49,207 nucleotides of DNA from a virus, in the IMG/VR virus record IMGVR_UViG_3300042691_034842, positions 1 through 49,207 of that record; one strand, given 5' to 3'. The notes under the pieces are model-generated. The model had not been told where the DNA came from and ran no database searches. It saw nothing but the letters and a program-made list of their open reading frames with translations. Position 1 is the first letter of the stretch, and each line of letters starts with the position of its first letter. Positions 1 to 49,207 of the stretch are shown here, in pieces. Position numbers and translations under genes: made by a program.

Positions 1-157
1 CTAACATTATAATACGTTCATATTCAGTTATCAATTTACTAACTTGTTGTTTAGTAGATCCTCCTCTGAGAATAAGGGCATCAGATATATTATGGTATAT
101 CTGACATAAAAAATCAGTGCTACTGTCATTTGGGTGTATAACTAAATTAGTATTCAT
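1..157 (-). CDS. Unknown protein, truncated by window edge
   Basis: An open frame starts with ATG at 157 and runs off the window, giving about 52 residues beginning MNTNLVIHPNDSSTDFL. Its ATG overlaps the TGA of the gene upstream (ATGA), a common phage arrangement for coupled translation. I do not recognise the family. The open frame and the tight junction support a real gene. Confidence 0.6.
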   Translation of the reverse strand, partial: MNTNLVIHPNDSSTDFLCQIYHNISDALILRGGSTKQQVSKLITEYERIIML

Positions 158-414
158 ATATCTTCATCTTCATATTTACTTGATTTAAATGAATCTTCGT
201 TTAGTTGAGTATTAATTTCATTTAATACTTCATCTTCTGCTGATTCAATCCAATCACTGATTAAGTCAAACATACCTTTTTCATCACCATTAAGGTAATG
301 GTTCATAAGATGTTCTGCTGATTCTTGAGAATATCTAACTAAATCGTAAGCAACTTGTGCTTTGATATTTTCAATCTGCTCCTTATTAAGTAAGCGAAAT
401 TGATTTCTGCTCAT
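154..414 (-). CDS. Small acidic unknown protein
   Basis: An 86-residue product, largely helical in appearance, with an acidic C-terminus (KYEDEDI). I recognise no domain. It is the first gene after the terminator hairpin at 442-463 and is preceded by an AT-rich box, so it probably opens a new transcript that continues into the truncated gene overlapping its stop codon. Confidence 0.7.
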   Translation of the reverse strand: MSRNQFRLLNKEQIENIKAQVAYDLVRYSQESAEHLMNHYLNGDEKGMFDLISDWIESAEDEVLNEINTQLNEDSFKSSKYEDEDI

Positions 415-441
415 AACTTTTGTTTTATTTATATGAATATA

Positions 442-465
442 AGAAAGGGGCTTTGCCCCTTTACT
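442..465 (-). terminator. Intrinsic terminator after the AAA+ gene
   Basis: Read on the minus strand, AAAGGGGC and GCCCCTTT pair around an AAA loop, starting directly at the stop codon of the AAA+ gene. The following tract (CTTATATT) is only weakly T-rich. It separates the ATPase gene from the next small genes. Confidence 0.75.
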
Positions 466-1505
466 TAAAACGCATACCCGTAATGGTATTGTTTTATCTC
501 TTCGACTTTATACGTACTAATTACGTATTTCCCATCCTCACCCAATTTAATACCTCTTTCCCATACTTTAACCTGTACTGTATTTTCATCTATAACCCCA
601 ACTATTTCCCCTAAATCACTTCCATTTACATAAAAATCATTTCCATTATCAACATGACTTTGATTAAATTTTATTGGACTTATTTTAACATTATTTGTTA
701 ATTCAGGTTCTTTTTGACCTGGAGTTGTTTTATATATATTAAATCTAGGATCTAATATTCGAATATTGAATATATCTTTGAATAGTTTAGGATCCTCATT
801 ATGAATATTAACCTCATCTATTATTGCCTTAACAATATCAACTGTAATTGTTTCTAATTGTAAAATAAATTCAATTATTGATAGTCTATGTTCTAAATAT
901 ATTAGTTTATCATCTATAATTTCTTTAATTGCTTCAAGTGGTAAATTTCCATATGTTTTTAAATAACGAAGACGACCCGGTCTTTGAATCATATTTGAAT
1001 TTAAATATAATTCATTTGTAGTTAATAAGAATACTCTACGAAAACCATTATCCAATACACCATCCATAACTGTTAATATAGAATGATCTTTTTCATTGTA
1101 CATTTTTTCATATTCATCAACAAATACTATTACATTTTGTTGAATATTATTAATAAAATTTGAAGTATTATCATATCGAGTATGAATAACAATTACAGGC
1201 AAATTTAATTTGTTACATATTTGCTTTGCAGTAACTGTTTTACCAGTACCTTTAATACCATTAAGCAAAATACCTAAATTAGATGTTGTATTATTATAAG
1301 TTTTTTCTACACGATCAATGAAATCAGTTTCAATACCATATACTTTATAGGGAAAATCAAATTTATCAAGTATTTGAGATAAATACAATTCACCTGTTCT
1401 TTCATCTATTTCTAATTTATAAACTAATGGTTTTAGCTTTTCTACATTTTGAGATACTTCTCTAATAAAGAAATTGTTTGTTGACTGTTGCCATTGATTT
1501 TTCAT
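465..1505 (-). CDS. AAA+ ATPase
   Basis: A 346-residue ATPase. Walker A is GIKGTGKT at residues 83-90 and Walker B is VIVFVDEYEK at 125-134. A sensor-like TTNE lies near 162-165 and an RPGR arginine pair at 175-178, as in AAA proteins of the FtsH/proteasome/BCS1 type. The last 60 residues (VNGSDLGEIVGVIDENTVQV) look like a small beta-rich domain. It probably remodels a protein or nucleic-acid complex, but the target cannot be read from sequence. It has its own promoter-like element at 1523-1547 and ends at a hairpin terminator. No protease domain is fused. Confidence 0.85.
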   Translation of the reverse strand: MKNQWQQSTNNFFIREVSQNVEKLKPLVYKLEIDERTGELYLSQILDKFDFPYKVYGIETDFIDRVEKTYNNTTSNLGILLNGIKGTGKTVTAKQICNKLNLPVIVIHTRYDNTSNFINNIQQNVIVFVDEYEKMYNEKDHSILTVMDGVLDNGFRRVFLLTTNELYLNSNMIQRPGRLRYLKTYGNLPLEAIKEIIDDKLIYLEHRLSIIEFILQLETITVDIVKAIIDEVNIHNEDPKLFKDIFNIRILDPRFNIYKTTPGQKEPELTNNVKISPIKFNQSHVDNGNDFYVNGSDLGEIVGVIDENTVQVKVWERGIKLGEDGKYVISTYKVEEIKQYHYGYAF

Positions 1506-1522
1506 AACCTTATTTTTTATTT

Positions 1523-1547
1523 TAAATATAAGACTAGAATTTTGCCC
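1523..1547 (-). promoter_or_regulatory. Promoter-like element, AAA+ gene
   Basis: Minus strand AGG-GCAAAAT-N8-TATATTT, about 18 nt before the ATPase ATG. It belongs to the nine-member family described in the findings. The TTG position is AGG here, so this is a weaker match. Confidence 0.5.
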
Positions 1548-1714
1548 TATTTAATCCACTCTTCTGCTCCTAATTTCATAGCTTGAGATGGAGATAAACT
1601 ACTGTCTTCTCGCATATAAAGTAAAGCAGTGTAAATTAATTCTGCTTCTAAACCATATTCAGCGGCTTCTTCTATAAAATTATTTATAGCTTTTAATTCG
1701 TCCTGTCTACCCAT
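1547..1714 (-). CDS. Small helical protein, 55 aa
   Basis: A 55-residue frame starts MGRQDELKAINNFIEEAAEY and ends in EEWIK followed by TAG. It is entirely helical and acidic in appearance. Its composition matches neighbouring phage genes and it fills the gap between the AAA+ gene and the next gene. I recall similar small proteins ending in a region like SPxQAMxxGxxEW in other phages, with no known function. Its stop codon falls at the promoter-like element of the ATPase gene. Confidence 0.75.
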   Translation of the reverse strand: MGRQDELKAINNFIEEAAEYGLEAELIYTALLYMREDSSLSPSQAMKLGAEEWIK

Positions 1715-1741
1715 GTTATTATTTTAATATAAATATAGATA

Positions 1742-2035
1742 TTATTTCCAAAACACCCACCAAGGATTTTTAGGTTTATCTTCTACTTTAAATGGGCTTG
1801 TATTGTCATAGCATTTTACTACTCCACCATATCTAGCATTCATCATTTGAATAAATATCTGATGATGTTCAGGTGGTATCCTTCCAAAATCTGCTTTAAT
1901 TTTAACATCTAAAACTTCAACTTTACCTTTATCAGTAAATAATTTTAGTTGTTCATGCATTTCAACTACAGTTGATGATTTAACAGTTAAACGATGATCT
2001 CCATCTACTGCAACCCAGGGTTCATTCATATTCAT
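1742..2035 (-). CDS. Unknown protein ending in WWVFWK
   Basis: A 97-residue product. It is distinctive for its aromatic, basic C-terminus (KPKNPWWVFWK), which resembles the end of the 76-residue protein at 6405-6635 (KKPWYKFW). The shared tail may be a short targeting or binding peptide, but that is inference. Start overlaps the upstream gene by 14 nt; a second in-frame ATG two codons later is equally possible. Confidence 0.7.
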   Translation of the reverse strand: MNMNEPWVAVDGDHRLTVKSSTVVEMHEQLKLFTDKGKVEVLDVKIKADFGRIPPEHHQIFIQMMNARYGGVVKCYDNTSPFKVEDKPKNPWWVFWK

Positions 2036-2306
2036 TTTTTATTGAAAGTCCATAACCTATACTAAACCAACTAAATTCTAATTCTGCTTGTTGGCGATTA
2101 AATTTATAAACATTTTGTATTTGTTTAATACTATATTCTTTCCATTTTTCATATTGATCCTTAGTTAATTTATTATTTCGAAACCAATCAGGATCATCTT
2201 TAATTTCATCCCAAGTCTTCCCCACATAAGAAAGTTGATTATTGAGTAAGTGAATTGCTATGTTATTTTCATTAAGTTTTGATCGGCGTTGTAACAGACG
2301 TTTCAT
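2022..2306 (-). CDS. Unknown small protein, 94 aa
   Basis: 94 residues, basic N-terminus (MKRLLQRRSK) and several Trp and Tyr residues (DDPDWFRNN, KWKEYS). No recognised family. It overlaps the following gene by 14 nt, so the two are likely co-translated. Confidence 0.65.
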   Translation of the reverse strand: MKRLLQRRSKLNENNIAIHLLNNQLSYVGKTWDEIKDDPDWFRNNKLTKDQYEKWKEYSIKQIQNVYKFNRQQAELEFSWFSIGYGLSIKNEYE

Positions 2307-2370
2307 GTAACAGTAATTTAGATACTCGTAAATATATGAACTATATTAAAAATATATAAATTTCGATTGA

Positions 2371-3465
2371 TTATTCATAGGAATCTCTATCTATATTAAC
2401 CACCTTAGGAAATCGTAAAGAACCATCAACTGTCTTTTCAAAATATTTAACAGTAGCTTTTCTACCTATTAATGAATCTTTAATATTCCATAACTCAGTT
2501 AAATATTCATGTGTACCATTTACTGCTGCATTAAATTCAATTCCTTCTTTAGTATTAAATATTAATGTACCTATCTTTCCACTTAAATTTCCAATCCCTT
2601 CAACATATCCTATAATAGTAAATTCATCATCAATAAACTGTTTTCGTTTTAATAAATATTTTGAACGTTTATTTTCATAAGATGAATTAGTTCTGATCAT
2701 TTGACCTTCATAACCTTTCACTAAATATTCTTTATATTTATTATTTAATTCTTCTTGACTATTGCATTTAGTAGTTTCTACTACAACACAACATTCAGGT
2801 AAAGATAAATTATATAAAACTGATTTTCTATTTAGAAATATATTATCTTCTGATGGGAAATCATATATATAATATTTAATAAAAGTTTTACTTAATTCTA
2901 AGTCAGCTGCTGTTGGTTTTGTTTTGCGAACGCAAGATATAATTGTATTAAAGTCAGCTACATCTTTTTCAGCAAATAATTCCCCATCTAATATCATATC
3001 ACCATTTTCTTCAAACAACGGTTTAAGCGATTCAAATATATGAGGCGCTGAAATAATAGGTTTACCATTTCGAGACCACATACCATCTGATCTGATTATA
3101 CATCTAACTCCATCGAGTTTTGGATCAGAAAGTAAGGGATATAGAATTTTATCCTTATAATCATTATAATCATGAGCTAACATTGGTTTAAAATATACAA
3201 GTGTATCTATATCATTTATATCTTCCCAATAACCTAATGCTTTACGTTTATCAAACATTGCTTGTGCTTCCGCATCAGCTTGTTCAGCGGGGTTTGTTTC
3301 GTTTTTCTTTCCAATATTTTTACCTTCACAACACGTCCATTCAGATGTTACTTTTTGTCCATCTAAGAATCCACTTACTGTTCTAAAACATTCATCCTTT
3401 ACTTCAACATACCATGTTGATACTTTACCTGTTACTGAGCGTTTGTACAATGTTGGCCAAATCAT
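2371..3465 (-). CDS. ATP-dependent DNA ligase
   Basis: Seals nicks in duplex DNA through an enzyme-AMP intermediate. Nucleotidyltransferase motifs are visible: motif I KLDGVR at 116-121 with the adenylated lysine K116, DGEL at 160-163, EGQMIR at 253-258 and motif V LLKRKQ at 271-276, followed by an OB-fold region. At 364 residues it is a compact viral-type ligase. The first 90 residues (WYVEVKDECFRTVSGF) look like the WGR-like extension I recall from other phage ligases. It probably joins Okazaki fragments alongside the clamp and polymerase encoded near the other end of the window. Confidence 0.93.
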   Translation of the reverse strand: MIWPTLYKRSVTGKVSTWYVEVKDECFRTVSGFLDGQKVTSEWTCCEGKNIGKKNETNPAEQADAEAQAMFDKRKALGYWEDINDIDTLVYFKPMLAHDYNDYKDKILYPLLSDPKLDGVRCIIRSDGMWSRNGKPIISAPHIFESLKPLFEENGDMILDGELFAEKDVADFNTIISCVRKTKPTAADLELSKTFIKYYIYDFPSEDNIFLNRKSVLYNLSLPECCVVVETTKCNSQEELNNKYKEYLVKGYEGQMIRTNSSYENKRSKYLLKRKQFIDDEFTIIGYVEGIGNLSGKIGTLIFNTKEGIEFNAAVNGTHEYLTELWNIKDSLIGRKATVKYFEKTVDGSLRFPKVVNIDRDSYE

Positions 3466-3482
3466 AATTTATATATTTAAAT

Positions 3483-3507
3483 AAATGTAAGAAGGGGATT
3501 TTGACAA
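3483..3507 (-). promoter_or_regulatory. Promoter-like element, DNA ligase
   Basis: Minus strand TTGTCAAAA, 9 nt, then TACATTT, some 18 nt before the ligase ATG. It is one of the best matches to the nine-site family. The TTG-to-TA spacing is 15 nt. Confidence 0.6.
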
Positions 3508-3516
3508 TCCCTAATG

Positions 3517-3717
3517 TTAGATATCAGGGACATGTTTATCTTTTTGCTTTTGTTTAAATTTAAGCCATTCAAGTTGATCATGTAAACTTGCTCCTCGTTG
3601 TGTTAATTCACTCCAAGATTCATCGTGTAGTGACTTTCGTTTATTTTTTTTCTTTAACGATTTGTCTACTCGTCTTGATGCTTTATCTTGGGCATCGTCT
3701 TTAGAAATAATTGGCAT
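3517..3717 (-). CDS. Small basic unknown protein
   Basis: 66 residues, strongly basic in the first half (RRVDKSLKKKNKRKS), then helical. No recognised domain. The basic stretch suggests contact with nucleic acid, which is inference only. It lies in a chain of short, closely spaced genes. Confidence 0.65.
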   Translation of the reverse strand: MPIISKDDAQDKASRRVDKSLKKKNKRKSLHDESWSELTQRGASLHDQLEWLKFKQKQKDKHVPDI

Positions 3718-3726
3718 TTATTTTAT

Positions 3727-3954
3727 TTAAAAATTAAAAAATTTATTCTTCCCAATATTAGCTGCTTTTCTTTCGCCTTCAGTCCTTGGTCTAGATTCAG
3801 GTCTAGTTGTTTGTTTTGGTTTACGTCCTCTTGGTTTGGATTGTATTTCTTCAGGATTATCCCATCTTTGATTACGTACTTTTTTTAAAAAATCCTCAAA
3901 CACTTTTTTATTATATTCAGGATCTTCTTTAGGATATACGGGTTTATTATTCAT
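3727..3954 (-). CDS. Small basic protein with AT-hook-like stretch
   Basis: I choose the ATG at 3954 (MNNKPVYPKEDPEYNKK, 75 aa) because it overlaps the stop codon of the gene upstream as ATGA. A longer frame to 3990 would overlap that gene by 40 nt. The C-terminal half is basic and low in complexity; KPRGRKPKQT resembles an AT-hook (core RGR flanked by P and K). A DNA-binding role is plausible but unproven. Confidence 0.7.
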   Translation of the reverse strand: MNNKPVYPKEDPEYNKKVFEDFLKKVRNQRWDNPEEIQSKPRGRKPKQTTRPESRPRTEGERKAANIGKNKFFNF

Positions 3955-4154
3955 GAAATATAATCTAAGATAAGTTCTTGGCCAAAACACATTTGCTGTA
4001 GTGTTCTAAATTTAGCTTCATCATCTAATGGTTTACATTCATTATAATCTTTACACCATACTAGTTCTCCACCATACATCATGCCACAAAAATATTCTAA
4101 ATTAGAGTTCATTACGATGAACCATTTACGCTTTGGTTGTTTCTTCCCTCTCAT
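3951..4154 (-). CDS. Unknown small protein, 67 aa
   Basis: 67 residues starting with a basic MRGKKQPKRKW; a later start at MNSNLEYFCG is possible. It overlaps the gene upstream by 29 nt and the gene downstream by 4 nt. No family recognised. Confidence 0.6.
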   Translation of the reverse strand: MRGKKQPKRKWFIVMNSNLEYFCGMMYGGELVWCKDYNECKPLDDEAKFRTLQQMCFGQELILDYIS

Positions 4155-4446
4155 ATTTTGAATCTGATATTTTTAATCCACAATATAAATCTATCCATCT
4201 CATTTCACGATCAGCTATGAATTTTTTATAACGATATTTTTTCATTATAAATTTAGTACCCCAATTTCGCCAATCCTCATTTTGAGATTCAGTCATAGTG
4301 TATTGTTGAAACCAATCATCAGTTCTACCCTCAACATCTTCAAATTTAAGAGGATGACCTGCTATTTCAAACATCTTATCAATTATTTCCTTTAATACTA
4401 GTTTATTTTTATCTGCTCGTTTCATCTGTAGAGTTTTCTGATTCAT
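4126..4446 (-). CDS. Unknown protein, about 100 aa
   Basis: The 106-residue form overlaps the gene upstream by 38 nt. An in-frame ATG at 4425 (MKRADKNKLVLKEI) would shorten the overlap to 17 nt and is perhaps the true start. The body is helical and rich in Trp, Arg and Glu (RTDDWFQQY, DWRNWGTKF). No recognised domain. Confidence 0.65.
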   Translation of the reverse strand: MNQKTLQMKRADKNKLVLKEIIDKMFEIAGHPLKFEDVEGRTDDWFQQYTMTESQNEDWRNWGTKFIMKKYRYKKFIADREMRWIDLYCGLKISDSKYEREETTKA

Positions 4447-5629
4447 CTTCTATAATACCCCTAGTGTATAATTCTGGTGGGGCAAATGGTGAATTATTAG
4501 CAATAACCCTATGACTATGAGTACGAATATCTGCAAGTTCTTGCATTCTTGCAATTTGTTCAGGAGTAAGAGAAAGATCTTCTGTAGTAAATGATGCTAA
4601 TTCTGGAGTCAATTGTGCTCTCAACTTGCGATGACGATCTATCATTTCATTATCCCGAGCAGTTGGATTTACATCATTAATGAATGTTGGTGCTGTTGCT
4701 AATGCTACTGTTAGATCATTTCCATGATATACCCCAGGTGAAATATAAATTGCATTATTATTTGCTGTTCCAGTAATCCCTATAGCTCCACTTACTGATA
4801 TGGAACCTGTTACAGCATGAAAAGATGATACGTTTTGGGGTTGGGGATCTGGAAATAATGATAAATTGGTAACTTTATTTTTATTTACTTCTTCTCTAAG
4901 GATACCAAGTATATGAAAAGATATATTTTCATTTTCAAGTGGTTCAAATCTTTTATCTTCCTCATTCCAAAACGAAAATTCATCTTTTTCAGTAGGATTT
5001 AGATTTTTAAAAACAGCAAATTTCAATCCTGTTTTTTTATTAATATTATAAATTAATATACCATTCCCGCTATATTTCATAAAATAATTTCCACTATCCA
5101 TTGTAGTACACCACTTAGTACCAGAACCATATTTTTTAGAAGCAAATAATGATAATGGTTTTAACATTAACCATTCTTCATCTTCATATATTTTAATAAT
5201 ATTTTTTTCTAATTCTTTACTCATTAATTTAATCTCAGCAAGATCTATAGCTTTGGTTAAATCTTCCCAAGTTTTATAAGAAGTAACATCTTTATTTTCA
5301 ATTAAATTTTGTTCATTTAATTCTATAAATTTAAAAAATATTTTAAAATTAGAAGGATGATTAATGTTAAAACCATATATAAAAAAACAGAATAATTTTT
5401 CTAATATTGGTGTTTCTAGAGTTTCCAAATAATTTGGATCTACTGTTGGAAGGGTCATTAATTGGCTTATTGTAAAACCTCTTTCATTTTTTGTGATAAA
5501 CTTATAATTATTTTTATTTAAATTAATATATAATTCAACATATTTACTAGGGCATAAAAGCTTTAGCATATCAATATCACTTAAAGCTAAATGTTTATGT
5601 TGTTTCTTTAGTTCATCTATTCTTGACAT
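4409..5629 (-). CDS. Unknown phage protein with YGSGTKWCTT motif
   Basis: 406 residues. The middle carries KKYGSGTKWCTT, then YFMKYSGNGILIYNI and KFAVFKN. I recall this order (a GTxWCT motif, then a 'G.L.Y.I' strand) from phage hypothetical and PcfJ-like proteins, but I know no activity for it. The last 130 residues are different in character: a Gly/Ala/Thr-rich segment (GSISVSGAIGITGT), then helices rich in Pro, Glu and Arg. The protein may therefore be a two-domain fusion. Confidence 0.75.
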   Translation of the reverse strand: MSRIDELKKQHKHLALSDIDMLKLLCPSKYVELYINLNKNNYKFITKNERGFTISQLMTLPTVDPNYLETLETPILEKLFCFFIYGFNINHPSNFKIFFKFIELNEQNLIENKDVTSYKTWEDLTKAIDLAEIKLMSKELEKNIIKIYEDEEWLMLKPLSLFASKKYGSGTKWCTTMDSGNYFMKYSGNGILIYNINKKTGLKFAVFKNLNPTEKDEFSFWNEEDKRFEPLENENISFHILGILREEVNKNKVTNLSLFPDPQPQNVSSFHAVTGSISVSGAIGITGTANNNAIYISPGVYHGNDLTVALATAPTFINDVNPTARDNEMIDRHRKLRAQLTPELASFTTEDLSLTPEQIARMQELADIRTHSHRVIANNSPFAPPELYTRGIIEDESENSTDETSR

Positions 5630-5638
5630 AACATTAAT

Positions 5639-6376
5639 TTATCTTGTTTTACCAACACTCAATTTACCATTATTAATAATTAAATATTCGCCTGTAGTTT
5701 CTTGACAATCTATAAGATAATATCTACCACCCATTGCTTTCATAGCACCATTAAGATCAAGTTTGTTAACCCCAGTATGACCCACTATTTGAATATAATC
5801 TTTCTTTAATGATTTATCATGTTTTTTATTAGAAACCATTAATGATCTAGGTCTAATCCAAATAGGAGTTTGAGTTATATTATCACCATAAGAATCAAAA
5901 CCATTAAAATCAAAAGCTTTAGGTTTATATTTAAACAGTTCATTTAAATCAGCTACAACATTTTCTTTAGACCAACCATTGGAACCAAACACTTCATCCA
6001 TGAATATTGGACTTACACCAGCGTGAGTAAATAAGAAATTATCAAAACTATAAGCCATTTGTAAATGGTATCTATTTTCTTCTATAATTTGAGTTATTGA
6101 TGGAGCTATTTTAGTTTGATAACCACTAGTACCATTATAACCAATTTCTGGGAAATAATGATAGTCATGGTTACCAATTAATAGTATAACTTCTTTACCT
6201 GATGTTTGTTTGTATTCAATAATTTCTTTAAAATTATGGATTTGTTCAACACCAGGAATATCAAATGAATCAAAGTAATCACCTACAAAGATGATTCTAT
6301 CAGCATCTCGTTCTTGATTTACTATTAATTTCCAGAGTGATCGACCATGTGTATCACCAATTACAATTGTTTTCAT
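5639..6376 (-). CDS. Calcineurin-like metallophosphoesterase
   Basis: A 245-residue phosphoesterase of the PPP/calcineurin-like fold. All metal-binding motifs are present: GDTHGR at 7-12, GDYFD at 32-36, GNHD at 68-71, THAG at 117-120 and GHT at 199-201. Known relatives include the lambda protein phosphatase and diadenosine tetraphosphatases; the substrate here cannot be decided. It has its own promoter-like element (6381-6405). Confidence 0.9.
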   Translation of the reverse strand: MKTIVIGDTHGRSLWKLIVNQERDADRIIFVGDYFDSFDIPGVEQIHNFKEIIEYKQTSGKEVILLIGNHDYHYFPEIGYNGTSGYQTKIAPSITQIIEENRYHLQMAYSFDNFLFTHAGVSPIFMDEVFGSNGWSKENVVADLNELFKYKPKAFDFNGFDSYGDNITQTPIWIRPRSLMVSNKKHDKSLKKDYIQIVGHTGVNKLDLNGAMKAMGGRYYLIDCQETTGEYLIINNGKLSVGKTR

Positions 6377-6380
6377 AACC

Positions 6381-6405
6381 TAAATTTAAGTATTAATTTT
6401 GACTT
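6381..6405 (-). promoter_or_regulatory. Promoter-like element, phosphoesterase gene
   Basis: Minus strand AAG-TCAAAAT-N7-TAAATTT ending just before the phosphoesterase ATG. Spacing is 14 nt and the first triplet deviates from TTG, so it is a weaker member of the family. Confidence 0.4.
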
Positions 6406-6635
6406 TACCAAAATTTATACCAAGGTTTCTTAGGGGATTTTTTAGGAAGGGGAAGTCTTAAAGGACGATTTAATAATAAATTAGCATGAGATTTTATTAG
6501 TTCCTTTTCTACTTTATTTAATTTTGTAGTATCAACATGAATTTGAACAGGGGCTTCAACACTACCCGCTGTTATTTGGGTAGTAATAACGTGGTATTCT
6601 TTTCCTTTTATTATTACTGTACGAATCATAACCAT
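6405..6635 (-). CDS. Unknown small protein ending in KKPWYKFW
   Basis: 76 residues. The N-terminal two thirds look beta-rich (RTVIIKGKEYHVITTQ), and the end is Pro/Lys-rich before PWYKFW. The tail matches the 97-residue protein at 1742-2035, suggesting a common partner. A second ATG (MIRTVIIKG) two codons later is a possible start. Confidence 0.7.
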   Translation of the reverse strand: MVMIRTVIIKGKEYHVITTQITAGSVEAPVQIHVDTTKLNKVEKELIKSHANLLLNRPLRLPLPKKSPKKPWYKFW

Positions 6636-6653
6636 AAATATATTAAATTTAGG

Positions 6654-7202
6654 TTATTTTTTCTTATTAAGATGAACTCCTATCCCTAAATTAAATGAAT
6701 TAAAAGAATCCCAACCAATTCTAATACATGATATATCACTTGAAAATTGAACCATAGCACCACCAATAAAATCATTATATCCTCTTTGTCTAGTATACCA
6801 CAGTTCATTTGATAGATTTCCTATGCCTTTACCATTTAAATATCTTGTTGTAACCCCCATTCCAAATTTCATTATCCATGCTATTCTAGGAGTAACTTTA
6901 TTACCAACCAGCATGTAAATAGAACCATTTTTAGCATAAAAATTTTCGTATACTGATGAATAATTTGTTATAAATCCTGTGTAGTCTTTTCCTTTATTTC
7001 CTTTATTAAAGAAAAATGAAACACCACCACCATAAATCATGTGTTTATCTTTACCTCTAGGCACCGTAAATTCAGCAAGTACACTATTTTTTGTACTTAA
7101 AGCTATTAATGCTGTTGCTGGATCTGATGTTTGGCTTTGTACTTTTGTAAGAGCAAATAATGTTACTAATGTAATTAGTATTTTGTTTTTTAATCCCACC
7201 AT
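6654..7202 (-). CDS. Exported protein, probable outer-membrane barrel-like
   Basis: 182 residues with a clear Sec signal peptide: basic start MVGLKNK, hydrophobic ILITLVTLFAL, and a signal-peptidase I site near VQSQ-T (about residue 24). The mature part has alternating hydrophobic and Gly/aromatic residues (GGGVSFFFNKGNKGKDY) and ends in basic residues, as in small outer-membrane or periplasmic proteins of Bacteroidota. A phage would use such a protein to change the host surface, for example to block superinfection; that is inference. No lipobox cysteine is present. It overlaps the upstream gene by 13 nt. Confidence 0.75.
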   Translation of the reverse strand: MVGLKNKILITLVTLFALTKVQSQTSDPATALIALSTKNSVLAEFTVPRGKDKHMIYGGGVSFFFNKGNKGKDYTGFITNYSSVYENFYAKNGSIYMLVGNKVTPRIAWIMKFGMGVTTRYLNGKGIGNLSNELWYTRQRGYNDFIGGAMVQFSSDISCIRIGWDSFNSFNLGIGVHLNKKK

Positions 7203-7699
7203 CTTGTAATGTTTTGTTCTAGTATTTTAAATAATAATTTATGTGCTCGTTTCTCATTTATATGACCCATATTCATAGCTATACCTTGCTTAGTATTTAT
7301 TTTGAATATATTTTTGTCTGATGATAATACCTGTTTGTATATAAGTGGATATTTTTTAAAATATTCATCAAATCGCTCTGATTTTAGTACTATATCTAAT
7401 TCATAGTAGTCTGGGTGTGTTTTAGATTCTATCCAATTATAATCAGATTCATGATAATCCATGCATTCTTCTGCATAGTATTCATTTTGAATTTTATCTA
7501 TTAAACGAACACATAACATCATTATTTCAGCGTCGCGTTTAGCAGATCTATGTCTATCATGATAACCAATATATTCTGCTTGGTTTTTTAGTTTAAATTT
7601 GAGTATTTCAAAAATATACCAGTCATCCCAATCTTGGTCCTTCCATATGATTGGAAACCAACGAATTAGATTTTTAATTCTTTTAAAAAATTGTTTCAT
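7190..7699 (-). CDS. Unknown phage protein, 169 aa
   Basis: 169 residues, rich in Trp, Tyr, Asp and Lys. The N-terminus (FKRIKNLIRWFPIIWKDQDWD) and the HDRHRSAKRDAEIM region resemble a hypothetical protein I recall from many tailed phages, of unknown function. It has a promoter-like element immediately upstream and is followed by the exported protein. Confidence 0.75.
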   Translation of the reverse strand: MKQFFKRIKNLIRWFPIIWKDQDWDDWYIFEILKFKLKNQAEYIGYHDRHRSAKRDAEIMMLCVRLIDKIQNEYYAEECMDYHESDYNWIESKTHPDYYELDIVLKSERFDEYFKKYPLIYKQVLSSDKNIFKINTKQGIAMNMGHINEKRAHKLLFKILEQNITRWWD

Positions 7700-7704
7700 A
7701 ACCT

Positions 7705-7730
7705 TAAATATATAATAAAGATTTTGACTA
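7705..7730 (-). promoter_or_regulatory. Promoter-like element overlapping a TAG stop
   Basis: Minus strand TAG-TCAAAAT-N8-TATATTT. Its first triplet is the stop codon of the membrane-protein gene upstream. TAG-to-TA spacing is 15 nt, and the ATG of the 169-residue protein follows about 6 nt later. Confidence 0.55.
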
Positions 7731-7979
7731 CTCTACAGAATCTGAATCTTTTTTACTATTAATCCATTTATCAATTGAACCTATACCAAAGCAGGCAATA
7801 GTTAATATTTTAAACGAATCAAAAATAAATTCATTTACAACTAAATTTTTTCCTAACGCACCAGTTACCATGTCAATGATAGCAAATATAACCATTATTA
7901 AGAATGACATAAACCCAATTACGGCTTTTTCGTTAATTGTATTTGAGTCATCGAACAAATTTTTAAAAAATTGTTTCAT
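7728..7979 (-). CDS. Small membrane protein, two TM segments
   Basis: 83 residues with two hydrophobic segments (roughly residues 19-41 and 54-69) and charged ends. The start MKQFFKNLFDD resembles that of the following 169-residue protein (MKQFFKRIKNL). Size and topology would allow a holin or other inner-membrane role, but no lysis enzyme is adjacent, so I leave the function open. Confidence 0.75.
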   Translation of the reverse strand: MKQFFKNLFDDSNTINEKAVIGFMSFLIMVIFAIIDMVTGALGKNLVVNEFIFDSFKILTIACFGIGSIDKWINSKKDSDSVE

Positions 7980-8015
7980 ATTATTGATTTTAGTGGTTCA
8001 TCAATAAATATGAAT

Positions 8016-8041
8016 AAAAAAAGCAACTAAACGTTGCTTTC
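8016..8041 (-). terminator. Intrinsic terminator
   Basis: Minus strand AAAGCAAC and GTTGCTTT pair around a short loop and run into TTTTTTT. The hairpin overlaps the last codons and TAG stop of the 107-residue gene. Confidence 0.85.
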
Positions 8042-8350
8042 CTTTACTTTACGACCGCGTTTTTTACCTTCTACTATTTTCTTAATTTCAGCACATAACT
8101 CATATTCTTCAAGTTCAGCTAAATCATTAATACAATTATTTAATACTTCTTTATATTGTGATTTACCAACACCAAATATTAGTTGGTCTGTATTTTTAAA
8201 GGTAATTTCAAATATATCTATTTGATCTTTACCTCGTTTATAAGCACTTAAAATACATTTAGCCATTTTTAGAATAAGATCTGAGTCTCTATTTTTTAGT
8301 TTAGAGTAGAACTCATTGCTATTTTTCATGTTTAAATAGTGACATGCCAT
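8027..8350 (-). CDS. Unknown helical protein, 107 aa
   Basis: 107 residues, helical, with a basic C-terminus (EGKKRGRKVKESNV). No recognised family. Overlapping its stop codon is a strong terminator, so it ends a transcript. An alternative start lies at MKNSNEFYSK. Confidence 0.7.
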   Translation of the reverse strand: MACHYLNMKNSNEFYSKLKNRDSDLILKMAKCILSAYKRGKDQIDIFEITFKNTDQLIFGVGKSQYKEVLNNCINDLAELEEYELCAEIKKIVEGKKRGRKVKESNV

Positions 8351-8362
8351 AGTTATAAATAT

Positions 8363-8830
8363 TTATTTATTTTTTCCTGTATAGGTATTAGTTAAGGAGT
8401 GACAATTAGGGCAAAGGAATCTTAAATTAGATAATTTATAATTCCAAGCATTACCATCAATATGATCTAAATGTAAAGATAATTTTTTACCTATCCACTC
8501 TGAAATTCCACATTCGTTACATTCTTGCGGAATAAGATTTTCTTGTATAATACGTTTTCTTACTGAAGCACGAGTTGCATAATCCTCTATACTAATTATT
8601 CTTTTTTTGAAATTCTTTTTTAATCCTTTACCTGATTGGTTTGTATTGTAACAACCATATTCTATAGCGTATCTTTTAAAGGTATTAATATGCAATCCTA
8701 ATCTAGAAGCAGCATGTGACATTGATTCACTACTATTACATATATCAATGAACTCTTGTTGGGGAATATCTTTGGGTTTAATTCCTGATTTTTCCCAGCT
8801 ATTTGGTTTTTTAGTATTATATTGTTTCAT
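8363..8830 (-). CDS. HNH homing-type endonuclease
   Basis: 155 residues. The N-terminal half looks like a helix-turn-helix (MSHAASRLGLHINTFKRYA) used by free-standing phage HNH enzymes to read DNA. The nuclease part has CNEC at 104-107, LDHIDG at 121-126 and CPNCH at 140-144, all metal and catalytic positions intact. It lies directly after the intron-containing tRNA-Leu, the position expected of an endonuclease that spreads a neighbouring intron; that link is inference. Confidence 0.9.
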   Translation of the reverse strand: MKQYNTKKPNSWEKSGIKPKDIPQQEFIDICNSSESMSHAASRLGLHINTFKRYAIEYGCYNTNQSGKGLKKNFKKRIISIEDYATRASVRKRIIQENLIPQECNECGISEWIGKKLSLHLDHIDGNAWNYKLSNLRFLCPNCHSLTNTYTGKNK

Positions 8831-8874
8831 ATCAATAAATATTGGTAAATACTAGAAACCAATATTTTTTTGTG

Positions 8875-9156
8875 TGCCCCCAACGAGAATCGAACTCGTA
8901 CTCGCTTACTAAGCGAACAGGATTTTCTTACTACTATAGCTTTCGCTACCTTTTCAGTTTGTAGTCTGGACTATACCTTCACCTTATTTTTCAACTTAGG
9001 TGTTCCGTGTCTAGTCTCTACACCTTCCCTTTCGGGCTTGGCTCGGTATTACCATTTTAAAGGCTTCACCGAATTTACGGAATTTTACTCTTTAGATTTC
9101 TCTAAAGGCACTCAAATAACTAAGTCCTGCGTGTCTACCTATTCCACCACAGGGGC
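8875..9156 (-). tRNA. tRNA-Leu(UAA), interrupted by a group I intron
   Basis: Exons 9122-9156 and 8875-8926. Spliced, they form a class II leucine tRNA: acceptor GCCCCTG/TGGGGGC with two wobbles, anticodon stem CAGGA/TCCTG with loop CTTAAAA, long variable arm and T-loop TTCGATT, discriminator A. The 195-nt insertion lies after the first anticodon base (U34). CCA is not encoded. Confidence 0.92.
8927..9121 (-). ncRNA. Group I intron in the tRNA-Leu(UAA) anticodon loop
   Basis: 195 nt. The conserved core reads on the minus strand: GAGCCAAGCC (P4/P5 side), GGTGTAGAGACTAGAC (P3/P7 side), AAGGTATAGTCCAGAC (P7/P3 side) and a TAGCGAAAGCTA hairpin (P9-like). The intron follows U and ends in G, as group I introns do. 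Core sequence and insertion point match, as I recall, the cyanobacterial tRNA-Leu(UAA) group IC3 intron (about 250 nt in Anabaena). It is shorter and has no internal ORF. Confidence 0.93.
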
Positions 9157-9158
9157 AT

Positions 9159-9280
9159 TTGCTGTCTTTCCAGCAGTCAGAAGAACTTGAAACTTACCTA
9201 CGCACCAGTGAGGTATTCTTCATGTTTGTTCACAGAGCCTAAGCAGTGTCTAGTATGCTTTTGGTTGTCGTGCGTATCAA
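9159..9280 (-). ncRNA. Structured RNA, copy 1 (upstream of tRNA-Leu(UAA))
   Basis: About 120 nt ending 2-3 nt before the tRNA-Leu 5' end. It shares long identical blocks with the copy at 12286-12408: CGCACGACAACC, TTAGGCTCTGTGAA, TACCTCACTG and GTGCGTAGGTAA. Helices: TACGCAC/GTGCGTA (9199-9205 with 9270-9276), GAAGAA/TTCTTC (9180-9185 with 9216-9221), which crosses the first as a pseudoknot, and a final TGCTG/CAGCA hairpin (9160-9175). I do not recognise the family. Confidence 0.75.
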
Positions 9281-9283
9281 TGA

Positions 9284-9371
9284 TAGTTTATCCTTTTTAC
9301 TCATCAAGTAATCCGTCCTATTGTAGGCACTTTGGCTCCTTAAAAACATACTACCAAACTAAACATCCTCG
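9284..9371 (-). other. Spacer between structured RNA and tRNA-like RNA
   Basis: I see no gene in these 88 bases. They may form an extension of the adjacent structured RNA, but the second copy of that RNA lacks a counterpart, so they are probably not part of the core. Confidence 0.4.
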
Positions 9372-9528
9372 CTGTAAGGGAAGGATTCGAACCTTCATAC
9401 GGTGATTCAATAAACGACATTTGTACTGCAGCTTGTGGTCAATCCTTATCGTTTATCTATTTCATTTTCCGCGCCCACGAGACGAGTGGGTGTGTATACC
9501 ATGGTCTAGACTCTTTCACCACCTTACA
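9372..9528 (-). ncRNA. tRNA-like RNA 1, abnormal centre (157 nt)
   Basis: Ends fold like a tRNA: acceptor TGTAAGG/CCTTACA (7 bp), T-arm GAAGG-TTCGAAT-CCTTC and discriminator G. The D region resembles a leucine-type D-arm (GGTGGTGAAA...ATGGTATACAC) with 11 extra bases. The centre has a hairpin CCCAC/GTGGG with a loop lacking U33, and a long side arm ATAAACGA/TCGTTTAT. It is about 70 nt too long for a normal tRNA and I cannot assign an anticodon. It may be an intron-bearing tRNA, a decayed tRNA or a Y-RNA-like molecule. Confidence 0.6.
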
Positions 9529-9541
9529 ATTTTGTTTGATT

Positions 9542-9739
9542 TTATCTAGCTTCTTTATAAAGACGAATCAAAGTAAGTGCTATATCTACAGGAGCTAATA
9601 TCCAACACATAATCACAAGACCTAAAGTATCAAGTCCTGGGCTAATGCCCAATCCTCCTGCCTGTACATCACGATTCCATCTACGAAAAGTCATTATTAA
9701 ACAATAAGCTAAACATATTAAATAATAGGTCCAAAACAT
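9542..9739 (-). CDS. Small membrane protein, 65 aa
   Basis: 65 residues with two hydrophobic stretches (WTYYLICLAYCLIMTF and LGLVIMCWILAPVDIALTLI) separated by a polar, Gly-rich linker. It starts 12 nt after the RNase H-like gene, so it is probably translated from the same transcript. No recognised family. Confidence 0.65.
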   Translation of the reverse strand: MFWTYYLICLAYCLIMTFRRWNRDVQAGGLGISPGLDTLGLVIMCWILAPVDIALTLIRLYKEAR

Positions 9740-9751
9740 AATTTTTATTTT

Positions 9752-10210
9752 TTATTTTACAAGAGCATCAGCAGCATACGTCATCATTGGACATTCACCT
9801 TTATGTCTTACTTTATATCCCATACCTGTTACAATACCTACAGCACTTGCTAATGCTTGATTTGAACGGTATTTTGGATCAGGATTAAGATCAATATCAA
9901 TCCAAGTTGCTACTATACTTGTTTCATTTTTAATTGCTTCTGCCACTTCAACAGAAAACCATACTTCATTTAATAAACGAACTGTATTTTCTTTTTCACG
10001 TAATGTATTAAATCTTGAATATAATACATGAGCTCCTTTTCCTGGGCGTGAAAGTCCAATTACAATAGCATATATTGTTTCGTTTTTTCTGTTTTGTGAA
10101 TCACATCCAATAAGTATTTCTACATTATCGTGTTGTAATATGTATTCTTTTATATATTGTATTAGCTCAATTTTTTGATTTGAAGCTAATGTTTTAAACA
10201 TTTTTTCCAT
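9752..10210 (-). CDS. RNase H-like protein, DUF458/YkuK type
   Basis: 152 residues. GCDSQ at 35-39, then YAIVIGLSRPGKGAHVLYSR and DIDLNP near 105-110, follow the layout of DUF458 (Bacillus YkuK), a family predicted to have an RNase H fold. Acidic residues for metal binding are present. It lies directly after the structured leader RNA (10211-10535), so a role in cutting or trimming RNA in this locus is attractive but only inferred. Confidence 0.75.
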   Translation of the reverse strand: MEKMFKTLASNQKIELIQYIKEYILQHDNVEILIGCDSQNRKNETIYAIVIGLSRPGKGAHVLYSRFNTLREKENTVRLLNEVWFSVEVAEAIKNETSIVATWIDIDLNPDPKYRSNQALASAVGIVTGMGYKVRHKGECPMMTYAADALVK

Positions 10211-10535
10211 AATTTAAAATTTAATAACTGAGAAAATTTAACTGAGTTTGTTTTGATATTTGCAGAATCGAAGTAACTCAACTATAACTACAGCATTAAT
10301 AAATTGACCGAGATTTCTGGGGTGAGTCGTTCGGTAGCTCCGAACAGCACCAGGGAATTTATACTCGTCGTCAAGTGTTTTTTAAGCACCAGTACACGTC
10401 CTCTACCCTGATAACTCGAGGGAAGTTGGTAGATTGTATTTAAAATGAGCGGCATGTAGCCGCGGTATTTAATTACGAAGTACCTCACCTAATCCTTACT
10501 ACGGTAATATTTTAATCAAAGATCTATTTGTTATA
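10211..10535 (-). ncRNA. Structured leader or non-coding RNA downstream of TROVE gene
   Basis: About 325 bases, less AT-rich than the flanking genes, between the TROVE gene and the RNase H-like gene. Minus-strand hairpins include TTCGG-AGCTA-CCGAA enclosed by CTGGTG...CACCCCAG, and CGCGGC...GCCGC. The 3' part matches the element at 14278-14408: GCTGTAGTTATAG, then GAGTTACTTCG, whose GAGTT pairs with a downstream AACTC. A 66-codon frame (10288-10488) exists, but its GC-rich codons and paired sequence argue against a protein. Confidence 0.65.
10516..10525 (-). promoter_or_regulatory. boxA-like site, copy 1
   Basis: Minus strand AGATCTTTGA near the start of the leader RNA. It matches the sites at 14399-14408 and 15866-15882 and resembles boxA antitermination elements. 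Confidence 0.4.
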
Positions 10536-10572
10536 TATAAATATACGGGCGGCGTTTTAAACCGCCCATATA
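10536..10572 (-). promoter_or_regulatory. Hairpin plus -10-like box between TROVE gene and leader RNA
   Basis: GGGCGG and CCGCCC (10547-10567) form a GC-rich hairpin right after the TROVE stop codon, a plausible terminator without a pure T-tract. It is followed at once by GTATATTTATAT, a -10-like box that could start the leader RNA. Confidence 0.6.
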
Positions 10573-12114
10573 TTATATTTCAATTGCTTCAATAGCTTTA
10601 ATCAGTGCTTTTGGATCAATTTCTACTTTTTTAATCAGTTCATAAATGTCTGATGAATATCCGTAAATACCATAAACTTTACTTCCTGGTTTAAACATTG
10701 TAGTTCCATATCCGCAAATATCTACTGAATATACATGCATATTTGCATATGCTGATTTTTCTATGTGATCTTTACCTTGCATATCTGAAATTATAAACAC
10801 ACGATCATAGTTTTTTCCTATAGTTCTGAATATGCTTTCAAATGCTGTTCCATATCCTACTGATCCTTGTTGACCTAAGAATTGATTCTTAAGTGTATTT
10901 ACACTATCAAGTGGGTTAAACTTAATTTGAGTAGTTCTATCAGCAAAATGATAAACATCGGCATTAATACCCTTAGCTAATGTAGCTGCAATTAATGCTG
11001 CTTTTGCAATAGCGGATTCTGAACCAGCATTTTTATTAGCTAATCTAATTCGTGAGGTCATTGAACCTGAACTATCAAATATTACTGCTGTTTTTCCATG
11101 TGGAAATAATTCAGTTAAGTTTGGAATAGCTAACTCATAAGCTGTATTTAAAGCATTTATAAATGGTCTTGCTCCACTTGCTCCAAATTCATCTAACATT
11201 ATTTCTAATGCTAAATCAATTTGGTGAGGAAATACTAATGATTGCTTAATTAGAGCTTTATCAGTTAATAATTCACAAGCACCTTTAATAACTTCGGATT
11301 TAGCTCCTGTTTTTAAGATGTTTCTTAAGTTACGTAGTAACGCTAAGTAACCAATCTTACGAGTTTCAATCAATTCAGCAAAGTTATCTTCTTTAGCTTC
11401 ATTTAATACTGCTACAGCTTGTTCAGCAGTAATTTTTCCTGCTTTTACTTTAGCTGCTACTTCTTGACCTGCTTTAGTATTTTTATCTTCTACTGTGTTA
11501 AATTGCTTTAACTCACCTTTCATCAATTTAGCAAACACTGACTTCATCTTTTCAGAAGGTTTTGGGTGTACTAAATTAATAATATCAACTAAAGATAAAT
11601 CACGATTTTTAGCTTGATATTTTGCTAATTCATATTCATCAGCTGCTTCTAAAGCCGCTTTAAATCCTTTTTTGATAGCGTTTGATAATTGTTTACCTGG
11701 GTTTCTAGCTTGATAGCATGCTGCTATTTCTAGCATATCATCTAAACGATAGATGACACCACCAGCATTTGCTTTTCTTTCTCTTTTAGAGAAGAATCTA
11801 GCACCTAAACTATCACCAGCTAATACTTTAGCTAATTCTACAGCACCAAAGTGTGTAACAGTTCTTTGACCCATAACACTACGAGCATATACCATTGCTT
11901 TTGCAGCGAATACTTTATCAGTTTTAGCTACTTCAGCAATAACATTAGCAAAACGTTGTTCGCGTTCACCTAGTTTTTCATAATACTTATTATCCAAACC
12001 TGTAGCTAAAATTGCTACTAGTTCAGTTTTTGAATCATATTGATAACCATTTCCACCTTGGTGGTTTACAACTGTTTGTACAGTTGGTTTTGCTTTTGCA
12101 TTAAAACGTGCCAT
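10573..12114 (-). CDS. TROVE/vWA protein (Ro60-like RNA-binding protein)
   Basis: 513 residues. The N-terminal 330 residues form a HEAT-like TROVE module (early block QRTVTHFGAVELAKVLAG; FKAALEAADEYELAKYQA at 151-168; LVHPKPSEK near 181-189). The C-terminal third is a von Willebrand A domain with an intact metal site DSSGS at 347-351 and ISDMQ near 442. This is the Ro60/Rsr architecture. Known relatives bind misfolded small RNAs and Y RNAs and, in bacteria, work with exonucleases in rRNA or tRNA processing. Here it sits inside a tRNA and structured-RNA cluster. It has its own promoter-like element at 12164-12189. Confidence 0.93.
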   Translation of the reverse strand: MARFNAKAKPTVQTVVNHQGGNGYQYDSKTELVAILATGLDNKYYEKLGEREQRFANVIAEVAKTDKVFAAKAMVYARSVMGQRTVTHFGAVELAKVLAGDSLGARFFSKRERKANAGGVIYRLDDMLEIAACYQARNPGKQLSNAIKKGFKAALEAADEYELAKYQAKNRDLSLVDIINLVHPKPSEKMKSVFAKLMKGELKQFNTVEDKNTKAGQEVAAKVKAGKITAEQAVAVLNEAKEDNFAELIETRKIGYLALLRNLRNILKTGAKSEVIKGACELLTDKALIKQSLVFPHQIDLALEIMLDEFGASGARPFINALNTAYELAIPNLTELFPHGKTAVIFDSSGSMTSRIRLANKNAGSESAIAKAALIAATLAKGINADVYHFADRTTQIKFNPLDSVNTLKNQFLGQQGSVGYGTAFESIFRTIGKNYDRVFIISDMQGKDHIEKSAYANMHVYSVDICGYGTTMFKPGSKVYGIYGYSSDIYELIKKVEIDPKALIKAIEAIEI

Positions 12115-12163
12115 TTTACTACTAATTTAATTGTTAGAGAATATTAATTGCTTTTTACTTAAT

Positions 12164-12189
12164 AAATGTAAGACTATCTTTTTTGACAA
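12164..12189 (-). promoter_or_regulatory. Promoter-like element, TROVE gene
   Basis: Minus strand TTGTCAAAA, 10 nt, then TACATTT, about 50 nt before the ATG. Spacing is 16 nt. The longer untranslated leader distinguishes it from other members. Confidence 0.5.
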
Positions 12190-12201
12190 CCAAACTTTTT
12201 G

Positions 12202-12283
12202 TGCCCAGAGAGAGACTCGAACTCTCACGCCTTTCGGCACCAGTTTCTAAAACTGGCGTGTACTGCCATTTCACCACCTGGGC
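12202..12283 (-). tRNA. tRNA-Leu(UAG)
   Basis: Class II tRNA without intron. Acceptor GCCCAGG/TCTGGGC, D-arm GGTGAAATGGCAGTACAC, anticodon loop TTTAGAA, variable arm GCCGAAAGGC, T-loop TTCGAGT, discriminator A. Confidence 0.95.
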
Positions 12284-12285
12284 AT

Positions 12286-12408
12286 AGAGTGGGCCTTTCC
12301 CCACGGTCAAACAAGCTTGAAATTTACCTACGCACAGTGAGGTACTTGTTGTGATCATTCACAGAGCCTAACCCTTTACTAGTATAGTTTCGGTTGTCGT
12401 GCGTGTCA
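12286..12408 (-). ncRNA. Structured RNA, copy 2 (upstream of tRNA-Leu(UAG))
   Basis: Second copy of the RNA at 9159-9280, again ending 2-3 nt before a leucine tRNA. Stems change in compensated fashion: AACAAG/CTTGTT (12310-12315 with 12345-12350) replaces GAAGAA/TTCTTC, and the final hairpin is GTGGG/CCCAC instead of TGCTG/CAGCA. The outer ACGCAC/GTGCGT stem is kept. Confidence 0.78.
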
Positions 12409-12413
12409 TGCTG

Positions 12414-12509
12414 TAGTCAGGACAGGATTCGAACCTGCAGTGTAGGACTTATTTTTTTTTGCCTCTATCCGTTACGGAACACCCTTTAGCCAATTTGGGA
12501 CACCTGACT
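12414..12509 (-). ncRNA. tRNA-like RNA 2, abnormal centre (96 nt)
   Basis: Acceptor AGTCAGG/CCTGACT and T-arm GCAGG-TTCGAAT-CCTGT are perfect, and the D-region (TCCC...GGCTAAAGGG) is of serine or tyrosine type. The centre is two imperfect hairpins (TCCG-TAA-CGGA, then TAG.GG...CCTA around an A9 run) and no standard 7-nt anticodon loop is visible. Acceptor and T-arm are nearly identical to tRNA-like RNA 3. Confidence 0.6.
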
Positions 12510-12512
12510 GTT

Positions 12513-12758
12513 TTATAAGCCATCTTCCCAACGCCCTAAAACTAGTTGAGGAATTATTCCGGTATTCTCTTTCTCAAATAAACTTTCATCAAATTTAAAA
12601 TCAACAACTATTTTTTCATCGCTTACCCAATTTTTACCAAAATCTTCAATAGTTAATTCGGCACCATATTTAACTAACAATGCTTTTAACTCATTATAAA
12701 ATAATTGTTGCTTTTCAACAGTTGAATTATATTGCTTTTCCTTGTTCATATTATACAA
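12513..12758 (-). CDS. Unknown small protein between tRNAs
   Basis: Up to 81 residues; MNKEKQYNSTVEKQ three codons later is an alternative start. Helical first half and acidic second half (DFKFDESLFEKENTG). Its composition fits phage genes. No family recognised. It sits between two tRNA-like RNAs with related ends. Confidence 0.65.
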   Translation of the reverse strand: MYNMNKEKQYNSTVEKQQLFYNELKALLVKYGAELTIEDFGKNWVSDEKIVVDFKFDESLFEKENTGIIPQLVLGRWEDGL

Positions 12759-12800
12759 ATTAGTGCTATTATAGCCATTGTTTTTAGTTTTTATTTTTCG

Positions 12801-12925
12801 TAGTCAGGACAGGATTCGAACCTGTAATTTATATAAACGTAGGGTTGCAACCCCTAACTGCCTAAGTGTCATACACCTCCTGCTTGGACATTTATATTGC
12901 GTCTAACCAATTTCGCCACCTGACT
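12801..12925 (-). ncRNA. tRNA-like RNA 3, leucine-type ends (125 nt)
   Basis: Acceptor AGTCAGG/CCTGACT, T-arm ACAGG-TTCGAAT-CCTGT, and a textbook leucine D-arm (TGGCGAAATTGG...GACGC). The centre is about 40-50 nt too long: ATATAAA/TTTATAT pairs around an AGGTGT-ATG-ACACTT hairpin and a stem TAGGG-GTTGCAA-CCCTA. That last stem looks like an anticodon arm (UGC) but is displaced. An unspliced intron or a non-translating tRNA mimic would both fit. Confidence 0.6.
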
Positions 12926-12932
12926 ATCTTAG

Positions 12933-13004
12933 AAGCCTCGGAGGAACTCGAATCCCCAACGTTCTCCTTAGAAGGGAGACATTCTTCCATTGAATTACGA
13001 GGCC
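12933..13004 (-). tRNA. tRNA-Arg(UCU)
   Basis: Acceptor GGCCTCG/CGAGGCT with a G1-U72 wobble, D-arm ATTC/GAAT, anticodon stem TCTCC/GGAGA with loop CTTCTAA, T-loop TTCGAGT. Confidence 0.93.
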
Positions 13005-13009
13005 AAATG

Positions 13010-13081
13010 AGCAGGTAGTCAGAATCGAACTGACATCTCGAGTTTGGAAGACTAGAGCACTAACCGTTGTGCTATACCTGC
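13010..13081 (-). tRNA. tRNA-Gly(UCC), first copy
   Basis: Acceptor GCAGGTA/TACCTGC, D-arm GCACAACGGTTAGTGC, anticodon loop CTTCCAA with one stem mismatch, T-loop TTCGATT, discriminator U as expected for glycine. Confidence 0.93.
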
Positions 13082-13169
13082 AATTCAAAGACAAACCTCG
13101 GCCTTGTATACCGACTTGGAAACCCTTTAGCTAGCCACTAACACTGATTGTAGTCTATTTGTCTTTTTG
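13082..13169 (-). ncRNA. Spacer RNA closed by a 9-bp inverted repeat
   Basis: AAAGACAAA (13087-13095) and TTTGTCTTT (13158-13166) bracket the whole interval between tRNA-Gly and tRNA-Thr. The enclosed 62 nt are less AT-rich than nearby genes and contain no ORF. Confidence 0.5.
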
Positions 13170-13253
13170 AGCCGAGCAAGAGATTCGAACTCTCAGTGGA
13201 CTTTCGTCGCCTGCTTACAAGGCAGGTGCAATCAACCATTATGCGAACTCGGC
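13170..13253 (-). tRNA. tRNA-Thr(UGU) with enlarged variable arm
   Basis: Acceptor GCCGAGT/GCTCGGC, D-arm GCATAATGGTTGATTGC, anticodon stem CCTGC/GCAGG with loop CTTGTAA, T-loop TTCGAAT. The variable region is 15 nt with a GAC-GAAA-GTC hairpin, unusual for threonine. The rest is regular. Confidence 0.88.
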
Positions 13254-13473
13254 ATTATTTGTAGCGTATACTAGTGTCGATCTAGTCTAAAATCGGATAT
13301 GAGCCAATTTTGGTCGCCGGACCATACGCCAAGTAAAACACTGCTGGGATACCCGTCTCGTCCCAATCTTAACGGCTTTATTGAAGTTTTATGATGCATC
13401 GGCCGAGGGTGATACTGCTTTTATTCTCATTCGGTTTGTCGACAACCAGCCTGAGAGTCAGTCAGTGTTTTGT
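13254..13473 (-). ncRNA. Long structured spacer between tRNA-Thr and tRNA-Met
   Basis: 220 bases with no gene. Two modules are visible on the minus strand: one closed by AAAACACTG/CAGTGTTTT and containing a GGGA...TCCC hairpin and the near-palindrome GGTTGTCGACAAACC; the other closed by GCGTAT/ATACGC with GGTC-CGGC-GACC inside. The second is tRNA-sized but has no T-loop. Confidence 0.5.
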
Positions 13474-13545
13474 TGCGGTGGGCTAGATTCGAACTAGCGA
13501 TTTTGACCTTATGAGAGTCACGAGATGACCACTTCTCTACCCCGC
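13474..13545 (-). tRNA. tRNA-Met(CAU) or tRNA-Ile2(CAU)
   Basis: D-arm GAGAAGTGGTCATCTC, anticodon stem TGACT/GGTCA with loop CTCATAA, T-arm GCTAG-TTCGAAT-CTAGC. The acceptor GCGGGGT/CCACCGC carries mismatches. The CAU anticodon alone cannot separate methionine from lysidine-modified isoleucine. Confidence 0.88.
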
Positions 13546-13557
13546 AATATAAGTTTG

Positions 13558-13630
13558 TAGTGATGACGAGACTCGAACTCGTAACCTCGATGGTATAAGC
13601 ATCTTGCGCTGACCATTGCGCCACATCACC
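13558..13630 (-). tRNA. tRNA-Ile(UAU)
   Basis: Acceptor GGTGATG/CATCACT, D-arm GCGCAATGGTCAGCGC, anticodon loop CTTATAC (UAU), T-loop TTCGAGT, discriminator A. Confidence 0.9.
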
Positions 13631-13713
13631 AAATTTAAATAACTACTTACTCTATATAACCACCATCCACGTCATGCGCTGGTTGAGCTCAGCCAGCAAG
13701 TAGTTTGTTTAAG
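13631..13713 (-). ncRNA. Spacer RNA closed by an 8-bp inverted repeat
   Basis: AACTACTT (13641-13648) and AAGTAGTT (13698-13705) bracket a 49-nt interior containing a GCTGG/CCAGC hairpin. No ORF. Confidence 0.5.
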
Positions 13714-13787
13714 CCGGAACAACGGGATTCGAACCCGTACCGCACACCGTGACAAGGTGGCATTGTAAACCATTCAACCATGCTCCG
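13714..13787 (-). tRNA. tRNA-Asp(GUC)
   Basis: Acceptor CGGAGCA/TGTTCCG, anticodon loop TTGTCAC (GUC), T-arm ACGGG-TTCGAAT-CCCGT, discriminator G as usual for aspartate. Confidence 0.93.
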
Positions 13788-13896
13788 GAATAAAGTAAGA
13801 AAGTTCATTACGTCTAACAAACCAGTGTTTCTACTTTGGCTCAATCGAATTATGATCACTTCACGATGTGTTGCATTTCGTCTACTTCTTACTTTG
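13788..13896 (-). ncRNA. Spacer RNA closed by a 10-bp inverted repeat
   Basis: AAAGTAAGAA (13792-13801) and TTCTTACTTT (13886-13895) pair perfectly over 10 bp and abut the flanking tRNAs. The 84-nt interior has no ORF. Confidence 0.55.
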
Positions 13897-13968
13897 TACT
13901 CCCGACGAGAATCGAACTCGCATTTTCAGATCGAAAATCTGACATCCTAACCATTAGATGACAGGAGC
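13897..13968 (-). tRNA. tRNA-Glu(UUC)
   Basis: Acceptor GCTCCTG/CGGGAGT, D-arm ATCTAATGGTTAGGAT, anticodon stem TCAGA/TCTGA with loop TTTTCGA, T-loop TTCGATT. Confidence 0.95.
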
Positions 13969-13991
13969 GTAATGATGAAAGAATATTGGTA

Positions 13992-14061
13992 CAGTTTCAG
14001 CCGGAATTGAACCGGAAAGTTTAAACCAAAATTAAATGCCCACCATGGGCGCGAAGTAACT
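13992..14061 (-). tRNA. tRNA-Gln(UUG), degenerate copy
   Basis: Anticodon stem TTTAA/TTAAA with loop TTTTGGT (UUG) and discriminator G support glutamine. However the acceptor AGTTACT/TGAAACT has two mismatches, the D-arm GCGCCCATGGTGGGC is abnormal, and the T-loop is TTCAATT with one stem mismatch. A regular tRNA-Gln(UUG) exists at 15144-15214, so this copy may be decaying or specialised. Confidence 0.6.
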
Positions 14062-14084
14062 GTGGTCCTTACTATTCATCAATG

Positions 14085-14170
14085 TGGGAGTAACAGGAAT
14101 CGAACCTGTACCTCTGCAGGCTGCGGTTTTACAGACCGTGGTGGCTAAAGCCAGTATCCACCTTACTCCC
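14085..14170 (-). tRNA. tRNA-Tyr(GUA)
   Basis: Class II tRNA: acceptor GGGAGTA/TACTCCC, D-stem GTGG/CCAC, anticodon loop CTGTAAA, variable arm of about 13 nt, T-arm ACAGG-TTCGATT-CCTGT, discriminator A. Confidence 0.95.
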
Positions 14171-14206
14171 AATTTGTAGAAGAATGCTTAGAAAAGTTTG
14201 TTTTGG

Positions 14207-14277
14207 TTGTAAATGCGGGACTCAAACCCACGCGTTTTTCTTGGAAGGAAAATGATCTATCTCTGATCTAATTTACG
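14207..14277 (-). tRNA. tRNA-Gly(UCC)-like, second copy, unusual D-loop
   Basis: Anticodon stem TTTTC/GAAAA with loop CTTCCAA (UCC), T-arm GTGGG-TTTGAGT-CCCGC, acceptor CGTAAAT/ATTTACA with a C1-A72 mismatch. The D-arm GATC-AGAGATA-GATC lacks the G18-G19 pair, and the discriminator is A rather than U. It may be a divergent tRNA or tRNA mimic. Confidence 0.65.
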
Positions 14278-14398
14278 AAGTAACTTTTCAATTTACTATC
14301 TACAATAATTTTGCTGAGAATGACTAGAAGAGTTGTTTTTCAATTTAGATTTACAAGTCTACGAAGTAACTCTATCTATAACTACAGCATTTGTATTT
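14278..14398 (-). ncRNA. Leader element related to 10211-10300
   Basis: Minus strand GCTGTAGTTATAG (14376-14388), then AGAGTTACTTCG, with AGAGTT pairing to AACTCT (14329-14334 with 14368-14373). The copy near 10270 has TGAGTT/AACTCA, a compensated change. The block ends in a second AGTTACTTCG that runs into the 5' end of the glycine tRNA. Confidence 0.6.
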
Positions 14399-14408
14399 TC
14401 AAAGATCT
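14399..14408 (-). promoter_or_regulatory. boxA-like site, copy 2
   Basis: Minus strand AGATCTTTGA, about 25 nt after the promoter-like box at 14433-14458 and just before the leader element, the expected place for an antitermination signal. Confidence 0.4.
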
Positions 14409-14432
14409 TTTATTCTTATTTTTCTTATACAT

Positions 14433-14458
14433 TAAATATACAATAAAAATTTTGCCAA
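14433..14458 (-). promoter_or_regulatory. Promoter-like element for the distal tRNA group
   Basis: Minus strand TTG-GCAAAAT-N8-TATATTT with 15-nt spacing, the closest to the family consensus. It lies downstream of tRNA-Asn and could start the transcript that carries the leader element and the tRNAs from tRNA-Gly(UCC)-like onward. Confidence 0.6.
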
Positions 14459-14472
14459 AAGATATTTTTTTG

Positions 14473-14544
14473 CGCTTTCGGAGAATTACGATATCTCGGC
14501 CTCGAATTTAACAAATTCTTGCTCTGCCTCTGAGCTACGAAAGC
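14473..14544 (-). tRNA. tRNA-Asn(GUU)
   Basis: Acceptor GCTTTCG/CGAAAGC, D-arm GCTCAGAGGCAGAGC, anticodon loop TTGTTAA, discriminator G. The T-loop is ATCGTAA instead of the usual TTCGAAT, with one T-stem mismatch. Confidence 0.9.
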
Positions 14545-14549
14545 GAATG

Positions 14550-14622
14550 TGGAGATACCAAGACTCGAACTTGGATTACCTGAGTATCAGTCAGGCGTGA
14601 TAAACCATTCTACTATATCTCC
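14550..14622 (-). tRNA. tRNA-Ile(GAU)
   Basis: Acceptor GGAGATA/TATCTCC, D-arm GTAGAATGGTTTATCAC, anticodon stem CCTGA/TCAGG with loop CTGATAC, T-arm CCAAG-TTCGAGT-CTTGG. Confidence 0.95.
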
Positions 14623-14683
14623 ATGGGGTCCGATACTAGCTTTCCATCACACTCGGACCAAGATGTGCGTCATACTAGGTTTG
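14623..14683 (-). ncRNA. Structured spacer with GGTCCGA stem
   Basis: GGTCCGA and TCGGACC pair around a 19-nt loop ending in CTAGTA. A second AACCTAGTATGACGCAC stretch lies beside it. No ORF. Confidence 0.4.
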
Positions 14684-14769
14684 CGGAGAGCATTGTATCG
14701 AAACAAATACCGTGTTAGGGTACCACTCGCTTAGCAGGCGGTGACAGCAACCTTACTGTTTTACTCTCC
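14684..14769 (-). tRNA. tRNA-Ser(GCU)
   Basis: Class II tRNA: acceptor GGAGAGT/GCTCTCC, anticodon loop CTGCTAA with an imperfect stem, variable arm TACC...GGTA, discriminator G. The T-arm is TTTGT-TTCGAT-ACAAT, so the T-loop has six rather than seven bases. Confidence 0.88.
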
Positions 14770-14831
14770 ATTTTGGCAGTTTTTAATTCATATCGAGGGA
14801 AGGAGATACCAGCTCCAAAACTCGGAAGGTG
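14770..14831 (-). other. Structured spacer, tRNA-His to tRNA-Ser
   Basis: 62 bases with no gene. A GGAG-CTGGTAT-CTCC hairpin lies inside a CGAG/CTCG pairing. Confidence 0.35.
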
Positions 14832-14903
14832 GGTGTAAGAACGGTATCGAACCGTCTTCCCTGGCTCCACAAACCAGTGCATCACCTTAATGCTTCAAAC
14901 ACC
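14832..14903 (-). tRNA. tRNA-His(GUG)
   Basis: Anticodon stem CTGGT/GCCAG with loop TTGTGGA. C73 and an encoded G at -1 (position 14903) are the histidine identity pair. The acceptor GTGTTTG/CTTACAC has two T-T mismatches. T-arm GACGG-TTCGATA-CCGTT. Confidence 0.92.
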
Positions 14904-14974
14904 ATGTAAAGAGAATCAGAACACACAATACGGATGAATTCTATGTTCCCGGACATTGCTGGTAATTCTCTCTG
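14904..14974 (-). ncRNA. Spacer RNA closed by a 7-bp inverted repeat
   Basis: AGAGAAT (14910-14916) and ATTCTCT (14965-14971) bracket the interval between tRNA-Ser(UGA) and tRNA-His. No ORF. Confidence 0.45.
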
Positions 14975-15058
14975 TGGAGAGTGACGGACTCGAACCCCCA
15001 CGCCGTGTTACCGACTTCACTGTTTTCAAGACAGCTAACTACTCCTTTAGGACTCTCC
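14975..15058 (-). tRNA. tRNA-Ser(UGA)
   Basis: Class II tRNA: acceptor GGAGAGT/ACTCTCC, D-arm CTAA/TTAG, anticodon stem CTGT/ACAG with loop CTTGAAA, T-loop TTCGAGT with one stem mismatch. The discriminator is A, not the G usual for serine. Confidence 0.88.
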
Positions 15059-15143
15059 TTATTAAACATATCACCTGTTCTACGCACATTTTTACTTTAG
15101 TTTATATCAGCTAAAGTGCCGTGCCAGCTACGAACTATGTTTG
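15059..15143 (-). ncRNA. Rod-like spacer RNA closed by a 7-bp inverted repeat
   Basis: AAACATA (15064-15070) and TATGTTT (15136-15142) bracket nested helices GTTC/GAAC, GCAC/GTGC and ACTTTAG/CTAAAGT. Together they form one long rod with internal loops, reminiscent of a Y RNA stem. No ORF. Confidence 0.55.
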
Positions 15144-15214
15144 ATGCCACAGAAGGGGTCGAACCTTCAACAAGAGAGCCAAAATCTCTTATGTTACCAT
15201 TACACTATGTGGCA
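15144..15214 (-). tRNA. tRNA-Gln(UUG)
   Basis: Acceptor TGCCACA/TGTGGCA, D-arm GTGTAATGGTAACAT, anticodon stem AGAGA/TCTCT with loop TTTTGGC, T-arm GAAGG-TTCGACC-CCTTC. Confidence 0.94.
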
Positions 15215-15222
15215 GTGTGTTG

Positions 15223-15294
15223 AGCAGCAAAAGAATTTCGAAATCTCAACCTTCACATTGGCAATGTGACGCTCTGCCTTTGAGCTATTGCTGC
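15223..15294 (-). tRNA. tRNA-Gly(GCC)
   Basis: Acceptor GCAGCAA/TTGCTGC, D-arm GCTCAAAGGCAGAGC, anticodon stem TCACA/TGTGA with loop TTGCCAA, discriminator U. T-loop TTCGAAA with a T-T closing mismatch. Confidence 0.94.
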
Positions 15295-15300
15295 TTATTG

Positions 15301-15372
15301 TAGAAGATGGGAATTTTGAAATCCCGACCCTCGCCATGTAAGGGCGATGCTCTGCCTCTGAGCTAATCTTCT
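15301..15372 (-). tRNA. tRNA-Val(UAC)
   Basis: Acceptor AGAAGAT/ATCTTCT, D-arm GCTCAGAGGCAGAGC, anticodon stem TCGCC/GGCGA with loop CTTACAT, T-loop TTCAAAA. Confidence 0.94.
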
Positions 15373-15455
15373 AGATGTCAGCTGTTTAAGGTACAGCTGC
15401 GACTCAAACCTGAAGGTTAGTTATATATTGGAAACCTACCTACAATCTACCGGCG
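15373..15455 (-). other. Spacer with CAGCTGT hairpin and tRNA-like remnant
   Basis: CAGCTGT (15379-15385) and ACAGCTG (15393-15399) form a hairpin. Upstream on the minus strand, GGTTTGAGTC resembles a T-loop and AGGTT/AACCT pair, but no complete tRNA can be folded. It may be a decayed tRNA. Confidence 0.35.
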
Positions 15456-15528
15456 TGGAGAAGGTGGAACTCGAATCCACAACCTCATGCTTGCAAAGCA
15501 CGTGCTCATCCACTAGAGCTTCATCCCC
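15456..15528 (-). tRNA. tRNA-Ala(UGC)
   Basis: Acceptor GGGGATG/CTTCTCC, D-arm GCTCTAGTGGATGAGC, anticodon stem CGTGC/GCATG with loop TTTGCAA, T-arm GTGGA-TTCGAGT-TCCAC. The G3-U70 alanine identity pair is present. Confidence 0.95.
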
Positions 15529-15534
15529 ATTGTG

Positions 15535-15609
15535 TCGGGTAGAGAGGACTCGAACCTCCACGATGCCTTCGCCCCAAACGAAGTGACCTAGCCATTGGTC
15601 CACTACCCG
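15535..15609 (-). tRNA. tRNA-Pro(UGG)
   Basis: Acceptor CGGGTAG/CTACCCG, D-arm GACCAATGGCTAGGTC, anticodon stem CTTCG/CGAAG with loop TTTGGGG, T-loop TTCGAGT, discriminator A. Confidence 0.95.
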
Positions 15610-15625
15610 AAATATTATTCTACCG

Positions 15626-15695
15626 AGGTTAAGGTGAGAATTGAACTCACTCCGTAGATTTTGCAGATCTACCGGCCGCCACGACCAACTTAACC
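15626..15695 (-). tRNA. tRNA-Cys(GCA)
   Basis: Acceptor GGTTAAG/CTTAACC, short D-arm, anticodon stem TAGAT/ATCTA with loop CTGCAAA, T-arm GTGAG-TTCAATT-CTCAC, discriminator U as expected for cysteine. Confidence 0.94.
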
Positions 15696-15702
15696 TTATT
15701 CG

Positions 15703-15775
15703 TACTCCCGGACTGACTCGAACAGTCATTACTAGATCCGTAGTCTAGAGTTCTAATCCATTGAACTACAGGAGC
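15703..15775 (-). tRNA. tRNA-Arg(ACG)
   Basis: Acceptor GCTCCTG/CGGGAGT, D-arm GTTCAATGGATTAGAAC, anticodon stem CTAGA/TCTAG with loop CTACGGA, T-arm GACTG-TTCGAGT-CAGTC. A34 would need deamination to inosine by host TadA. Confidence 0.95.
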
Positions 15776-15785
15776 ATATAACTTG

Positions 15786-15857
15786 CACGCACGTAAGGAC
15801 TCGAACCTTCATTTTCGCTTTTGGAGAGCGACGTTCTACCAATTGAACTACGCGCGC
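15786..15857 (-). tRNA. tRNA-Trp(CCA)
   Basis: Acceptor GCGCGCG/CGTGCGT, D-arm GTTCAATTGGTAGAAC, anticodon stem TCGCT/AGCGA with loop CTCCAAA, T-loop TTCGAGT, discriminator G. Confidence 0.95.
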
Positions 15858-15865
15858 GTTTTTAT

Positions 15866-15882
15866 CAATATGTCAAAGATCC
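15866..15882 (-). promoter_or_regulatory. boxA-like site, copy 3
   Basis: Minus strand GGATCTTTGACATATTG, overlapping the stop of the HNH gene and 9 nt before tRNA-Trp. I recall TTCTTTGACATATTG-type sequences in the rRNA leaders of Flavobacteria and Bacteroides, where they act in antitermination. Confidence 0.5.
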
Positions 15883-16310
15883 TTTAGATAATCTTGTATA
15901 GTTATATTTTGTTCTTTTTCTAAGTAGTGAAACTCAGAATGACAATTTCTACACAAAGTAATACATTTTTCTATTTCATTCCAAAATTTTTCTTTACCTA
16001 AATAATAATTACTACTAATATCAAACTTTTTGTTTTTAGGATCTAAATGATGAAAATCTAAAATATACCATCTTTTATCTCCACATTTAGAACAAGTACA
16101 TGTTTTTTTATATTCAACAAAAATGTTTTTCTTTTTCTTAGTTACACTTTTATTTTTTTCTAATTGTATTTCTCTGTTTTCGTAATACCAATCTAAATGT
16201 TGTTTTTTAGTACATTCACGACAGGCTTTTTGTTTACCATCACTTTGTATTTTATTATTATTAAATTCACTCAGTTCTTTTTGTTGTTTGCATTTATTAC
16301 ATATTTTCAT
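15873..16310 (-). CDS. HNH endonuclease, zinc-ribbon type
   Basis: 145 residues. An N-terminal zinc knuckle (CNKC at 4-7, CREC at 30-33) is followed by CSKC, the HNH core FHHLDP at 86-91 and CRNCH at 120-124. All key His and Cys residues are present, so it should cut DNA. It interrupts the tRNA array between tRNA-Trp and tRNA-Lys, as expected of a free-standing homing endonuclease gene. Confidence 0.88.
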   Translation of the reverse strand: MKICNKCKQQKELSEFNNNKIQSDGKQKACRECTKKQHLDWYYENREIQLEKNKSVTKKKKNIFVEYKKTCTCSKCGDKRWYILDFHHLDPKNKKFDISSNYYLGKEKFWNEIEKCITLCRNCHSEFHYLEKEQNITIQDYLKDL

Positions 16311-16373
16311 AATTATTGTTTATAATAAATATATAGCTTTTAATAAATATTACAAATTAAAATACATTTTTTG

Positions 16374-16445
16374 TGCCCCCTACCGGTAACGATCCGATCC
16401 TGGTATATTAAAAGTATACTGCTTACACCTGTTTGCTAAGAGGGC
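16374..16445 (-). tRNA. tRNA-Lys(UUU)
   Basis: Acceptor GCCCTCT/AGGGGGC, D-arm GCAAACAGGTGTAAGC, anticodon stem GTATA/TATAC with loop CTTTTAA. The T-arm is ATCGG-ATCGTTA-CCGGT, with a divergent loop. Confidence 0.92.
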
Positions 16446-16528
16446 ATTTATTTTGTTCCCTCTTGCTTCAGAGGGACTACTTATGTTTTCGTTTAGTTGT
16501 CTTTCGTTTCATTTTCTTATAGTTTGTG
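16446..16528 (-). other. Spacer with CCCTCT hairpin
   Basis: 83 bases without a gene. CCCTCT-GAAGCA-AGAGGG forms one strong hairpin; the rest is T-rich on the plus strand and looks unstructured. Confidence 0.4.
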
Positions 16529-16601
16529 TGGTACCCCTCGGTTCCGACCCGAGTCCTGAAGATTTTCAGTCTTCCGCTTCTACCAAGTTAGCTTGAGCAC
16601 C
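16529..16601 (-). tRNA. tRNA-Phe(GAA)
   Basis: Acceptor GGTGCTC/GGGTACC, D-arm GCTAACTTGGTAGAAGC, anticodon stem GAAGA/TCTTC with loop CTGAAAA. T-arm CTCGG-GTCGGAA-CCGAG with an unusual loop. Confidence 0.92.
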
Positions 16602-16604
16602 ATT

Positions 16605-16636
16605 AAAAAAGCCCTGATCTTTTGAACCAGGGCTTT
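16605..16636 (-). terminator. Intrinsic terminator upstream of tRNA-Phe
   Basis: Minus strand AAAGCCCTG and CAGGGCTTT pair over 9 bp and continue into TTT. It ends the transcript of the small RNA or ORF at 16657-16797, so the tRNA array either starts after it or depends on read-through. Confidence 0.88.
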
Positions 16637-16656
16637 GTAATTTTGTTTATATATTT

Positions 16657-16797
16657 TTAAACATCTATATTACATTGCCCGGGTATACTAGGTTTGCCTT
16701 GCACATCCGTATTAATCGAATTAAAGCAATACCCTAGCGCTAACGTACTTCTACGTTCGTTTTGCCATGTTATTGTATGTAATATGTTTGTTTTCAT
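16657..16797 (-). ncRNA. Candidate small structured RNA (or 46-aa ORF)
   Basis: A unit with its own -10-like boxes upstream (near 16810 and 16840) and terminator downstream. Folding is strong: ATATTACAT/ATGTAATAT closes it, with hairpins AACGTA-GAAG-TACGTT and TTAAT-TCG-ATTAA inside. A frame of 46 codons starting MKTNILHTITW is also open, but its codons (GCG, CTA, GGG, CCC) are unlike the AT-rich genes around it. I favour a non-coding RNA. Confidence 0.55.
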
Positions 16798-16849
16798 TTG
16801 TTGCGTCTATAAATATATACAAATCTTAATTCCCGATAAATATACTAAC

Positions 16850-17068
16850 TTACTTTGCCATCTCCAAAACTACTTCTACTATTTTTGATTCGCTTGCTGC
16901 TTTTACTTCAAAATTCTGTTCTGATCTTTCTGTCAGATGTTTTGTTATAGTAGCTTCTGCTTCAGTTACTGACATTGCGTCTACTAAGTAATTTGAACTG
17001 TGTTTTTTTAATTTACCGTTTTCGTCTTCTACAGTAAATTGTACTTTTACATTAAAAAATTGTGCCAT
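16850..17068 (-). CDS. DUF4494-like protein
   Basis: 72 residues. The pattern VDENGK-like start (EDENGKLKKHSSN) followed by YLVDAMSVTEAEATI is characteristic of DUF4494, a small family I recall mostly from Bacteroidota and their phages. Function unknown. It supports the proposed host group. Confidence 0.75.
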   Translation of the reverse strand: MAQFFNVKVQFTVEDENGKLKKHSSNYLVDAMSVTEAEATITKHLTERSEQNFEVKAASESKIVEVVLEMAK

Positions 17069-17070
17069 AA

Positions 17071-17304
17071 TTATTGTTGTTTATATGTTTCGTTGTAGTA
17101 TTGTTCTGCTTCTGATGAAAACCTATATGGTGACAAGGCAAGTGCAGCTTTTTTTATTTGCTCCTCAAACATTTGATTGGCTTGTTTAAGAATGTCGTGA
17201 TGTTTTACAGCATATTCTCCTAAACTTAATTCCTTACTTTCTAATTGAATCAAAAGTTTGCGGTGTTCTTTAGCATACCAATCTACTGCTGTCTGTTGTA
17301 TCAT
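17071..17304 (-). CDS. Unknown helical protein, 77 aa
   Basis: 77 residues, helical, rich in Glu, Lys and Tyr. Begins MIQQT, as does the next protein upstream, suggesting a duplicated start region. The start overlaps the upstream stop by 1 nt (TAATG). No family recognised. Confidence 0.7.
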   Translation of the reverse strand: MIQQTAVDWYAKEHRKLLIQLESKELSLGEYAVKHHDILKQANQMFEEQIKKAALALSPYRFSSEAEQYYNETYKQQ

Positions 17305-17513
17305 TATTTACAATATTTTAATAGTGCGTTAAAGTTTATGAATCCGATTTCTTGTGCGTGTTCCATTGAAAATGTATGTCTTTGTACATCAAGACCTTTT
17401 TCTATAACAACATGAACCATTGAAGAAAAATAATTTACTTCAATTGAAGTGACATGGTGTGTACCAGATAAATTCATACCCCAACATATAGATTTTTTTG
17501 TTTGTTGTATCAT
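17304..17513 (-). CDS. Unknown small protein, 69 aa
   Basis: 69 residues with beta-like segments (GTHHVTSIEVNYFSSMVHVV). Starts MIQQTKKS. Overlaps its neighbours by 1 and 4 nt, so it is part of one translation-coupled operon. Confidence 0.7.
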   Translation of the reverse strand: MIQQTKKSICWGMNLSGTHHVTSIEVNYFSSMVHVVIEKGLDVQRHTFSMEHAQEIGFINFNALLKYCK

Positions 17514-17845
17514 AGGTTTACTCCATGTGTCTTTTTCAATATCATATTCGCCTTGTAGTCATATAGGTATGGTCTGTATTTATAGAGTTTATTTGCAAAT
17601 TGTGTTCTTGTTTTCATATCTTCATATGATTCATCTTCCATTCTACGTGGAGGACAACTCATAAAATAATCAATATCATCATTGGTTATTTTTTCTTGAT
17701 TGGCAAACATCATCATTTTGGTAAATCCAAGAGAACCAATCATAGGCATTCCTGCTCTATAAGCTTCTACAATCTCTTTTGGTAGTTTAAATTCATTAAA
17801 TTTTTGTGCTAATTCTGGTCTATTTAACATATTTTTTATTTGCAT
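17510..17845 (-). CDS. Unknown protein, 111 aa
   Basis: 111 residues, helical; a distinctive SCPPRRMEDESYEDMKT region lies in the second half. M5 (MLNRPELAQK) is an alternative start. It is the first gene of a four-gene operon and has a promoter-like element just upstream. Confidence 0.7.
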   Translation of the reverse strand: MQIKNMLNRPELAQKFNEFKLPKEIVEAYRAGMPMIGSLGFTKMMMFANQEKITNDDIDYFMSCPPRRMEDESYEDMKTRTQFANKLYKYRPYLYDYKANMILKKTHGVNL

Positions 17846-17869
17846 TAAATATACAAAAAATTTTGCCTA
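17846..17869 (-). promoter_or_regulatory. Promoter-like element, operon 17845-16850
   Basis: Minus strand TAG-GCAAAAT-N6-TATATTT; spacing is 13 nt, two shorter than the usual 15. The ATG follows immediately, so any leader would be very short. Confidence 0.45.
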
Positions 17870-17877
17870 AACCAAAA

Positions 17878-18480
17878 TTATATTATTCCTAATGCTCTCA
17901 TGTTATCTAAATGTTTTCTTTCATCTACATCCCAAACATGAGGTACAGCTTTAACTTCAGTATTATCTTCAATATGACGTACTTGATCAGGAGTTAATGG
18001 ATCAGCTACTAATAAAAAATAGTCATTATAACACAACAATTCTAAATTATCAAGTAAATAATTAAATTTATTACCATCTTTAAAATTCAACAATAGTGGT
18101 ATTTTATAATCAGTTACTCTACGCTCACAAAAACCACAAGTATAACACTCTTCCTTTAAATAACCTTCAGTAATTAATTTTGTTTTGATTTTTTCAGGAG
18201 TAAATGACTCCCATCCAGTACCAGTTTCAATTATAAGTTTAACATTAGGTGATTTTTTTCTATTGGGTAAAAATTTGGGAATACCCTTACCACATTGGTT
18301 TTTATGAGAATCAAATAATGTAGGAGAATTAATATCATTTTCATCCACTCTAAATAACTTAGCAAATGGTTTGTAATGTTGATATGAACATCCTAGATAT
18401 TTTGCAGCAGCTCGATTAGATTTTGTAAATCGCATTGCTCGCAATATATCTTCTTTACTTAGTGGCTTTGGTTGACGCAT
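17878..18480 (-). CDS. Degenerate HNH-like protein with helix-turn-helix
   Basis: 200 residues. The N-terminus resembles the DNA-reading part of phage HNH proteins (MRFTKSNRAAAKYLGCS). CYTC at 112-115 is followed by LLLNFKDGN (129-137) and DNLELLCYND (144-153), which align with the usual LHLDHIDGN and NLRxLCPNCH. Both catalytic histidines and the second CxxC are lost. It keeps the frame but should be inactive as a nuclease, perhaps a domesticated DNA-binding protein. Confidence 0.7.
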   Translation of the reverse strand: MRQPKPLSKEDILRAMRFTKSNRAAAKYLGCSYQHYKPFAKLFRVDENDINSPTLFDSHKNQCGKGIPKFLPNRKKSPNVKLIIETGTGWESFTPEKIKTKLITEGYLKEECYTCGFCERRVTDYKIPLLLNFKDGNKFNYLLDNLELLCYNDYFLLVADPLTPDQVRHIEDNTEVKAVPHVWDVDERKHLDNMRALGII

Positions 18481-18886
18481 TTTTGATATTGTTTACAACC
18501 TCCCATAGATCAGATGGGTTATTTAATATAACAGGATTATCGTCTTTATCTCTTAGTTCATTAATGGAACCATTAAGATTTAATCTTTCATAAACATAGA
18601 AAAATATAACTGACGCTGCTTGTTTGCCGAAATGTAGTAATATCAAATTATCTATTATTTCATAGAAAGATTCATCATATTTGCTTAAGTCAATACTAAA
18701 ATCATTTTCAACTAAAGAAGTTCTAACATTTGCTCTCTCTAAGGCAACAATAATTTTTTCGAATGTTTCTTTATTTAAATTATATTCGCTTTTTTTCTTA
18801 CGTTTTAAGGATAAATCCGTACCAATCATTATCTCAAGAGTTTGTTTGATACTTTGAGCATGTTTTTCACCTTTATTTTCTTCCAT
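18455..18886 (-). CDS. Unknown protein, 143 aa
   Basis: 143 residues, helical. The early RKKKSEYNLNKETFEKI segment is basic and the centre acidic. No recognised domain. It overlaps the degenerate HNH gene by 26 nt and starts 2 nt after the gene upstream. Confidence 0.7.
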   Translation of the reverse strand: MEENKGEKHAQSIKQTLEIMIGTDLSLKRKKKSEYNLNKETFEKIIVALERANVRTSLVENDFSIDLSKYDESFYEIIDNLILLHFGKQAASVIFFYVYERLNLNGSINELRDKDDNPVILNNPSDLWEVVNNIKNASTKATK

Positions 18887-18888
18887 AA

Positions 18889-19188
18889 CTATAATTTTTT
18901 AATTAAATCTCTACACTCAATACATTTGTCATATTTTTCTTTTTCGATAAAATATTCAAGTGCTAATTCAAGAGAAGATTTAAATTTATCTTTATTTAGT
19001 TGTATATAAAAATCTGAATCTGCTACATCAAATAATTCTATATTTGATTTTTTATATTTAACAGCTTCTTTTACTGCGCTTACAACCTCACCAATTACTG
19101 CTTCTTTTATATTAGGTATATCATTCAACTGTTCATATGAAGCACCAGGTTGAACATAAACTTTAAACACTGGTATTTTACGTCTCAT
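18889..19188 (-). CDS. Unknown protein, 99 aa
   Basis: 99 residues: beta-like start (KIPVFKVYVQPGASYEQL) then helices. The C-terminal KEKYDKCIECRDLIKKL resembles the end of the 107-residue protein at 8027 (ELEEYELCAEIKKIVEG), hinting at paralogy. Function unknown. Confidence 0.7.
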   Translation of the reverse strand: MRRKIPVFKVYVQPGASYEQLNDIPNIKEAVIGEVVSAVKEAVKYKKSNIELFDVADSDFYIQLNKDKFKSSLELALEYFIEKEKYDKCIECRDLIKKL

Positions 19189-19191
19189 AAA

Positions 19192-19521
19192 TTATATTTT
19201 TGGTTCCTCTGGAGCAGGAGGTAATTCAGGGGCTACAGAAGGAGCAACATTTTCTCCCTTTAAAGCATTTTTAATTAGCAATCTTATATCTTGAATACTA
19301 ATTAAAAATCCAATTACATTAGCATAAGGTACATCAGTATCAACATTTGCTGTCATTTGATATTGAGACAACCCAGCATTTAGTCTTGATTGTAATTTTT
19401 GTATCATAGTAGCTTTAGCATCCCCCTCAAGTGTTTGGGATAATACAAATTGTACTTTAATTCCTTCTTTTGTAGGATTTTTATTAACTGATACTTTTAA
19501 TTTGGGTTTTACTTCTGCCAT
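19192..19521 (-). CDS. Unknown protein with Pro-rich tail, 109 aa
   Basis: 109 residues; mixed alpha/beta body (LKVSVNKNPTKEGIKVQFVL) and a low-complexity tail (APSVAPELPPAPEEPKI). No recognised family. First of four genes reading down to the degenerate HNH protein. Confidence 0.7.
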   Translation of the reverse strand: MAEVKPKLKVSVNKNPTKEGIKVQFVLSQTLEGDAKATMIQKLQSRLNAGLSQYQMTANVDTDVPYANVIGFLISIQDIRLLIKNALKGENVAPSVAPELPPAPEEPKI

Positions 19522-19544
19522 TGTGTATGTTTATATATAAATAT

Positions 19545-20102
19545 TTAAATTACTTCATCAATTATACCTAAACTTAATGCTTCTTCAACATCTAGGTACC
19601 ATTCTTTTTGCTCTTTTCGTATATTTTGTAATGTTTTTAAAGGTATTTTGGTATTTTCAACAATTATATCATCATATATTTTCCATAATCGTTTACCCTC
19701 TTTTAATTCTTGTTCATGATATTTCATTTTTTCTTGTCCTGTATTCCAACTTATTTCATGATACATAAAAGTAGTGCGTTTAGTAGCATAACGATAATGT
19801 CCACAAGTAGCAATAGCAAATCCCATTGACATTGCCTGACCATGTATATACATATGTACTGGTGTAATTGAGTTTTCAATGGCATCAATTATTCCCATCC
19901 CATCATATACGTTCCCACCTGGGGAATTTAAGGTGAATTTTATAGGGTCACGATTTTCTTTAGCTTTATTTTTGTCTTCATTATTTATTTCATAAATTAA
20001 TCCTATTACTTCACATGCTGATTCACCATCAATTTCTCCAAGAGTTATAACTCGACTTAAATATTCTTGTTTGCGTTGGGGAGAACGAAGTGCTTTTGCC
20101 AT
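19545..20102 (-). CDS. ClpP-like serine protease
   Basis: 185 residues with the ClpP/crotonase fold layout: TLNSPGGNVYDGMGIID (57-73), HGQAMSMGF with the nucleophile S92, MYHEI with H115, and WYLDVEEALSLGIID with D171, a complete catalytic triad. Shorter than cellular ClpP (about 195-200). In phages such proteins serve as capsid-maturation proteases or modify host proteolysis. No Clp ATPase or capsid gene lies in this window, so the role is open. Confidence 0.9.
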   Translation of the reverse strand: MAKALRSPQRKQEYLSRVITLGEIDGESACEVIGLIYEINNEDKNKAKENRDPIKFTLNSPGGNVYDGMGIIDAIENSITPVHMYIHGQAMSMGFAIATCGHYRYATKRTTFMYHEISWNTGQEKMKYHEQELKEGKRLWKIYDDIIVENTKIPLKTLQNIRKEQKEWYLDVEEALSLGIIDEVI

Positions 20103-20134
20103 AGATTATTTTTCAATAAATATATTATTAAAAT

Positions 20135-21292
20135 TTAATCTTTTAAAAGCTGATTAGTATAATACAATGAGTTATTATCTATTAATTGATTATTTAGTTT
20201 ATCCATTCCAGATATATCTAGTTTAAATATATCTAATTCAAAAGTACCAATAGCTCCACTATTTGCTATAATTTCAGGAAATTGATATAAAAAGTCTAAA
20301 TGATTATTAGTAAATTTAGTTCCATCCAAATAAATTAATATCTGATTTGTTTTAGGAGAATTATATGGTTTAATACGTTCTGATAGATTAAACTTTGTAT
20401 TATTTTGTTCAGATGTAATATATTCGTATATACCATTATCAGCATATACTTCACCAAACAATTCAATAATAGATAATAAATTATAATGACAATTTTCTAT
20501 AATATATCCAATATCATACTTTGCTTTAAACTCTCTACTACCCCATTTTCTTATAAAATTACGGTTTGAACAACGTTCAATTTGAGCAGTTTTAGCTTGA
20601 TATTCATCTGAAAATCTAGACGTTTTAGATACAAAATGGTAAGTAATAGCATCTAATGATGTTATTAGATTCATACCCAATAATTTCCATCTTAAAATTA
20701 AGTCATCATCTTCACAAAACATTGGATTATATAGATTATCTAAACCACCAATTTCAAGGTATTTGTCTTTAGGCATACACATAAAAAATACAATACCCGG
20801 TTCAGTTTTATCCTTATATTGTTCTGTTAATTGAGAAGCATATTCATAAAATTTATTTAAATCAAATTTTTCTAATTCTACTCCTAAATCATAAATCACT
20901 TTACCAGGACGTTCGTGTCCTGCAAAAATAGGGGGTTCAATTGTAGTATAAGATACTACTGTATCTGGGTTGCAATGTTTTTCTAAATTTTCAATAAATC
21001 CAGGAGCAATAACAATATCATTATGAAGAAATGCTATATATTCCTTAGTTGCTAATGAAGCAGCTTTATTAAAATTATCTGAAAAGTTACCAGGCAATTC
21101 ACTCCACCAACATTTTACATTTGGATCTTGGGATTGAATTTCTTGTAACCATTCATTAGTACCATCAGTACTGTTGAAACTGCTAAAACATATTTCCACT
21201 TCAGGATAAATTGCTCTAGTTGTTTGATAAAAATGTTTGTTGTAGTCTAAATTATTTTTTAAAGCTACTAATAATGATATTTTATTTTCCAT
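20135..21292 (-). CDS. Glycosyltransferase family 2, large
   Basis: 385 residues. The N-terminal GT-A fold is clear: ISLLVALKNNLDYNKHF, FNSTDGTNEWL, FLHNDIVIAPGF with a DxD-like HND, and CEDDDLILRWKLLG as the acidic catalytic region. The C-terminal 150 residues are unlike known transferases. Nucleotide-sugar-dependent transfer is expected; donor unknown. First gene from the 3' end of the glycan island. Confidence 0.85.
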   Translation of the reverse strand: MENKISLLVALKNNLDYNKHFYQTTRAIYPEVEICFSSFNSTDGTNEWLQEIQSQDPNVKCWWSELPGNFSDNFNKAASLATKEYIAFLHNDIVIAPGFIENLEKHCNPDTVVSYTTIEPPIFAGHERPGKVIYDLGVELEKFDLNKFYEYASQLTEQYKDKTEPGIVFFMCMPKDKYLEIGGLDNLYNPMFCEDDDLILRWKLLGMNLITSLDAITYHFVSKTSRFSDEYQAKTAQIERCSNRNFIRKWGSREFKAKYDIGYIIENCHYNLLSIIELFGEVYADNGIYEYITSEQNNTKFNLSERIKPYNSPKTNQILIYLDGTKFTNNHLDFLYQFPEIIANSGAIGTFELDIFKLDISGMDKLNNQLIDNNSLYYTNQLLKD

Positions 21293-22202
21293 GTTGTAAT
21301 TTTTTTATTTGATCTTGAATAAATCCAAGAACACCAGTATTAAAATTTTCTCGTTGTTCAGATACATCTCTTTTAACTAATAAATTTTTATAGTAATTAG
21401 AAAAACCATTTACAGTATCGGTTCTTAAAGGACCAATACCATATTCAAATACTATTTGTCCATCTAAACGATATTGGGAAAAATCATATCCTAATTTAGT
21501 AGCATTAGATGCAACTATCATACTATACCAATCATAAGCACCATATCCTTTCCATTCATCTGGTATTTGACATAATTCTTCATAAAAAGCTTTATTATAT
21601 ACATCAAACCATCCTGCCCACTTTATTTGGTCAAGTTCTGTTAAACCAACTGTATCAGAAAAAGTATGTAGATAATGATCAACATCAAATATATCTGTTG
21701 TTTTTTCCCATCCATAATGAGGACCAACAGCAAATTTAGGATGTGTTAATACTTCCCAAGTATTGTCCCACATTCTACAAATTTGAGGTGTTAATACAAA
21801 GTATTTATTTTTAATTTCTCTAACAGCCAAAGTTAAATAATTTAATAAATACTCACTAAAGTACATATCAGGACAAATACTAATATAATATTCTGTTTCA
21901 GGTTCTATAGCATCACGTTGTAAATCTAAATGCCCCCATAATTCATCACCTTCATATATAAACATATCATGCTGATAATCTTTTAATAATATAGATATTG
22001 TTTTATATTTCTCAATAAAATATTCTTTAGGTAGTTTACTTGCTTCCCAGTTAATTAAATGACTAGATAAATTTAAAGCTGATTTAATTTTTATATTAAC
22101 ATCAGGTTGTAAAAAATACTTTGATTTTTTTAGTTGGGTAAATGTTAATAAAGCGTAATCAATTTCCCAAGGCATTATATGATATGTAGCTGTTATATTC
22201 AT
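21282..22202 (-). CDS. Probable glycosyltransferase, 306 aa
   Basis: 306 residues. No textbook motif, but ISICPDMYFSEYLL, an aromatic-rich centre (MWDNTWEVLTHPKF) and GAYDWYSMIVAS recall GT-A enzymes that place an acidic metal site after a beta strand. Tight 11-nt overlap with the GT2 gene and 4-nt overlap with the SDR gene place it in the glycan operon. Assignment is tentative. Confidence 0.5.
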   Translation of the reverse strand: MNITATYHIMPWEIDYALLTFTQLKKSKYFLQPDVNIKIKSALNLSSHLINWEASKLPKEYFIEKYKTISILLKDYQHDMFIYEGDELWGHLDLQRDAIEPETEYYISICPDMYFSEYLLNYLTLAVREIKNKYFVLTPQICRMWDNTWEVLTHPKFAVGPHYGWEKTTDIFDVDHYLHTFSDTVGLTELDQIKWAGWFDVYNKAFYEELCQIPDEWKGYGAYDWYSMIVASNATKLGYDFSQYRLDGQIVFEYGIGPLRTDTVNGFSNYYKNLLVKRDVSEQRENFNTGVLGFIQDQIKKLQHGK

Positions 22203-22996
22203 TTTAATTTATTATATATTTCTTTGATACCTTGTTCTAATCCAATATAAGATAATGAGTATTTAGAAACATATTCACTCTTATAATCATTACCATTGTT
22301 TCCTAATATAATATCAACTTTATAGTCATCTAATTCATTTATTATATTAGCTATTTCTAATAAAGTATAATTTTTATCATATGAACAATAATCTTCTATA
22401 TGTAATTGATATTTGTTTGTTGTTATATAATGTTTTATTAATGTAATAAAATCCTTCATATAAAAAAAAGTCATTGCTTTATTTTCATAAACCTGTAAAG
22501 ATTCTTTATTAATATATCTTTTAATATTAGACTTAATAAATCTAGTATCTAATTCATTCTCATCAAATAACCCAAATATTATTATATTAAAAAAATTAGG
22601 TGTTGATATTACTGAGGTTCTAATTATTGATTTACTAAGGCTATATGGAGTAGAAATAAAGGTAGATGGGGTGTAAGTAAAATGATTAAGTTCAACTCCT
22701 GAACCAAAATTTATAAATTTATCATAATTAGTATGTCTAAATTTATATAAATTAAAGTATATTTTTGTATTAATATCTTTTACTTCCTCACTATCCTCTT
22801 TTAATCGATGACCTCCTACAATGGCACAATGTAATACAACGTCAAAATATTTATTTTTAAAAAATTCTTCCATAGCATTAACATCAATCAAATCAAAATC
22901 AGCTCTTGTAAGTGCTATTACTTCGTATTTATCTTTTAAAGCATTATACAATGATTTACCTATATAACCATTAGCTCCTGTAATTAATATTTTCAT
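22199..22996 (-). CDS. Extended SDR epimerase/reductase
   Basis: 265 residues. Rossmann motif TGANGYIG near residues 6-13 and catalytic YSLSK (the YxxxK pair), with GSGVELN before it. Shorter than usual for NDP-sugar epimerases (about 310), as in RmlD-type 4-keto reductases. It may reduce a 4-keto-deoxysugar after the RfbH and thiamine-enzyme steps. Overlaps both neighbours by 4 nt. Confidence 0.8.
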   Translation of the reverse strand: MKILITGANGYIGKSLYNALKDKYEVIALTRADFDLIDVNAMEEFFKNKYFDVVLHCAIVGGHRLKEDSEEVKDINTKIYFNLYKFRHTNYDKFINFGSGVELNHFTYTPSTFISTPYSLSKSIIRTSVISTPNFFNIIIFGLFDENELDTRFIKSNIKRYINKESLQVYENKAMTFFYMKDFITLIKHYITTNKYQLHIEDYCSYDKNYTLLEIANIINELDDYKVDIILGNNGNDYKSEYVSKYSLSYIGLEQGIKEIYNKLK

Positions 22997-23991
22997 TTTT
23001 TAAGTTTTTGAGCTACTTCTAAAATTAAATCTTCTTGACCAGCAACTAATTTTCTATTACCTAATTCAAATATTAGTGATGAATATTCAATACCATATAA
23101 TTTAGACGCTTTAATAATTGGTTTTTCAAAACCCGAAAATAAGCGATTTAAACCAGTTAAAACGTTTACAGGTGTAGATACCGGAGCTTGTGGTACCAAA
23201 TATTCCATCACTTTATCCGCTTCTATAATAACTTTTTTGAAATCAATATTAATATCAAAATCCGATTTTTCTAATACTGGAATGAGCATTTCTAAGTGTG
23301 CATTACCAGCTCCGGCTCCAAAACCCCTAATACAAGCATCAATATATTTAGCACCACATTGAGCCGCTATTAATGAATTTGCTGTAGCTAAACCTAAGTT
23401 ATCGTGAGCATGAAACCCAAAATCAATATCCAGGATATAACTTAACTCATCCATTCTTTCCTTAACATTAGATGGTAAATAAGTTCCTGTTGAATCCATT
23501 ATAATAACAGCATCAGCACCATATTCCTCCATTGTTTTGGCATTTCTAATTAATGTATCAATATCAGCTAAGGCACTCATCATTAATACACCAAATACTT
23601 CTTTATCTTTATTTTTTAAATATTCAATGTGAGATTTAGATAAAGTAGCTTCCGTACAATGAGTAGCTACTCTAAATACATCTACTCCAATATTAATTGC
23701 TTTTTCAATATCTTTCTTTACTGTAGCAATTCCTGGAATGATATGAACTCCTAATTTAGATGTTGTAAGATTTTCTCTAGCAGTCGTTAACATTTCTTCA
23801 TCAGTAAGAGGTGATTGTCCTATCAATAATGATGAAGCTCCTAAACCGTTACCATGACCAACTTCAACAATAGGAATACCAGCACTATTAGCAAATTGAC
23901 AATATCTCTTAATACTATCTAAAGTAATAGTATGTTTTACAGCATGGTTACCATCTCTTAAAGATGAATCTGTTATTATAATTTCATTCAT
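22993..23991 (-). CDS. 4-hydroxy-2-oxovalerate aldolase-like (DmpG type)
   Basis: 332 residues, close to the usual 337-345. Catalytic and metal motifs are visible: DSSLRDGNH at 8-16 (Asp ligand and Arg), EVGHGNGLG at 43-51, and HAHDNLG at 194-200 (His-x-His ligands), then GFGAGAGNAHLE. The known enzyme splits 4-hydroxy-2-oxopentanoate to pyruvate and acetaldehyde, or works in reverse, in complex with the acylating dehydrogenase encoded next to it. In a sugar locus the true substrate may differ. Confidence 0.92.
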   Translation of the reverse strand: MNEIIITDSSLRDGNHAVKHTITLDSIKRYCQFANSAGIPIVEVGHGNGLGASSLLIGQSPLTDEEMLTTARENLTTSKLGVHIIPGIATVKKDIEKAINIGVDVFRVATHCTEATLSKSHIEYLKNKDKEVFGVLMMSALADIDTLIRNAKTMEEYGADAVIIMDSTGTYLPSNVKERMDELSYILDIDFGFHAHDNLGLATANSLIAAQCGAKYIDACIRGFGAGAGNAHLEMLIPVLEKSDFDINIDFKKVIIEADKVMEYLVPQAPVSTPVNVLTGLNRLFSGFEKPIIKASKLYGIEYSSLIFELGNRKLVAGQEDLILEVAQKLKK

Positions 23992-24839
23992 TATATTAAT
24001 TTTTTAGTCACTTCAATAGCAGCACAATTAATAATATCTAAATTACCTGCATATTCAGGTAAATAATCACCTGATCCTTTTACTTTAATACTAAGTACTA
24101 ATATATCATCATTTAATGTTGGTGGCATTACTAATTCATAGTAAGGAATATATGTTTGTAATTCTTTTATTTTATCGTATATTTTAGGAACTAAATTAGT
24201 AAAATCAACATCTTTAACCTTTAAGAACATTGTTGTTTGCATATCAACACAAGGTTCAGCTGGGTTAAGGTTTAAGATTACTTTGCAATTAGGACATTTT
24301 GTAAATTGATGAATAGCTCTCTCAGTAGTATGAATATAATTATCAATATTAATTCTAGTAGCCATACCTGCACTTTTAGATGCTATTTGAGATACTACTT
24401 CAATATACTCTAATCCCTCACAATATTGAGATATTAAATTAAGCATAGGCATTGATGCTTGACCACCACAAGTAATCATATTTACATTTCCTTCATTTTT
24501 AGCTATATCAGCATTAATACTAGGAACACATAAAGGACCTATTTTAGCTGGTGTTAAATCTATTACTATTATTCCTTGTTCTTTAAAAATAACAGCATGC
24601 TGTTTAGCATCAGCAGCACTTGTGCAATCATAAACTACATCACAACATTTAGGATTATCAATAAAATATTTGATACCCTTATCAGTAACAGGTATTCCTT
24701 TATCTTTAGCAATTCTAATTCCATCAGAATCCATTCTGCGTCCTGCAAATATAACAGGAGTAATAAAGTCTGTCTTTAATATTTTAAGTAATAAATCAGT
24801 TCCTATATTACCAGTACCTATAATTCCTGCTTTAATCAT
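23991..24839 (-). CDS. Acetaldehyde dehydrogenase, acylating (DmpF type)
   Basis: 282 residues, somewhat shorter than the usual 300-315. Rossmann motif GTGNIGTD at 8-15, cofactor-binding AGRRMDSDG near 32-40, and the thiolate cysteine C124 in MITCGGQASMP. The known enzyme interconverts acetaldehyde and acetyl-CoA with NAD and channels acetaldehyde from the aldolase. Its stop overlaps the aldolase start codon by 1 nt, preserving the usual pairing of the two subunits. Confidence 0.92.
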   Translation of the reverse strand: MIKAGIIGTGNIGTDLLLKILKTDFITPVIFAGRRMDSDGIRIAKDKGIPVTDKGIKYFIDNPKCCDVVYDCTSAADAKQHAVIFKEQGIIVIDLTPAKIGPLCVPSINADIAKNEGNVNMITCGGQASMPMLNLISQYCEGLEYIEVVSQIASKSAGMATRINIDNYIHTTERAIHQFTKCPNCKVILNLNPAEPCVDMQTTMFLKVKDVDFTNLVPKIYDKIKELQTYIPYYELVMPPTLNDDILVLSIKVKGSGDYLPEYAGNLDIINCAAIEVTKKLI

Positions 24840-26629
24840 CTTTTTATTTGTTTAGATTTTTCACTAACTCCAATAATCATTTCTTTTTTTACTATTTCAA
24901 ATGGAAGTAATGGAGACATTTCTTCAATAGGAGGAGCAAATATACTACCATCTTCTTTAAGAACTCCTTTTACTTTAGGAATAAAATCCTGTTCTGGATC
25001 CATAAACACTTCTAATACTGTAGCTTTATTATTATTTATGAATGCATTTACTACAGTATCAAAATCGTCCCATTTCTTTAATCCATAGTAATTATATCCA
25101 AAGGCAGGCATTAATTTGCTAAAATCAGGTAACCCTACACCTGTTTTTTTATCTACATTTACATAATTTCCTTTAAATAGCATCTTTTGAGTATGCTTAA
25201 TCATTAAGTATCCATCATTATTGAATATTACTATTTTTACAGGTAAATTATTCTCTACAATAGTATGTGCTTCTTGTAAATTCATCATCATCCCACCATC
25301 ACAATTTAAACATAGTACAGGTCTATCAGGACATGCTAATGCTGCTCCTAAAGCTCCAGGTAGGCCATATCCCATTTCTCCCAAACCTAATGATGTAAAC
25401 ATTGTTTGATTAGGTTTTAACTTAATTGCTTGATGGCCACTTAATAAAGCAGTACCCATATCAGTTACTATGATATGGTTGTCTTTTAAATGATCAGATA
25501 ATCTATCTATAAATTTATATGAATTAAGATAACCATTATCATTATGAATATTTTCATCTACCCAAGGATATTTTTGTTTTATTTCGTTACAATAGTTAAC
25601 CCATTCTTCTTTGTAGCCCCAAATTCTGTAAGAATTATCTATAAGCTTATTTATAACGTATTTACAATCAGTTTGTATATAATTTACATTATATTTATTT
25701 CCTTCATTTTTATCAATATCAATAACTATAATCTTAGCGTTTCTAGCAAATTGACTAAAGTCATATCCTACCTGAGGTAAAGCTAATCTACTACCTAACA
25801 CAATTATTAAATCAGCATTTTGTACTATAAAATTAGCTGCTCGTTGTCCATATAATCCAAAACGACCAAAAAAATTAGGATTATCATTATCTAATAAATC
25901 AATACCTGACCAGGTTAATAGTGTGGGTATTCTTAATATTGAATTAAGTTGTTTAAATTTATCTTTTGCTCCAGATAATTTAACACCGTGCCCTCCAATT
26001 ACAACAGGACGTTTAGAAAAATTAATAGATTCAATAATTTCATCAACACTAAGTTGACTACCCGAAACATTTAAAAAAAGCGGATAATCAGGCCATACTT
26101 TCTCTTCAACCATTTTAGCTTGTAAATTCATTGGTACATCTAACCAACAAGGACCTGGTCTTCCCATAGTTGAAGAGTCATATAATATTTCTAAAATTGC
26201 TTGAATATCATATTCATCATTAAAAGCTATAGCACATTTAGTAACATCTTCTACCATTTTAGTTATGTTTAGACCCTGTGTGCCATACATTCTAAGATGT
26301 TCTTGAGTACTTACATAATTATAATTTTCTTGTCCTGAAATAATTAACCCAGGAATTGAATCAGCCCAATTACTAACAACACCAGTCACAGCATTGGTTG
26401 CTCCTCCTCCTGCTGTTACTAATGCTACAGATAATTTACCTGATGCTCTGTAATAAGCTCCCATTGCTAATACAGCAGCCTGTTCATTATGAACATTAAT
26501 AATTTTAGTATAACCTAATTTATTAATTGAATCAAATATATGTGAGTTAGCAGATCCTATAATACCAAATGCAGTATTAATTTCTTTTCTTTTTAAAAAC
26601 TCTGCTATTACATCACTTACTTTTACCAT
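24836..26629 (-). CDS. Thiamine-diphosphate enzyme, acetolactate synthase-like
   Basis: 597 residues with three domains. E49 in VHNEQAAVLAMGA activates the cofactor, VTAGGGATNAVTGV follows, and the cofactor motif CDGG (443-446) ends at FNNDGY (469-474). The second domain (about 190-345) is FAD- or nucleotide-binding-like. Family members add a two-carbon unit from pyruvate to a carbonyl; the relative YerE does so on a 4-keto-deoxysugar. The adjoining RfbH-like and dehydratase genes suggest such a branching reaction here. Confidence 0.92.
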   Translation of the reverse strand: MVKVSDVIAEFLKRKEINTAFGIIGSANSHIFDSINKLGYTKIINVHNEQAAVLAMGAYYRASGKLSVALVTAGGGATNAVTGVVSNWADSIPGLIISGQENYNYVSTQEHLRMYGTQGLNITKMVEDVTKCAIAFNDEYDIQAILEILYDSSTMGRPGPCWLDVPMNLQAKMVEEKVWPDYPLFLNVSGSQLSVDEIIESINFSKRPVVIGGHGVKLSGAKDKFKQLNSILRIPTLLTWSGIDLLDNDNPNFFGRFGLYGQRAANFIVQNADLIIVLGSRLALPQVGYDFSQFARNAKIIVIDIDKNEGNKYNVNYIQTDCKYVINKLIDNSYRIWGYKEEWVNYCNEIKQKYPWVDENIHNDNGYLNSYKFIDRLSDHLKDNHIIVTDMGTALLSGHQAIKLKPNQTMFTSLGLGEMGYGLPGALGAALACPDRPVLCLNCDGGMMMNLQEAHTIVENNLPVKIVIFNNDGYLMIKHTQKMLFKGNYVNVDKKTGVGLPDFSKLMPAFGYNYYGLKKWDDFDTVVNAFINNNKATVLEVFMDPEQDFIPKVKGVLKEDGSIFAPPIEEMSPLLPFEIVKKEMIIGVSEKSKQIKR

Positions 26630-27606
26630 ATAAAGTTTTTCTTATAATATTCTACTATTTTAGGGAGTTCTTCATTAAATATTCTTTTAGGTTTCCAACC
26701 AAACGCTCTTAATTTAGAATCATCTAAAGAATATCTAACATCTTGTCCTGCTCTAGAATAAGTTAAATCTAAATACGAGTTAAACATTGGTAATTTAGGT
26801 TTACCTCCTTCATATTCAAAAATTACTTTCGCTACCGTATCATAGTTTGATTGTTCAAACCCACCAGCTATATTAAATATTTCATTTGATAATCCAAATT
26901 CAATAATAGTAGTTATAGCATCTGCTGTATCAGCAGCGTGTAACCAATTACGAACTGGGGTTCCATTATTATGTAAAGGTATTTTTCTTCCTAATTTTAA
27001 ATGCTGTACTGCTTTAGGGATTAGTTTTTCAACATATTGACCTATACCATAATTGTTAGTTGGTCTAACTATAATATAAGGTATATCATATGTTCTAGCC
27101 CACGATAATATTAATAAATCAGCTGCAGCTTTAGTTGCTGCATATGGATTTGATGGTTTTAAAATATCTTTTTCTGTATGTGAACCTTCACTTATATCAC
27201 CATATACTTCATCAGTACTAAATTGAATTAATGTTGGTGTTCTAGAACTTTCTTGTCTATAATTTCTAATTAATTCAAGTAAGTGATGTACTCCATCTAT
27301 ATTTGAATGAATAAAAGTTTCGCTATTAGTTATTGAATTTCCAACATGAGTTTCAGCTGCCGTATTAATGATGTAATCACAATCATGTAAAAATTCTATA
27401 TCATTAATATCTTTTTGTTCAAATCTAAAATTTGAATGTCTACTAAATTCATTTAGTAAAGAAGGAAATACAGCGTTATAATCCATAGAAGCGTATGTTA
27501 TTTTATCTATTCCTCTAACATACCATCCTTTTTTAAGACAAGCTCTGGTAACATAAGAACCTATAAATCCTAAACATCCAGTTACGTATACTACTTTTGT
27601 ACTCAT
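26623..27606 (-). CDS. rfbB: NDP-glucose 4,6-dehydratase, RfbB-like
   Basis: 327 residues. NAD motif TGCLGFIG at 9-16, catalytic STDEVYGD around 130-137 and YAATK at 155-159, ending FGWKPKRIFNEELPKIVEYY. The active-site DE after the Thr marks 4,6-dehydratases rather than epimerases. It would convert a nucleotide-glucose to the 4-keto-6-deoxy form. The nucleotide (dTDP, CDP or other) cannot be decided. Confidence 0.88.
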   Translation of the reverse strand: MSTKVVYVTGCLGFIGSYVTRACLKKGWYVRGIDKITYASMDYNAVFPSLLNEFSRHSNFRFEQKDINDIEFLHDCDYIINTAAETHVGNSITNSETFIHSNIDGVHHLLELIRNYRQESSRTPTLIQFSTDEVYGDISEGSHTEKDILKPSNPYAATKAAADLLILSWARTYDIPYIIVRPTNNYGIGQYVEKLIPKAVQHLKLGRKIPLHNNGTPVRNWLHAADTADAITTIIEFGLSNEIFNIAGGFEQSNYDTVAKVIFEYEGGKPKLPMFNSYLDLTYSRAGQDVRYSLDDSKLRAFGWKPKRIFNEELPKIVEYYKKNFIW

Positions 27607-28436
27607 TTAAAATAATTTTGACAGTGTTTTATAAATTTAAAAACATTTTTGTGCATCTCCAACTTTATTTTTTCAATTTCATCAAACATCATAGGTAAAG
27701 TTTCTAACGCTCTAGGAATATCTTCTTCACCATACGCAATACCATATTTATATAATTGTGAACCATTTAGCCATTCGTCTTTTGTTTTATTTCCATCTGG
27801 TATTACTATGCTAATACAACCGCACATAGCCGCTTGAGTAAATATAAATGTATAATTGTCATAGCAATAAAATCTTTCAGTTCTATTAAATAAATTAGCT
27901 AATCCTGTTAAATCTCCTGCTGCTTCAAATGGAATAAAAAATGAATCTGTTGGATGAATTAATGTTGTTGGTTTAGCTTTTCGGATTGTGTAACAACTAC
28001 CTTTACGTTCATAATTCATATTTGTAAATATATCACTATGAAATTCTAAAATAAATAGTTGGTTATCTTTTTGTCCTAAATAATCATTATAATAATAATC
28101 CATATACCAATACACTAAATCTGACTTAGAATAGGTTTCAGCTGCTTGTTGATCAAACGGACCTAATATCCATCTAACCACATTTTTAGCATTTAAAGGA
28201 TTACCTTGTATTCCTTCAGGATATATTACTACAGTATTATCTAAATCATTAAGTATCTCCTGAGTAATTAAGGGTGTGTTATAATCAGAGCAAGTATAAA
28301 AATCATCTTTAATATGAATAGGCATTAAATAAGCCTCAGAACCATTAGAATTAAGCATATCACATAACTTATGCATTACTTTAATCCCACCTACCCCAGG
28401 ACTATAATCATATGTGTATATAACAAATTTTTTCAT
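27603..28436 (-). CDS. Probable GT-B glycosyltransferase
   Basis: 277 residues. Starts like a GT4 enzyme (FVIYTYDYSPGVGGIKVMHKLC) and ends in a C-terminal half with FIFTQAAMCGCISIVIPDG, comparable to the donor-site ExxxxGxP region but degenerate. Shorter than full GT4 proteins (about 350+). Overlaps both neighbours by 4 nt. Confidence 0.65.
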   Translation of the reverse strand: MKKFVIYTYDYSPGVGGIKVMHKLCDMLNSNGSEAYLMPIHIKDDFYTCSDYNTPLITQEILNDLDNTVVIYPEGIQGNPLNAKNVVRWILGPFDQQAAETYSKSDLVYWYMDYYYNDYLGQKDNQLFILEFHSDIFTNMNYERKGSCYTIRKAKPTTLIHPTDSFFIPFEAAGDLTGLANLFNRTERFYCYDNYTFIFTQAAMCGCISIVIPDGNKTKDEWLNGSQLYKYGIAYGEEDIPRALETLPMMFDEIEKIKLEMHKNVFKFIKHCQNYFK

Positions 28437-29170
28437 TGCGGGTAGGATAAATTTTCATTTTGAAACCAATATACGTTTTTAGAATACTGTTCTTCTCCCA
28501 TACAATGGTTAGCATCAGGAGTGTAAGGTAATTCTATTATTCTTGGTTTATCCATAGCATGAGCTATCACTGCTGGAGCTGATAAATTAGCTATCACTAA
28601 ACTTGCTGAATTGATAGCTGTAAACCATTCATCCAATGTTATTACTTTATAAAATTTAATTCTATTGTTATAAGGAAATTCATTATAATCATTTATATTA
28701 GATGATATAAATAATATATTTTCATCTCCATATTCATCTAAAACACGATCATAAGGAAATGAAGGATTTCTCATTACATTTGCTTTGCGTTGGATTAATA
28801 CTTTTCCTTCTAAATCCGGATTTATTTTACCCCAATTAATCCATTTATATTCTTCATTGATAGGAAAATCAAAAGTTTTACTATATAATTCAGACCAACA
28901 AGTTTTATATAACCAAGGTGAATTAATATATTGACCTAAATCAATACTTCCTTCTTTTGGACCATCTGATATTAACAATTCATTAATATAACTTTGCTGC
29001 TCTAATATAGGTTTTAATTCAGCATGAGTATTTTGAATACCAAATTCCCAACCAATATCATACATATAAACATTGGCTTTAGTTCCATTATGTTGACATA
29101 TATGTTTTACAGCAAATAAAGAATGAAGAAAATCTCCTAATCTCCCTCCCATTGAAAAACTACTTACCAT
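28433..29170 (-). CDS. Probable GT-B glycosyltransferase, heptosyltransferase-like
   Basis: 245 residues. Begins FSMGGRLGDFLHSLFAVKHI, the glycine-rich start seen in GT9-like enzymes (xGRLGDxLHxL), and ends with INSASLVIANLSAPAVIAHAMDKPRI, a typical donor-binding layout. Donor and acceptor unknown. Confidence 0.65.
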   Translation of the reverse strand: MVSSFSMGGRLGDFLHSLFAVKHICQHNGTKANVYMYDIGWEFGIQNTHAELKPILEQQSYINELLISDGPKEGSIDLGQYINSPWLYKTCWSELYSKTFDFPINEEYKWINWGKINPDLEGKVLIQRKANVMRNPSFPYDRVLDEYGDENILFISSNINDYNEFPYNNRIKFYKVITLDEWFTAINSASLVIANLSAPAVIAHAMDKPRIIELPYTPDANHCMGEEQYSKNVYWFQNENLSYPQ

Positions 29171-29411
29171 ACATTTTGGTTGAACCCTGTTTATATAATT
29201 TTTGTAATTTACCTGTTTCTATCATTTCGTTTAATTTCTCATCTATTTCCTGAATTAAATCAGTGCGATAAGAATTAGCTACATTAGTAATACGTGTTGC
29301 ATTTGCAATTTGTGTGTCTGTAGCATCTTTATTTCTTTTAATATCCTCAGCCATCCAAATGCGAATGTTAGTAATGGTGAGTTTATCAATCAAATTTCCA
29401 ATTGTATCCAT
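29160..29411 (-). CDS. Small helical protein, DUF4254-like
   Basis: 83 residues. DTIGNLIDKLTITNIRIWMAED resembles the start of DUF4254, a small family found in surface-polysaccharide clusters and phages. It overlaps the heptosyltransferase-like gene by 11 nt and lies 1 nt from the methyltransferase gene. Its role, perhaps as a partner of a transferase, is not known. Confidence 0.65.
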   Translation of the reverse strand: MDTIGNLIDKLTITNIRIWMAEDIKRNKDATDTQIANATRITNVANSYRTDLIQEIDEKLNEMIETGKLQKLYKQGSTKMYGK

Positions 29412-29412
29412 A

Positions 29413-30624
29413 TTAACCTATTATTTCAAATTTAGGACAAGGTACTATAAATTTACCTCCCCCATTTAAATATTTTTTTTCTCTTTGAACAAATTCATTT
29501 ATAAAATGCCAAGGTAATACCAACATGTAATCTGGTTTCATTTCTCTAACTGCTTCTTCTGATAATATTGGAATATTAGTTCCAATTGTTTTTAACCCAT
29601 ATTTGTAAGGAGAACGTTCTGCAATAGCATCAATTAAAGTGTGATCTAAACCAAACCATTGTAATAATGTATTTCCCTTAGTTGAAGCTCCATAACCACA
29701 AATCTTTTTACCTTTTGCTTTTTCTTCTTTAATAAAATTTACAGTTTGTTCTTTTAACGCTTCAATATTCTTCATAAATTGTTCCCATACCTCAGGATTA
29801 CTAATGTTATAATGAGAATTTTCATATTCAAGTAATGATTGTATTCTAAAATTACAAACATCCCTCAAAGGACCTGTACCAAATGAATTTATATTAGCTT
29901 TATTTTTTTGAACATATACTCTAAAACTACCCCCATTAACATCATTTAAGCTACAATCTACAATTTTTAAATCATGTTTAGCAAATAGTTTTTTAAGTGA
30001 ATTTAATGAATAATAATAAGCATGTTCATGACAAATATTATCAAATGCTAACTGTTGCAACATTAATGGGGTATAAGATAATTGTAATACCCAAACACCA
30101 TTATCATCTAATACCTTATTAATATCTTCAACAAATGAGTGGGGATTTATCAAATCGTAAAACATAGCAATTGTAGTAATTACTTTTGCTTTTTTAGTAG
30201 ATGCAAAAAGATATGCTCTATGACTAAAATAATCTTGAACAATCATATTAGCCACCTTAGATGATTCAGCTACAAAAGTATCATCAGCTGGGTCTATTCC
30301 TATTTTATAATATGTATTAGGTACTTGTTTAAGTAAAGTACCATCATTACAAGCAATATCTAACCAAATATCTCCTGTTTGATGTTTTACTCTTGATATA
30401 ATTTCCCCAACAACATTACTTAATTCTCTAATCATAGTAGTATTAATACCACTTCTATACCAATACTTTCCCCACATAGTATTAGATGGAGCTACTTCAA
30501 TTAAACGAGCAGCACCTATACTTTCATCTATTTCTAGATCTAGTCTATATTTTTCTTTACCAATATAATCTTTATCTGATTTTATAAAGTCAGATACATA
30601 ATGTTTACCTAAGTTTACTATCAT
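29413..30624 (-). CDS. NDP-sugar C-methyltransferase-like
   Basis: 403 residues. SAM motif I DIACNDGTLL at 89-98 and the C-terminal domain GYGASTKGNTLLQWF typical of TylC3/NovU-type deoxysugar C-methyltransferases (length 405-415). The N-terminal zinc-binding cysteines of that family are missing: the region reads EIDESIGAARLIEV. It could methylate a 3- or 4-keto-deoxysugar, or act in the branching pathway. Confidence 0.85.
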   Translation of the reverse strand: MIVNLGKHYVSDFIKSDKDYIGKEKYRLDLEIDESIGAARLIEVAPSNTMWGKYWYRSGINTTMIRELSNVVGEIISRVKHQTGDIWLDIACNDGTLLKQVPNTYYKIGIDPADDTFVAESSKVANMIVQDYFSHRAYLFASTKKAKVITTIAMFYDLINPHSFVEDINKVLDDNGVWVLQLSYTPLMLQQLAFDNICHEHAYYYSLNSLKKLFAKHDLKIVDCSLNDVNGGSFRVYVQKNKANINSFGTGPLRDVCNFRIQSLLEYENSHYNISNPEVWEQFMKNIEALKEQTVNFIKEEKAKGKKICGYGASTKGNTLLQWFGLDHTLIDAIAERSPYKYGLKTIGTNIPILSEEAVREMKPDYMLVLPWHFINEFVQREKKYLNGGGKFIVPCPKFEIIG

Positions 30625-31592
30625 TGTTGTAATAATTTTATATCGTTTTTAACCATTTTTGAAATCATTTCACTAAATGATGTTTTAGGTTCCCATCCTA
30701 ATTTTTGTTTTGCTTTAGAAGCATCTCCTTTTAAAACATCTACTTCTGCAGGTCTAAAAAATTTTTCATCTTTAATTACATACTTAGACCAATCATCAAT
30801 TCCTATAGTTTTAAATGATTCATTTAATAAATCTCTAATACTATGAGTTACACCTGTCGCTAAAACATAATCATCAGGTTCATCTTGTTGTAACATTAGC
30901 CACATTCCTTCTACATAATCAGGAGCATATCCCCAATCTCTAATAGCTTCTAAATTACCTAATGCTAGGTTTTCAGACATACCTAAATAAATTTTAGCTA
31001 CACCGTAAGTTACTTTTCTTGTAACAAATTGCTTACCACGTCTTTCAGATTCATGATTAAATAAAATACCACTACAGTTATACATTCCGTAAGACTCTCT
31101 ATAATTTTTACAAATCCAATGACCATATAATTTAGCTACACCATATGGAGAACGAGGATAAAATGGAGTAGTTTCTTTAGCTGGATTTTCAACCATTTTT
31201 CCAAACATTTCAGATGATGATGCTTGATAAAATCTAATGTTTGATTTTTTATATTCTCGAATAGCTTCAAGCATCCTTAAAACACCTACACCAGTTGTAT
31301 TAGCTATTACTTCAGGAGTACCCCAACTATCTTCCACAAGTGATTGTGAAGCTAAATTATATATTTCGTCAGGATCTGATTCTTTAATACATCTAACTAA
31401 TGAATTTTGATCAGCTAAATCCCCCTTAAGAATATTTACTTTACCTATTAAATGAGCAGTATTCGTTCTATCTTCATTTGCTTTACGTCTTTCCATTCCA
31501 AATACTTCATACCCTTTAGATAACAAAAAATCACATAGATGACTACCATCCATCCCATTGAAACCAGTTACTAATGCCCTTTTTTTACTCAT
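30621..31592 (-). CDS. gmd: GDP-mannose 4,6-dehydratase
   Basis: 323 residues. TGFNGMDGSHL at 9-19 (the family has GQDGSYL), NLASQSLVEDSW, SSSEMFG at 125-131 and the YGVAK pair at 150-154; GILFNHESERRGKQFVTRK is the hallmark GMD substrate loop. Converts GDP-mannose to GDP-4-keto-6-deoxymannose, the entry to GDP-fucose, rhamnose, perosamine and colitose. Confidence 0.93.
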   Translation of the reverse strand: MSKKRALVTGFNGMDGSHLCDFLLSKGYEVFGMERRKANEDRTNTAHLIGKVNILKGDLADQNSLVRCIKESDPDEIYNLASQSLVEDSWGTPEVIANTTGVGVLRMLEAIREYKKSNIRFYQASSSEMFGKMVENPAKETTPFYPRSPYGVAKLYGHWICKNYRESYGMYNCSGILFNHESERRGKQFVTRKVTYGVAKIYLGMSENLALGNLEAIRDWGYAPDYVEGMWLMLQQDEPDDYVLATGVTHSIRDLLNESFKTIGIDDWSKYVIKDEKFFRPAEVDVLKGDASKAKQKLGWEPKTSFSEMISKMVKNDIKLLQQ

Positions 31593-32901
31593 ATTGTTTT
31601 ATAAATTTATCTAAAATGGTTTCTATATAATCTGTTTTTTCCTTATTAATTACAGGTGATGTTCCTAAAAAGAATGTATCTGTAGTTACTTTCCTAGCTA
31701 CAGGATATAATTCAATTATATCTTTAGGGTTAGCTAAATGTGTATAAGCAGGTTGTAACATAATATTACCTGCAAAATAAGGTCGTGTTTGTATTTTATT
31801 TGCTTCAAAAAACTTACAAATATCAGAACGTTTAAATGGAGCATCATCTTTAACAGTTACTGGGAACGCAAACCAATCAACATCTGCTCCAGGTTGTGCT
31901 TTATGTAAATGAAAATATTGTTCATATCTGCTAAAAGCTGTAAATAAGTTTTTATAATTTTCTCTACGCTTAATACCTATTTCTTCTAATTTTCCCATTT
32001 GAACTAAGCCAATAGATGCTTGTAATTCAATTGGTTTTAGATTATACCCTATTTCTTCATAAACGTATTTGTGATCAAATATATCATTGGGTAATGCGGG
32101 AAGCCAATTATTAAAGCGACAATCACAAGTTCCATTTTCAAGTAAATTTTGTTTACCTACACAATAACATCCTCTACCCCATTCTCTAAAACTACGAACA
32201 ATACGTTCTGTTTCTATATCATTCATAGCTACAAATCCACCTTCACCCATTGTGATATGATGAGCTGGATAAAATGAACAACTAGCCATTTTACCAAATG
32301 ATCCTAGTGGTTTACTATCAAATGTAGTTCCTAGAGCATCACAACAATCTTCTAATAGAATTAAATTATATTTTTTAATTATTCCCATTAAACGATGCAT
32401 ATTAGGTGGATTTCCTAATACATGAGCAAAAGTAATAATTTTTGCATCTGGGTTGTTACGGCATGCTTGTTCTACTTGGTCTAAATCTAAATTTAATGTT
32501 TCTAATTCAATATCAACAAATATAGGAGTAAATCCTACTTGTAATATAGGATTAATTGTAGTTGGAAAACCAGCTATGGGAGTAATTACTTTAGTACCTT
32601 TAGGTAAATTTAAACCACGTTTAGAAGTTAAAGCTAACATCATTAATAAATTAGCACTTGAACCACTATTTGTTAATATACCATATTCTTTACCAAACAA
32701 TTTAGGAAATTTACGTTCAAATTTAATTGCTTCTGCTCCTAATACTAACCATTCACCTAACAATGTTTTAACAGCTGCTACGTATTCAGCTGAAGAAAAA
32801 TAAGGTCCAGCATATTGAACCCAATCCTTACCAGCTTCCCATGTTTTATCAGCATGTTTTTTGCTAATATATTCTTCTACCAATTTTAGAATATCTTGCA
32901 T
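31585..32901 (-). CDS. rfbH: RfbH/E1-type NDP-4-keto-6-deoxysugar 3-dehydratase
   Basis: 438 residues, the usual RfbH length. It is a DegT-family PLP fold in which the Schiff-base lysine is replaced by histidine (SFYPAHHITMGEGG, H215), diagnostic of 3-dehydratases. Iron-sulfur cysteines fit E1 spacing: C187, then C245 after 57 residues, C247, and C259 slightly displaced. With a reductase partner it removes the C3 hydroxyl to give 3,6-dideoxy sugars. No E3-like reductase is visible in the window. Confidence 0.92.
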   Translation of the reverse strand: MQDILKLVEEYISKKHADKTWEAGKDWVQYAGPYFSSAEYVAAVKTLLGEWLVLGAEAIKFERKFPKLFGKEYGILTNSGSSANLLMMLALTSKRGLNLPKGTKVITPIAGFPTTINPILQVGFTPIFVDIELETLNLDLDQVEQACRNNPDAKIITFAHVLGNPPNMHRLMGIIKKYNLILLEDCCDALGTTFDSKPLGSFGKMASCSFYPAHHITMGEGGFVAMNDIETERIVRSFREWGRGCYCVGKQNLLENGTCDCRFNNWLPALPNDIFDHKYVYEEIGYNLKPIELQASIGLVQMGKLEEIGIKRRENYKNLFTAFSRYEQYFHLHKAQPGADVDWFAFPVTVKDDAPFKRSDICKFFEANKIQTRPYFAGNIMLQPAYTHLANPKDIIELYPVARKVTTDTFFLGTSPVINKEKTDYIETILDKFIKQYE

Positions 32902-33713
32902 TAGATTATTTCATTTAATTTAAATATTTCTGTAATGCTATCAATTATATTTTGTTCGTAATCAACATAATTAAGAGCTAATTTATAATTATCATTAATA
33001 ATATCTAAACGTTCATTGTAATAATTTTCATCTAGTTGATTTACTTTAACTATCAATTCATCAATATTATTAAATATAATAATTCCTTCTGGCCTAAAAA
33101 AATTAGATATTGATGTACATCCCCAATATACCGGAATGGTTTTTAATAAAAAACAGTCTAATATTTTTTCTGTAAAGTATCCATTATGTGAAGTATTTTC
33201 TATAGCTACTCCAAACATTGAATTACCAAATACTTCTTCTTTACCTATTCTAGCTTTTTCAATATTGTGTCTATCTCCATATGTAGCATAAAAATTAGTA
33301 GGTATTTTTATTTCATTTTTTCTATCTAATAATTCGTGTCTTAATGATTGACCGTGTGTTTTCAATAAAGTGCCTCTTAAATGAGATAACTCAAAACGTT
33401 TTTCATGTGGTTGTTCATATTGAAAAGGTTTAAACCAAGTATGTCCAAAAGGTAAAAACACAGCATTTTCACAATTGTTTATTACCTTATCATCCCATGT
33501 TAATATACATGAAAATAAATGTTTATTGGTAATAGCCCAATCATGTAATCCAAAATATTCATTTGGTTCCTGAAGTACTAATACATTAATATCAGATAAT
33601 TCTTCTGATTTTTCAGGTATAGCATCTACAAATAAAGAAAAATCTATATGTTCAAGATGTGATAATTTTTTTCTGAATATTTCTATATCGAAGTAATTAA
33701 CTTTTAATTTCAT
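32901..33713 (-). CDS. Glycosyltransferase family 10, fucosyltransferase-like
   Basis: 270 residues. The GT10 signature is clear: FGVAIENTSHNGYFTEKI with IEN at 171-173 and TEK at 181-183, then KTIPVYWG. Family members transfer GDP-fucose or similar GDP-deoxysugars, which agrees with the gmd gene two genes upstream. Shorter than most bacterial members (300-400). Confidence 0.87.
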   Translation of the reverse strand: MKLKVNYFDIEIFRKKLSHLEHIDFSLFVDAIPEKSEELSDINVLVLQEPNEYFGLHDWAITNKHLFSCILTWDDKVINNCENAVFLPFGHTWFKPFQYEQPHEKRFELSHLRGTLLKTHGQSLRHELLDRKNEIKIPTNFYATYGDRHNIEKARIGKEEVFGNSMFGVAIENTSHNGYFTEKILDCFLLKTIPVYWGCTSISNFFRPEGIIIFNNIDELIVKVNQLDENYYNERLDIINDNYKLALNYVDYEQNIIDSITEIFKLNEII

Positions 33714-34336
33714 AATGTGCTATAATAATTGTTTTGTTTTTCTTGTCTTTCTATTGTTTTAGGATGGATTAAACATAATTCATCAAGTGGGGGAAAACTA
33801 GTTAGTAAATTATATCCTTGCAACACTTCATGTACTTTATTTTTCCAAGTTATATTTCCATTATTTTTCCAAATGCGCCACTGAAAGTCAGGAAAGTTTA
33901 CTCTATTATTTTCTACTATCCATCCCCATTTTTGGATATGTTCTTTAGTTAAACCTTCTACTGTATTAATTCTAGGGACTAAAAAAACATCTGTATCAGA
34001 ATTATGTTCTAATATAATAGGTAAATTTACTATTAAATCAACATGAGGATATTCATCTGCATCAATTTGGAATATATAATCTCTAGTACAATGTTTACTT
34101 AAATTGTTTTTAAATAAAGCAAAATCATTATTTAATGGATACCATATTCTATGATATTCATAAGATGTATTAACATTATATTTTTCTGCTACTAGTTTTA
34201 CTTCTGATGTAGCTGTAGTATCTAATTGGACTACAATTTCATCTTCAGGACGAATATATTTGTTTAATAAATCTAATAAACGTTCTAATTCAACATGTTC
34301 ATTACATGCTGTAATCGCATAACTAATTGAAGGCAT
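33710..34336 (-). CDS. Glycosyltransferase family 2, short
   Basis: 208 residues. GT-A start ISYAITACNEHVELERLL, EDEIVVQLDTTAT, and metal motif FQIDADEYPH with DAD at 92-94. Overlaps the GT10 gene by 4 nt. Donor not deducible. Confidence 0.88.
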   Translation of the reverse strand: MPSISYAITACNEHVELERLLDLLNKYIRPEDEIVVQLDTTATSEVKLVAEKYNVNTSYEYHRIWYPLNNDFALFKNNLSKHCTRDYIFQIDADEYPHVDLIVNLPIILEHNSDTDVFLVPRINTVEGLTKEHIQKWGWIVENNRVNFPDFQWRIWKNNGNITWKNKVHEVLQGYNLLTSFPPLDELCLIHPKTIERQEKQNNYYSTL

Positions 34337-34340
34337 AACA

Positions 34341-34733
34341 TTATATTTGATTGAAATATCCTATATATTCAAGAGCATCCATAAATTCATTTTGCTCATA
34401 TTCTTTTTTAGTTGTCATATCTGCTTTTCCATCTCGGGCTTGTACAGCAGACCATTTCCAATCATCTACTGATGTTCCCTCAGCAAATACCATTGATTTA
34501 TCTTCTAACATTACACTATTGGGATACCAATATTTACCCTCTCCATCTTTATACCTTAAAGCTATATATAATTCAGGTAGAGCAAATTCCATTTCTTCAA
34601 CATTTTTATCTGTAATGGTATTATTGGAAGTAAATCCACATCCCATACAAATCCAAATAATTACTCTACCATCTGTTATTTCGCTACAGGCGTTTCCACC
34701 ACATTTAGCACATGTTATAAGTGATTCTTTCAT
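34341..34733 (-). CDS. Zinc-finger-like unknown protein, 130 aa
   Basis: 130 residues with two CxxC pairs near the N-terminus (TCAKCGG, ICMGCGF), a probable single zinc ribbon, followed by a beta/alpha region rich in Trp. Probably a cytoplasmic regulatory or structural protein. Not recognised. Confidence 0.7.
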   Translation of the reverse strand: MKESLITCAKCGGNACSEITDGRVIIWICMGCGFTSNNTITDKNVEEMEFALPELYIALRYKDGEGKYWYPNSVMLEDKSMVFAEGTSVDDWKWSAVQARDGKADMTTKKEYEQNEFMDALEYIGYFNQI

Positions 34734-34789
34734 AATTTAATGTGTTATTTTGAAAAATATATATTACTCCACCTGTATTATTTGTCATT

Positions 34790-35104
34790 CTAGTATATTT
34801 GTTTTTCTAAATCATCATTTTCTACGGAATATTGTTTTTTTAAATCTTCTACTATTATTTTATCAATTTTTTCTATAGCTTCTTTTGATAAATTCTTTCT
34901 AGCTATAATATCAAAAGGATTATTTTCAAATTGTAATGACTTAGCAAAGTCATAAGGATCAGTAGGATTTAATATTAAAGCTCTAATAACAGGATTACAA
35001 CTTACTTTATTCTGTACAGCTTCTTCTACTAATTTTTTAAATCTTTTGTTTTGTTGTTTATATTGTTGTCTTTTTTCAATCCAACTTTTAATAAATTTAA
35101 ACAT
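34790..35104 (-). CDS. Unknown helical protein, 104 aa
   Basis: 104 residues, strongly charged and helical with basic start (FIKSWIEKRQQYKQQNKRFKK), likely coiled coil. Lies 2 nt after a GT4 gene. No recognised family. Confidence 0.65.
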   Translation of the reverse strand: MFKFIKSWIEKRQQYKQQNKRFKKLVEEAVQNKVSCNPVIRALILNPTDPYDFAKSLQFENNPFDIIARKNLSKEAIEKIDKIIVEDLKKQYSVENDDLEKQIY

Positions 35105-35106
35105 TG

Positions 35107-36402
35107 TTATTCAGTTTTTAATTTAGGTAATTCTATTTTCTTTAATTGAGGTAATTTAAATTGAGTTTGTTTTGGGACTTTAGCATCTAAAATAGCATCT
35201 AATTTTTCAGCCATTTTATCTAAACTAAATTCAGTACGTGAACGATAAGCTTGTCTTTTAGCTCCTTCATTATATTTTTTATAATTTTTATAAATTTCTT
35301 CTAAAGCATCAGATCCTTCTTTTTCACCTACTGTAAACCACTGTGATTCAGATAAAATCATATTTTGTACTACAGCAGAAGGGTGAACTTGAGTTAATGC
35401 ACCTCCTACTAATGGAGTAAAATCAGGATCTAAGAAATCTAAATGAGCACTCCAAGCTGAGGCCAGTACTGGTTTTTGAGATAATGTAGCTTCAAGTAAT
35501 GGCCTACCATAACCTTCACCTTTAGTAAATGACACGTGTGTCTTAATTTTAGGATGATTGTACAGTTCATTTATTTCTTCATCACTAAATTCTCCATGAA
35601 GTAAATAAATTGATGGTAGTTTTCCTTTTACTGAGTTTTGAATAGCTCTAATTTTATCTAACATTTCTTCTCTATCCATAACACATGGAGTTGCAGATTG
35701 TGTTTTTAAAATTAAAGCAGGTTGTTTAGGTTTATTTTTAAATGTTTCAAGAAATATTCTTACTAATCCAGATACATTTTTTCTATCTTCATTCATTTCA
35801 CCTTGCAACCAATGTCCTACAAATAAGAAAGCATATTCTTCAGGAATTTCATCTATAAATTCAAATAATTCTTTATTTTTGAATTCTTCAATTTTTTTAT
35901 AAATGTTTGTATTAACACCTTCAAATAATACTTCTACTGGTGCTTTTAATTCTATAAGTGATTCTACTTGTCCTGTTTGTTGATTACGTTTTTCAAATTT
36001 AGAGTTTTGGAATACTTTTTTAGCATGCTCCGATGATACTAAGGTTAAATTCATTCTATTTACTCCTTCAATCCAACTAGGATCACATAAGGTAGTTTCA
36101 ATACCTGCTGTCATACCTATATTAAACTTACCTACCTGTTGAAATTCATTAGGTACTGTTATTTGCATCCAAATATCAGGTTGTTTTGGTAGTTGATTAT
36201 TTACCATAATACATGATGCTATTTTTTCATGATCTGGATTTCCTGGTTTTAAAAAACCAAATGGTGTGTTTCCCCATCTTTGAGGTAATACTTTTACATC
36301 ATATTTGTTTGTATTAATGATAGATAATACTACATCTCTTGAGCGTGCGCCATATCCACTGAATGTATCAATAGGGCAACTTATAACGAATAATGGTTTC
36401 AT
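35107..36402 (-). CDS. Glycosyltransferase family 4
   Basis: 431 residues, GT-B fold. N-terminal FSGYGARSRDVVLSI (acceptor side) and C-terminal FTKGEGYGRPLLEATLSQKP, the EGxGxxxxEA donor-site motif. The tail (QTQFKLPQLKKIELPKL) is a Leu/Pro/Lys repeat. One of two consecutive GT4 genes. Confidence 0.9.
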   Translation of the reverse strand: MKPLFVISCPIDTFSGYGARSRDVVLSIINTNKYDVKVLPQRWGNTPFGFLKPGNPDHEKIASCIMVNNQLPKQPDIWMQITVPNEFQQVGKFNIGMTAGIETTLCDPSWIEGVNRMNLTLVSSEHAKKVFQNSKFEKRNQQTGQVESLIELKAPVEVLFEGVNTNIYKKIEEFKNKELFEFIDEIPEEYAFLFVGHWLQGEMNEDRKNVSGLVRIFLETFKNKPKQPALILKTQSATPCVMDREEMLDKIRAIQNSVKGKLPSIYLLHGEFSDEEINELYNHPKIKTHVSFTKGEGYGRPLLEATLSQKPVLASAWSAHLDFLDPDFTPLVGGALTQVHPSAVVQNMILSESQWFTVGEKEGSDALEEIYKNYKKYNEGAKRQAYRSRTEFSLDKMAEKLDAILDAKVPKQTQFKLPQLKKIELPKLKTE

Positions 36403-36403
36403 A

Positions 36404-37864
36404 TTATTTTGCGATAACGTGTTTTACAAAATGTTTTGGTTGTTTAAGTGATTCAACAGGAATAAATTCAAATTGGTATCTTGGTGTCCATTTTTCAAAA
36501 GTTTCATCAATAGCACTAATTACATTTTTAGACATCCATCTAGCTGATTCCATTGATTCATCTGATGTAACCCATTCACGAGCAGCTTTACATTGTTCCT
36601 CATATACTTCAGGAGTTTCTATTTTAGTTTTATATAAAGCCATTATTTGATCAGCTATATCAAATGGTTCAGCTCTATCATCGAATATATAAGGTGTAGG
36701 AGGAGAACCAACTAAAGATAAATTAGATGGAAATACGGGATAAGCCCATTTACCATGTTTTTTATATTTGCCTCTATGATTTGAACCAAATTCTTCTGTA
36801 AATTGAATCCATTTACCATTTTCATCTTCAAAACGCATTTGATCTTGCATACCACCTGTTACAGTAGCAATAATTGGTTTTCCACACATCATTGCTTCAG
36901 TTAATGATAATCCCCAACCTTCATTAGATGAAACTAAGGCACAACCATCAGTAGCATTATAAAGTAAATTCATAATATTAGCTGGATATCTTCCTTGGTC
37001 AAATATAATTTGAGCTCGTTCATCATATCCAAATAGATTATCTTTTACGGCTTGTAAATCAGTTCCATTATCATCTACTACTTGGGTATGGAGTACTAAA
37101 GCACATTTTTTAGCTTGTTCATCTGTTAATTTGTCAATGAATATCTTCCAAGCTAATACTAGATCAGGTACAGATTTACGGCGGATGTTACGCGCATTAT
37201 ATAGTAGAGTAAAATCATACTTTTTTTCTCCATACAATTGCTTTTTAAATTCTTCCAAAGTTAAATACTCAGTTTTATCTTTAGTAATAGGAAAAAATAT
37301 TTCTTCATTAATTCCGTGAGGAACATATTTAATTACTTTTTCAGCTGATAATTCAACTCCTAATACCGATCTATTTATGTTTTCTGTTTGTTTACTAATT
37401 GCAAGTAAGGCATCACATGATTCATAAAATGATTTATTATACATTGGGTAAGGTAAATCATCCCAAATATTTAAATAAATAATAGGTATTTGTTTTCTAA
37501 TCTCATACTCCATTTGAAATAACCAAATCCAATATCTAGGATCAGTAAACATCATAATAGCATCGGGACGTTCCATTTGTATTAGTTGTCTAACAATTTC
37601 TGGGCTGCCATAACCATCTGTAGGATATAAAAATACACTAGCATCTTCAATACTAGCTATTTTATTGGTGTCTGCGTTTAGATCAAATTTTTGACCTTTA
37701 TCAGGGTGAGTAATAGCACCTCCTAAATTTACCCAATTATAGTGATGTGCTGTACCTAAAACGATTTCTCTAGCCATAGTGGAAACACCACTTGTCATTC
37801 GGATATCGTCACATAGTAATAGGATTTTTTTGCGTTGAGCTTGTGGAATATAACCTTCTTTCAT
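36404..37864 (-). CDS. Glycosyltransferase family 4, second
   Basis: 486 residues, GT-B fold. Starts KKILLLCDDIRMTSGVSTMA; the donor motif is SSNEGWGLSLTEAMMCGKPI. The region GPKHGINEEIF-like (VPHGINEEIF) marks the hinge. The spacing of 1 nt to the next GT4 gene suggests that the pair acts on the same glycan. Confidence 0.9.
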   Translation of the reverse strand: MKEGYIPQAQRKKILLLCDDIRMTSGVSTMAREIVLGTAHHYNWVNLGGAITHPDKGQKFDLNADTNKIASIEDASVFLYPTDGYGSPEIVRQLIQMERPDAIMMFTDPRYWIWLFQMEYEIRKQIPIIYLNIWDDLPYPMYNKSFYESCDALLAISKQTENINRSVLGVELSAEKVIKYVPHGINEEIFFPITKDKTEYLTLEEFKKQLYGEKKYDFTLLYNARNIRRKSVPDLVLAWKIFIDKLTDEQAKKCALVLHTQVVDDNGTDLQAVKDNLFGYDERAQIIFDQGRYPANIMNLLYNATDGCALVSSNEGWGLSLTEAMMCGKPIIATVTGGMQDQMRFEDENGKWIQFTEEFGSNHRGKYKKHGKWAYPVFPSNLSLVGSPPTPYIFDDRAEPFDIADQIMALYKTKIETPEVYEEQCKAAREWVTSDESMESARWMSKNVISAIDETFEKWTPRYQFEFIPVESLKQPKHFVKHVIAK

Positions 37865-37871
37865 AACGTTA

Positions 37872-38072
37872 TTATTCTGTTTCTTTTTTTAATGTTGTGT
37901 CTAATTGATTATGGATTTGTTTTCTAAATTCATCATTTGTTAGGTATAAGAACATAGCACGTTCTGTTAATTTTTGAACGCTAAATTTGTACTTAACACA
38001 GGCAATTTTGAATTGTTCAAACAAATCCTCAGGGATTTTTACACTTGTAAGTTGCATGTTTGATTTTGCCAT
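37872..38072 (-). CDS. Ribbon-helix-helix DNA-binding protein
   Basis: 66 residues. The pattern MQLTSVKIPEDLFEQFKIAC, then KFSVQKLTERAMFLYL, fits the Arc/CopG ribbon-helix-helix fold: a short beta strand and two helices. Probably a dimeric repressor. It is the first gene upstream of the GT4 pair and could control the glycan island. Confidence 0.75.
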   Translation of the reverse strand: MAKSNMQLTSVKIPEDLFEQFKIACVKYKFSVQKLTERAMFLYLTNDEFRKQIHNQLDTTLKKETE

Positions 38073-38101
38073 AATATATTATTTGATATAAATATATACA
38101 A

Positions 38102-39046
38102 CTATACTAAAACTGCAACTTTATCACAAAGATCTGGCTTGTCTCTGTAGGGACACCATTTGCAACTACTTTCACCTACATTTTTAAGATACGACTTTAT
38201 TTGAGGTTTACCAACTTCATTAAAACAATCTTTAATAAAAGATTGGAAATTATCTATTGTTTGTTTACGTTTATTTTTTCCACTTGCTGGTTTGAAAGAT
38301 TGTACTCTTGGAATAGCATATTCGGATTGCTCCCAGATTTTTCGTTTAACAATAAAGAATTCAACTTCAATTTTTTCCACATCAACATTAAATTGTTGCG
38401 CAAAAAACTGCTTGTATAACAATACTTGAGCGATTTTAGAATTATCTCTTTTGTCATTATCTGACCATCCTCTGGTAGATGTTTTGATGTCATATATATA
38501 AATTTTATCTAATTCTTCATCATATAATACAAAATCAATAAATCCTTTTAAATAAATATTATTACCCACATTTACTAATAAAGGCATTTCTATACCTAGT
38601 AATTTTACTTTACGTATAGTAAATAATTTATTTCTGTTTTTCTTAATCCAATCTAATATAGCAACAGCATCTTCAAAAAATTCTCCCATTTGAACAGGAT
38701 CACTAAAATGAGTACCTACTGCTTTATATTCTTTAGAATAAATTGTTGAAAATTTTTCCTTAAACAGTTTAATTAGATCCATTCTATCAGCAGCTGCTCC
38801 ACTCTCATTGTACATTATTGTAATGTAGTCTTGTAATGTTTCATGAAATGCTGTACCAAATACAGTATGTATACTTGCTTGATATGGTTGTTTATTTTCT
38901 ACATAGGTAAGATACCATTGATGTGGACATTTATTCCATATTGAATATTGAGAATAAGAAACACTACGTTGATATTCATAGTTTATTTCTGATGGTTTAT
39001 AATTCTTAATTTTAACTTCAACCTCAGATAATTTTTTCTTAGCCAT
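38102..39046 (-). CDS. PD-(D/E)XK nuclease, RecB/Cas4-like with Fe-S cysteines
   Basis: 314 residues. SYSQYSIWNKCPHQWYL near 30-45, H68 in the conserved FHE, D171 in GFIDFVLYD and D186-x-K188 in YDIKTS form the nuclease site. C40, with C295, C298 and C307, matches the four-cysteine layout of AddB and Cas4 iron-sulfur nucleases. Expected activity is exonucleolytic DNA processing in recombination or host DNA breakdown. Confidence 0.88.
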   Translation of the reverse strand: MAKKKLSEVEVKIKNYKPSEINYEYQRSVSYSQYSIWNKCPHQWYLTYVENKQPYQASIHTVFGTAFHETLQDYITIMYNESGAAADRMDLIKLFKEKFSTIYSKEYKAVGTHFSDPVQMGEFFEDAVAILDWIKKNRNKLFTIRKVKLLGIEMPLLVNVGNNIYLKGFIDFVLYDEELDKIYIYDIKTSTRGWSDNDKRDNSKIAQVLLYKQFFAQQFNVDVEKIEVEFFIVKRKIWEQSEYAIPRVQSFKPASGKNKRKQTIDNFQSFIKDCFNEVGKPQIKSYLKNVGESSCKWCPYRDKPDLCDKVAVLV

Positions 39047-39326
39047 ATATTTTCCTAATTGCTTTACCTAATTCTTGATCATTAGGATATTGTTTAACTA
39101 AATCTTGAACAGTGTTAAGAGTAGTAATTTCTTTTTTTAAATATTGAGCTAAGTCAAGTGCTTCTTCATAAGCATGTTGAAGCATATTTTGATGATTATT
39201 TTGTTCTAATGTAGTATTATACTTTTTTAACCCACGATCTGCTCTTAAAGCAAGATCTTTCATTACTGAAGTTGTAATCTTATCATCCGGGGTACATATA
39301 AGATTAAGTGATGTTATTGTATTCAT
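39039..39326 (-). CDS. MazG-like pyrophosphohydrolase candidate
   Basis: 95 residues. LRADRGLKKYNTTL and MLQHAYEEALDLAQYLKKEI resemble the EExxD helix of MazG-type nucleotide pyrophosphohydrolases found in phages. The usual second acidic pair is not obvious. It would hydrolyse (d)NTPs or ppGpp-like molecules; assignment moderate. Overlaps the nuclease gene by 8 nt. Confidence 0.6.
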   Translation of the reverse strand: MNTITSLNLICTPDDKITTSVMKDLALRADRGLKKYNTTLEQNNHQNMLQHAYEEALDLAQYLKKEITTLNTVQDLVKQYPNDQELGKAIRKIYG

Positions 39327-39886
39327 AATAAATTAAATTTTAATATTTCTTTGATTGCTTGTTTTCCATCTTCATTTATTTGTCTAGTACCTACACCTGC
39401 AAAATTCTTTGGCAATGAAGGGATAATGTATATTGGGAGGAATTTTTTTACAAGATATGAATACACATACCATTGTTTAAAATTTTGTTCATATAAATAA
39501 ACTGATTTATTGTTGTTTATAGCCATTTGAACTGCCCATCCAGTTCCACCATCTACTAATTTATCTGATCCTATAACTAAACGTCCAACAGCATATATTG
39601 CTTCTGCATTTTTTACTTGAAACCAATTTCTACACAATAAATTTCTAACGTAAGGGTTATATTTAATTTTATATAACGGACGTTTAATTGGTTTTTCACA
39701 TAATAATACTTGTTGCCATCCTTCTTCTAATTGTTCAGATGTTAATACTACTGGATTTTCTCCATATTGGGTATGGCCTTGAAAAGAATATGCTATGGTT
39801 TTTACTTTATATTCTTTTAATTGATTTTCCCATTCCATATCAGAACCGGGGCATCCTCCACTATGACAAATATAAGTTTTATCCAT
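39323..39886 (-). CDS. SLOG-like nucleotide-binding protein
   Basis: 187 residues. ICHSGGCPGSDMEWE at the start is the SGGxxGxD signature of LOG/DprA-like Rossmann proteins, and VDGGTGWAVQMAI near residue 113 supplies a second glycine turn. Possible roles are nucleotide sensing or nucleoside hydrolysis. Substrate unknown. Confidence 0.7.
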   Translation of the reverse strand: MDKTYICHSGGCPGSDMEWENQLKEYKVKTIAYSFQGHTQYGENPVVLTSEQLEEGWQQVLLCEKPIKRPLYKIKYNPYVRNLLCRNWFQVKNAEAIYAVGRLVIGSDKLVDGGTGWAVQMAINNNKSVYLYEQNFKQWYVYSYLVKKFLPIYIIPSLPKNFAGVGTRQINEDGKQAIKEILKFNLL

Positions 39887-40268
39887 TAATTTGAGATGTT
39901 ATATTTTCAACTTCATTTTTAGAAAGCATTCTGATGTATTCTTTAGCTTCTTTTTTAGATACTTCAAAATAAGTAGCTACTGCTTTTACTTCATCAACAT
40001 CATAATCTTCTTTTTTAGAGGCTTTAATATACTTTAAATATTTGTATTGTTTAGGAATAAGATCTTTATATAGATTATAAAGATACTCTCCTTTCATTTG
40101 CCAAGTATTCTTTTGTACTATATTAACTACCTCACAGTAATCAGGGTCCATACTAAGTATTCTATTACACATCCAGTTATTGAAACTATTTTTTTCTTCT
40201 TCAGGAATATATTTCCACTCTTCTTTAGTTAATGTTATTCTTTTTATAGTATCAAAAATATTAGCCAT
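39879..40268 (-). CDS. Clamp loader small subunit (gp62-like) candidate
   Basis: 129 residues, helical. NSFNNWMCNRILSMDPDY, then YLYNLYKDLIPKQ, recalls the small clamp-loader subunit gp62 of T4-like phages (FxxFMxxRxLSM), which supports the gp44 AAA+ ring. Its position between the clamp-loader gene and repair genes fits. The match is from memory of the pattern and should be treated as tentative. Confidence 0.6.
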   Translation of the reverse strand: MANIFDTIKRITLTKEEWKYIPEEEKNSFNNWMCNRILSMDPDYCEVVNIVQKNTWQMKGEYLYNLYKDLIPKQYKYLKYIKASKKEDYDVDEVKAVATYFEVSKKEAKEYIRMLSKNEVENITSQING

Positions 40269-40523
40269 TTAGTAAAATTTCGTTGTTCCACTATCTTTAG
40301 CTACTTTAAGTTGCATTTTAAGATAATTTACTTCATTTTTTAAATTATAAACATCAATTTGACTTGCTCTTAATTCTTTTTCTATTTCTAATTGATGAGA
40401 TTTAATATCAAGAAATACAGTTTCACTTAGATTTCTTTCAATTATTAACTTTTGAATAACACTGTTTAAACGTTCTATCTCACGTTTACGTTTATTAAAT
40501 AGATTTGTTAGCATTCTTACCAT
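40269..40523 (-). CDS. Coiled-coil protein, 84 aa
   Basis: 84 residues with heptad-like spacing of Leu and Ile through most of the length (LNSVIQKLIIERNLSETVF). Probably an elongated dimer. Function unknown. Overlaps its upstream neighbour by 29 nt. Confidence 0.65.
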   Translation of the reverse strand: MVRMLTNLFNKRKREIERLNSVIQKLIIERNLSETVFLDIKSHQLEIEKELRASQIDVYNLKNEVNYLKMQLKVAKDSGTTKFY

Positions 40524-40737
40524 AGAATTGTTTTAAAGGTGCTTGAATAAATTCTTCAAGTAATACTCCACATTTGTCACAAGCGATTAATTGAATAGGA
40601 ACTATTCTATCTTCAGGTAAACCTGATATTAATCTAGATTCTTTACGAATATACATTACATCTTTAAATGTAGGATTACCGCACTCGCATATTAAGGGAG
40701 TTGTAGCTGTTATATTAAGCTGTTGTGGTTGATTCAT
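40495..40737 (-). CDS. Zinc-ribbon-like small protein, 80 aa
   Basis: 80 residues with CEC (14-16) and CDKC (53-56) pairs, a small zinc ribbon. Its start codon overlaps the clamp-loader stop by 1 nt, so it is co-expressed with replication genes. Function unknown. Confidence 0.65.
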   Translation of the reverse strand: MNQPQQLNITATTPLICECGNPTFKDVMYIRKESRLISGLPEDRIVPIQLIACDKCGVLLEEFIQAPLKQFYGKNANKSI

Positions 40738-41678
40738 TATAATATTTGTTTTTTAGTTGTTTCTAATATTTTAGCTATACAAGCAGCAAAGTTTATTTCT
40801 TTATCTGGCACTACACCTGCTCGCCAAATAAAATCATCTAATATAACTGATAGTTGGGCATCATTTCCATAACTAAATTCAGATAAATTATCAAACATAT
40901 AGCGATAAGCTGTTTGAAAGTCGTCAACTTGCGCGTCAGCTACAAGTTGGCGGATTTGGTACCAAGCATTTTTCTCGCGTTGTTTTAGTATTTGAACTAA
41001 TGGTTTACACCAATTATCATCTAATTTATCAACTACTAATATAGTTTCTCCTGATAATGGATCAAGTATAGAGTTTTGTTGTAATATTTTAATAATTGAT
41101 CTTACATCAGGATAAAATGTATTTACTACCTGAGCAATATCTTCCATCTTATACATTATTTTTTCAACATCTAAAATGTTGGTGCAAATATGTTTTGCAA
41201 CAGCACCTTTAGATGGTGGTTTTAATATATGAATCTCACAACGTGATTGAAGTGGTTCAATCAATCGTTCAATATAATTACACGTTAATATAAAACGAGT
41301 ATATGCTGAGTATTCTTCAATTAGATTACGTAATGCTGCTTGAGCGGGTTGTGTTAAAAAATCAGCTTCATCTAATATAACAACTTTAAGTGGTTGAAAT
41401 GATGCTGTTGAAGCAAATCCTTTTACTTTATCCCTAATAACATCAATCCCATTTTCATCACTAGCGTTAAGATAGAGATAATCACATTTGATATTTTTAA
41501 CAATTAATTTAGCTAATGTTGTTTTACCTGTTCCTGCTGTGCCACTAAATATAAAATGGGGTATATCATTAGTAGCAATACAAGCAGCAATACGAGCTTT
41601 AATATCATCGTTACCTATATATTGTTCTAATGTTTGGCTACGAAACTTTTCAATCCACAGTGTATGTTCTCTTTTCAT
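40737..41678 (-). CDS. Sliding clamp loader ATPase (gp44/RFC-like)
   Basis: 313 residues. Walker A GTAGTGKT at 46-53, Walker B ILDEAD at 101-106, the arginine-finger SRC at 145-147 and sensor TCN near 132-134 define the RFC/gp44 clade. It opens the clamp encoded at 46576-47304 and loads it on primed DNA for the family B polymerase. Its own promoter-like element lies at 41683-41708. Confidence 0.94.
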   Translation of the reverse strand: MKREHTLWIEKFRSQTLEQYIGNDDIKARIAACIATNDIPHFIFSGTAGTGKTTLAKLIVKNIKCDYLYLNASDENGIDVIRDKVKGFASTASFQPLKVVILDEADFLTQPAQAALRNLIEEYSAYTRFILTCNYIERLIEPLQSRCEIHILKPPSKGAVAKHICTNILDVEKIMYKMEDIAQVVNTFYPDVRSIIKILQQNSILDPLSGETILVVDKLDDNWCKPLVQILKQREKNAWYQIRQLVADAQVDDFQTAYRYMFDNLSEFSYGNDAQLSVILDDFIWRAGVVPDKEINFAACIAKILETTKKQIL

Positions 41679-41682
41679 AACT

Positions 41683-41708
41683 TAAATATATAATTTTTAT
41701 TTTGACAA
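41683..41708 (-). promoter_or_regulatory. Promoter-like element, clamp loader
   Basis: Minus strand TTG-TCAAAAT-N8-TATATTT with 15-nt spacing, a near-consensus copy, ending about 5 nt before the clamp-loader ATG. Confidence 0.6.
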
Positions 41709-41710
41709 TT

Positions 41711-42274
41711 CTAATACTTAGATGACTTTTCTAAATTATCCTTCCACCATAGTGGTTGAAGATTAGTATAATGAAAGCATTGTTTTTGTTGCTCATAATC
41801 AGATAAATCAAATGATACACATGGTCTAATATGATCTATATGCCATCCCTTTCTACCATAATTTTCCCAATTCATACCTTCAGTAAATTTGGAAGCAATA
41901 TGTTGTTTAAATTTTTCCATACTACATCCCAACATATCCATTGTTTTAGCACCTTTAGAATTAGTATGAAGAGCAGCTCTTAAACGTTCTCTTAGGTTAT
42001 GTGCTATCCTATATTCTATATTAGTAGATAATTTTTCTTTAAACCACTCATTCATATACCCCGGACGATCTCTTAACCATTGTTTAACTTGATCGTTTTG
42101 TTTTTGTTTAAATTCAGGATTTTGTTCTTTATATTCTTTAAAATATCTTAATCGTTTTTCTTTATGTTTATGATATGATTTATTATCCATTTTGCTTTTA
42201 CAAGTAGTACAATAATTACTTGTTCTACCTACAGGCAATTCAATTTTACATTTAAAACATTTTTTAACTTCCAT
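41711..42274 (-). CDS. HNH endonuclease, WHIDHI type
   Basis: 187 residues. An N-terminal zinc knuckle (CFKC at 6-9, CTTC at 22-25), a helical linker, then the nuclease core WHIDHIRPC (144-152) and CFHYTNLQPLWWKDN (166-180). This family occurs as free-standing phage endonucleases. Its insertion in front of the clamp loader is typical of homing endonucleases that target replication genes. Confidence 0.88.
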   Translation of the reverse strand: MEVKKCFKCKIELPVGRTSNYCTTCKSKMDNKSYHKHKEKRLRYFKEYKEQNPEFKQKQNDQVKQWLRDRPGYMNEWFKEKLSTNIEYRIAHNLRERLRAALHTNSKGAKTMDMLGCSMEKFKQHIASKFTEGMNWENYGRKGWHIDHIRPCVSFDLSDYEQQKQCFHYTNLQPLWWKDNLEKSSKY

Positions 42275-42346
42275 ATTATTATCGTTTCCAATAAATATAT
42301 GAAAGCTAGAAAAATATCGAATTATATTAAAAGTTGTTTCATAAAA

Positions 42347-42907
42347 TTATACTACTGTATATTTTGTTTTATTAATACTAATTTCAGATATAGTGTTGTA
42401 TTTTACGCGACGGATAGCCTCATATGATTGTCCTTTTTTAGCTTCAACCATATCTTTTACCATTAAATAATCTAATTTTGTATCATTTAAATCTTTTAAA
42501 TAACGACAAACCATTTTTCTATTATCTTTATTTAATTTCGTAAATGTAATACTAAAGATTTTGCCTCTACTATTTTCAATTAATTGTTTAGTTGTATTAA
42601 CATCAATTACACCTCCATTAGTAATTTGTACTTTAGTTTTAGTAGATTTTTTAAATGGGGTTGGATTAATAGGATTTTTAGGATCATAATATATTCTATA
42701 TGAACCATTATCTTCATAATTAAATATACCTTGATCAGCAAAAAACGCCATAGTTGTTGAGACTTGTTCTTGAAACCAAGAATAATGAGGATATTTTTTA
42801 CGAAGTTCCTGTTTAATTTCAAGAGTAGTAATAGTGTTATTAGCATGAAGAAGTTCCTTAGCTACTGTTTCAATTAAATCAATTTGATAAGATGTTAAAG
42901 TGTTCAT
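42347..42907 (-). CDS. Winged-helix plus DUF2693-like protein
   Basis: 186 residues. The first 75 look like a winged helix (TSYQIDLIETVAKELL, then EIKQELRKKYPHYSW). The rest, GKIFSITFTKLNKDNRKMVCR and then YEAIRRVKYNTISEISI, resembles the small beta-barrel domain of DUF2693 that I recall in phages. It is the next gene after the PARP gene, 5 nt away, so the two may form a functional pair. No activity known. Confidence 0.65.
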   Translation of the reverse strand: MNTLTSYQIDLIETVAKELLHANNTITTLEIKQELRKKYPHYSWFQEQVSTTMAFFADQGIFNYEDNGSYRIYYDPKNPINPTPFKKSTKTKVQITNGGVIDVNTTKQLIENSRGKIFSITFTKLNKDNRKMVCRYLKDLNDTKLDYLMVKDMVEAKKGQSYEAIRRVKYNTISEISINKTKYTVV

Positions 42908-42912
42908 ATTGT

Positions 42913-44124
42913 TTATTTTAAATGTATAATATATTTGATTCTATTTTGATGTTCATGATAAGCAATAATCTCAGAATTGAGTAATCCATTTCCTGCATTC
43001 ACATGAGTACTGTCAAAACCTCTTTCACTTAAATTTTTATAATTTAAAGTAAATGAATTACCTCTATACCAACCATTATAGATATAAGGGTTACCTGTGT
43101 GGACTTCATATATTAAAAGTATAGTATCTTTATCATAACCTGTATAGTTAAGTGATTTATCTGTTACTTCTGAAAAGTAGTTACCTTCACCATATGCTTT
43201 TCCACTAAATTGAAAATTTCCTGCAGGGCGAATTTTAAGACCTTCTCTTAAGATAGGAATAACTGATGTACAGCGAGTACCATGAATGAGATATCGTGTT
43301 TGTTTATTGTTTTGCTTATCAATCCAGTTTGTAAAACGATTATCTTCCCAAGCTTTTTCAACAGCATAAACACTTTCAATACGTTTTCTACGACTTGTAT
43401 TTAATTGGTTAATTATGTATTGAATTTCTTTTTCTTTAGTATGGTCACATTTTTTTAATTTAATACCTAAAGCTTCAAGAAATGTTTGTTGTTCTTTATT
43501 TTCCTTTTTGTCTTCATCTTTCTTAGTATCTTGAAACATAGATACTTGAGAAGATATAGCGTCAATATTATCTTGTTCTTGTACTAATGTTTTATCTAAA
43601 TTAATATTAGGAAGAATATTATGTCTAACATTAGACATATAACGAGGAATAATAGTATAAAGTTCAATTAATTTATCATTAATTGCTTTTTCATTTTTTC
43701 TATCTATTTTAGATAAATCATCAAGAATTTTTTGTGCTTCATCAATTTGTTTTTGACTAACTTTATCACATTTTACTGAATATGTTTTTTTAACTAGATC
43801 ATTAGTGTAATTCCTCATTAATGTGATAAAGTTATCAATTTGATTATCTTCAATACGTAAATAAGAATCAGTACTTTTATCTGTTTTTTCTTCAACTTTA
43901 ACTGATACTAAAGCTGTAACGTCTGTATATCCTTTATCTATTTTTTCATTATATATATTTTTCCATTTTGAAATAGGTTTATGAAGAGTAGTTTTAGTGG
44001 AATCAATTCTACCATAGTTAATAGTAAAAGTAGGGCCACCTTCATAAATCATTTCATAATACTTGTTGTTATTAGCCCCAGTTACCATAATTAACTTGGC
44101 ATATTTTTTATCAACTGAATTCAT
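42913..44124 (-). CDS. Poly(ADP-ribose) polymerase, WGR-HD-ART architecture
   Basis: 403 residues. The first 75 form a WGR domain with YGR (37-39) in place of WGR. Residues 91-220 match the PARP regulatory helical domain (KVSQKQIDEAQKILDDL for LSKxQI). The catalytic domain keeps the H-Y-E triad: H281 in LIHGTR, Y316 in GEGNYFSEVTDKS and E385 in LLNSEIIAY. This is the layout of eukaryotic PARP1-3, which attach ADP-ribose from NAD to proteins or DNA ends on DNA damage. Confidence 0.92.
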   Translation of the reverse strand: MNSVDKKYAKLIMVTGANNNKYYEMIYEGGPTFTINYGRIDSTKTTLHKPISKWKNIYNEKIDKGYTDVTALVSVKVEEKTDKSTDSYLRIEDNQIDNFITLMRNYTNDLVKKTYSVKCDKVSQKQIDEAQKILDDLSKIDRKNEKAINDKLIELYTIIPRYMSNVRHNILPNINLDKTLVQEQDNIDAISSQVSMFQDTKKDEDKKENKEQQTFLEALGIKLKKCDHTKEKEIQYIINQLNTSRRKRIESVYAVEKAWEDNRFTNWIDKQNNKQTRYLIHGTRCTSVIPILREGLKIRPAGNFQFSGKAYGEGNYFSEVTDKSLNYTGYDKDTILLIYEVHTGNPYIYNGWYRGNSFTLNYKNLSERGFDSTHVNAGNGLLNSEIIAYHEHQNRIKYIIHLK

Positions 44125-44147
44125 AACAAATTATTTATAAAACAAAA

Positions 44148-45770
44148 TTACATTCCAAATTCTGCCATTCCACCTAAATCATCTTTTTTCTTATCTTCAG
44201 GTTTTTCATGAATTACAGCTTCAGTCATTAGTAATGTAACAGCAGCGTGAGCAGCATTTTCAAGAGCACAACGTACTACTTTAGTAGGATCCATAATACC
44301 TGATTTGAAAGCATCAACTGTTGTATTATTTGCAATGTCAGGAACAACTGATTTATCTGTTTTAGAATTTAATTTATCCCACCATTCTTGAGGATCTTCT
44401 CCTGCATTTTTAAGGATTTGTTTAAATGGTTTAGCACAAGCTTGGAATATAATTGATACACCTTTACTTTTATCATCCTTACCCATCACATCAAGTACTC
44501 TTCTAGCATGTAATAAAGCGATACCTGCACCTGGTAATATACCTTCATCAAGAGCTGCTTTGGTAGCTTGTAAAGCATCATCTAAGCGGTCTTTCTTTTC
44601 TTTCATTTCAATTTCAGTACCACCACCTACATTAATAATAGCTACTCCACCAACCATTTTACCTAAACGCTCTTGCAATTTTTCAACGTTGTATGGTGTA
44701 GTTTCTTTTTCTAATTGATTTTTTAAAGATAAAATACGTTCTTCAATTTTCTTAGGATCTCCTTTACCATCTACAATTGTAGTAGCTTCTTTACCTACAG
44801 TAACAATTCTAGCTTGACCTAACCAATCTGTATTAAATTTGGATAATGACATACCTCTTTCTGGGGAAACAACAGTAGCACCAGTTAATATAGCTATATC
44901 TTCTAACATTTGATTTCTTAAATCACCAAAGCCAGGTGCCTTTACAGCAGCTACTTTCAACGCTCCTCTACCTTTATTCATTACAAGAGTTGCTAATGCT
45001 TCACCCTCAATGTCTTCAGCAATAATAAGTAAAGCTTTTTGTTCAGCTGATACTCTTTCTAATAGATGCAATAAATCTTTAATTACTGTTATCTTTTTAT
45101 CATAAATTAAAATAAAAGGATCATTTAAAACAGCAGTCATTGAATTATTGTCTGTAATAAAATAGTGTGATTTATATCCTCTATCGAATTGTAATCCTTC
45201 TACCACTTCAAGTGATGTTTCACCAGTACGTGATTCTTCTACTGTTACTACTCCATCTCTACCTACTTTATCTAAGGCAGTAGCTACTAATTCTCCAATT
45301 TCAGTATCACCATTTGCAGATAATGTTGCAATTTGTTTAATTTGTTCTTCGCTAGTAATGTCTACAGACATTTCTTTCAATTCATTAACTACAGCTTTAA
45401 CTGCTTCTTCAATACCTCTTTTTATTTGAGTAGCATTAGTTGAAGCATATGTTGTTGCTTCTAATGCGTGAGATGCTATTGAATGTGCTAACACAGTTGA
45501 AGTAGTTGTACCATCACCAGCTTGATCAACTGTTTTTTGTGCTGCTTGTTTAATAACAGTAGCAGCCATATTTTCAATTGGATCTTCTAAAACAATTGTT
45601 TTAGCAACAGTGACACCATCTTTGGTTGATGATACTTCATTGTGTTCTTTTTCAATTAATACATTACGTCCAAAAGGACCCATAGTAATAGAAACAGCTT
45701 TGTTAACTTTATCAATACCTTTTTGTAGTTTTTCTTTCGCCTCGCGGTCGAAACTAATTATTTTACTCAT
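44148..45770 (-). CDS. groL: Chaperonin GroEL
   Basis: 540 residues, close to the bacterial 545. Hallmarks: [28 protein letters not shown] (nucleotide site DGTTT), [26 protein letters not shown] and [11 protein letters not shown]. The GGM-rich tail is reduced to [10 protein letters not shown]. With the GroES at 46232-46525 it could form a phage-specific folding chamber for capsid or other virion proteins, as proposed for other phage GroELs. Confidence 0.97.
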
Positions 45771-45954
45771 ATTTTGTTTCCTTTATTTTATATTTGTTTT
45801 TATTTAAATCCAGTTGTATATATTCATCACATTTCCAACAATTCGATTTAGGCATATTGTCAAAATTTCCTCCAATTCCATCATGTTGCCCATAATGTAT
45901 TTCATTTATAATTCCACATTTAGGGCATTCTATATCTATGTCGTAGGAGGTCAT
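45763..45954 (-). CDS. Zinc-ribbon protein between GroES and GroEL
   Basis: 63 residues with CPKC (10-13) and CWKC (39-42), a small zinc ribbon. It overlaps the GroEL start by 8 nt and the upstream gene by 4 nt, so translation is coupled through GroES, two small genes and GroEL. Function unknown. Confidence 0.75.
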   Translation of the reverse strand: MTSYDIDIECPKCGIINEIHYGQHDGIGGNFDNMPKSNCWKCDEYIQLDLNKNKYKIKETKYE

Positions 45955-46232
45955 ATTTTATTATAAATTTTATATCCTGCAAACCAATATCCTACTGGTT
46001 TAGCATAAACAAATTGTTTTTTAAATATTTCCCATTTACGGTTTGAAGAATTTTTAGTTGGCACCTCAGCAGAAGTTGGTATGTCGTAAGATTCAGGTTT
46101 ATTACACTCTGGATAATGTTTATTTATTCCATGGCAATTAATGCAAAATTTATTTGAGTGCATATATTGCCCTCCTCCTTGAGGTACATTTACAACATCA
46201 CTTACTTCTGTATTTCTAAACTTACGTGCCAT
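45951..46232 (-). CDS. Unknown protein with His/Cys-rich centre, 93 aa
   Basis: 93 residues. FCINCHGINKHYPECNK suggests a metal site; the C-terminus is aromatic (YAKPVGYWFAGYKIY). It shares 1 nt with the GroES stop and overlaps the zinc-ribbon gene by 4 nt. No recognised family. Confidence 0.7.
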   Translation of the reverse strand: MARKFRNTEVSDVVNVPQGGGQYMHSNKFCINCHGINKHYPECNKPESYDIPTSAEVPTKNSSNRKWEIFKKQFVYAKPVGYWFAGYKIYNKI

Positions 46233-46525
46233 TATTTTTCTAAAATTACTAACAAATCAGATTCTTTCATTACAACATATTCTTCACCTTCAATGGTCAT
46301 TTTAGTTCCACCAAAAGCAGGAAATACTACTGTTTGACCAACTTTAATTTTTGTTTCAATAAATGCTTCTCCAGTAACAGAAAAAATACCAGGTCCTACT
46401 GCTACCACTTCACCCATAAGTGGTTTTTCCTTACCCATATCAGGTATTAAAATGTTACCATACATTTCTTCTGAGTTGTCATTTTGTTTAATTACAATGT
46501 GATTGTGTAATGGTACTATTTTCAT
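46232..46525 (-). CDS. groS: Co-chaperonin GroES
   Basis: 97 residues, the standard length. VPLHNHIVIKQNDN, GEVVAVGPGIF, KVGQTVVFPAFGG and EEYVVMKESDLLVILEK cover the GroES fold. The mobile loop (NSEEMYGNILIPDMGKEKP) retains the hydrophobic ILIP for GroEL binding. Encoded ahead of groL with two tiny genes in between. Confidence 0.95.
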   Translation of the reverse strand: MKIVPLHNHIVIKQNDNSEEMYGNILIPDMGKEKPLMGEVVAVGPGIFSVTGEAFIETKIKVGQTVVFPAFGGTKMTIEGEEYVVMKESDLLVILEK

Positions 46526-46575
46526 AATAAAAATTTATTTAATAAATATACAATAATTTTATATAGTTTCCAAGT

Positions 46576-47304
46576 TTAGTTAGCTAGATTTGCTAATACT
46601 ATATAAGAGGATTTATGTCCTTCTTTATTTTCAAAATCTAATTTTATGGCTCCCTGATCAGAAATAAAAGCTTTTCCTGTTGAATCTGAGTTAGCGTCAA
46701 ATATAGATTTAATATAATCAGCATTAAATTTTAATATATTTGATGGTATTGTTAAATTTGGTATAGGTATTTCAAATTGTATTTTATTTGAATGACCTTC
46801 TGGTTCTCCTAAAGTAAATTTAACTTTATGTTCACTATCTTTATTTGTATATGCTTGAATAAGAGTTGTATCAGAATTTAATGCTTTTTTAGCTTTAACC
46901 CAGTTACTAACTAATTCAGGTGTAATGTCAAATTCATAATCACTTTCAAATTCATTTATTGAAAAACTAGCATTTGGAGCTAACATTAAATTAGCTAATG
47001 CATATTCTAAATTATATTCATTATCTGCTATCAATAATCTAGTAGCAATATCATTATGAGATTGTAGGTCTATAGTGATAAATTGGTTACAAATATTAAT
47101 TAACTTTAAAAATTTAGATGTATCAAATATTAAAAATTCACTATCAGTAAATTCGAAAGGAGCAGTAATTATACCTACCATATCTTTAGTAGGTGAAAAT
47201 GTTTTGATAGTAACTACATTATCTTTTACTGTCCATCTTACTTTCTCACCAATTCCATCTAAATAGTATTTATAAACTATTGATAATAACGATTGTTTTT
47301 CCAT
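46576..47304 (-). CDS. Sliding clamp (gp45-like)
   Basis: 242 residues, slightly longer than T4 gp45 (228). The order KDNVVTIKTFSPTKDMVGII, FEFTDSEFLIFDTSKFLKLI and a C-terminal KLDFENKEGHKSSYIVLANL matches two-domain viral clamps. It tethers the family B polymerase encoded just upstream and is loaded by the AAA+ protein at 40737-41678. Confidence 0.85.
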   Translation of the reverse strand: MEKQSLLSIVYKYYLDGIGEKVRWTVKDNVVTIKTFSPTKDMVGIITAPFEFTDSEFLIFDTSKFLKLINICNQFITIDLQSHNDIATRLLIADNEYNLEYALANLMLAPNASFSINEFESDYEFDITPELVSNWVKAKKALNSDTTLIQAYTNKDSEHKVKFTLGEPEGHSNKIQFEIPIPNLTIPSNILKFNADYIKSIFDANSDSTGKAFISDQGAIKLDFENKEGHKSSYIVLANLAN

Positions 47305-47305
47305 A

Positions 47306-47644
47306 TTATTTCCAAAGTATTTGAATTAAAATTATTGCAATTCCTAGGCCTAAACAAATGAGTGTTTTAAGTGTTAATGGTTCTTTAAACATATAATGAG
47401 ACATAATAGAAAATACTATTACCCCAATACCAAATCCAATTAATCTACTAGGCCATATTTGGCCATCATAAGCTAATACAAAATTACGTACCGAATACAT
47501 AAATAGCAGTGAAATAGGTATTCCCATACATGCTACTAAAAAAGTATTATTTTTAAACCACTCATATTTAATTTGTCCTTGTAACTGGAAAAATGTAAGT
47601 ATTTGGGCTAGTAAACCGAATAATATTCCTTTTATTAAATTCAT
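47306..47644 (-). CDS. Small multidrug/EamA-like membrane protein
   Basis: I choose the ATG at 47644 (MNLIKGILFGLLAQ, 112 aa): it follows the promoter-like box at 47651-47675 and avoids a 35-nt overlap with the polymerase gene. Four hydrophobic segments, the last two SRLIGFGIGVIVFSI and TLICLGLGIAIILIQIL, resemble SMR/EamA half-transporters. Function unknown. Confidence 0.75.
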   Translation of the reverse strand: MNLIKGILFGLLAQILTFFQLQGQIKYEWFKNNTFLVACMGIPISLLFMYSVRNFVLAYDGQIWPSRLIGFGIGVIVFSIMSHYMFKEPLTLKTLICLGLGIAIILIQILWK

Positions 47645-47650
47645 ATTACT

Positions 47651-47675
47651 CAATATACGACTATTATTTTGACTA
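47651..47675 (-). promoter_or_regulatory. Promoter-like element at the polymerase stop
   Basis: Minus strand TAG-TCAAAAT-N8-TATATTG; the TAG is the polymerase stop codon. Spacing is 15 nt and the ATG of the membrane protein follows 6 nt later. It would drive the membrane protein, clamp and chaperonin genes. Confidence 0.55.
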
Positions 47676-49207
47676 GACAAATTTAAAAAATTTAGAAGCA
47701 TTCTCATGCATTGATGGAAAATCCCATTTTAAATCTTCATAAATGCCTACTAATTTATTCATTAATGTTGTTTCAAATCCTTCATCTCTATCAGCATATT
47801 GCTCAATAAATTGAGTAATAAATTCGGGATCATTACCTGTAAATCCTATAACATCTATCCTATATGGGTTATTTTTTAATTGAATATATTTCATTTTATC
47901 TCCTTCAGTAAAACATGAATATTGTTTATCTAATTTTTTAAATCGTAATAAATCATTGTACCAAATAGCAGCTTTAGTATTAATAGGAGCTTTTAATTTT
48001 AATGTGCTAAATATTTCACCTACTCCAGGTTTACGCTCAATATAATTAGATATTTGTTTTACTCCGGTTGGTTTAGCAATTTCAGCTATAGGAAGATTTT
48101 TAACATATTTTTTAAAATCAGTAATTTTTTTATCTATATCTTTTTTAGGATACCCTTGTAATATTGATTCAATTATTTGAGACCCAAATTTTTTATATAA
48201 TGGAGTCATATTAGATTTCATAAGATCAAGACCCATCATTACTAGTTCTTCCGTAGGTACTCCTTCTTTATTTACAATAAGCATTGCATATCGACGTTTA
48301 CCCGCAAAATACCCTCTCTCAATTACAACTTCTTGCTTTAATTCAAAATAATGTTTTTTATCTATATTAAATAAAGGTTTAACTAGTTTATTTAAATTAT
48401 CGTTTGCTGCTTTTTGAATCTCATTTGCAATTTCTAATACAGCTTTAACGTATTCATCTTTAGTTTTAAGATCAGGATAACGTTGTAATACTAAATCTTT
48501 AACTTGTATAAATAACGAATCTGTATCTGATGTTACAACATAATCTTTATCTTTAGTATTTAATTGTTCATTCATCCATTTATTAACAAATCTAATTGAT
48601 TCTTGAGTTACACGTTGTCCTGTTAATGTAATAGCTTTAGATATCATTTTATGACCATCAGTATAACGCCATCCATTAATAGCATAACATCCATAAACGT
48701 CATTTAATTTAATTTTATAGGCGTGTTGACGACGATTATAAAATTCTCCTTTAATTACATCACCAGCTTTATATGCTTTTTTCATTAAATTTTTATACTC
48801 AACACGTTTATCAAACCAATCAGATAATACTTCACATACTACTGATGAACGATCTGTTCTAAACATAGCACCAGATGCTGCTATATTAATATTATTTTCC
48901 TCTATAAATTTTATAATTTGCTTTACAGATACTTGTTGTTGATTTACAGTTCTATTTTCATTTAATCTTTCAATAGTAATTAATTGTTCAGGATCCATTT
49001 GTTTTAGATCAATTAATGTCCAATTATTATCATATTTGTCTTTATTTACTATTCGCCCAATAAAAGTTTCAATACCTATATTCAAAGAACGAATAATAGA
49101 AGGATATAGTGAAGTAAAATCTAAATCAATAACCCATTCATATAATCCTGGTACTGGATCTTTAAGATATCCACCAGCATATTCCTCATTTTTAATTATA
49201 TTAGCTG
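47673..49207 (-). CDS. Family B DNA polymerase, C-terminal part (truncated)
   Basis: Open to the window edge, about 510 residues. Motif A reads DFTSLYPSII (around 49112-49141), motif B KIKLNDVYG with the KxxxNxxYG pattern, and motif C TSDTDSLFI with the two catalytic aspartates. The first in-frame initiator-like codon at 49085 is TTG within SIIRSLNIG, so it is not the true start; the exonuclease domain lies outside the window. The C-terminus FKFV may carry a clamp-binding function. This is the phage replicative polymerase. Confidence 0.95.
   Translation of the reverse strand, partial: ANIIKNEEYAGGYLKDPVPGLYEWVIDLDFTSLYPSIIRSLNIGIETFIGRIVNKDKYDNNWTLIDLKQMDPEQLITIERLNENRTVNQQQVSVKQIIKFIEENNINIAASGAMFRTDRSSVVCEVLSDWFDKRVEYKNLMKKAYKAGDVIKGEFYNRRQHAYKIKLNDVYGCYAINGWRYTDGHKMISKAITLTGQRVTQESIRFVNKWMNEQLNTKDKDYVVTSDTDSLFIQVKDLVLQRYPDLKTKDEYVKAVLEIANEIQKAANDNLNKLVKPLFNIDKKHYFELKQEVVIERGYFAGKRRYAMLIVNKEGVPTEELVMMGLDLMKSNMTPLYKKFGSQIIESILQGYPKKDIDKKITDFKKYVKNLPIAEIAKPTGVKQISNYIERKPGVGEIFSTLKLKAPINTKAAIWYNDLLRFKKLDKQYSCFTEGDKMKYIQLKNNPYRIDVIGFTGNDPEFITQFIEQYADRDEGFETTLMNKLVGIYEDLKWDFPSMHENASKFFKFV

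Follow-up and report, generated by a model that had tools for sequence, protein, structure and literature searches.

The window, that is, the whole 49,207-base virus record analysed here, carries two similar elements, E1 and E2, both on the minus strand. In both copies a core RNA, running from TGAT to the 3′ strand of helix P3, is followed by hairpin P4 and then by a gene for tRNA-Leu. The region is composed of the following features:

8875–9156, minus strand: tRNA-Leu(UAA) after E1, with a group I intron inside; exons read from the sequence
9160–9175, minus strand: P4 hairpin of E1, TGCTG-GAAAGA-CAGCA, 3 nt before the tRNA; read from the sequence
9178–9279, minus strand: E1 core RNA (covariance model R1, 99.9 bits, E = 1.9e−18)
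9180–9221, minus strand: P3 of E1, GAAGAA (9221–9216) with TTCTTC (9185–9180)
9215–9211 and 9199–9195, minus strand: UACCU and AGGUA of E1, enclosed by its P3
9249–9254, minus strand: apical loop of E1, ACTAGA, with the self-complementary core CUAG
9270–9275, minus strand: P1 5′ strand of E1, ACGCAC, forming the pseudoknot with its partner GTGCGT (9205–9200)
9372–9528, minus strand: tRNA-like gene TGTAAGG...CCTTACA with an insert of ~100 nt, 5′ of E1; read from the sequence
10573–12114: Ro60-like (TROVE) protein gene between E1 and E2 (TROVE, 37.6 bits; phrog_850, E = 3.3e−33)
12201–12283, minus strand: tRNA-Leu(UAG) after E2 (ARAGORN; RF00005, 53 bits)
12289–12304, minus strand: P4 hairpin of E2, GTGGG-GAAAGG-CCCAC, 5 nt before the tRNA; read from the sequence
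12308–12408, minus strand: E2 core RNA (model R1, 102.3 bits, E = 5.9e−19)
12310–12350, minus strand: P3 of E2, AACAAG (12350–12345) with CTTGTT (12315–12310)
12344–12340 and 12329–12325, minus strand: UACCU and AGGUA of E2, enclosed by its P3
12378–12383, minus strand: apical loop of E2, ACTAGT, a perfect palindrome and the proposed kissing-loop dimer contact
12399–12404, minus strand: P1 5′ strand of E2, ACGCAC, with its partner GTGCGT (12335–12330), on the same basis as in E1
12414–12509, minus strand: tRNA-like gene AGTCAGG...CCTGACT with an irregular middle, directly 5′ of E2

That two similar elements lie 5′ of both leucine tRNAs, as the initial annotation had claimed, is borne out by the R1 scores and by the alignment of E1 with E2 (80% match over ~94 nt, E = 1.8e−18). 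The helices it had described are also present: GAAGAA/TTCTTC against AACAAG/CTTGTT is P3, TGCTG/CAGCA against GTGGG/CCCAC is P4 (of E1 and E2, respectively), and ACGCAC/GTGCGT, common to both copies, is P1. It further had the second helix crossing ACGCAC/GTGCGT; P1 is indeed crossed, but by P3, the helix listed second being P4. Similarly, the stated distance of 2–3 nt to the tRNA is correct for E1 (3 nt), while E2 ends 5 nt away if measured from P4 and 2 nt away from the boundary drawn earlier. Helices P1b and P2, a possible UACCU/AGGUA helix and the palindromic apical loop go beyond that description. The tRNA-Leu(UAA) gene was missed by ARAGORN because it is interrupted by the group I intron (RF00028 match at 9132–8946, 75 bits, E = 2.1e−18). 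The element sequences in a 167-kb contig, G001, are identical to E1 and E2, and this contig and the window are probably the same phage.

With a short pattern taken from the element's 3′ half, 48 stretches of viral DNA were retrieved, and additional patterns followed by covariance model R1 brought the family, an RNA of ~100 bases, to ~100 matching viral contigs; the patterns by which members were collected hold some of the sequence constant, chiefly UACCU. The carriers include two named phages of Porphyromonas gingivalis ATCC 49417. Pattern matches L052–L054, L056, L057, L071, L073, L074, L087, L180, L181, L183–L192 and L194–L199 are not members. A pattern scan of genome contigs gave 10 matches, none of which has the 5′ half of the element, and these were judged to be due to chance; 396 Bacteroidota genomes yielded no copy, but the set had no positive control, so this empty answer shows little. 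BLAST of E1 against phages produced a single trivial 21-nt match. The initial annotation had named no matching family, and Rfam 15 agrees, giving only chance-level matches over the element both for the whole window at the gathering threshold and for several element regions at E-values up to 5–10. A search of open-licence papers, an incomplete part of the literature, yielded no description of the element, and an earlier mention may thus have escaped us. Because the definition of none of the tested known RNA families applies, we rate the family as new, although what it does could still turn out to be something already known. No reading frame stays open across every core copy, which rules out a coding sequence.

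The proposed structure was tested on 45 sequences and then again on 70 distinct ones. In the latter set, 95.8% of cells are paired in the proposed structure, pseudoknot included, compared with at most 42% in slid versions, and 254 cells are changed on both sides compared with 73 in shuffles, although the sequences of the family are related, so that not every change counted is an independent event. Compensatory changes in the 70 sequences support helices P1b, P2 and P3. P1b occurs as ACA/UGU, GCA/UGC and AGG/CCU; the P2 pair sets include CUUG/CAAG, CCUU/AAGG, CCUG/CAGG and CCCG/CGGG; and in P3 both-sided changes are found at 6/6 pairs. The pseudoknot helix P1 exists in four versions, each with a matched partner, namely, ACGCAC, ACGAGC (L051), ACGAGT (L127) and ACAGGA (L135). 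Because UACCU/AGGUA is almost invariant, its pairing is plausible but unproven by change; it was also favoured by the search patterns. RNAalifold, run unprompted, recovered P1b, the outer pairs of P2, P3 and UACCU/AGGUA. These compensatory changes across the family support the earlier proposal of a functional pseudoknotted RNA, in which P3 crosses P1.

In every complete copy, the centre of the apical loop is occupied by a self-complementary core. Twelve perfect hexamer palindromes occur there: GTGCAC, AGCGCT, ATCGAT, ACTAGT, ACATGT, ATGCAT, TCTAGA, AGTACT, ACGCGT, ACCGGT, GTCGAC and TTGCAA. The remaining loops are ACTAGA, the core of which is CUAG; GTGCAT, which is self-complementary when G-U pairs are counted; and, in one case, ACTGGT, self-complementary with wobbles. 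In ACTAGA loops only four Watson-Crick dimer pairs are possible, which counts against a dimer. Of the 132 loop cells in 44 distinct loops, 122 are Watson-Crick, compared with a mean of 48.9 and a maximum of 67 in 5000 shuffles. Moreover, copies with identical flanks may differ only in the hexamer (AGCGCT vs ACGCGT, AGCGCT vs AGTACT, ACTAGA vs ACATGT) and still keep self-complementarity. Since the innermost pair of the loop would consist of neighbouring bases, between which pairing in a single molecule is impossible, a kissing-loop homodimer is indicated, and this appears to be the natural reading of the loop sequences. Alternatively, a protein with two-fold symmetry could bind the palindrome, or some other RNA could pair with it, without any RNA dimer being formed, given that a self-complementary loop is not by itself proof of a dimer in the cell. 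We consider this improbable, because at least 12 hexamers are in use, a variety that neither a sequence-specific protein nor one fixed target would tolerate.

Searches of whole records found one copy in 24/25 and 40/40 records (64/65 in all); only the phage of the window carries two. The settings of these copies are diverse. Downstream of the element lies a tRNA-Leu, a tRNA-like gene, a protein gene or nothing recognisable, the flanking genes differ among phages, and no constant downstream gene class, such as that of a cis-acting riboswitch or leader, was found. The tRNA-like genes have the form AGTCAGG – D arm – variable insert – T arm – CCTGACT, and in about a quarter of contigs the element resides inside such a gene, replacing the anticodon and variable arms. 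Five different acceptor stems of these shells are all paired 7/7 and their T stems 5/5, so the shell must be under selection. The element was also considered as an intron and rejected, because its excision from tRNA-like genes leaves no anticodon arm and because it exists alone as well. Standalone copies commonly have a closing helix of their own, of up to 17 bp and often better than in shuffles, and some have no clear one. Many copies adjoin tRNA-Leu or leucine-like tRNA-like genes, and this frequent position could mean a tRNA-linked role, which counts against the explanation favoured below.

One copy per phage together with varied settings argues for an RNA working as a molecule and not for a leader of tRNA-Leu. 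A cis-acting leader that matures or regulates the next tRNA-Leu or tRNA-like gene, as a processing signal or as a leucine or tRNA sensor, would account for the element and P4 stopping a few nucleotides before such genes, as they do in the window and many contigs. We nevertheless regard it as unlikely, since copies also lie inside tRNA-like genes, stand alone or precede protein genes, and since records with many tRNAs have a single copy. The sensor proposed in the initial annotation is disfavoured in particular, because some settings have no such gene; the position 5′ of leucine tRNAs is one setting among several. Its other proposal, a ribozyme freeing the 5′ end of the tRNA, conflicts with the many copies that have no tRNA after them and with those inside the 7/7-paired tRNA-like genes. 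The element may, however, be a protein-binding site, as was suggested there too. The covariance model and search that it had suggested returned many copies beside tRNAs, and the lack of such copies, named there as a refutation, did not occur. More generally, a self-cleaving ribozyme could free RNA ends by tRNAs, for which theta ribozymes, acting at the 3′ ends of tRNAs, offer a precedent (PMC10879173), and the compact pseudoknot, the long invariant core and the phage tRNA neighbourhood would suit it. Yet cleavage within a tRNA-like gene would split the shell that selection keeps, the neighbouring tRNA is not constant, and the HDV-like order P1-P2-P3-P1′-P4-P2′, in which a P3 hairpin precedes the P1 3′ strand, is not that of the element, which has only UACCUCAC and one or two nucleotides, and thus no hairpin, separating the P3 5′ strand from the P1 3′ strand. 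A self-cleaving activity is accordingly given little credence.

In Porphyromonas phages the element is flanked by the major capsid gene and the adaptor gene. This location, the self-pairing loop and the single copy per phage would be consistent with a structural or packaging RNA with a role like that of phi29 pRNA, oligomerising via its loops. Against this, most other phages have the element in tRNA regions, and a single palindrome would give a dimer rather than a ring, making such a role very unlikely. In the window, the gene adjoining both E1 and E2 encodes the Ro60-like protein, which raises the possibility that this protein is the natural partner and the element a kind of Y RNA. However, a phrog_850 protein is encoded in only 5/36 element-bearing records and PF05731 is found in 2/39, with the reservation that records may be incomplete, and in one contig (G010) the phrog_850 protein lies ~86 kb from the element. 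A Ro60-like protein was rejected as general partner because only 5/36 records have one, and we find the Y RNA alternative hardly credible.

Comparative sequence analysis thus establishes the fold, the self-complementary loop, the single copy per phage record and the variety of settings. The explanation we favour, with moderate confidence, is that the element is a single-copy, trans-acting, dimeric phage RNA the ends of which may be secured in interchangeable ways. It would act as an RNA molecule in its own right and not as a leader belonging to tRNA-Leu. Its core would be a pseudoknot, in which P1 crosses P3 and probably UACCU/AGGUA, and its one arm, P1b–P2, would be tipped by the self-complementary loop, through which two copies of the RNA could join as a kissing-loop homodimer. 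The two conserved cores of the dimer might then be offered to a partner, which is probably a protein. In a standalone gene the closing helix would secure the ends, and the tRNA-like shell would do so where the element takes the place of the anticodon and variable arms, while the window copies may be excised from the transcript of the tRNA array by tRNA-processing enzymes, with P4 kept as a 3′ hairpin. Dimerisation in solution, release by tRNA processing and action in trans are what we infer from the comparison. A bolder and rather doubtful reading sees here a new class of phage RNA device, in which the homodimeric pseudoknot would intervene in host translation or defence, either alone or as the central part of a tRNA-like RNA that has no anticodon and may be charged with leucine.

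The family would add an RNA class for which the comparative evidence for a homodimer is unusually clear and extends across very different phages, and which is joined to tRNA-like genes without anticodon arms. Its small size makes the element amenable to structure determination and to simple loop-swap tests. If the favoured explanation is true, phages have other RNAs matured or protected by tRNA shells, which bears on the recurrence of RNAs with no assigned function in phage tRNA islands.

Several known systems share individual traits with the element. The Ro60-bound Y RNAs include some bacterial ones with a tRNA-like part, and E1 and E2 have a Ro60-like gene next to them; the element, in contrast, has no Rfam match, and most element-bearing records have no Ro. 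The retroviral dimer initiation site is a hairpin loop with a 6-nt palindrome, and GUGCAC occurs in both, but sequence, structure and context are unrelated. Theta (HDV-like) ribozymes, which adjoin the 3′ ends of tRNAs in phages with mostly Bacteroidota hosts (PMC10879173), are likewise small pseudoknotted RNAs beside tRNAs; the element has neither their HDV helix order nor their position at tRNA 3′ ends. The tRNA-embedded copies, and only these, resemble tmRNA in that a tRNA-like acceptor/T-arm part, built from the two ends (acceptor 7/7, T stem 5/5), encloses a pseudoknotted RNA. No tmRNA-type tag frame is open in all core copies and ARAGORN calls no tmRNA at the element; separate tmRNA genes lie near some copies. 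Unlike tmRNA, the shell of the element has a leucine-type D arm, and the element also stands alone. GOLLD and ROOL are noncoding RNAs encoded by phages and prophages, frequently close to tRNA islands, and they form homo-oligomers partly via kissing loops (PMC12286853). The element shows no Rfam match to either, and they differ from it in being several hundred nucleotides long and in forming nanocages, whereas the element has ~100 bases. To our knowledge, neither occurs as an insert replacing the anticodon arm of a tRNA-like gene. What they have in common with the element is being phage RNAs near tRNAs and self-association, the latter predicted for the element from its sequence.

The two copies of the element in the window, E1 and E2, lie among tRNA-like genes and a Ro60-like gene, and an intron-bearing tRNA-Leu(UAA) is found 3' of E1. 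These and other genes of the window are:

8363-8830, HNH endonuclease gene, next after the intron-bearing tRNA-Leu(UAA)
8875-9156 (-), tRNA-Leu(UAA), whose group I intron matches RF00028 at 75 bits
9372-9528 (-), further tRNA-like gene, 5' of E1, acceptor TGTAAGG/CCTTACA, insert ~100 nt
10573-12114 (-), Ro60-like gene (TROVE, phrog_850), between E1 and E2
12414-12509 and about 12801-12859 (-), tRNA-like genes in arrays
24836-26629 (-), thiamine-pyrophosphate enzyme gene
44148-45770 (-), phage GroEL-like chaperonin gene

The arrayed tRNA-like genes have nearly constant 5' (AGTCAGGTGGCGGAATTGGTAGACGC) and 3' (ACAGGTTCGAATCCTGTCCTGACTAC) halves, with the normal anticodon arm replaced by highly variable inserts, and 12 of the 3' halves were found inside 5 kb of one 41-kb record. 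Among the viral DNA stretches collected by pattern searches for the element (L-numbers), such arrays are also present in L069, L072, L079, L080 and L088. The non-coding stretch adjoining the Ro60-like gene (about 10215-10572) could be the seat of its Y RNA.

In tRNA-Leu-linked copies, the hairpin preceding the tRNA (P4) consists of TGAC followed by a variable stem with a GAAAGA loop; hairpins of this type also occur apart from the element, adjoining other tRNA genes, in the downstream or upstream flanks of L005, L012 and L029. Downstream of some standalone copies (L011, L016, L031, L004 and L020) there is another non-coding block that is also conserved, around ACAACGTGGGAACTGCGGYTCTCCCAATGTGG. 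In L015, L024, L033, L041, L046 and L047, the element and its tRNA-Leu(UAA) are followed, at distances between a few hundred bases and about 1.2 kb, by tmRNA genes that the phages carry and that encode long tags (DEMSTMTF..ALAA).

The group I intron of the window tRNA-Leu(UAA) apparently interrupts the U34/A35 junction, as placed by eye, which would be the same site as in cyanobacterial tRNA-Leu introns.
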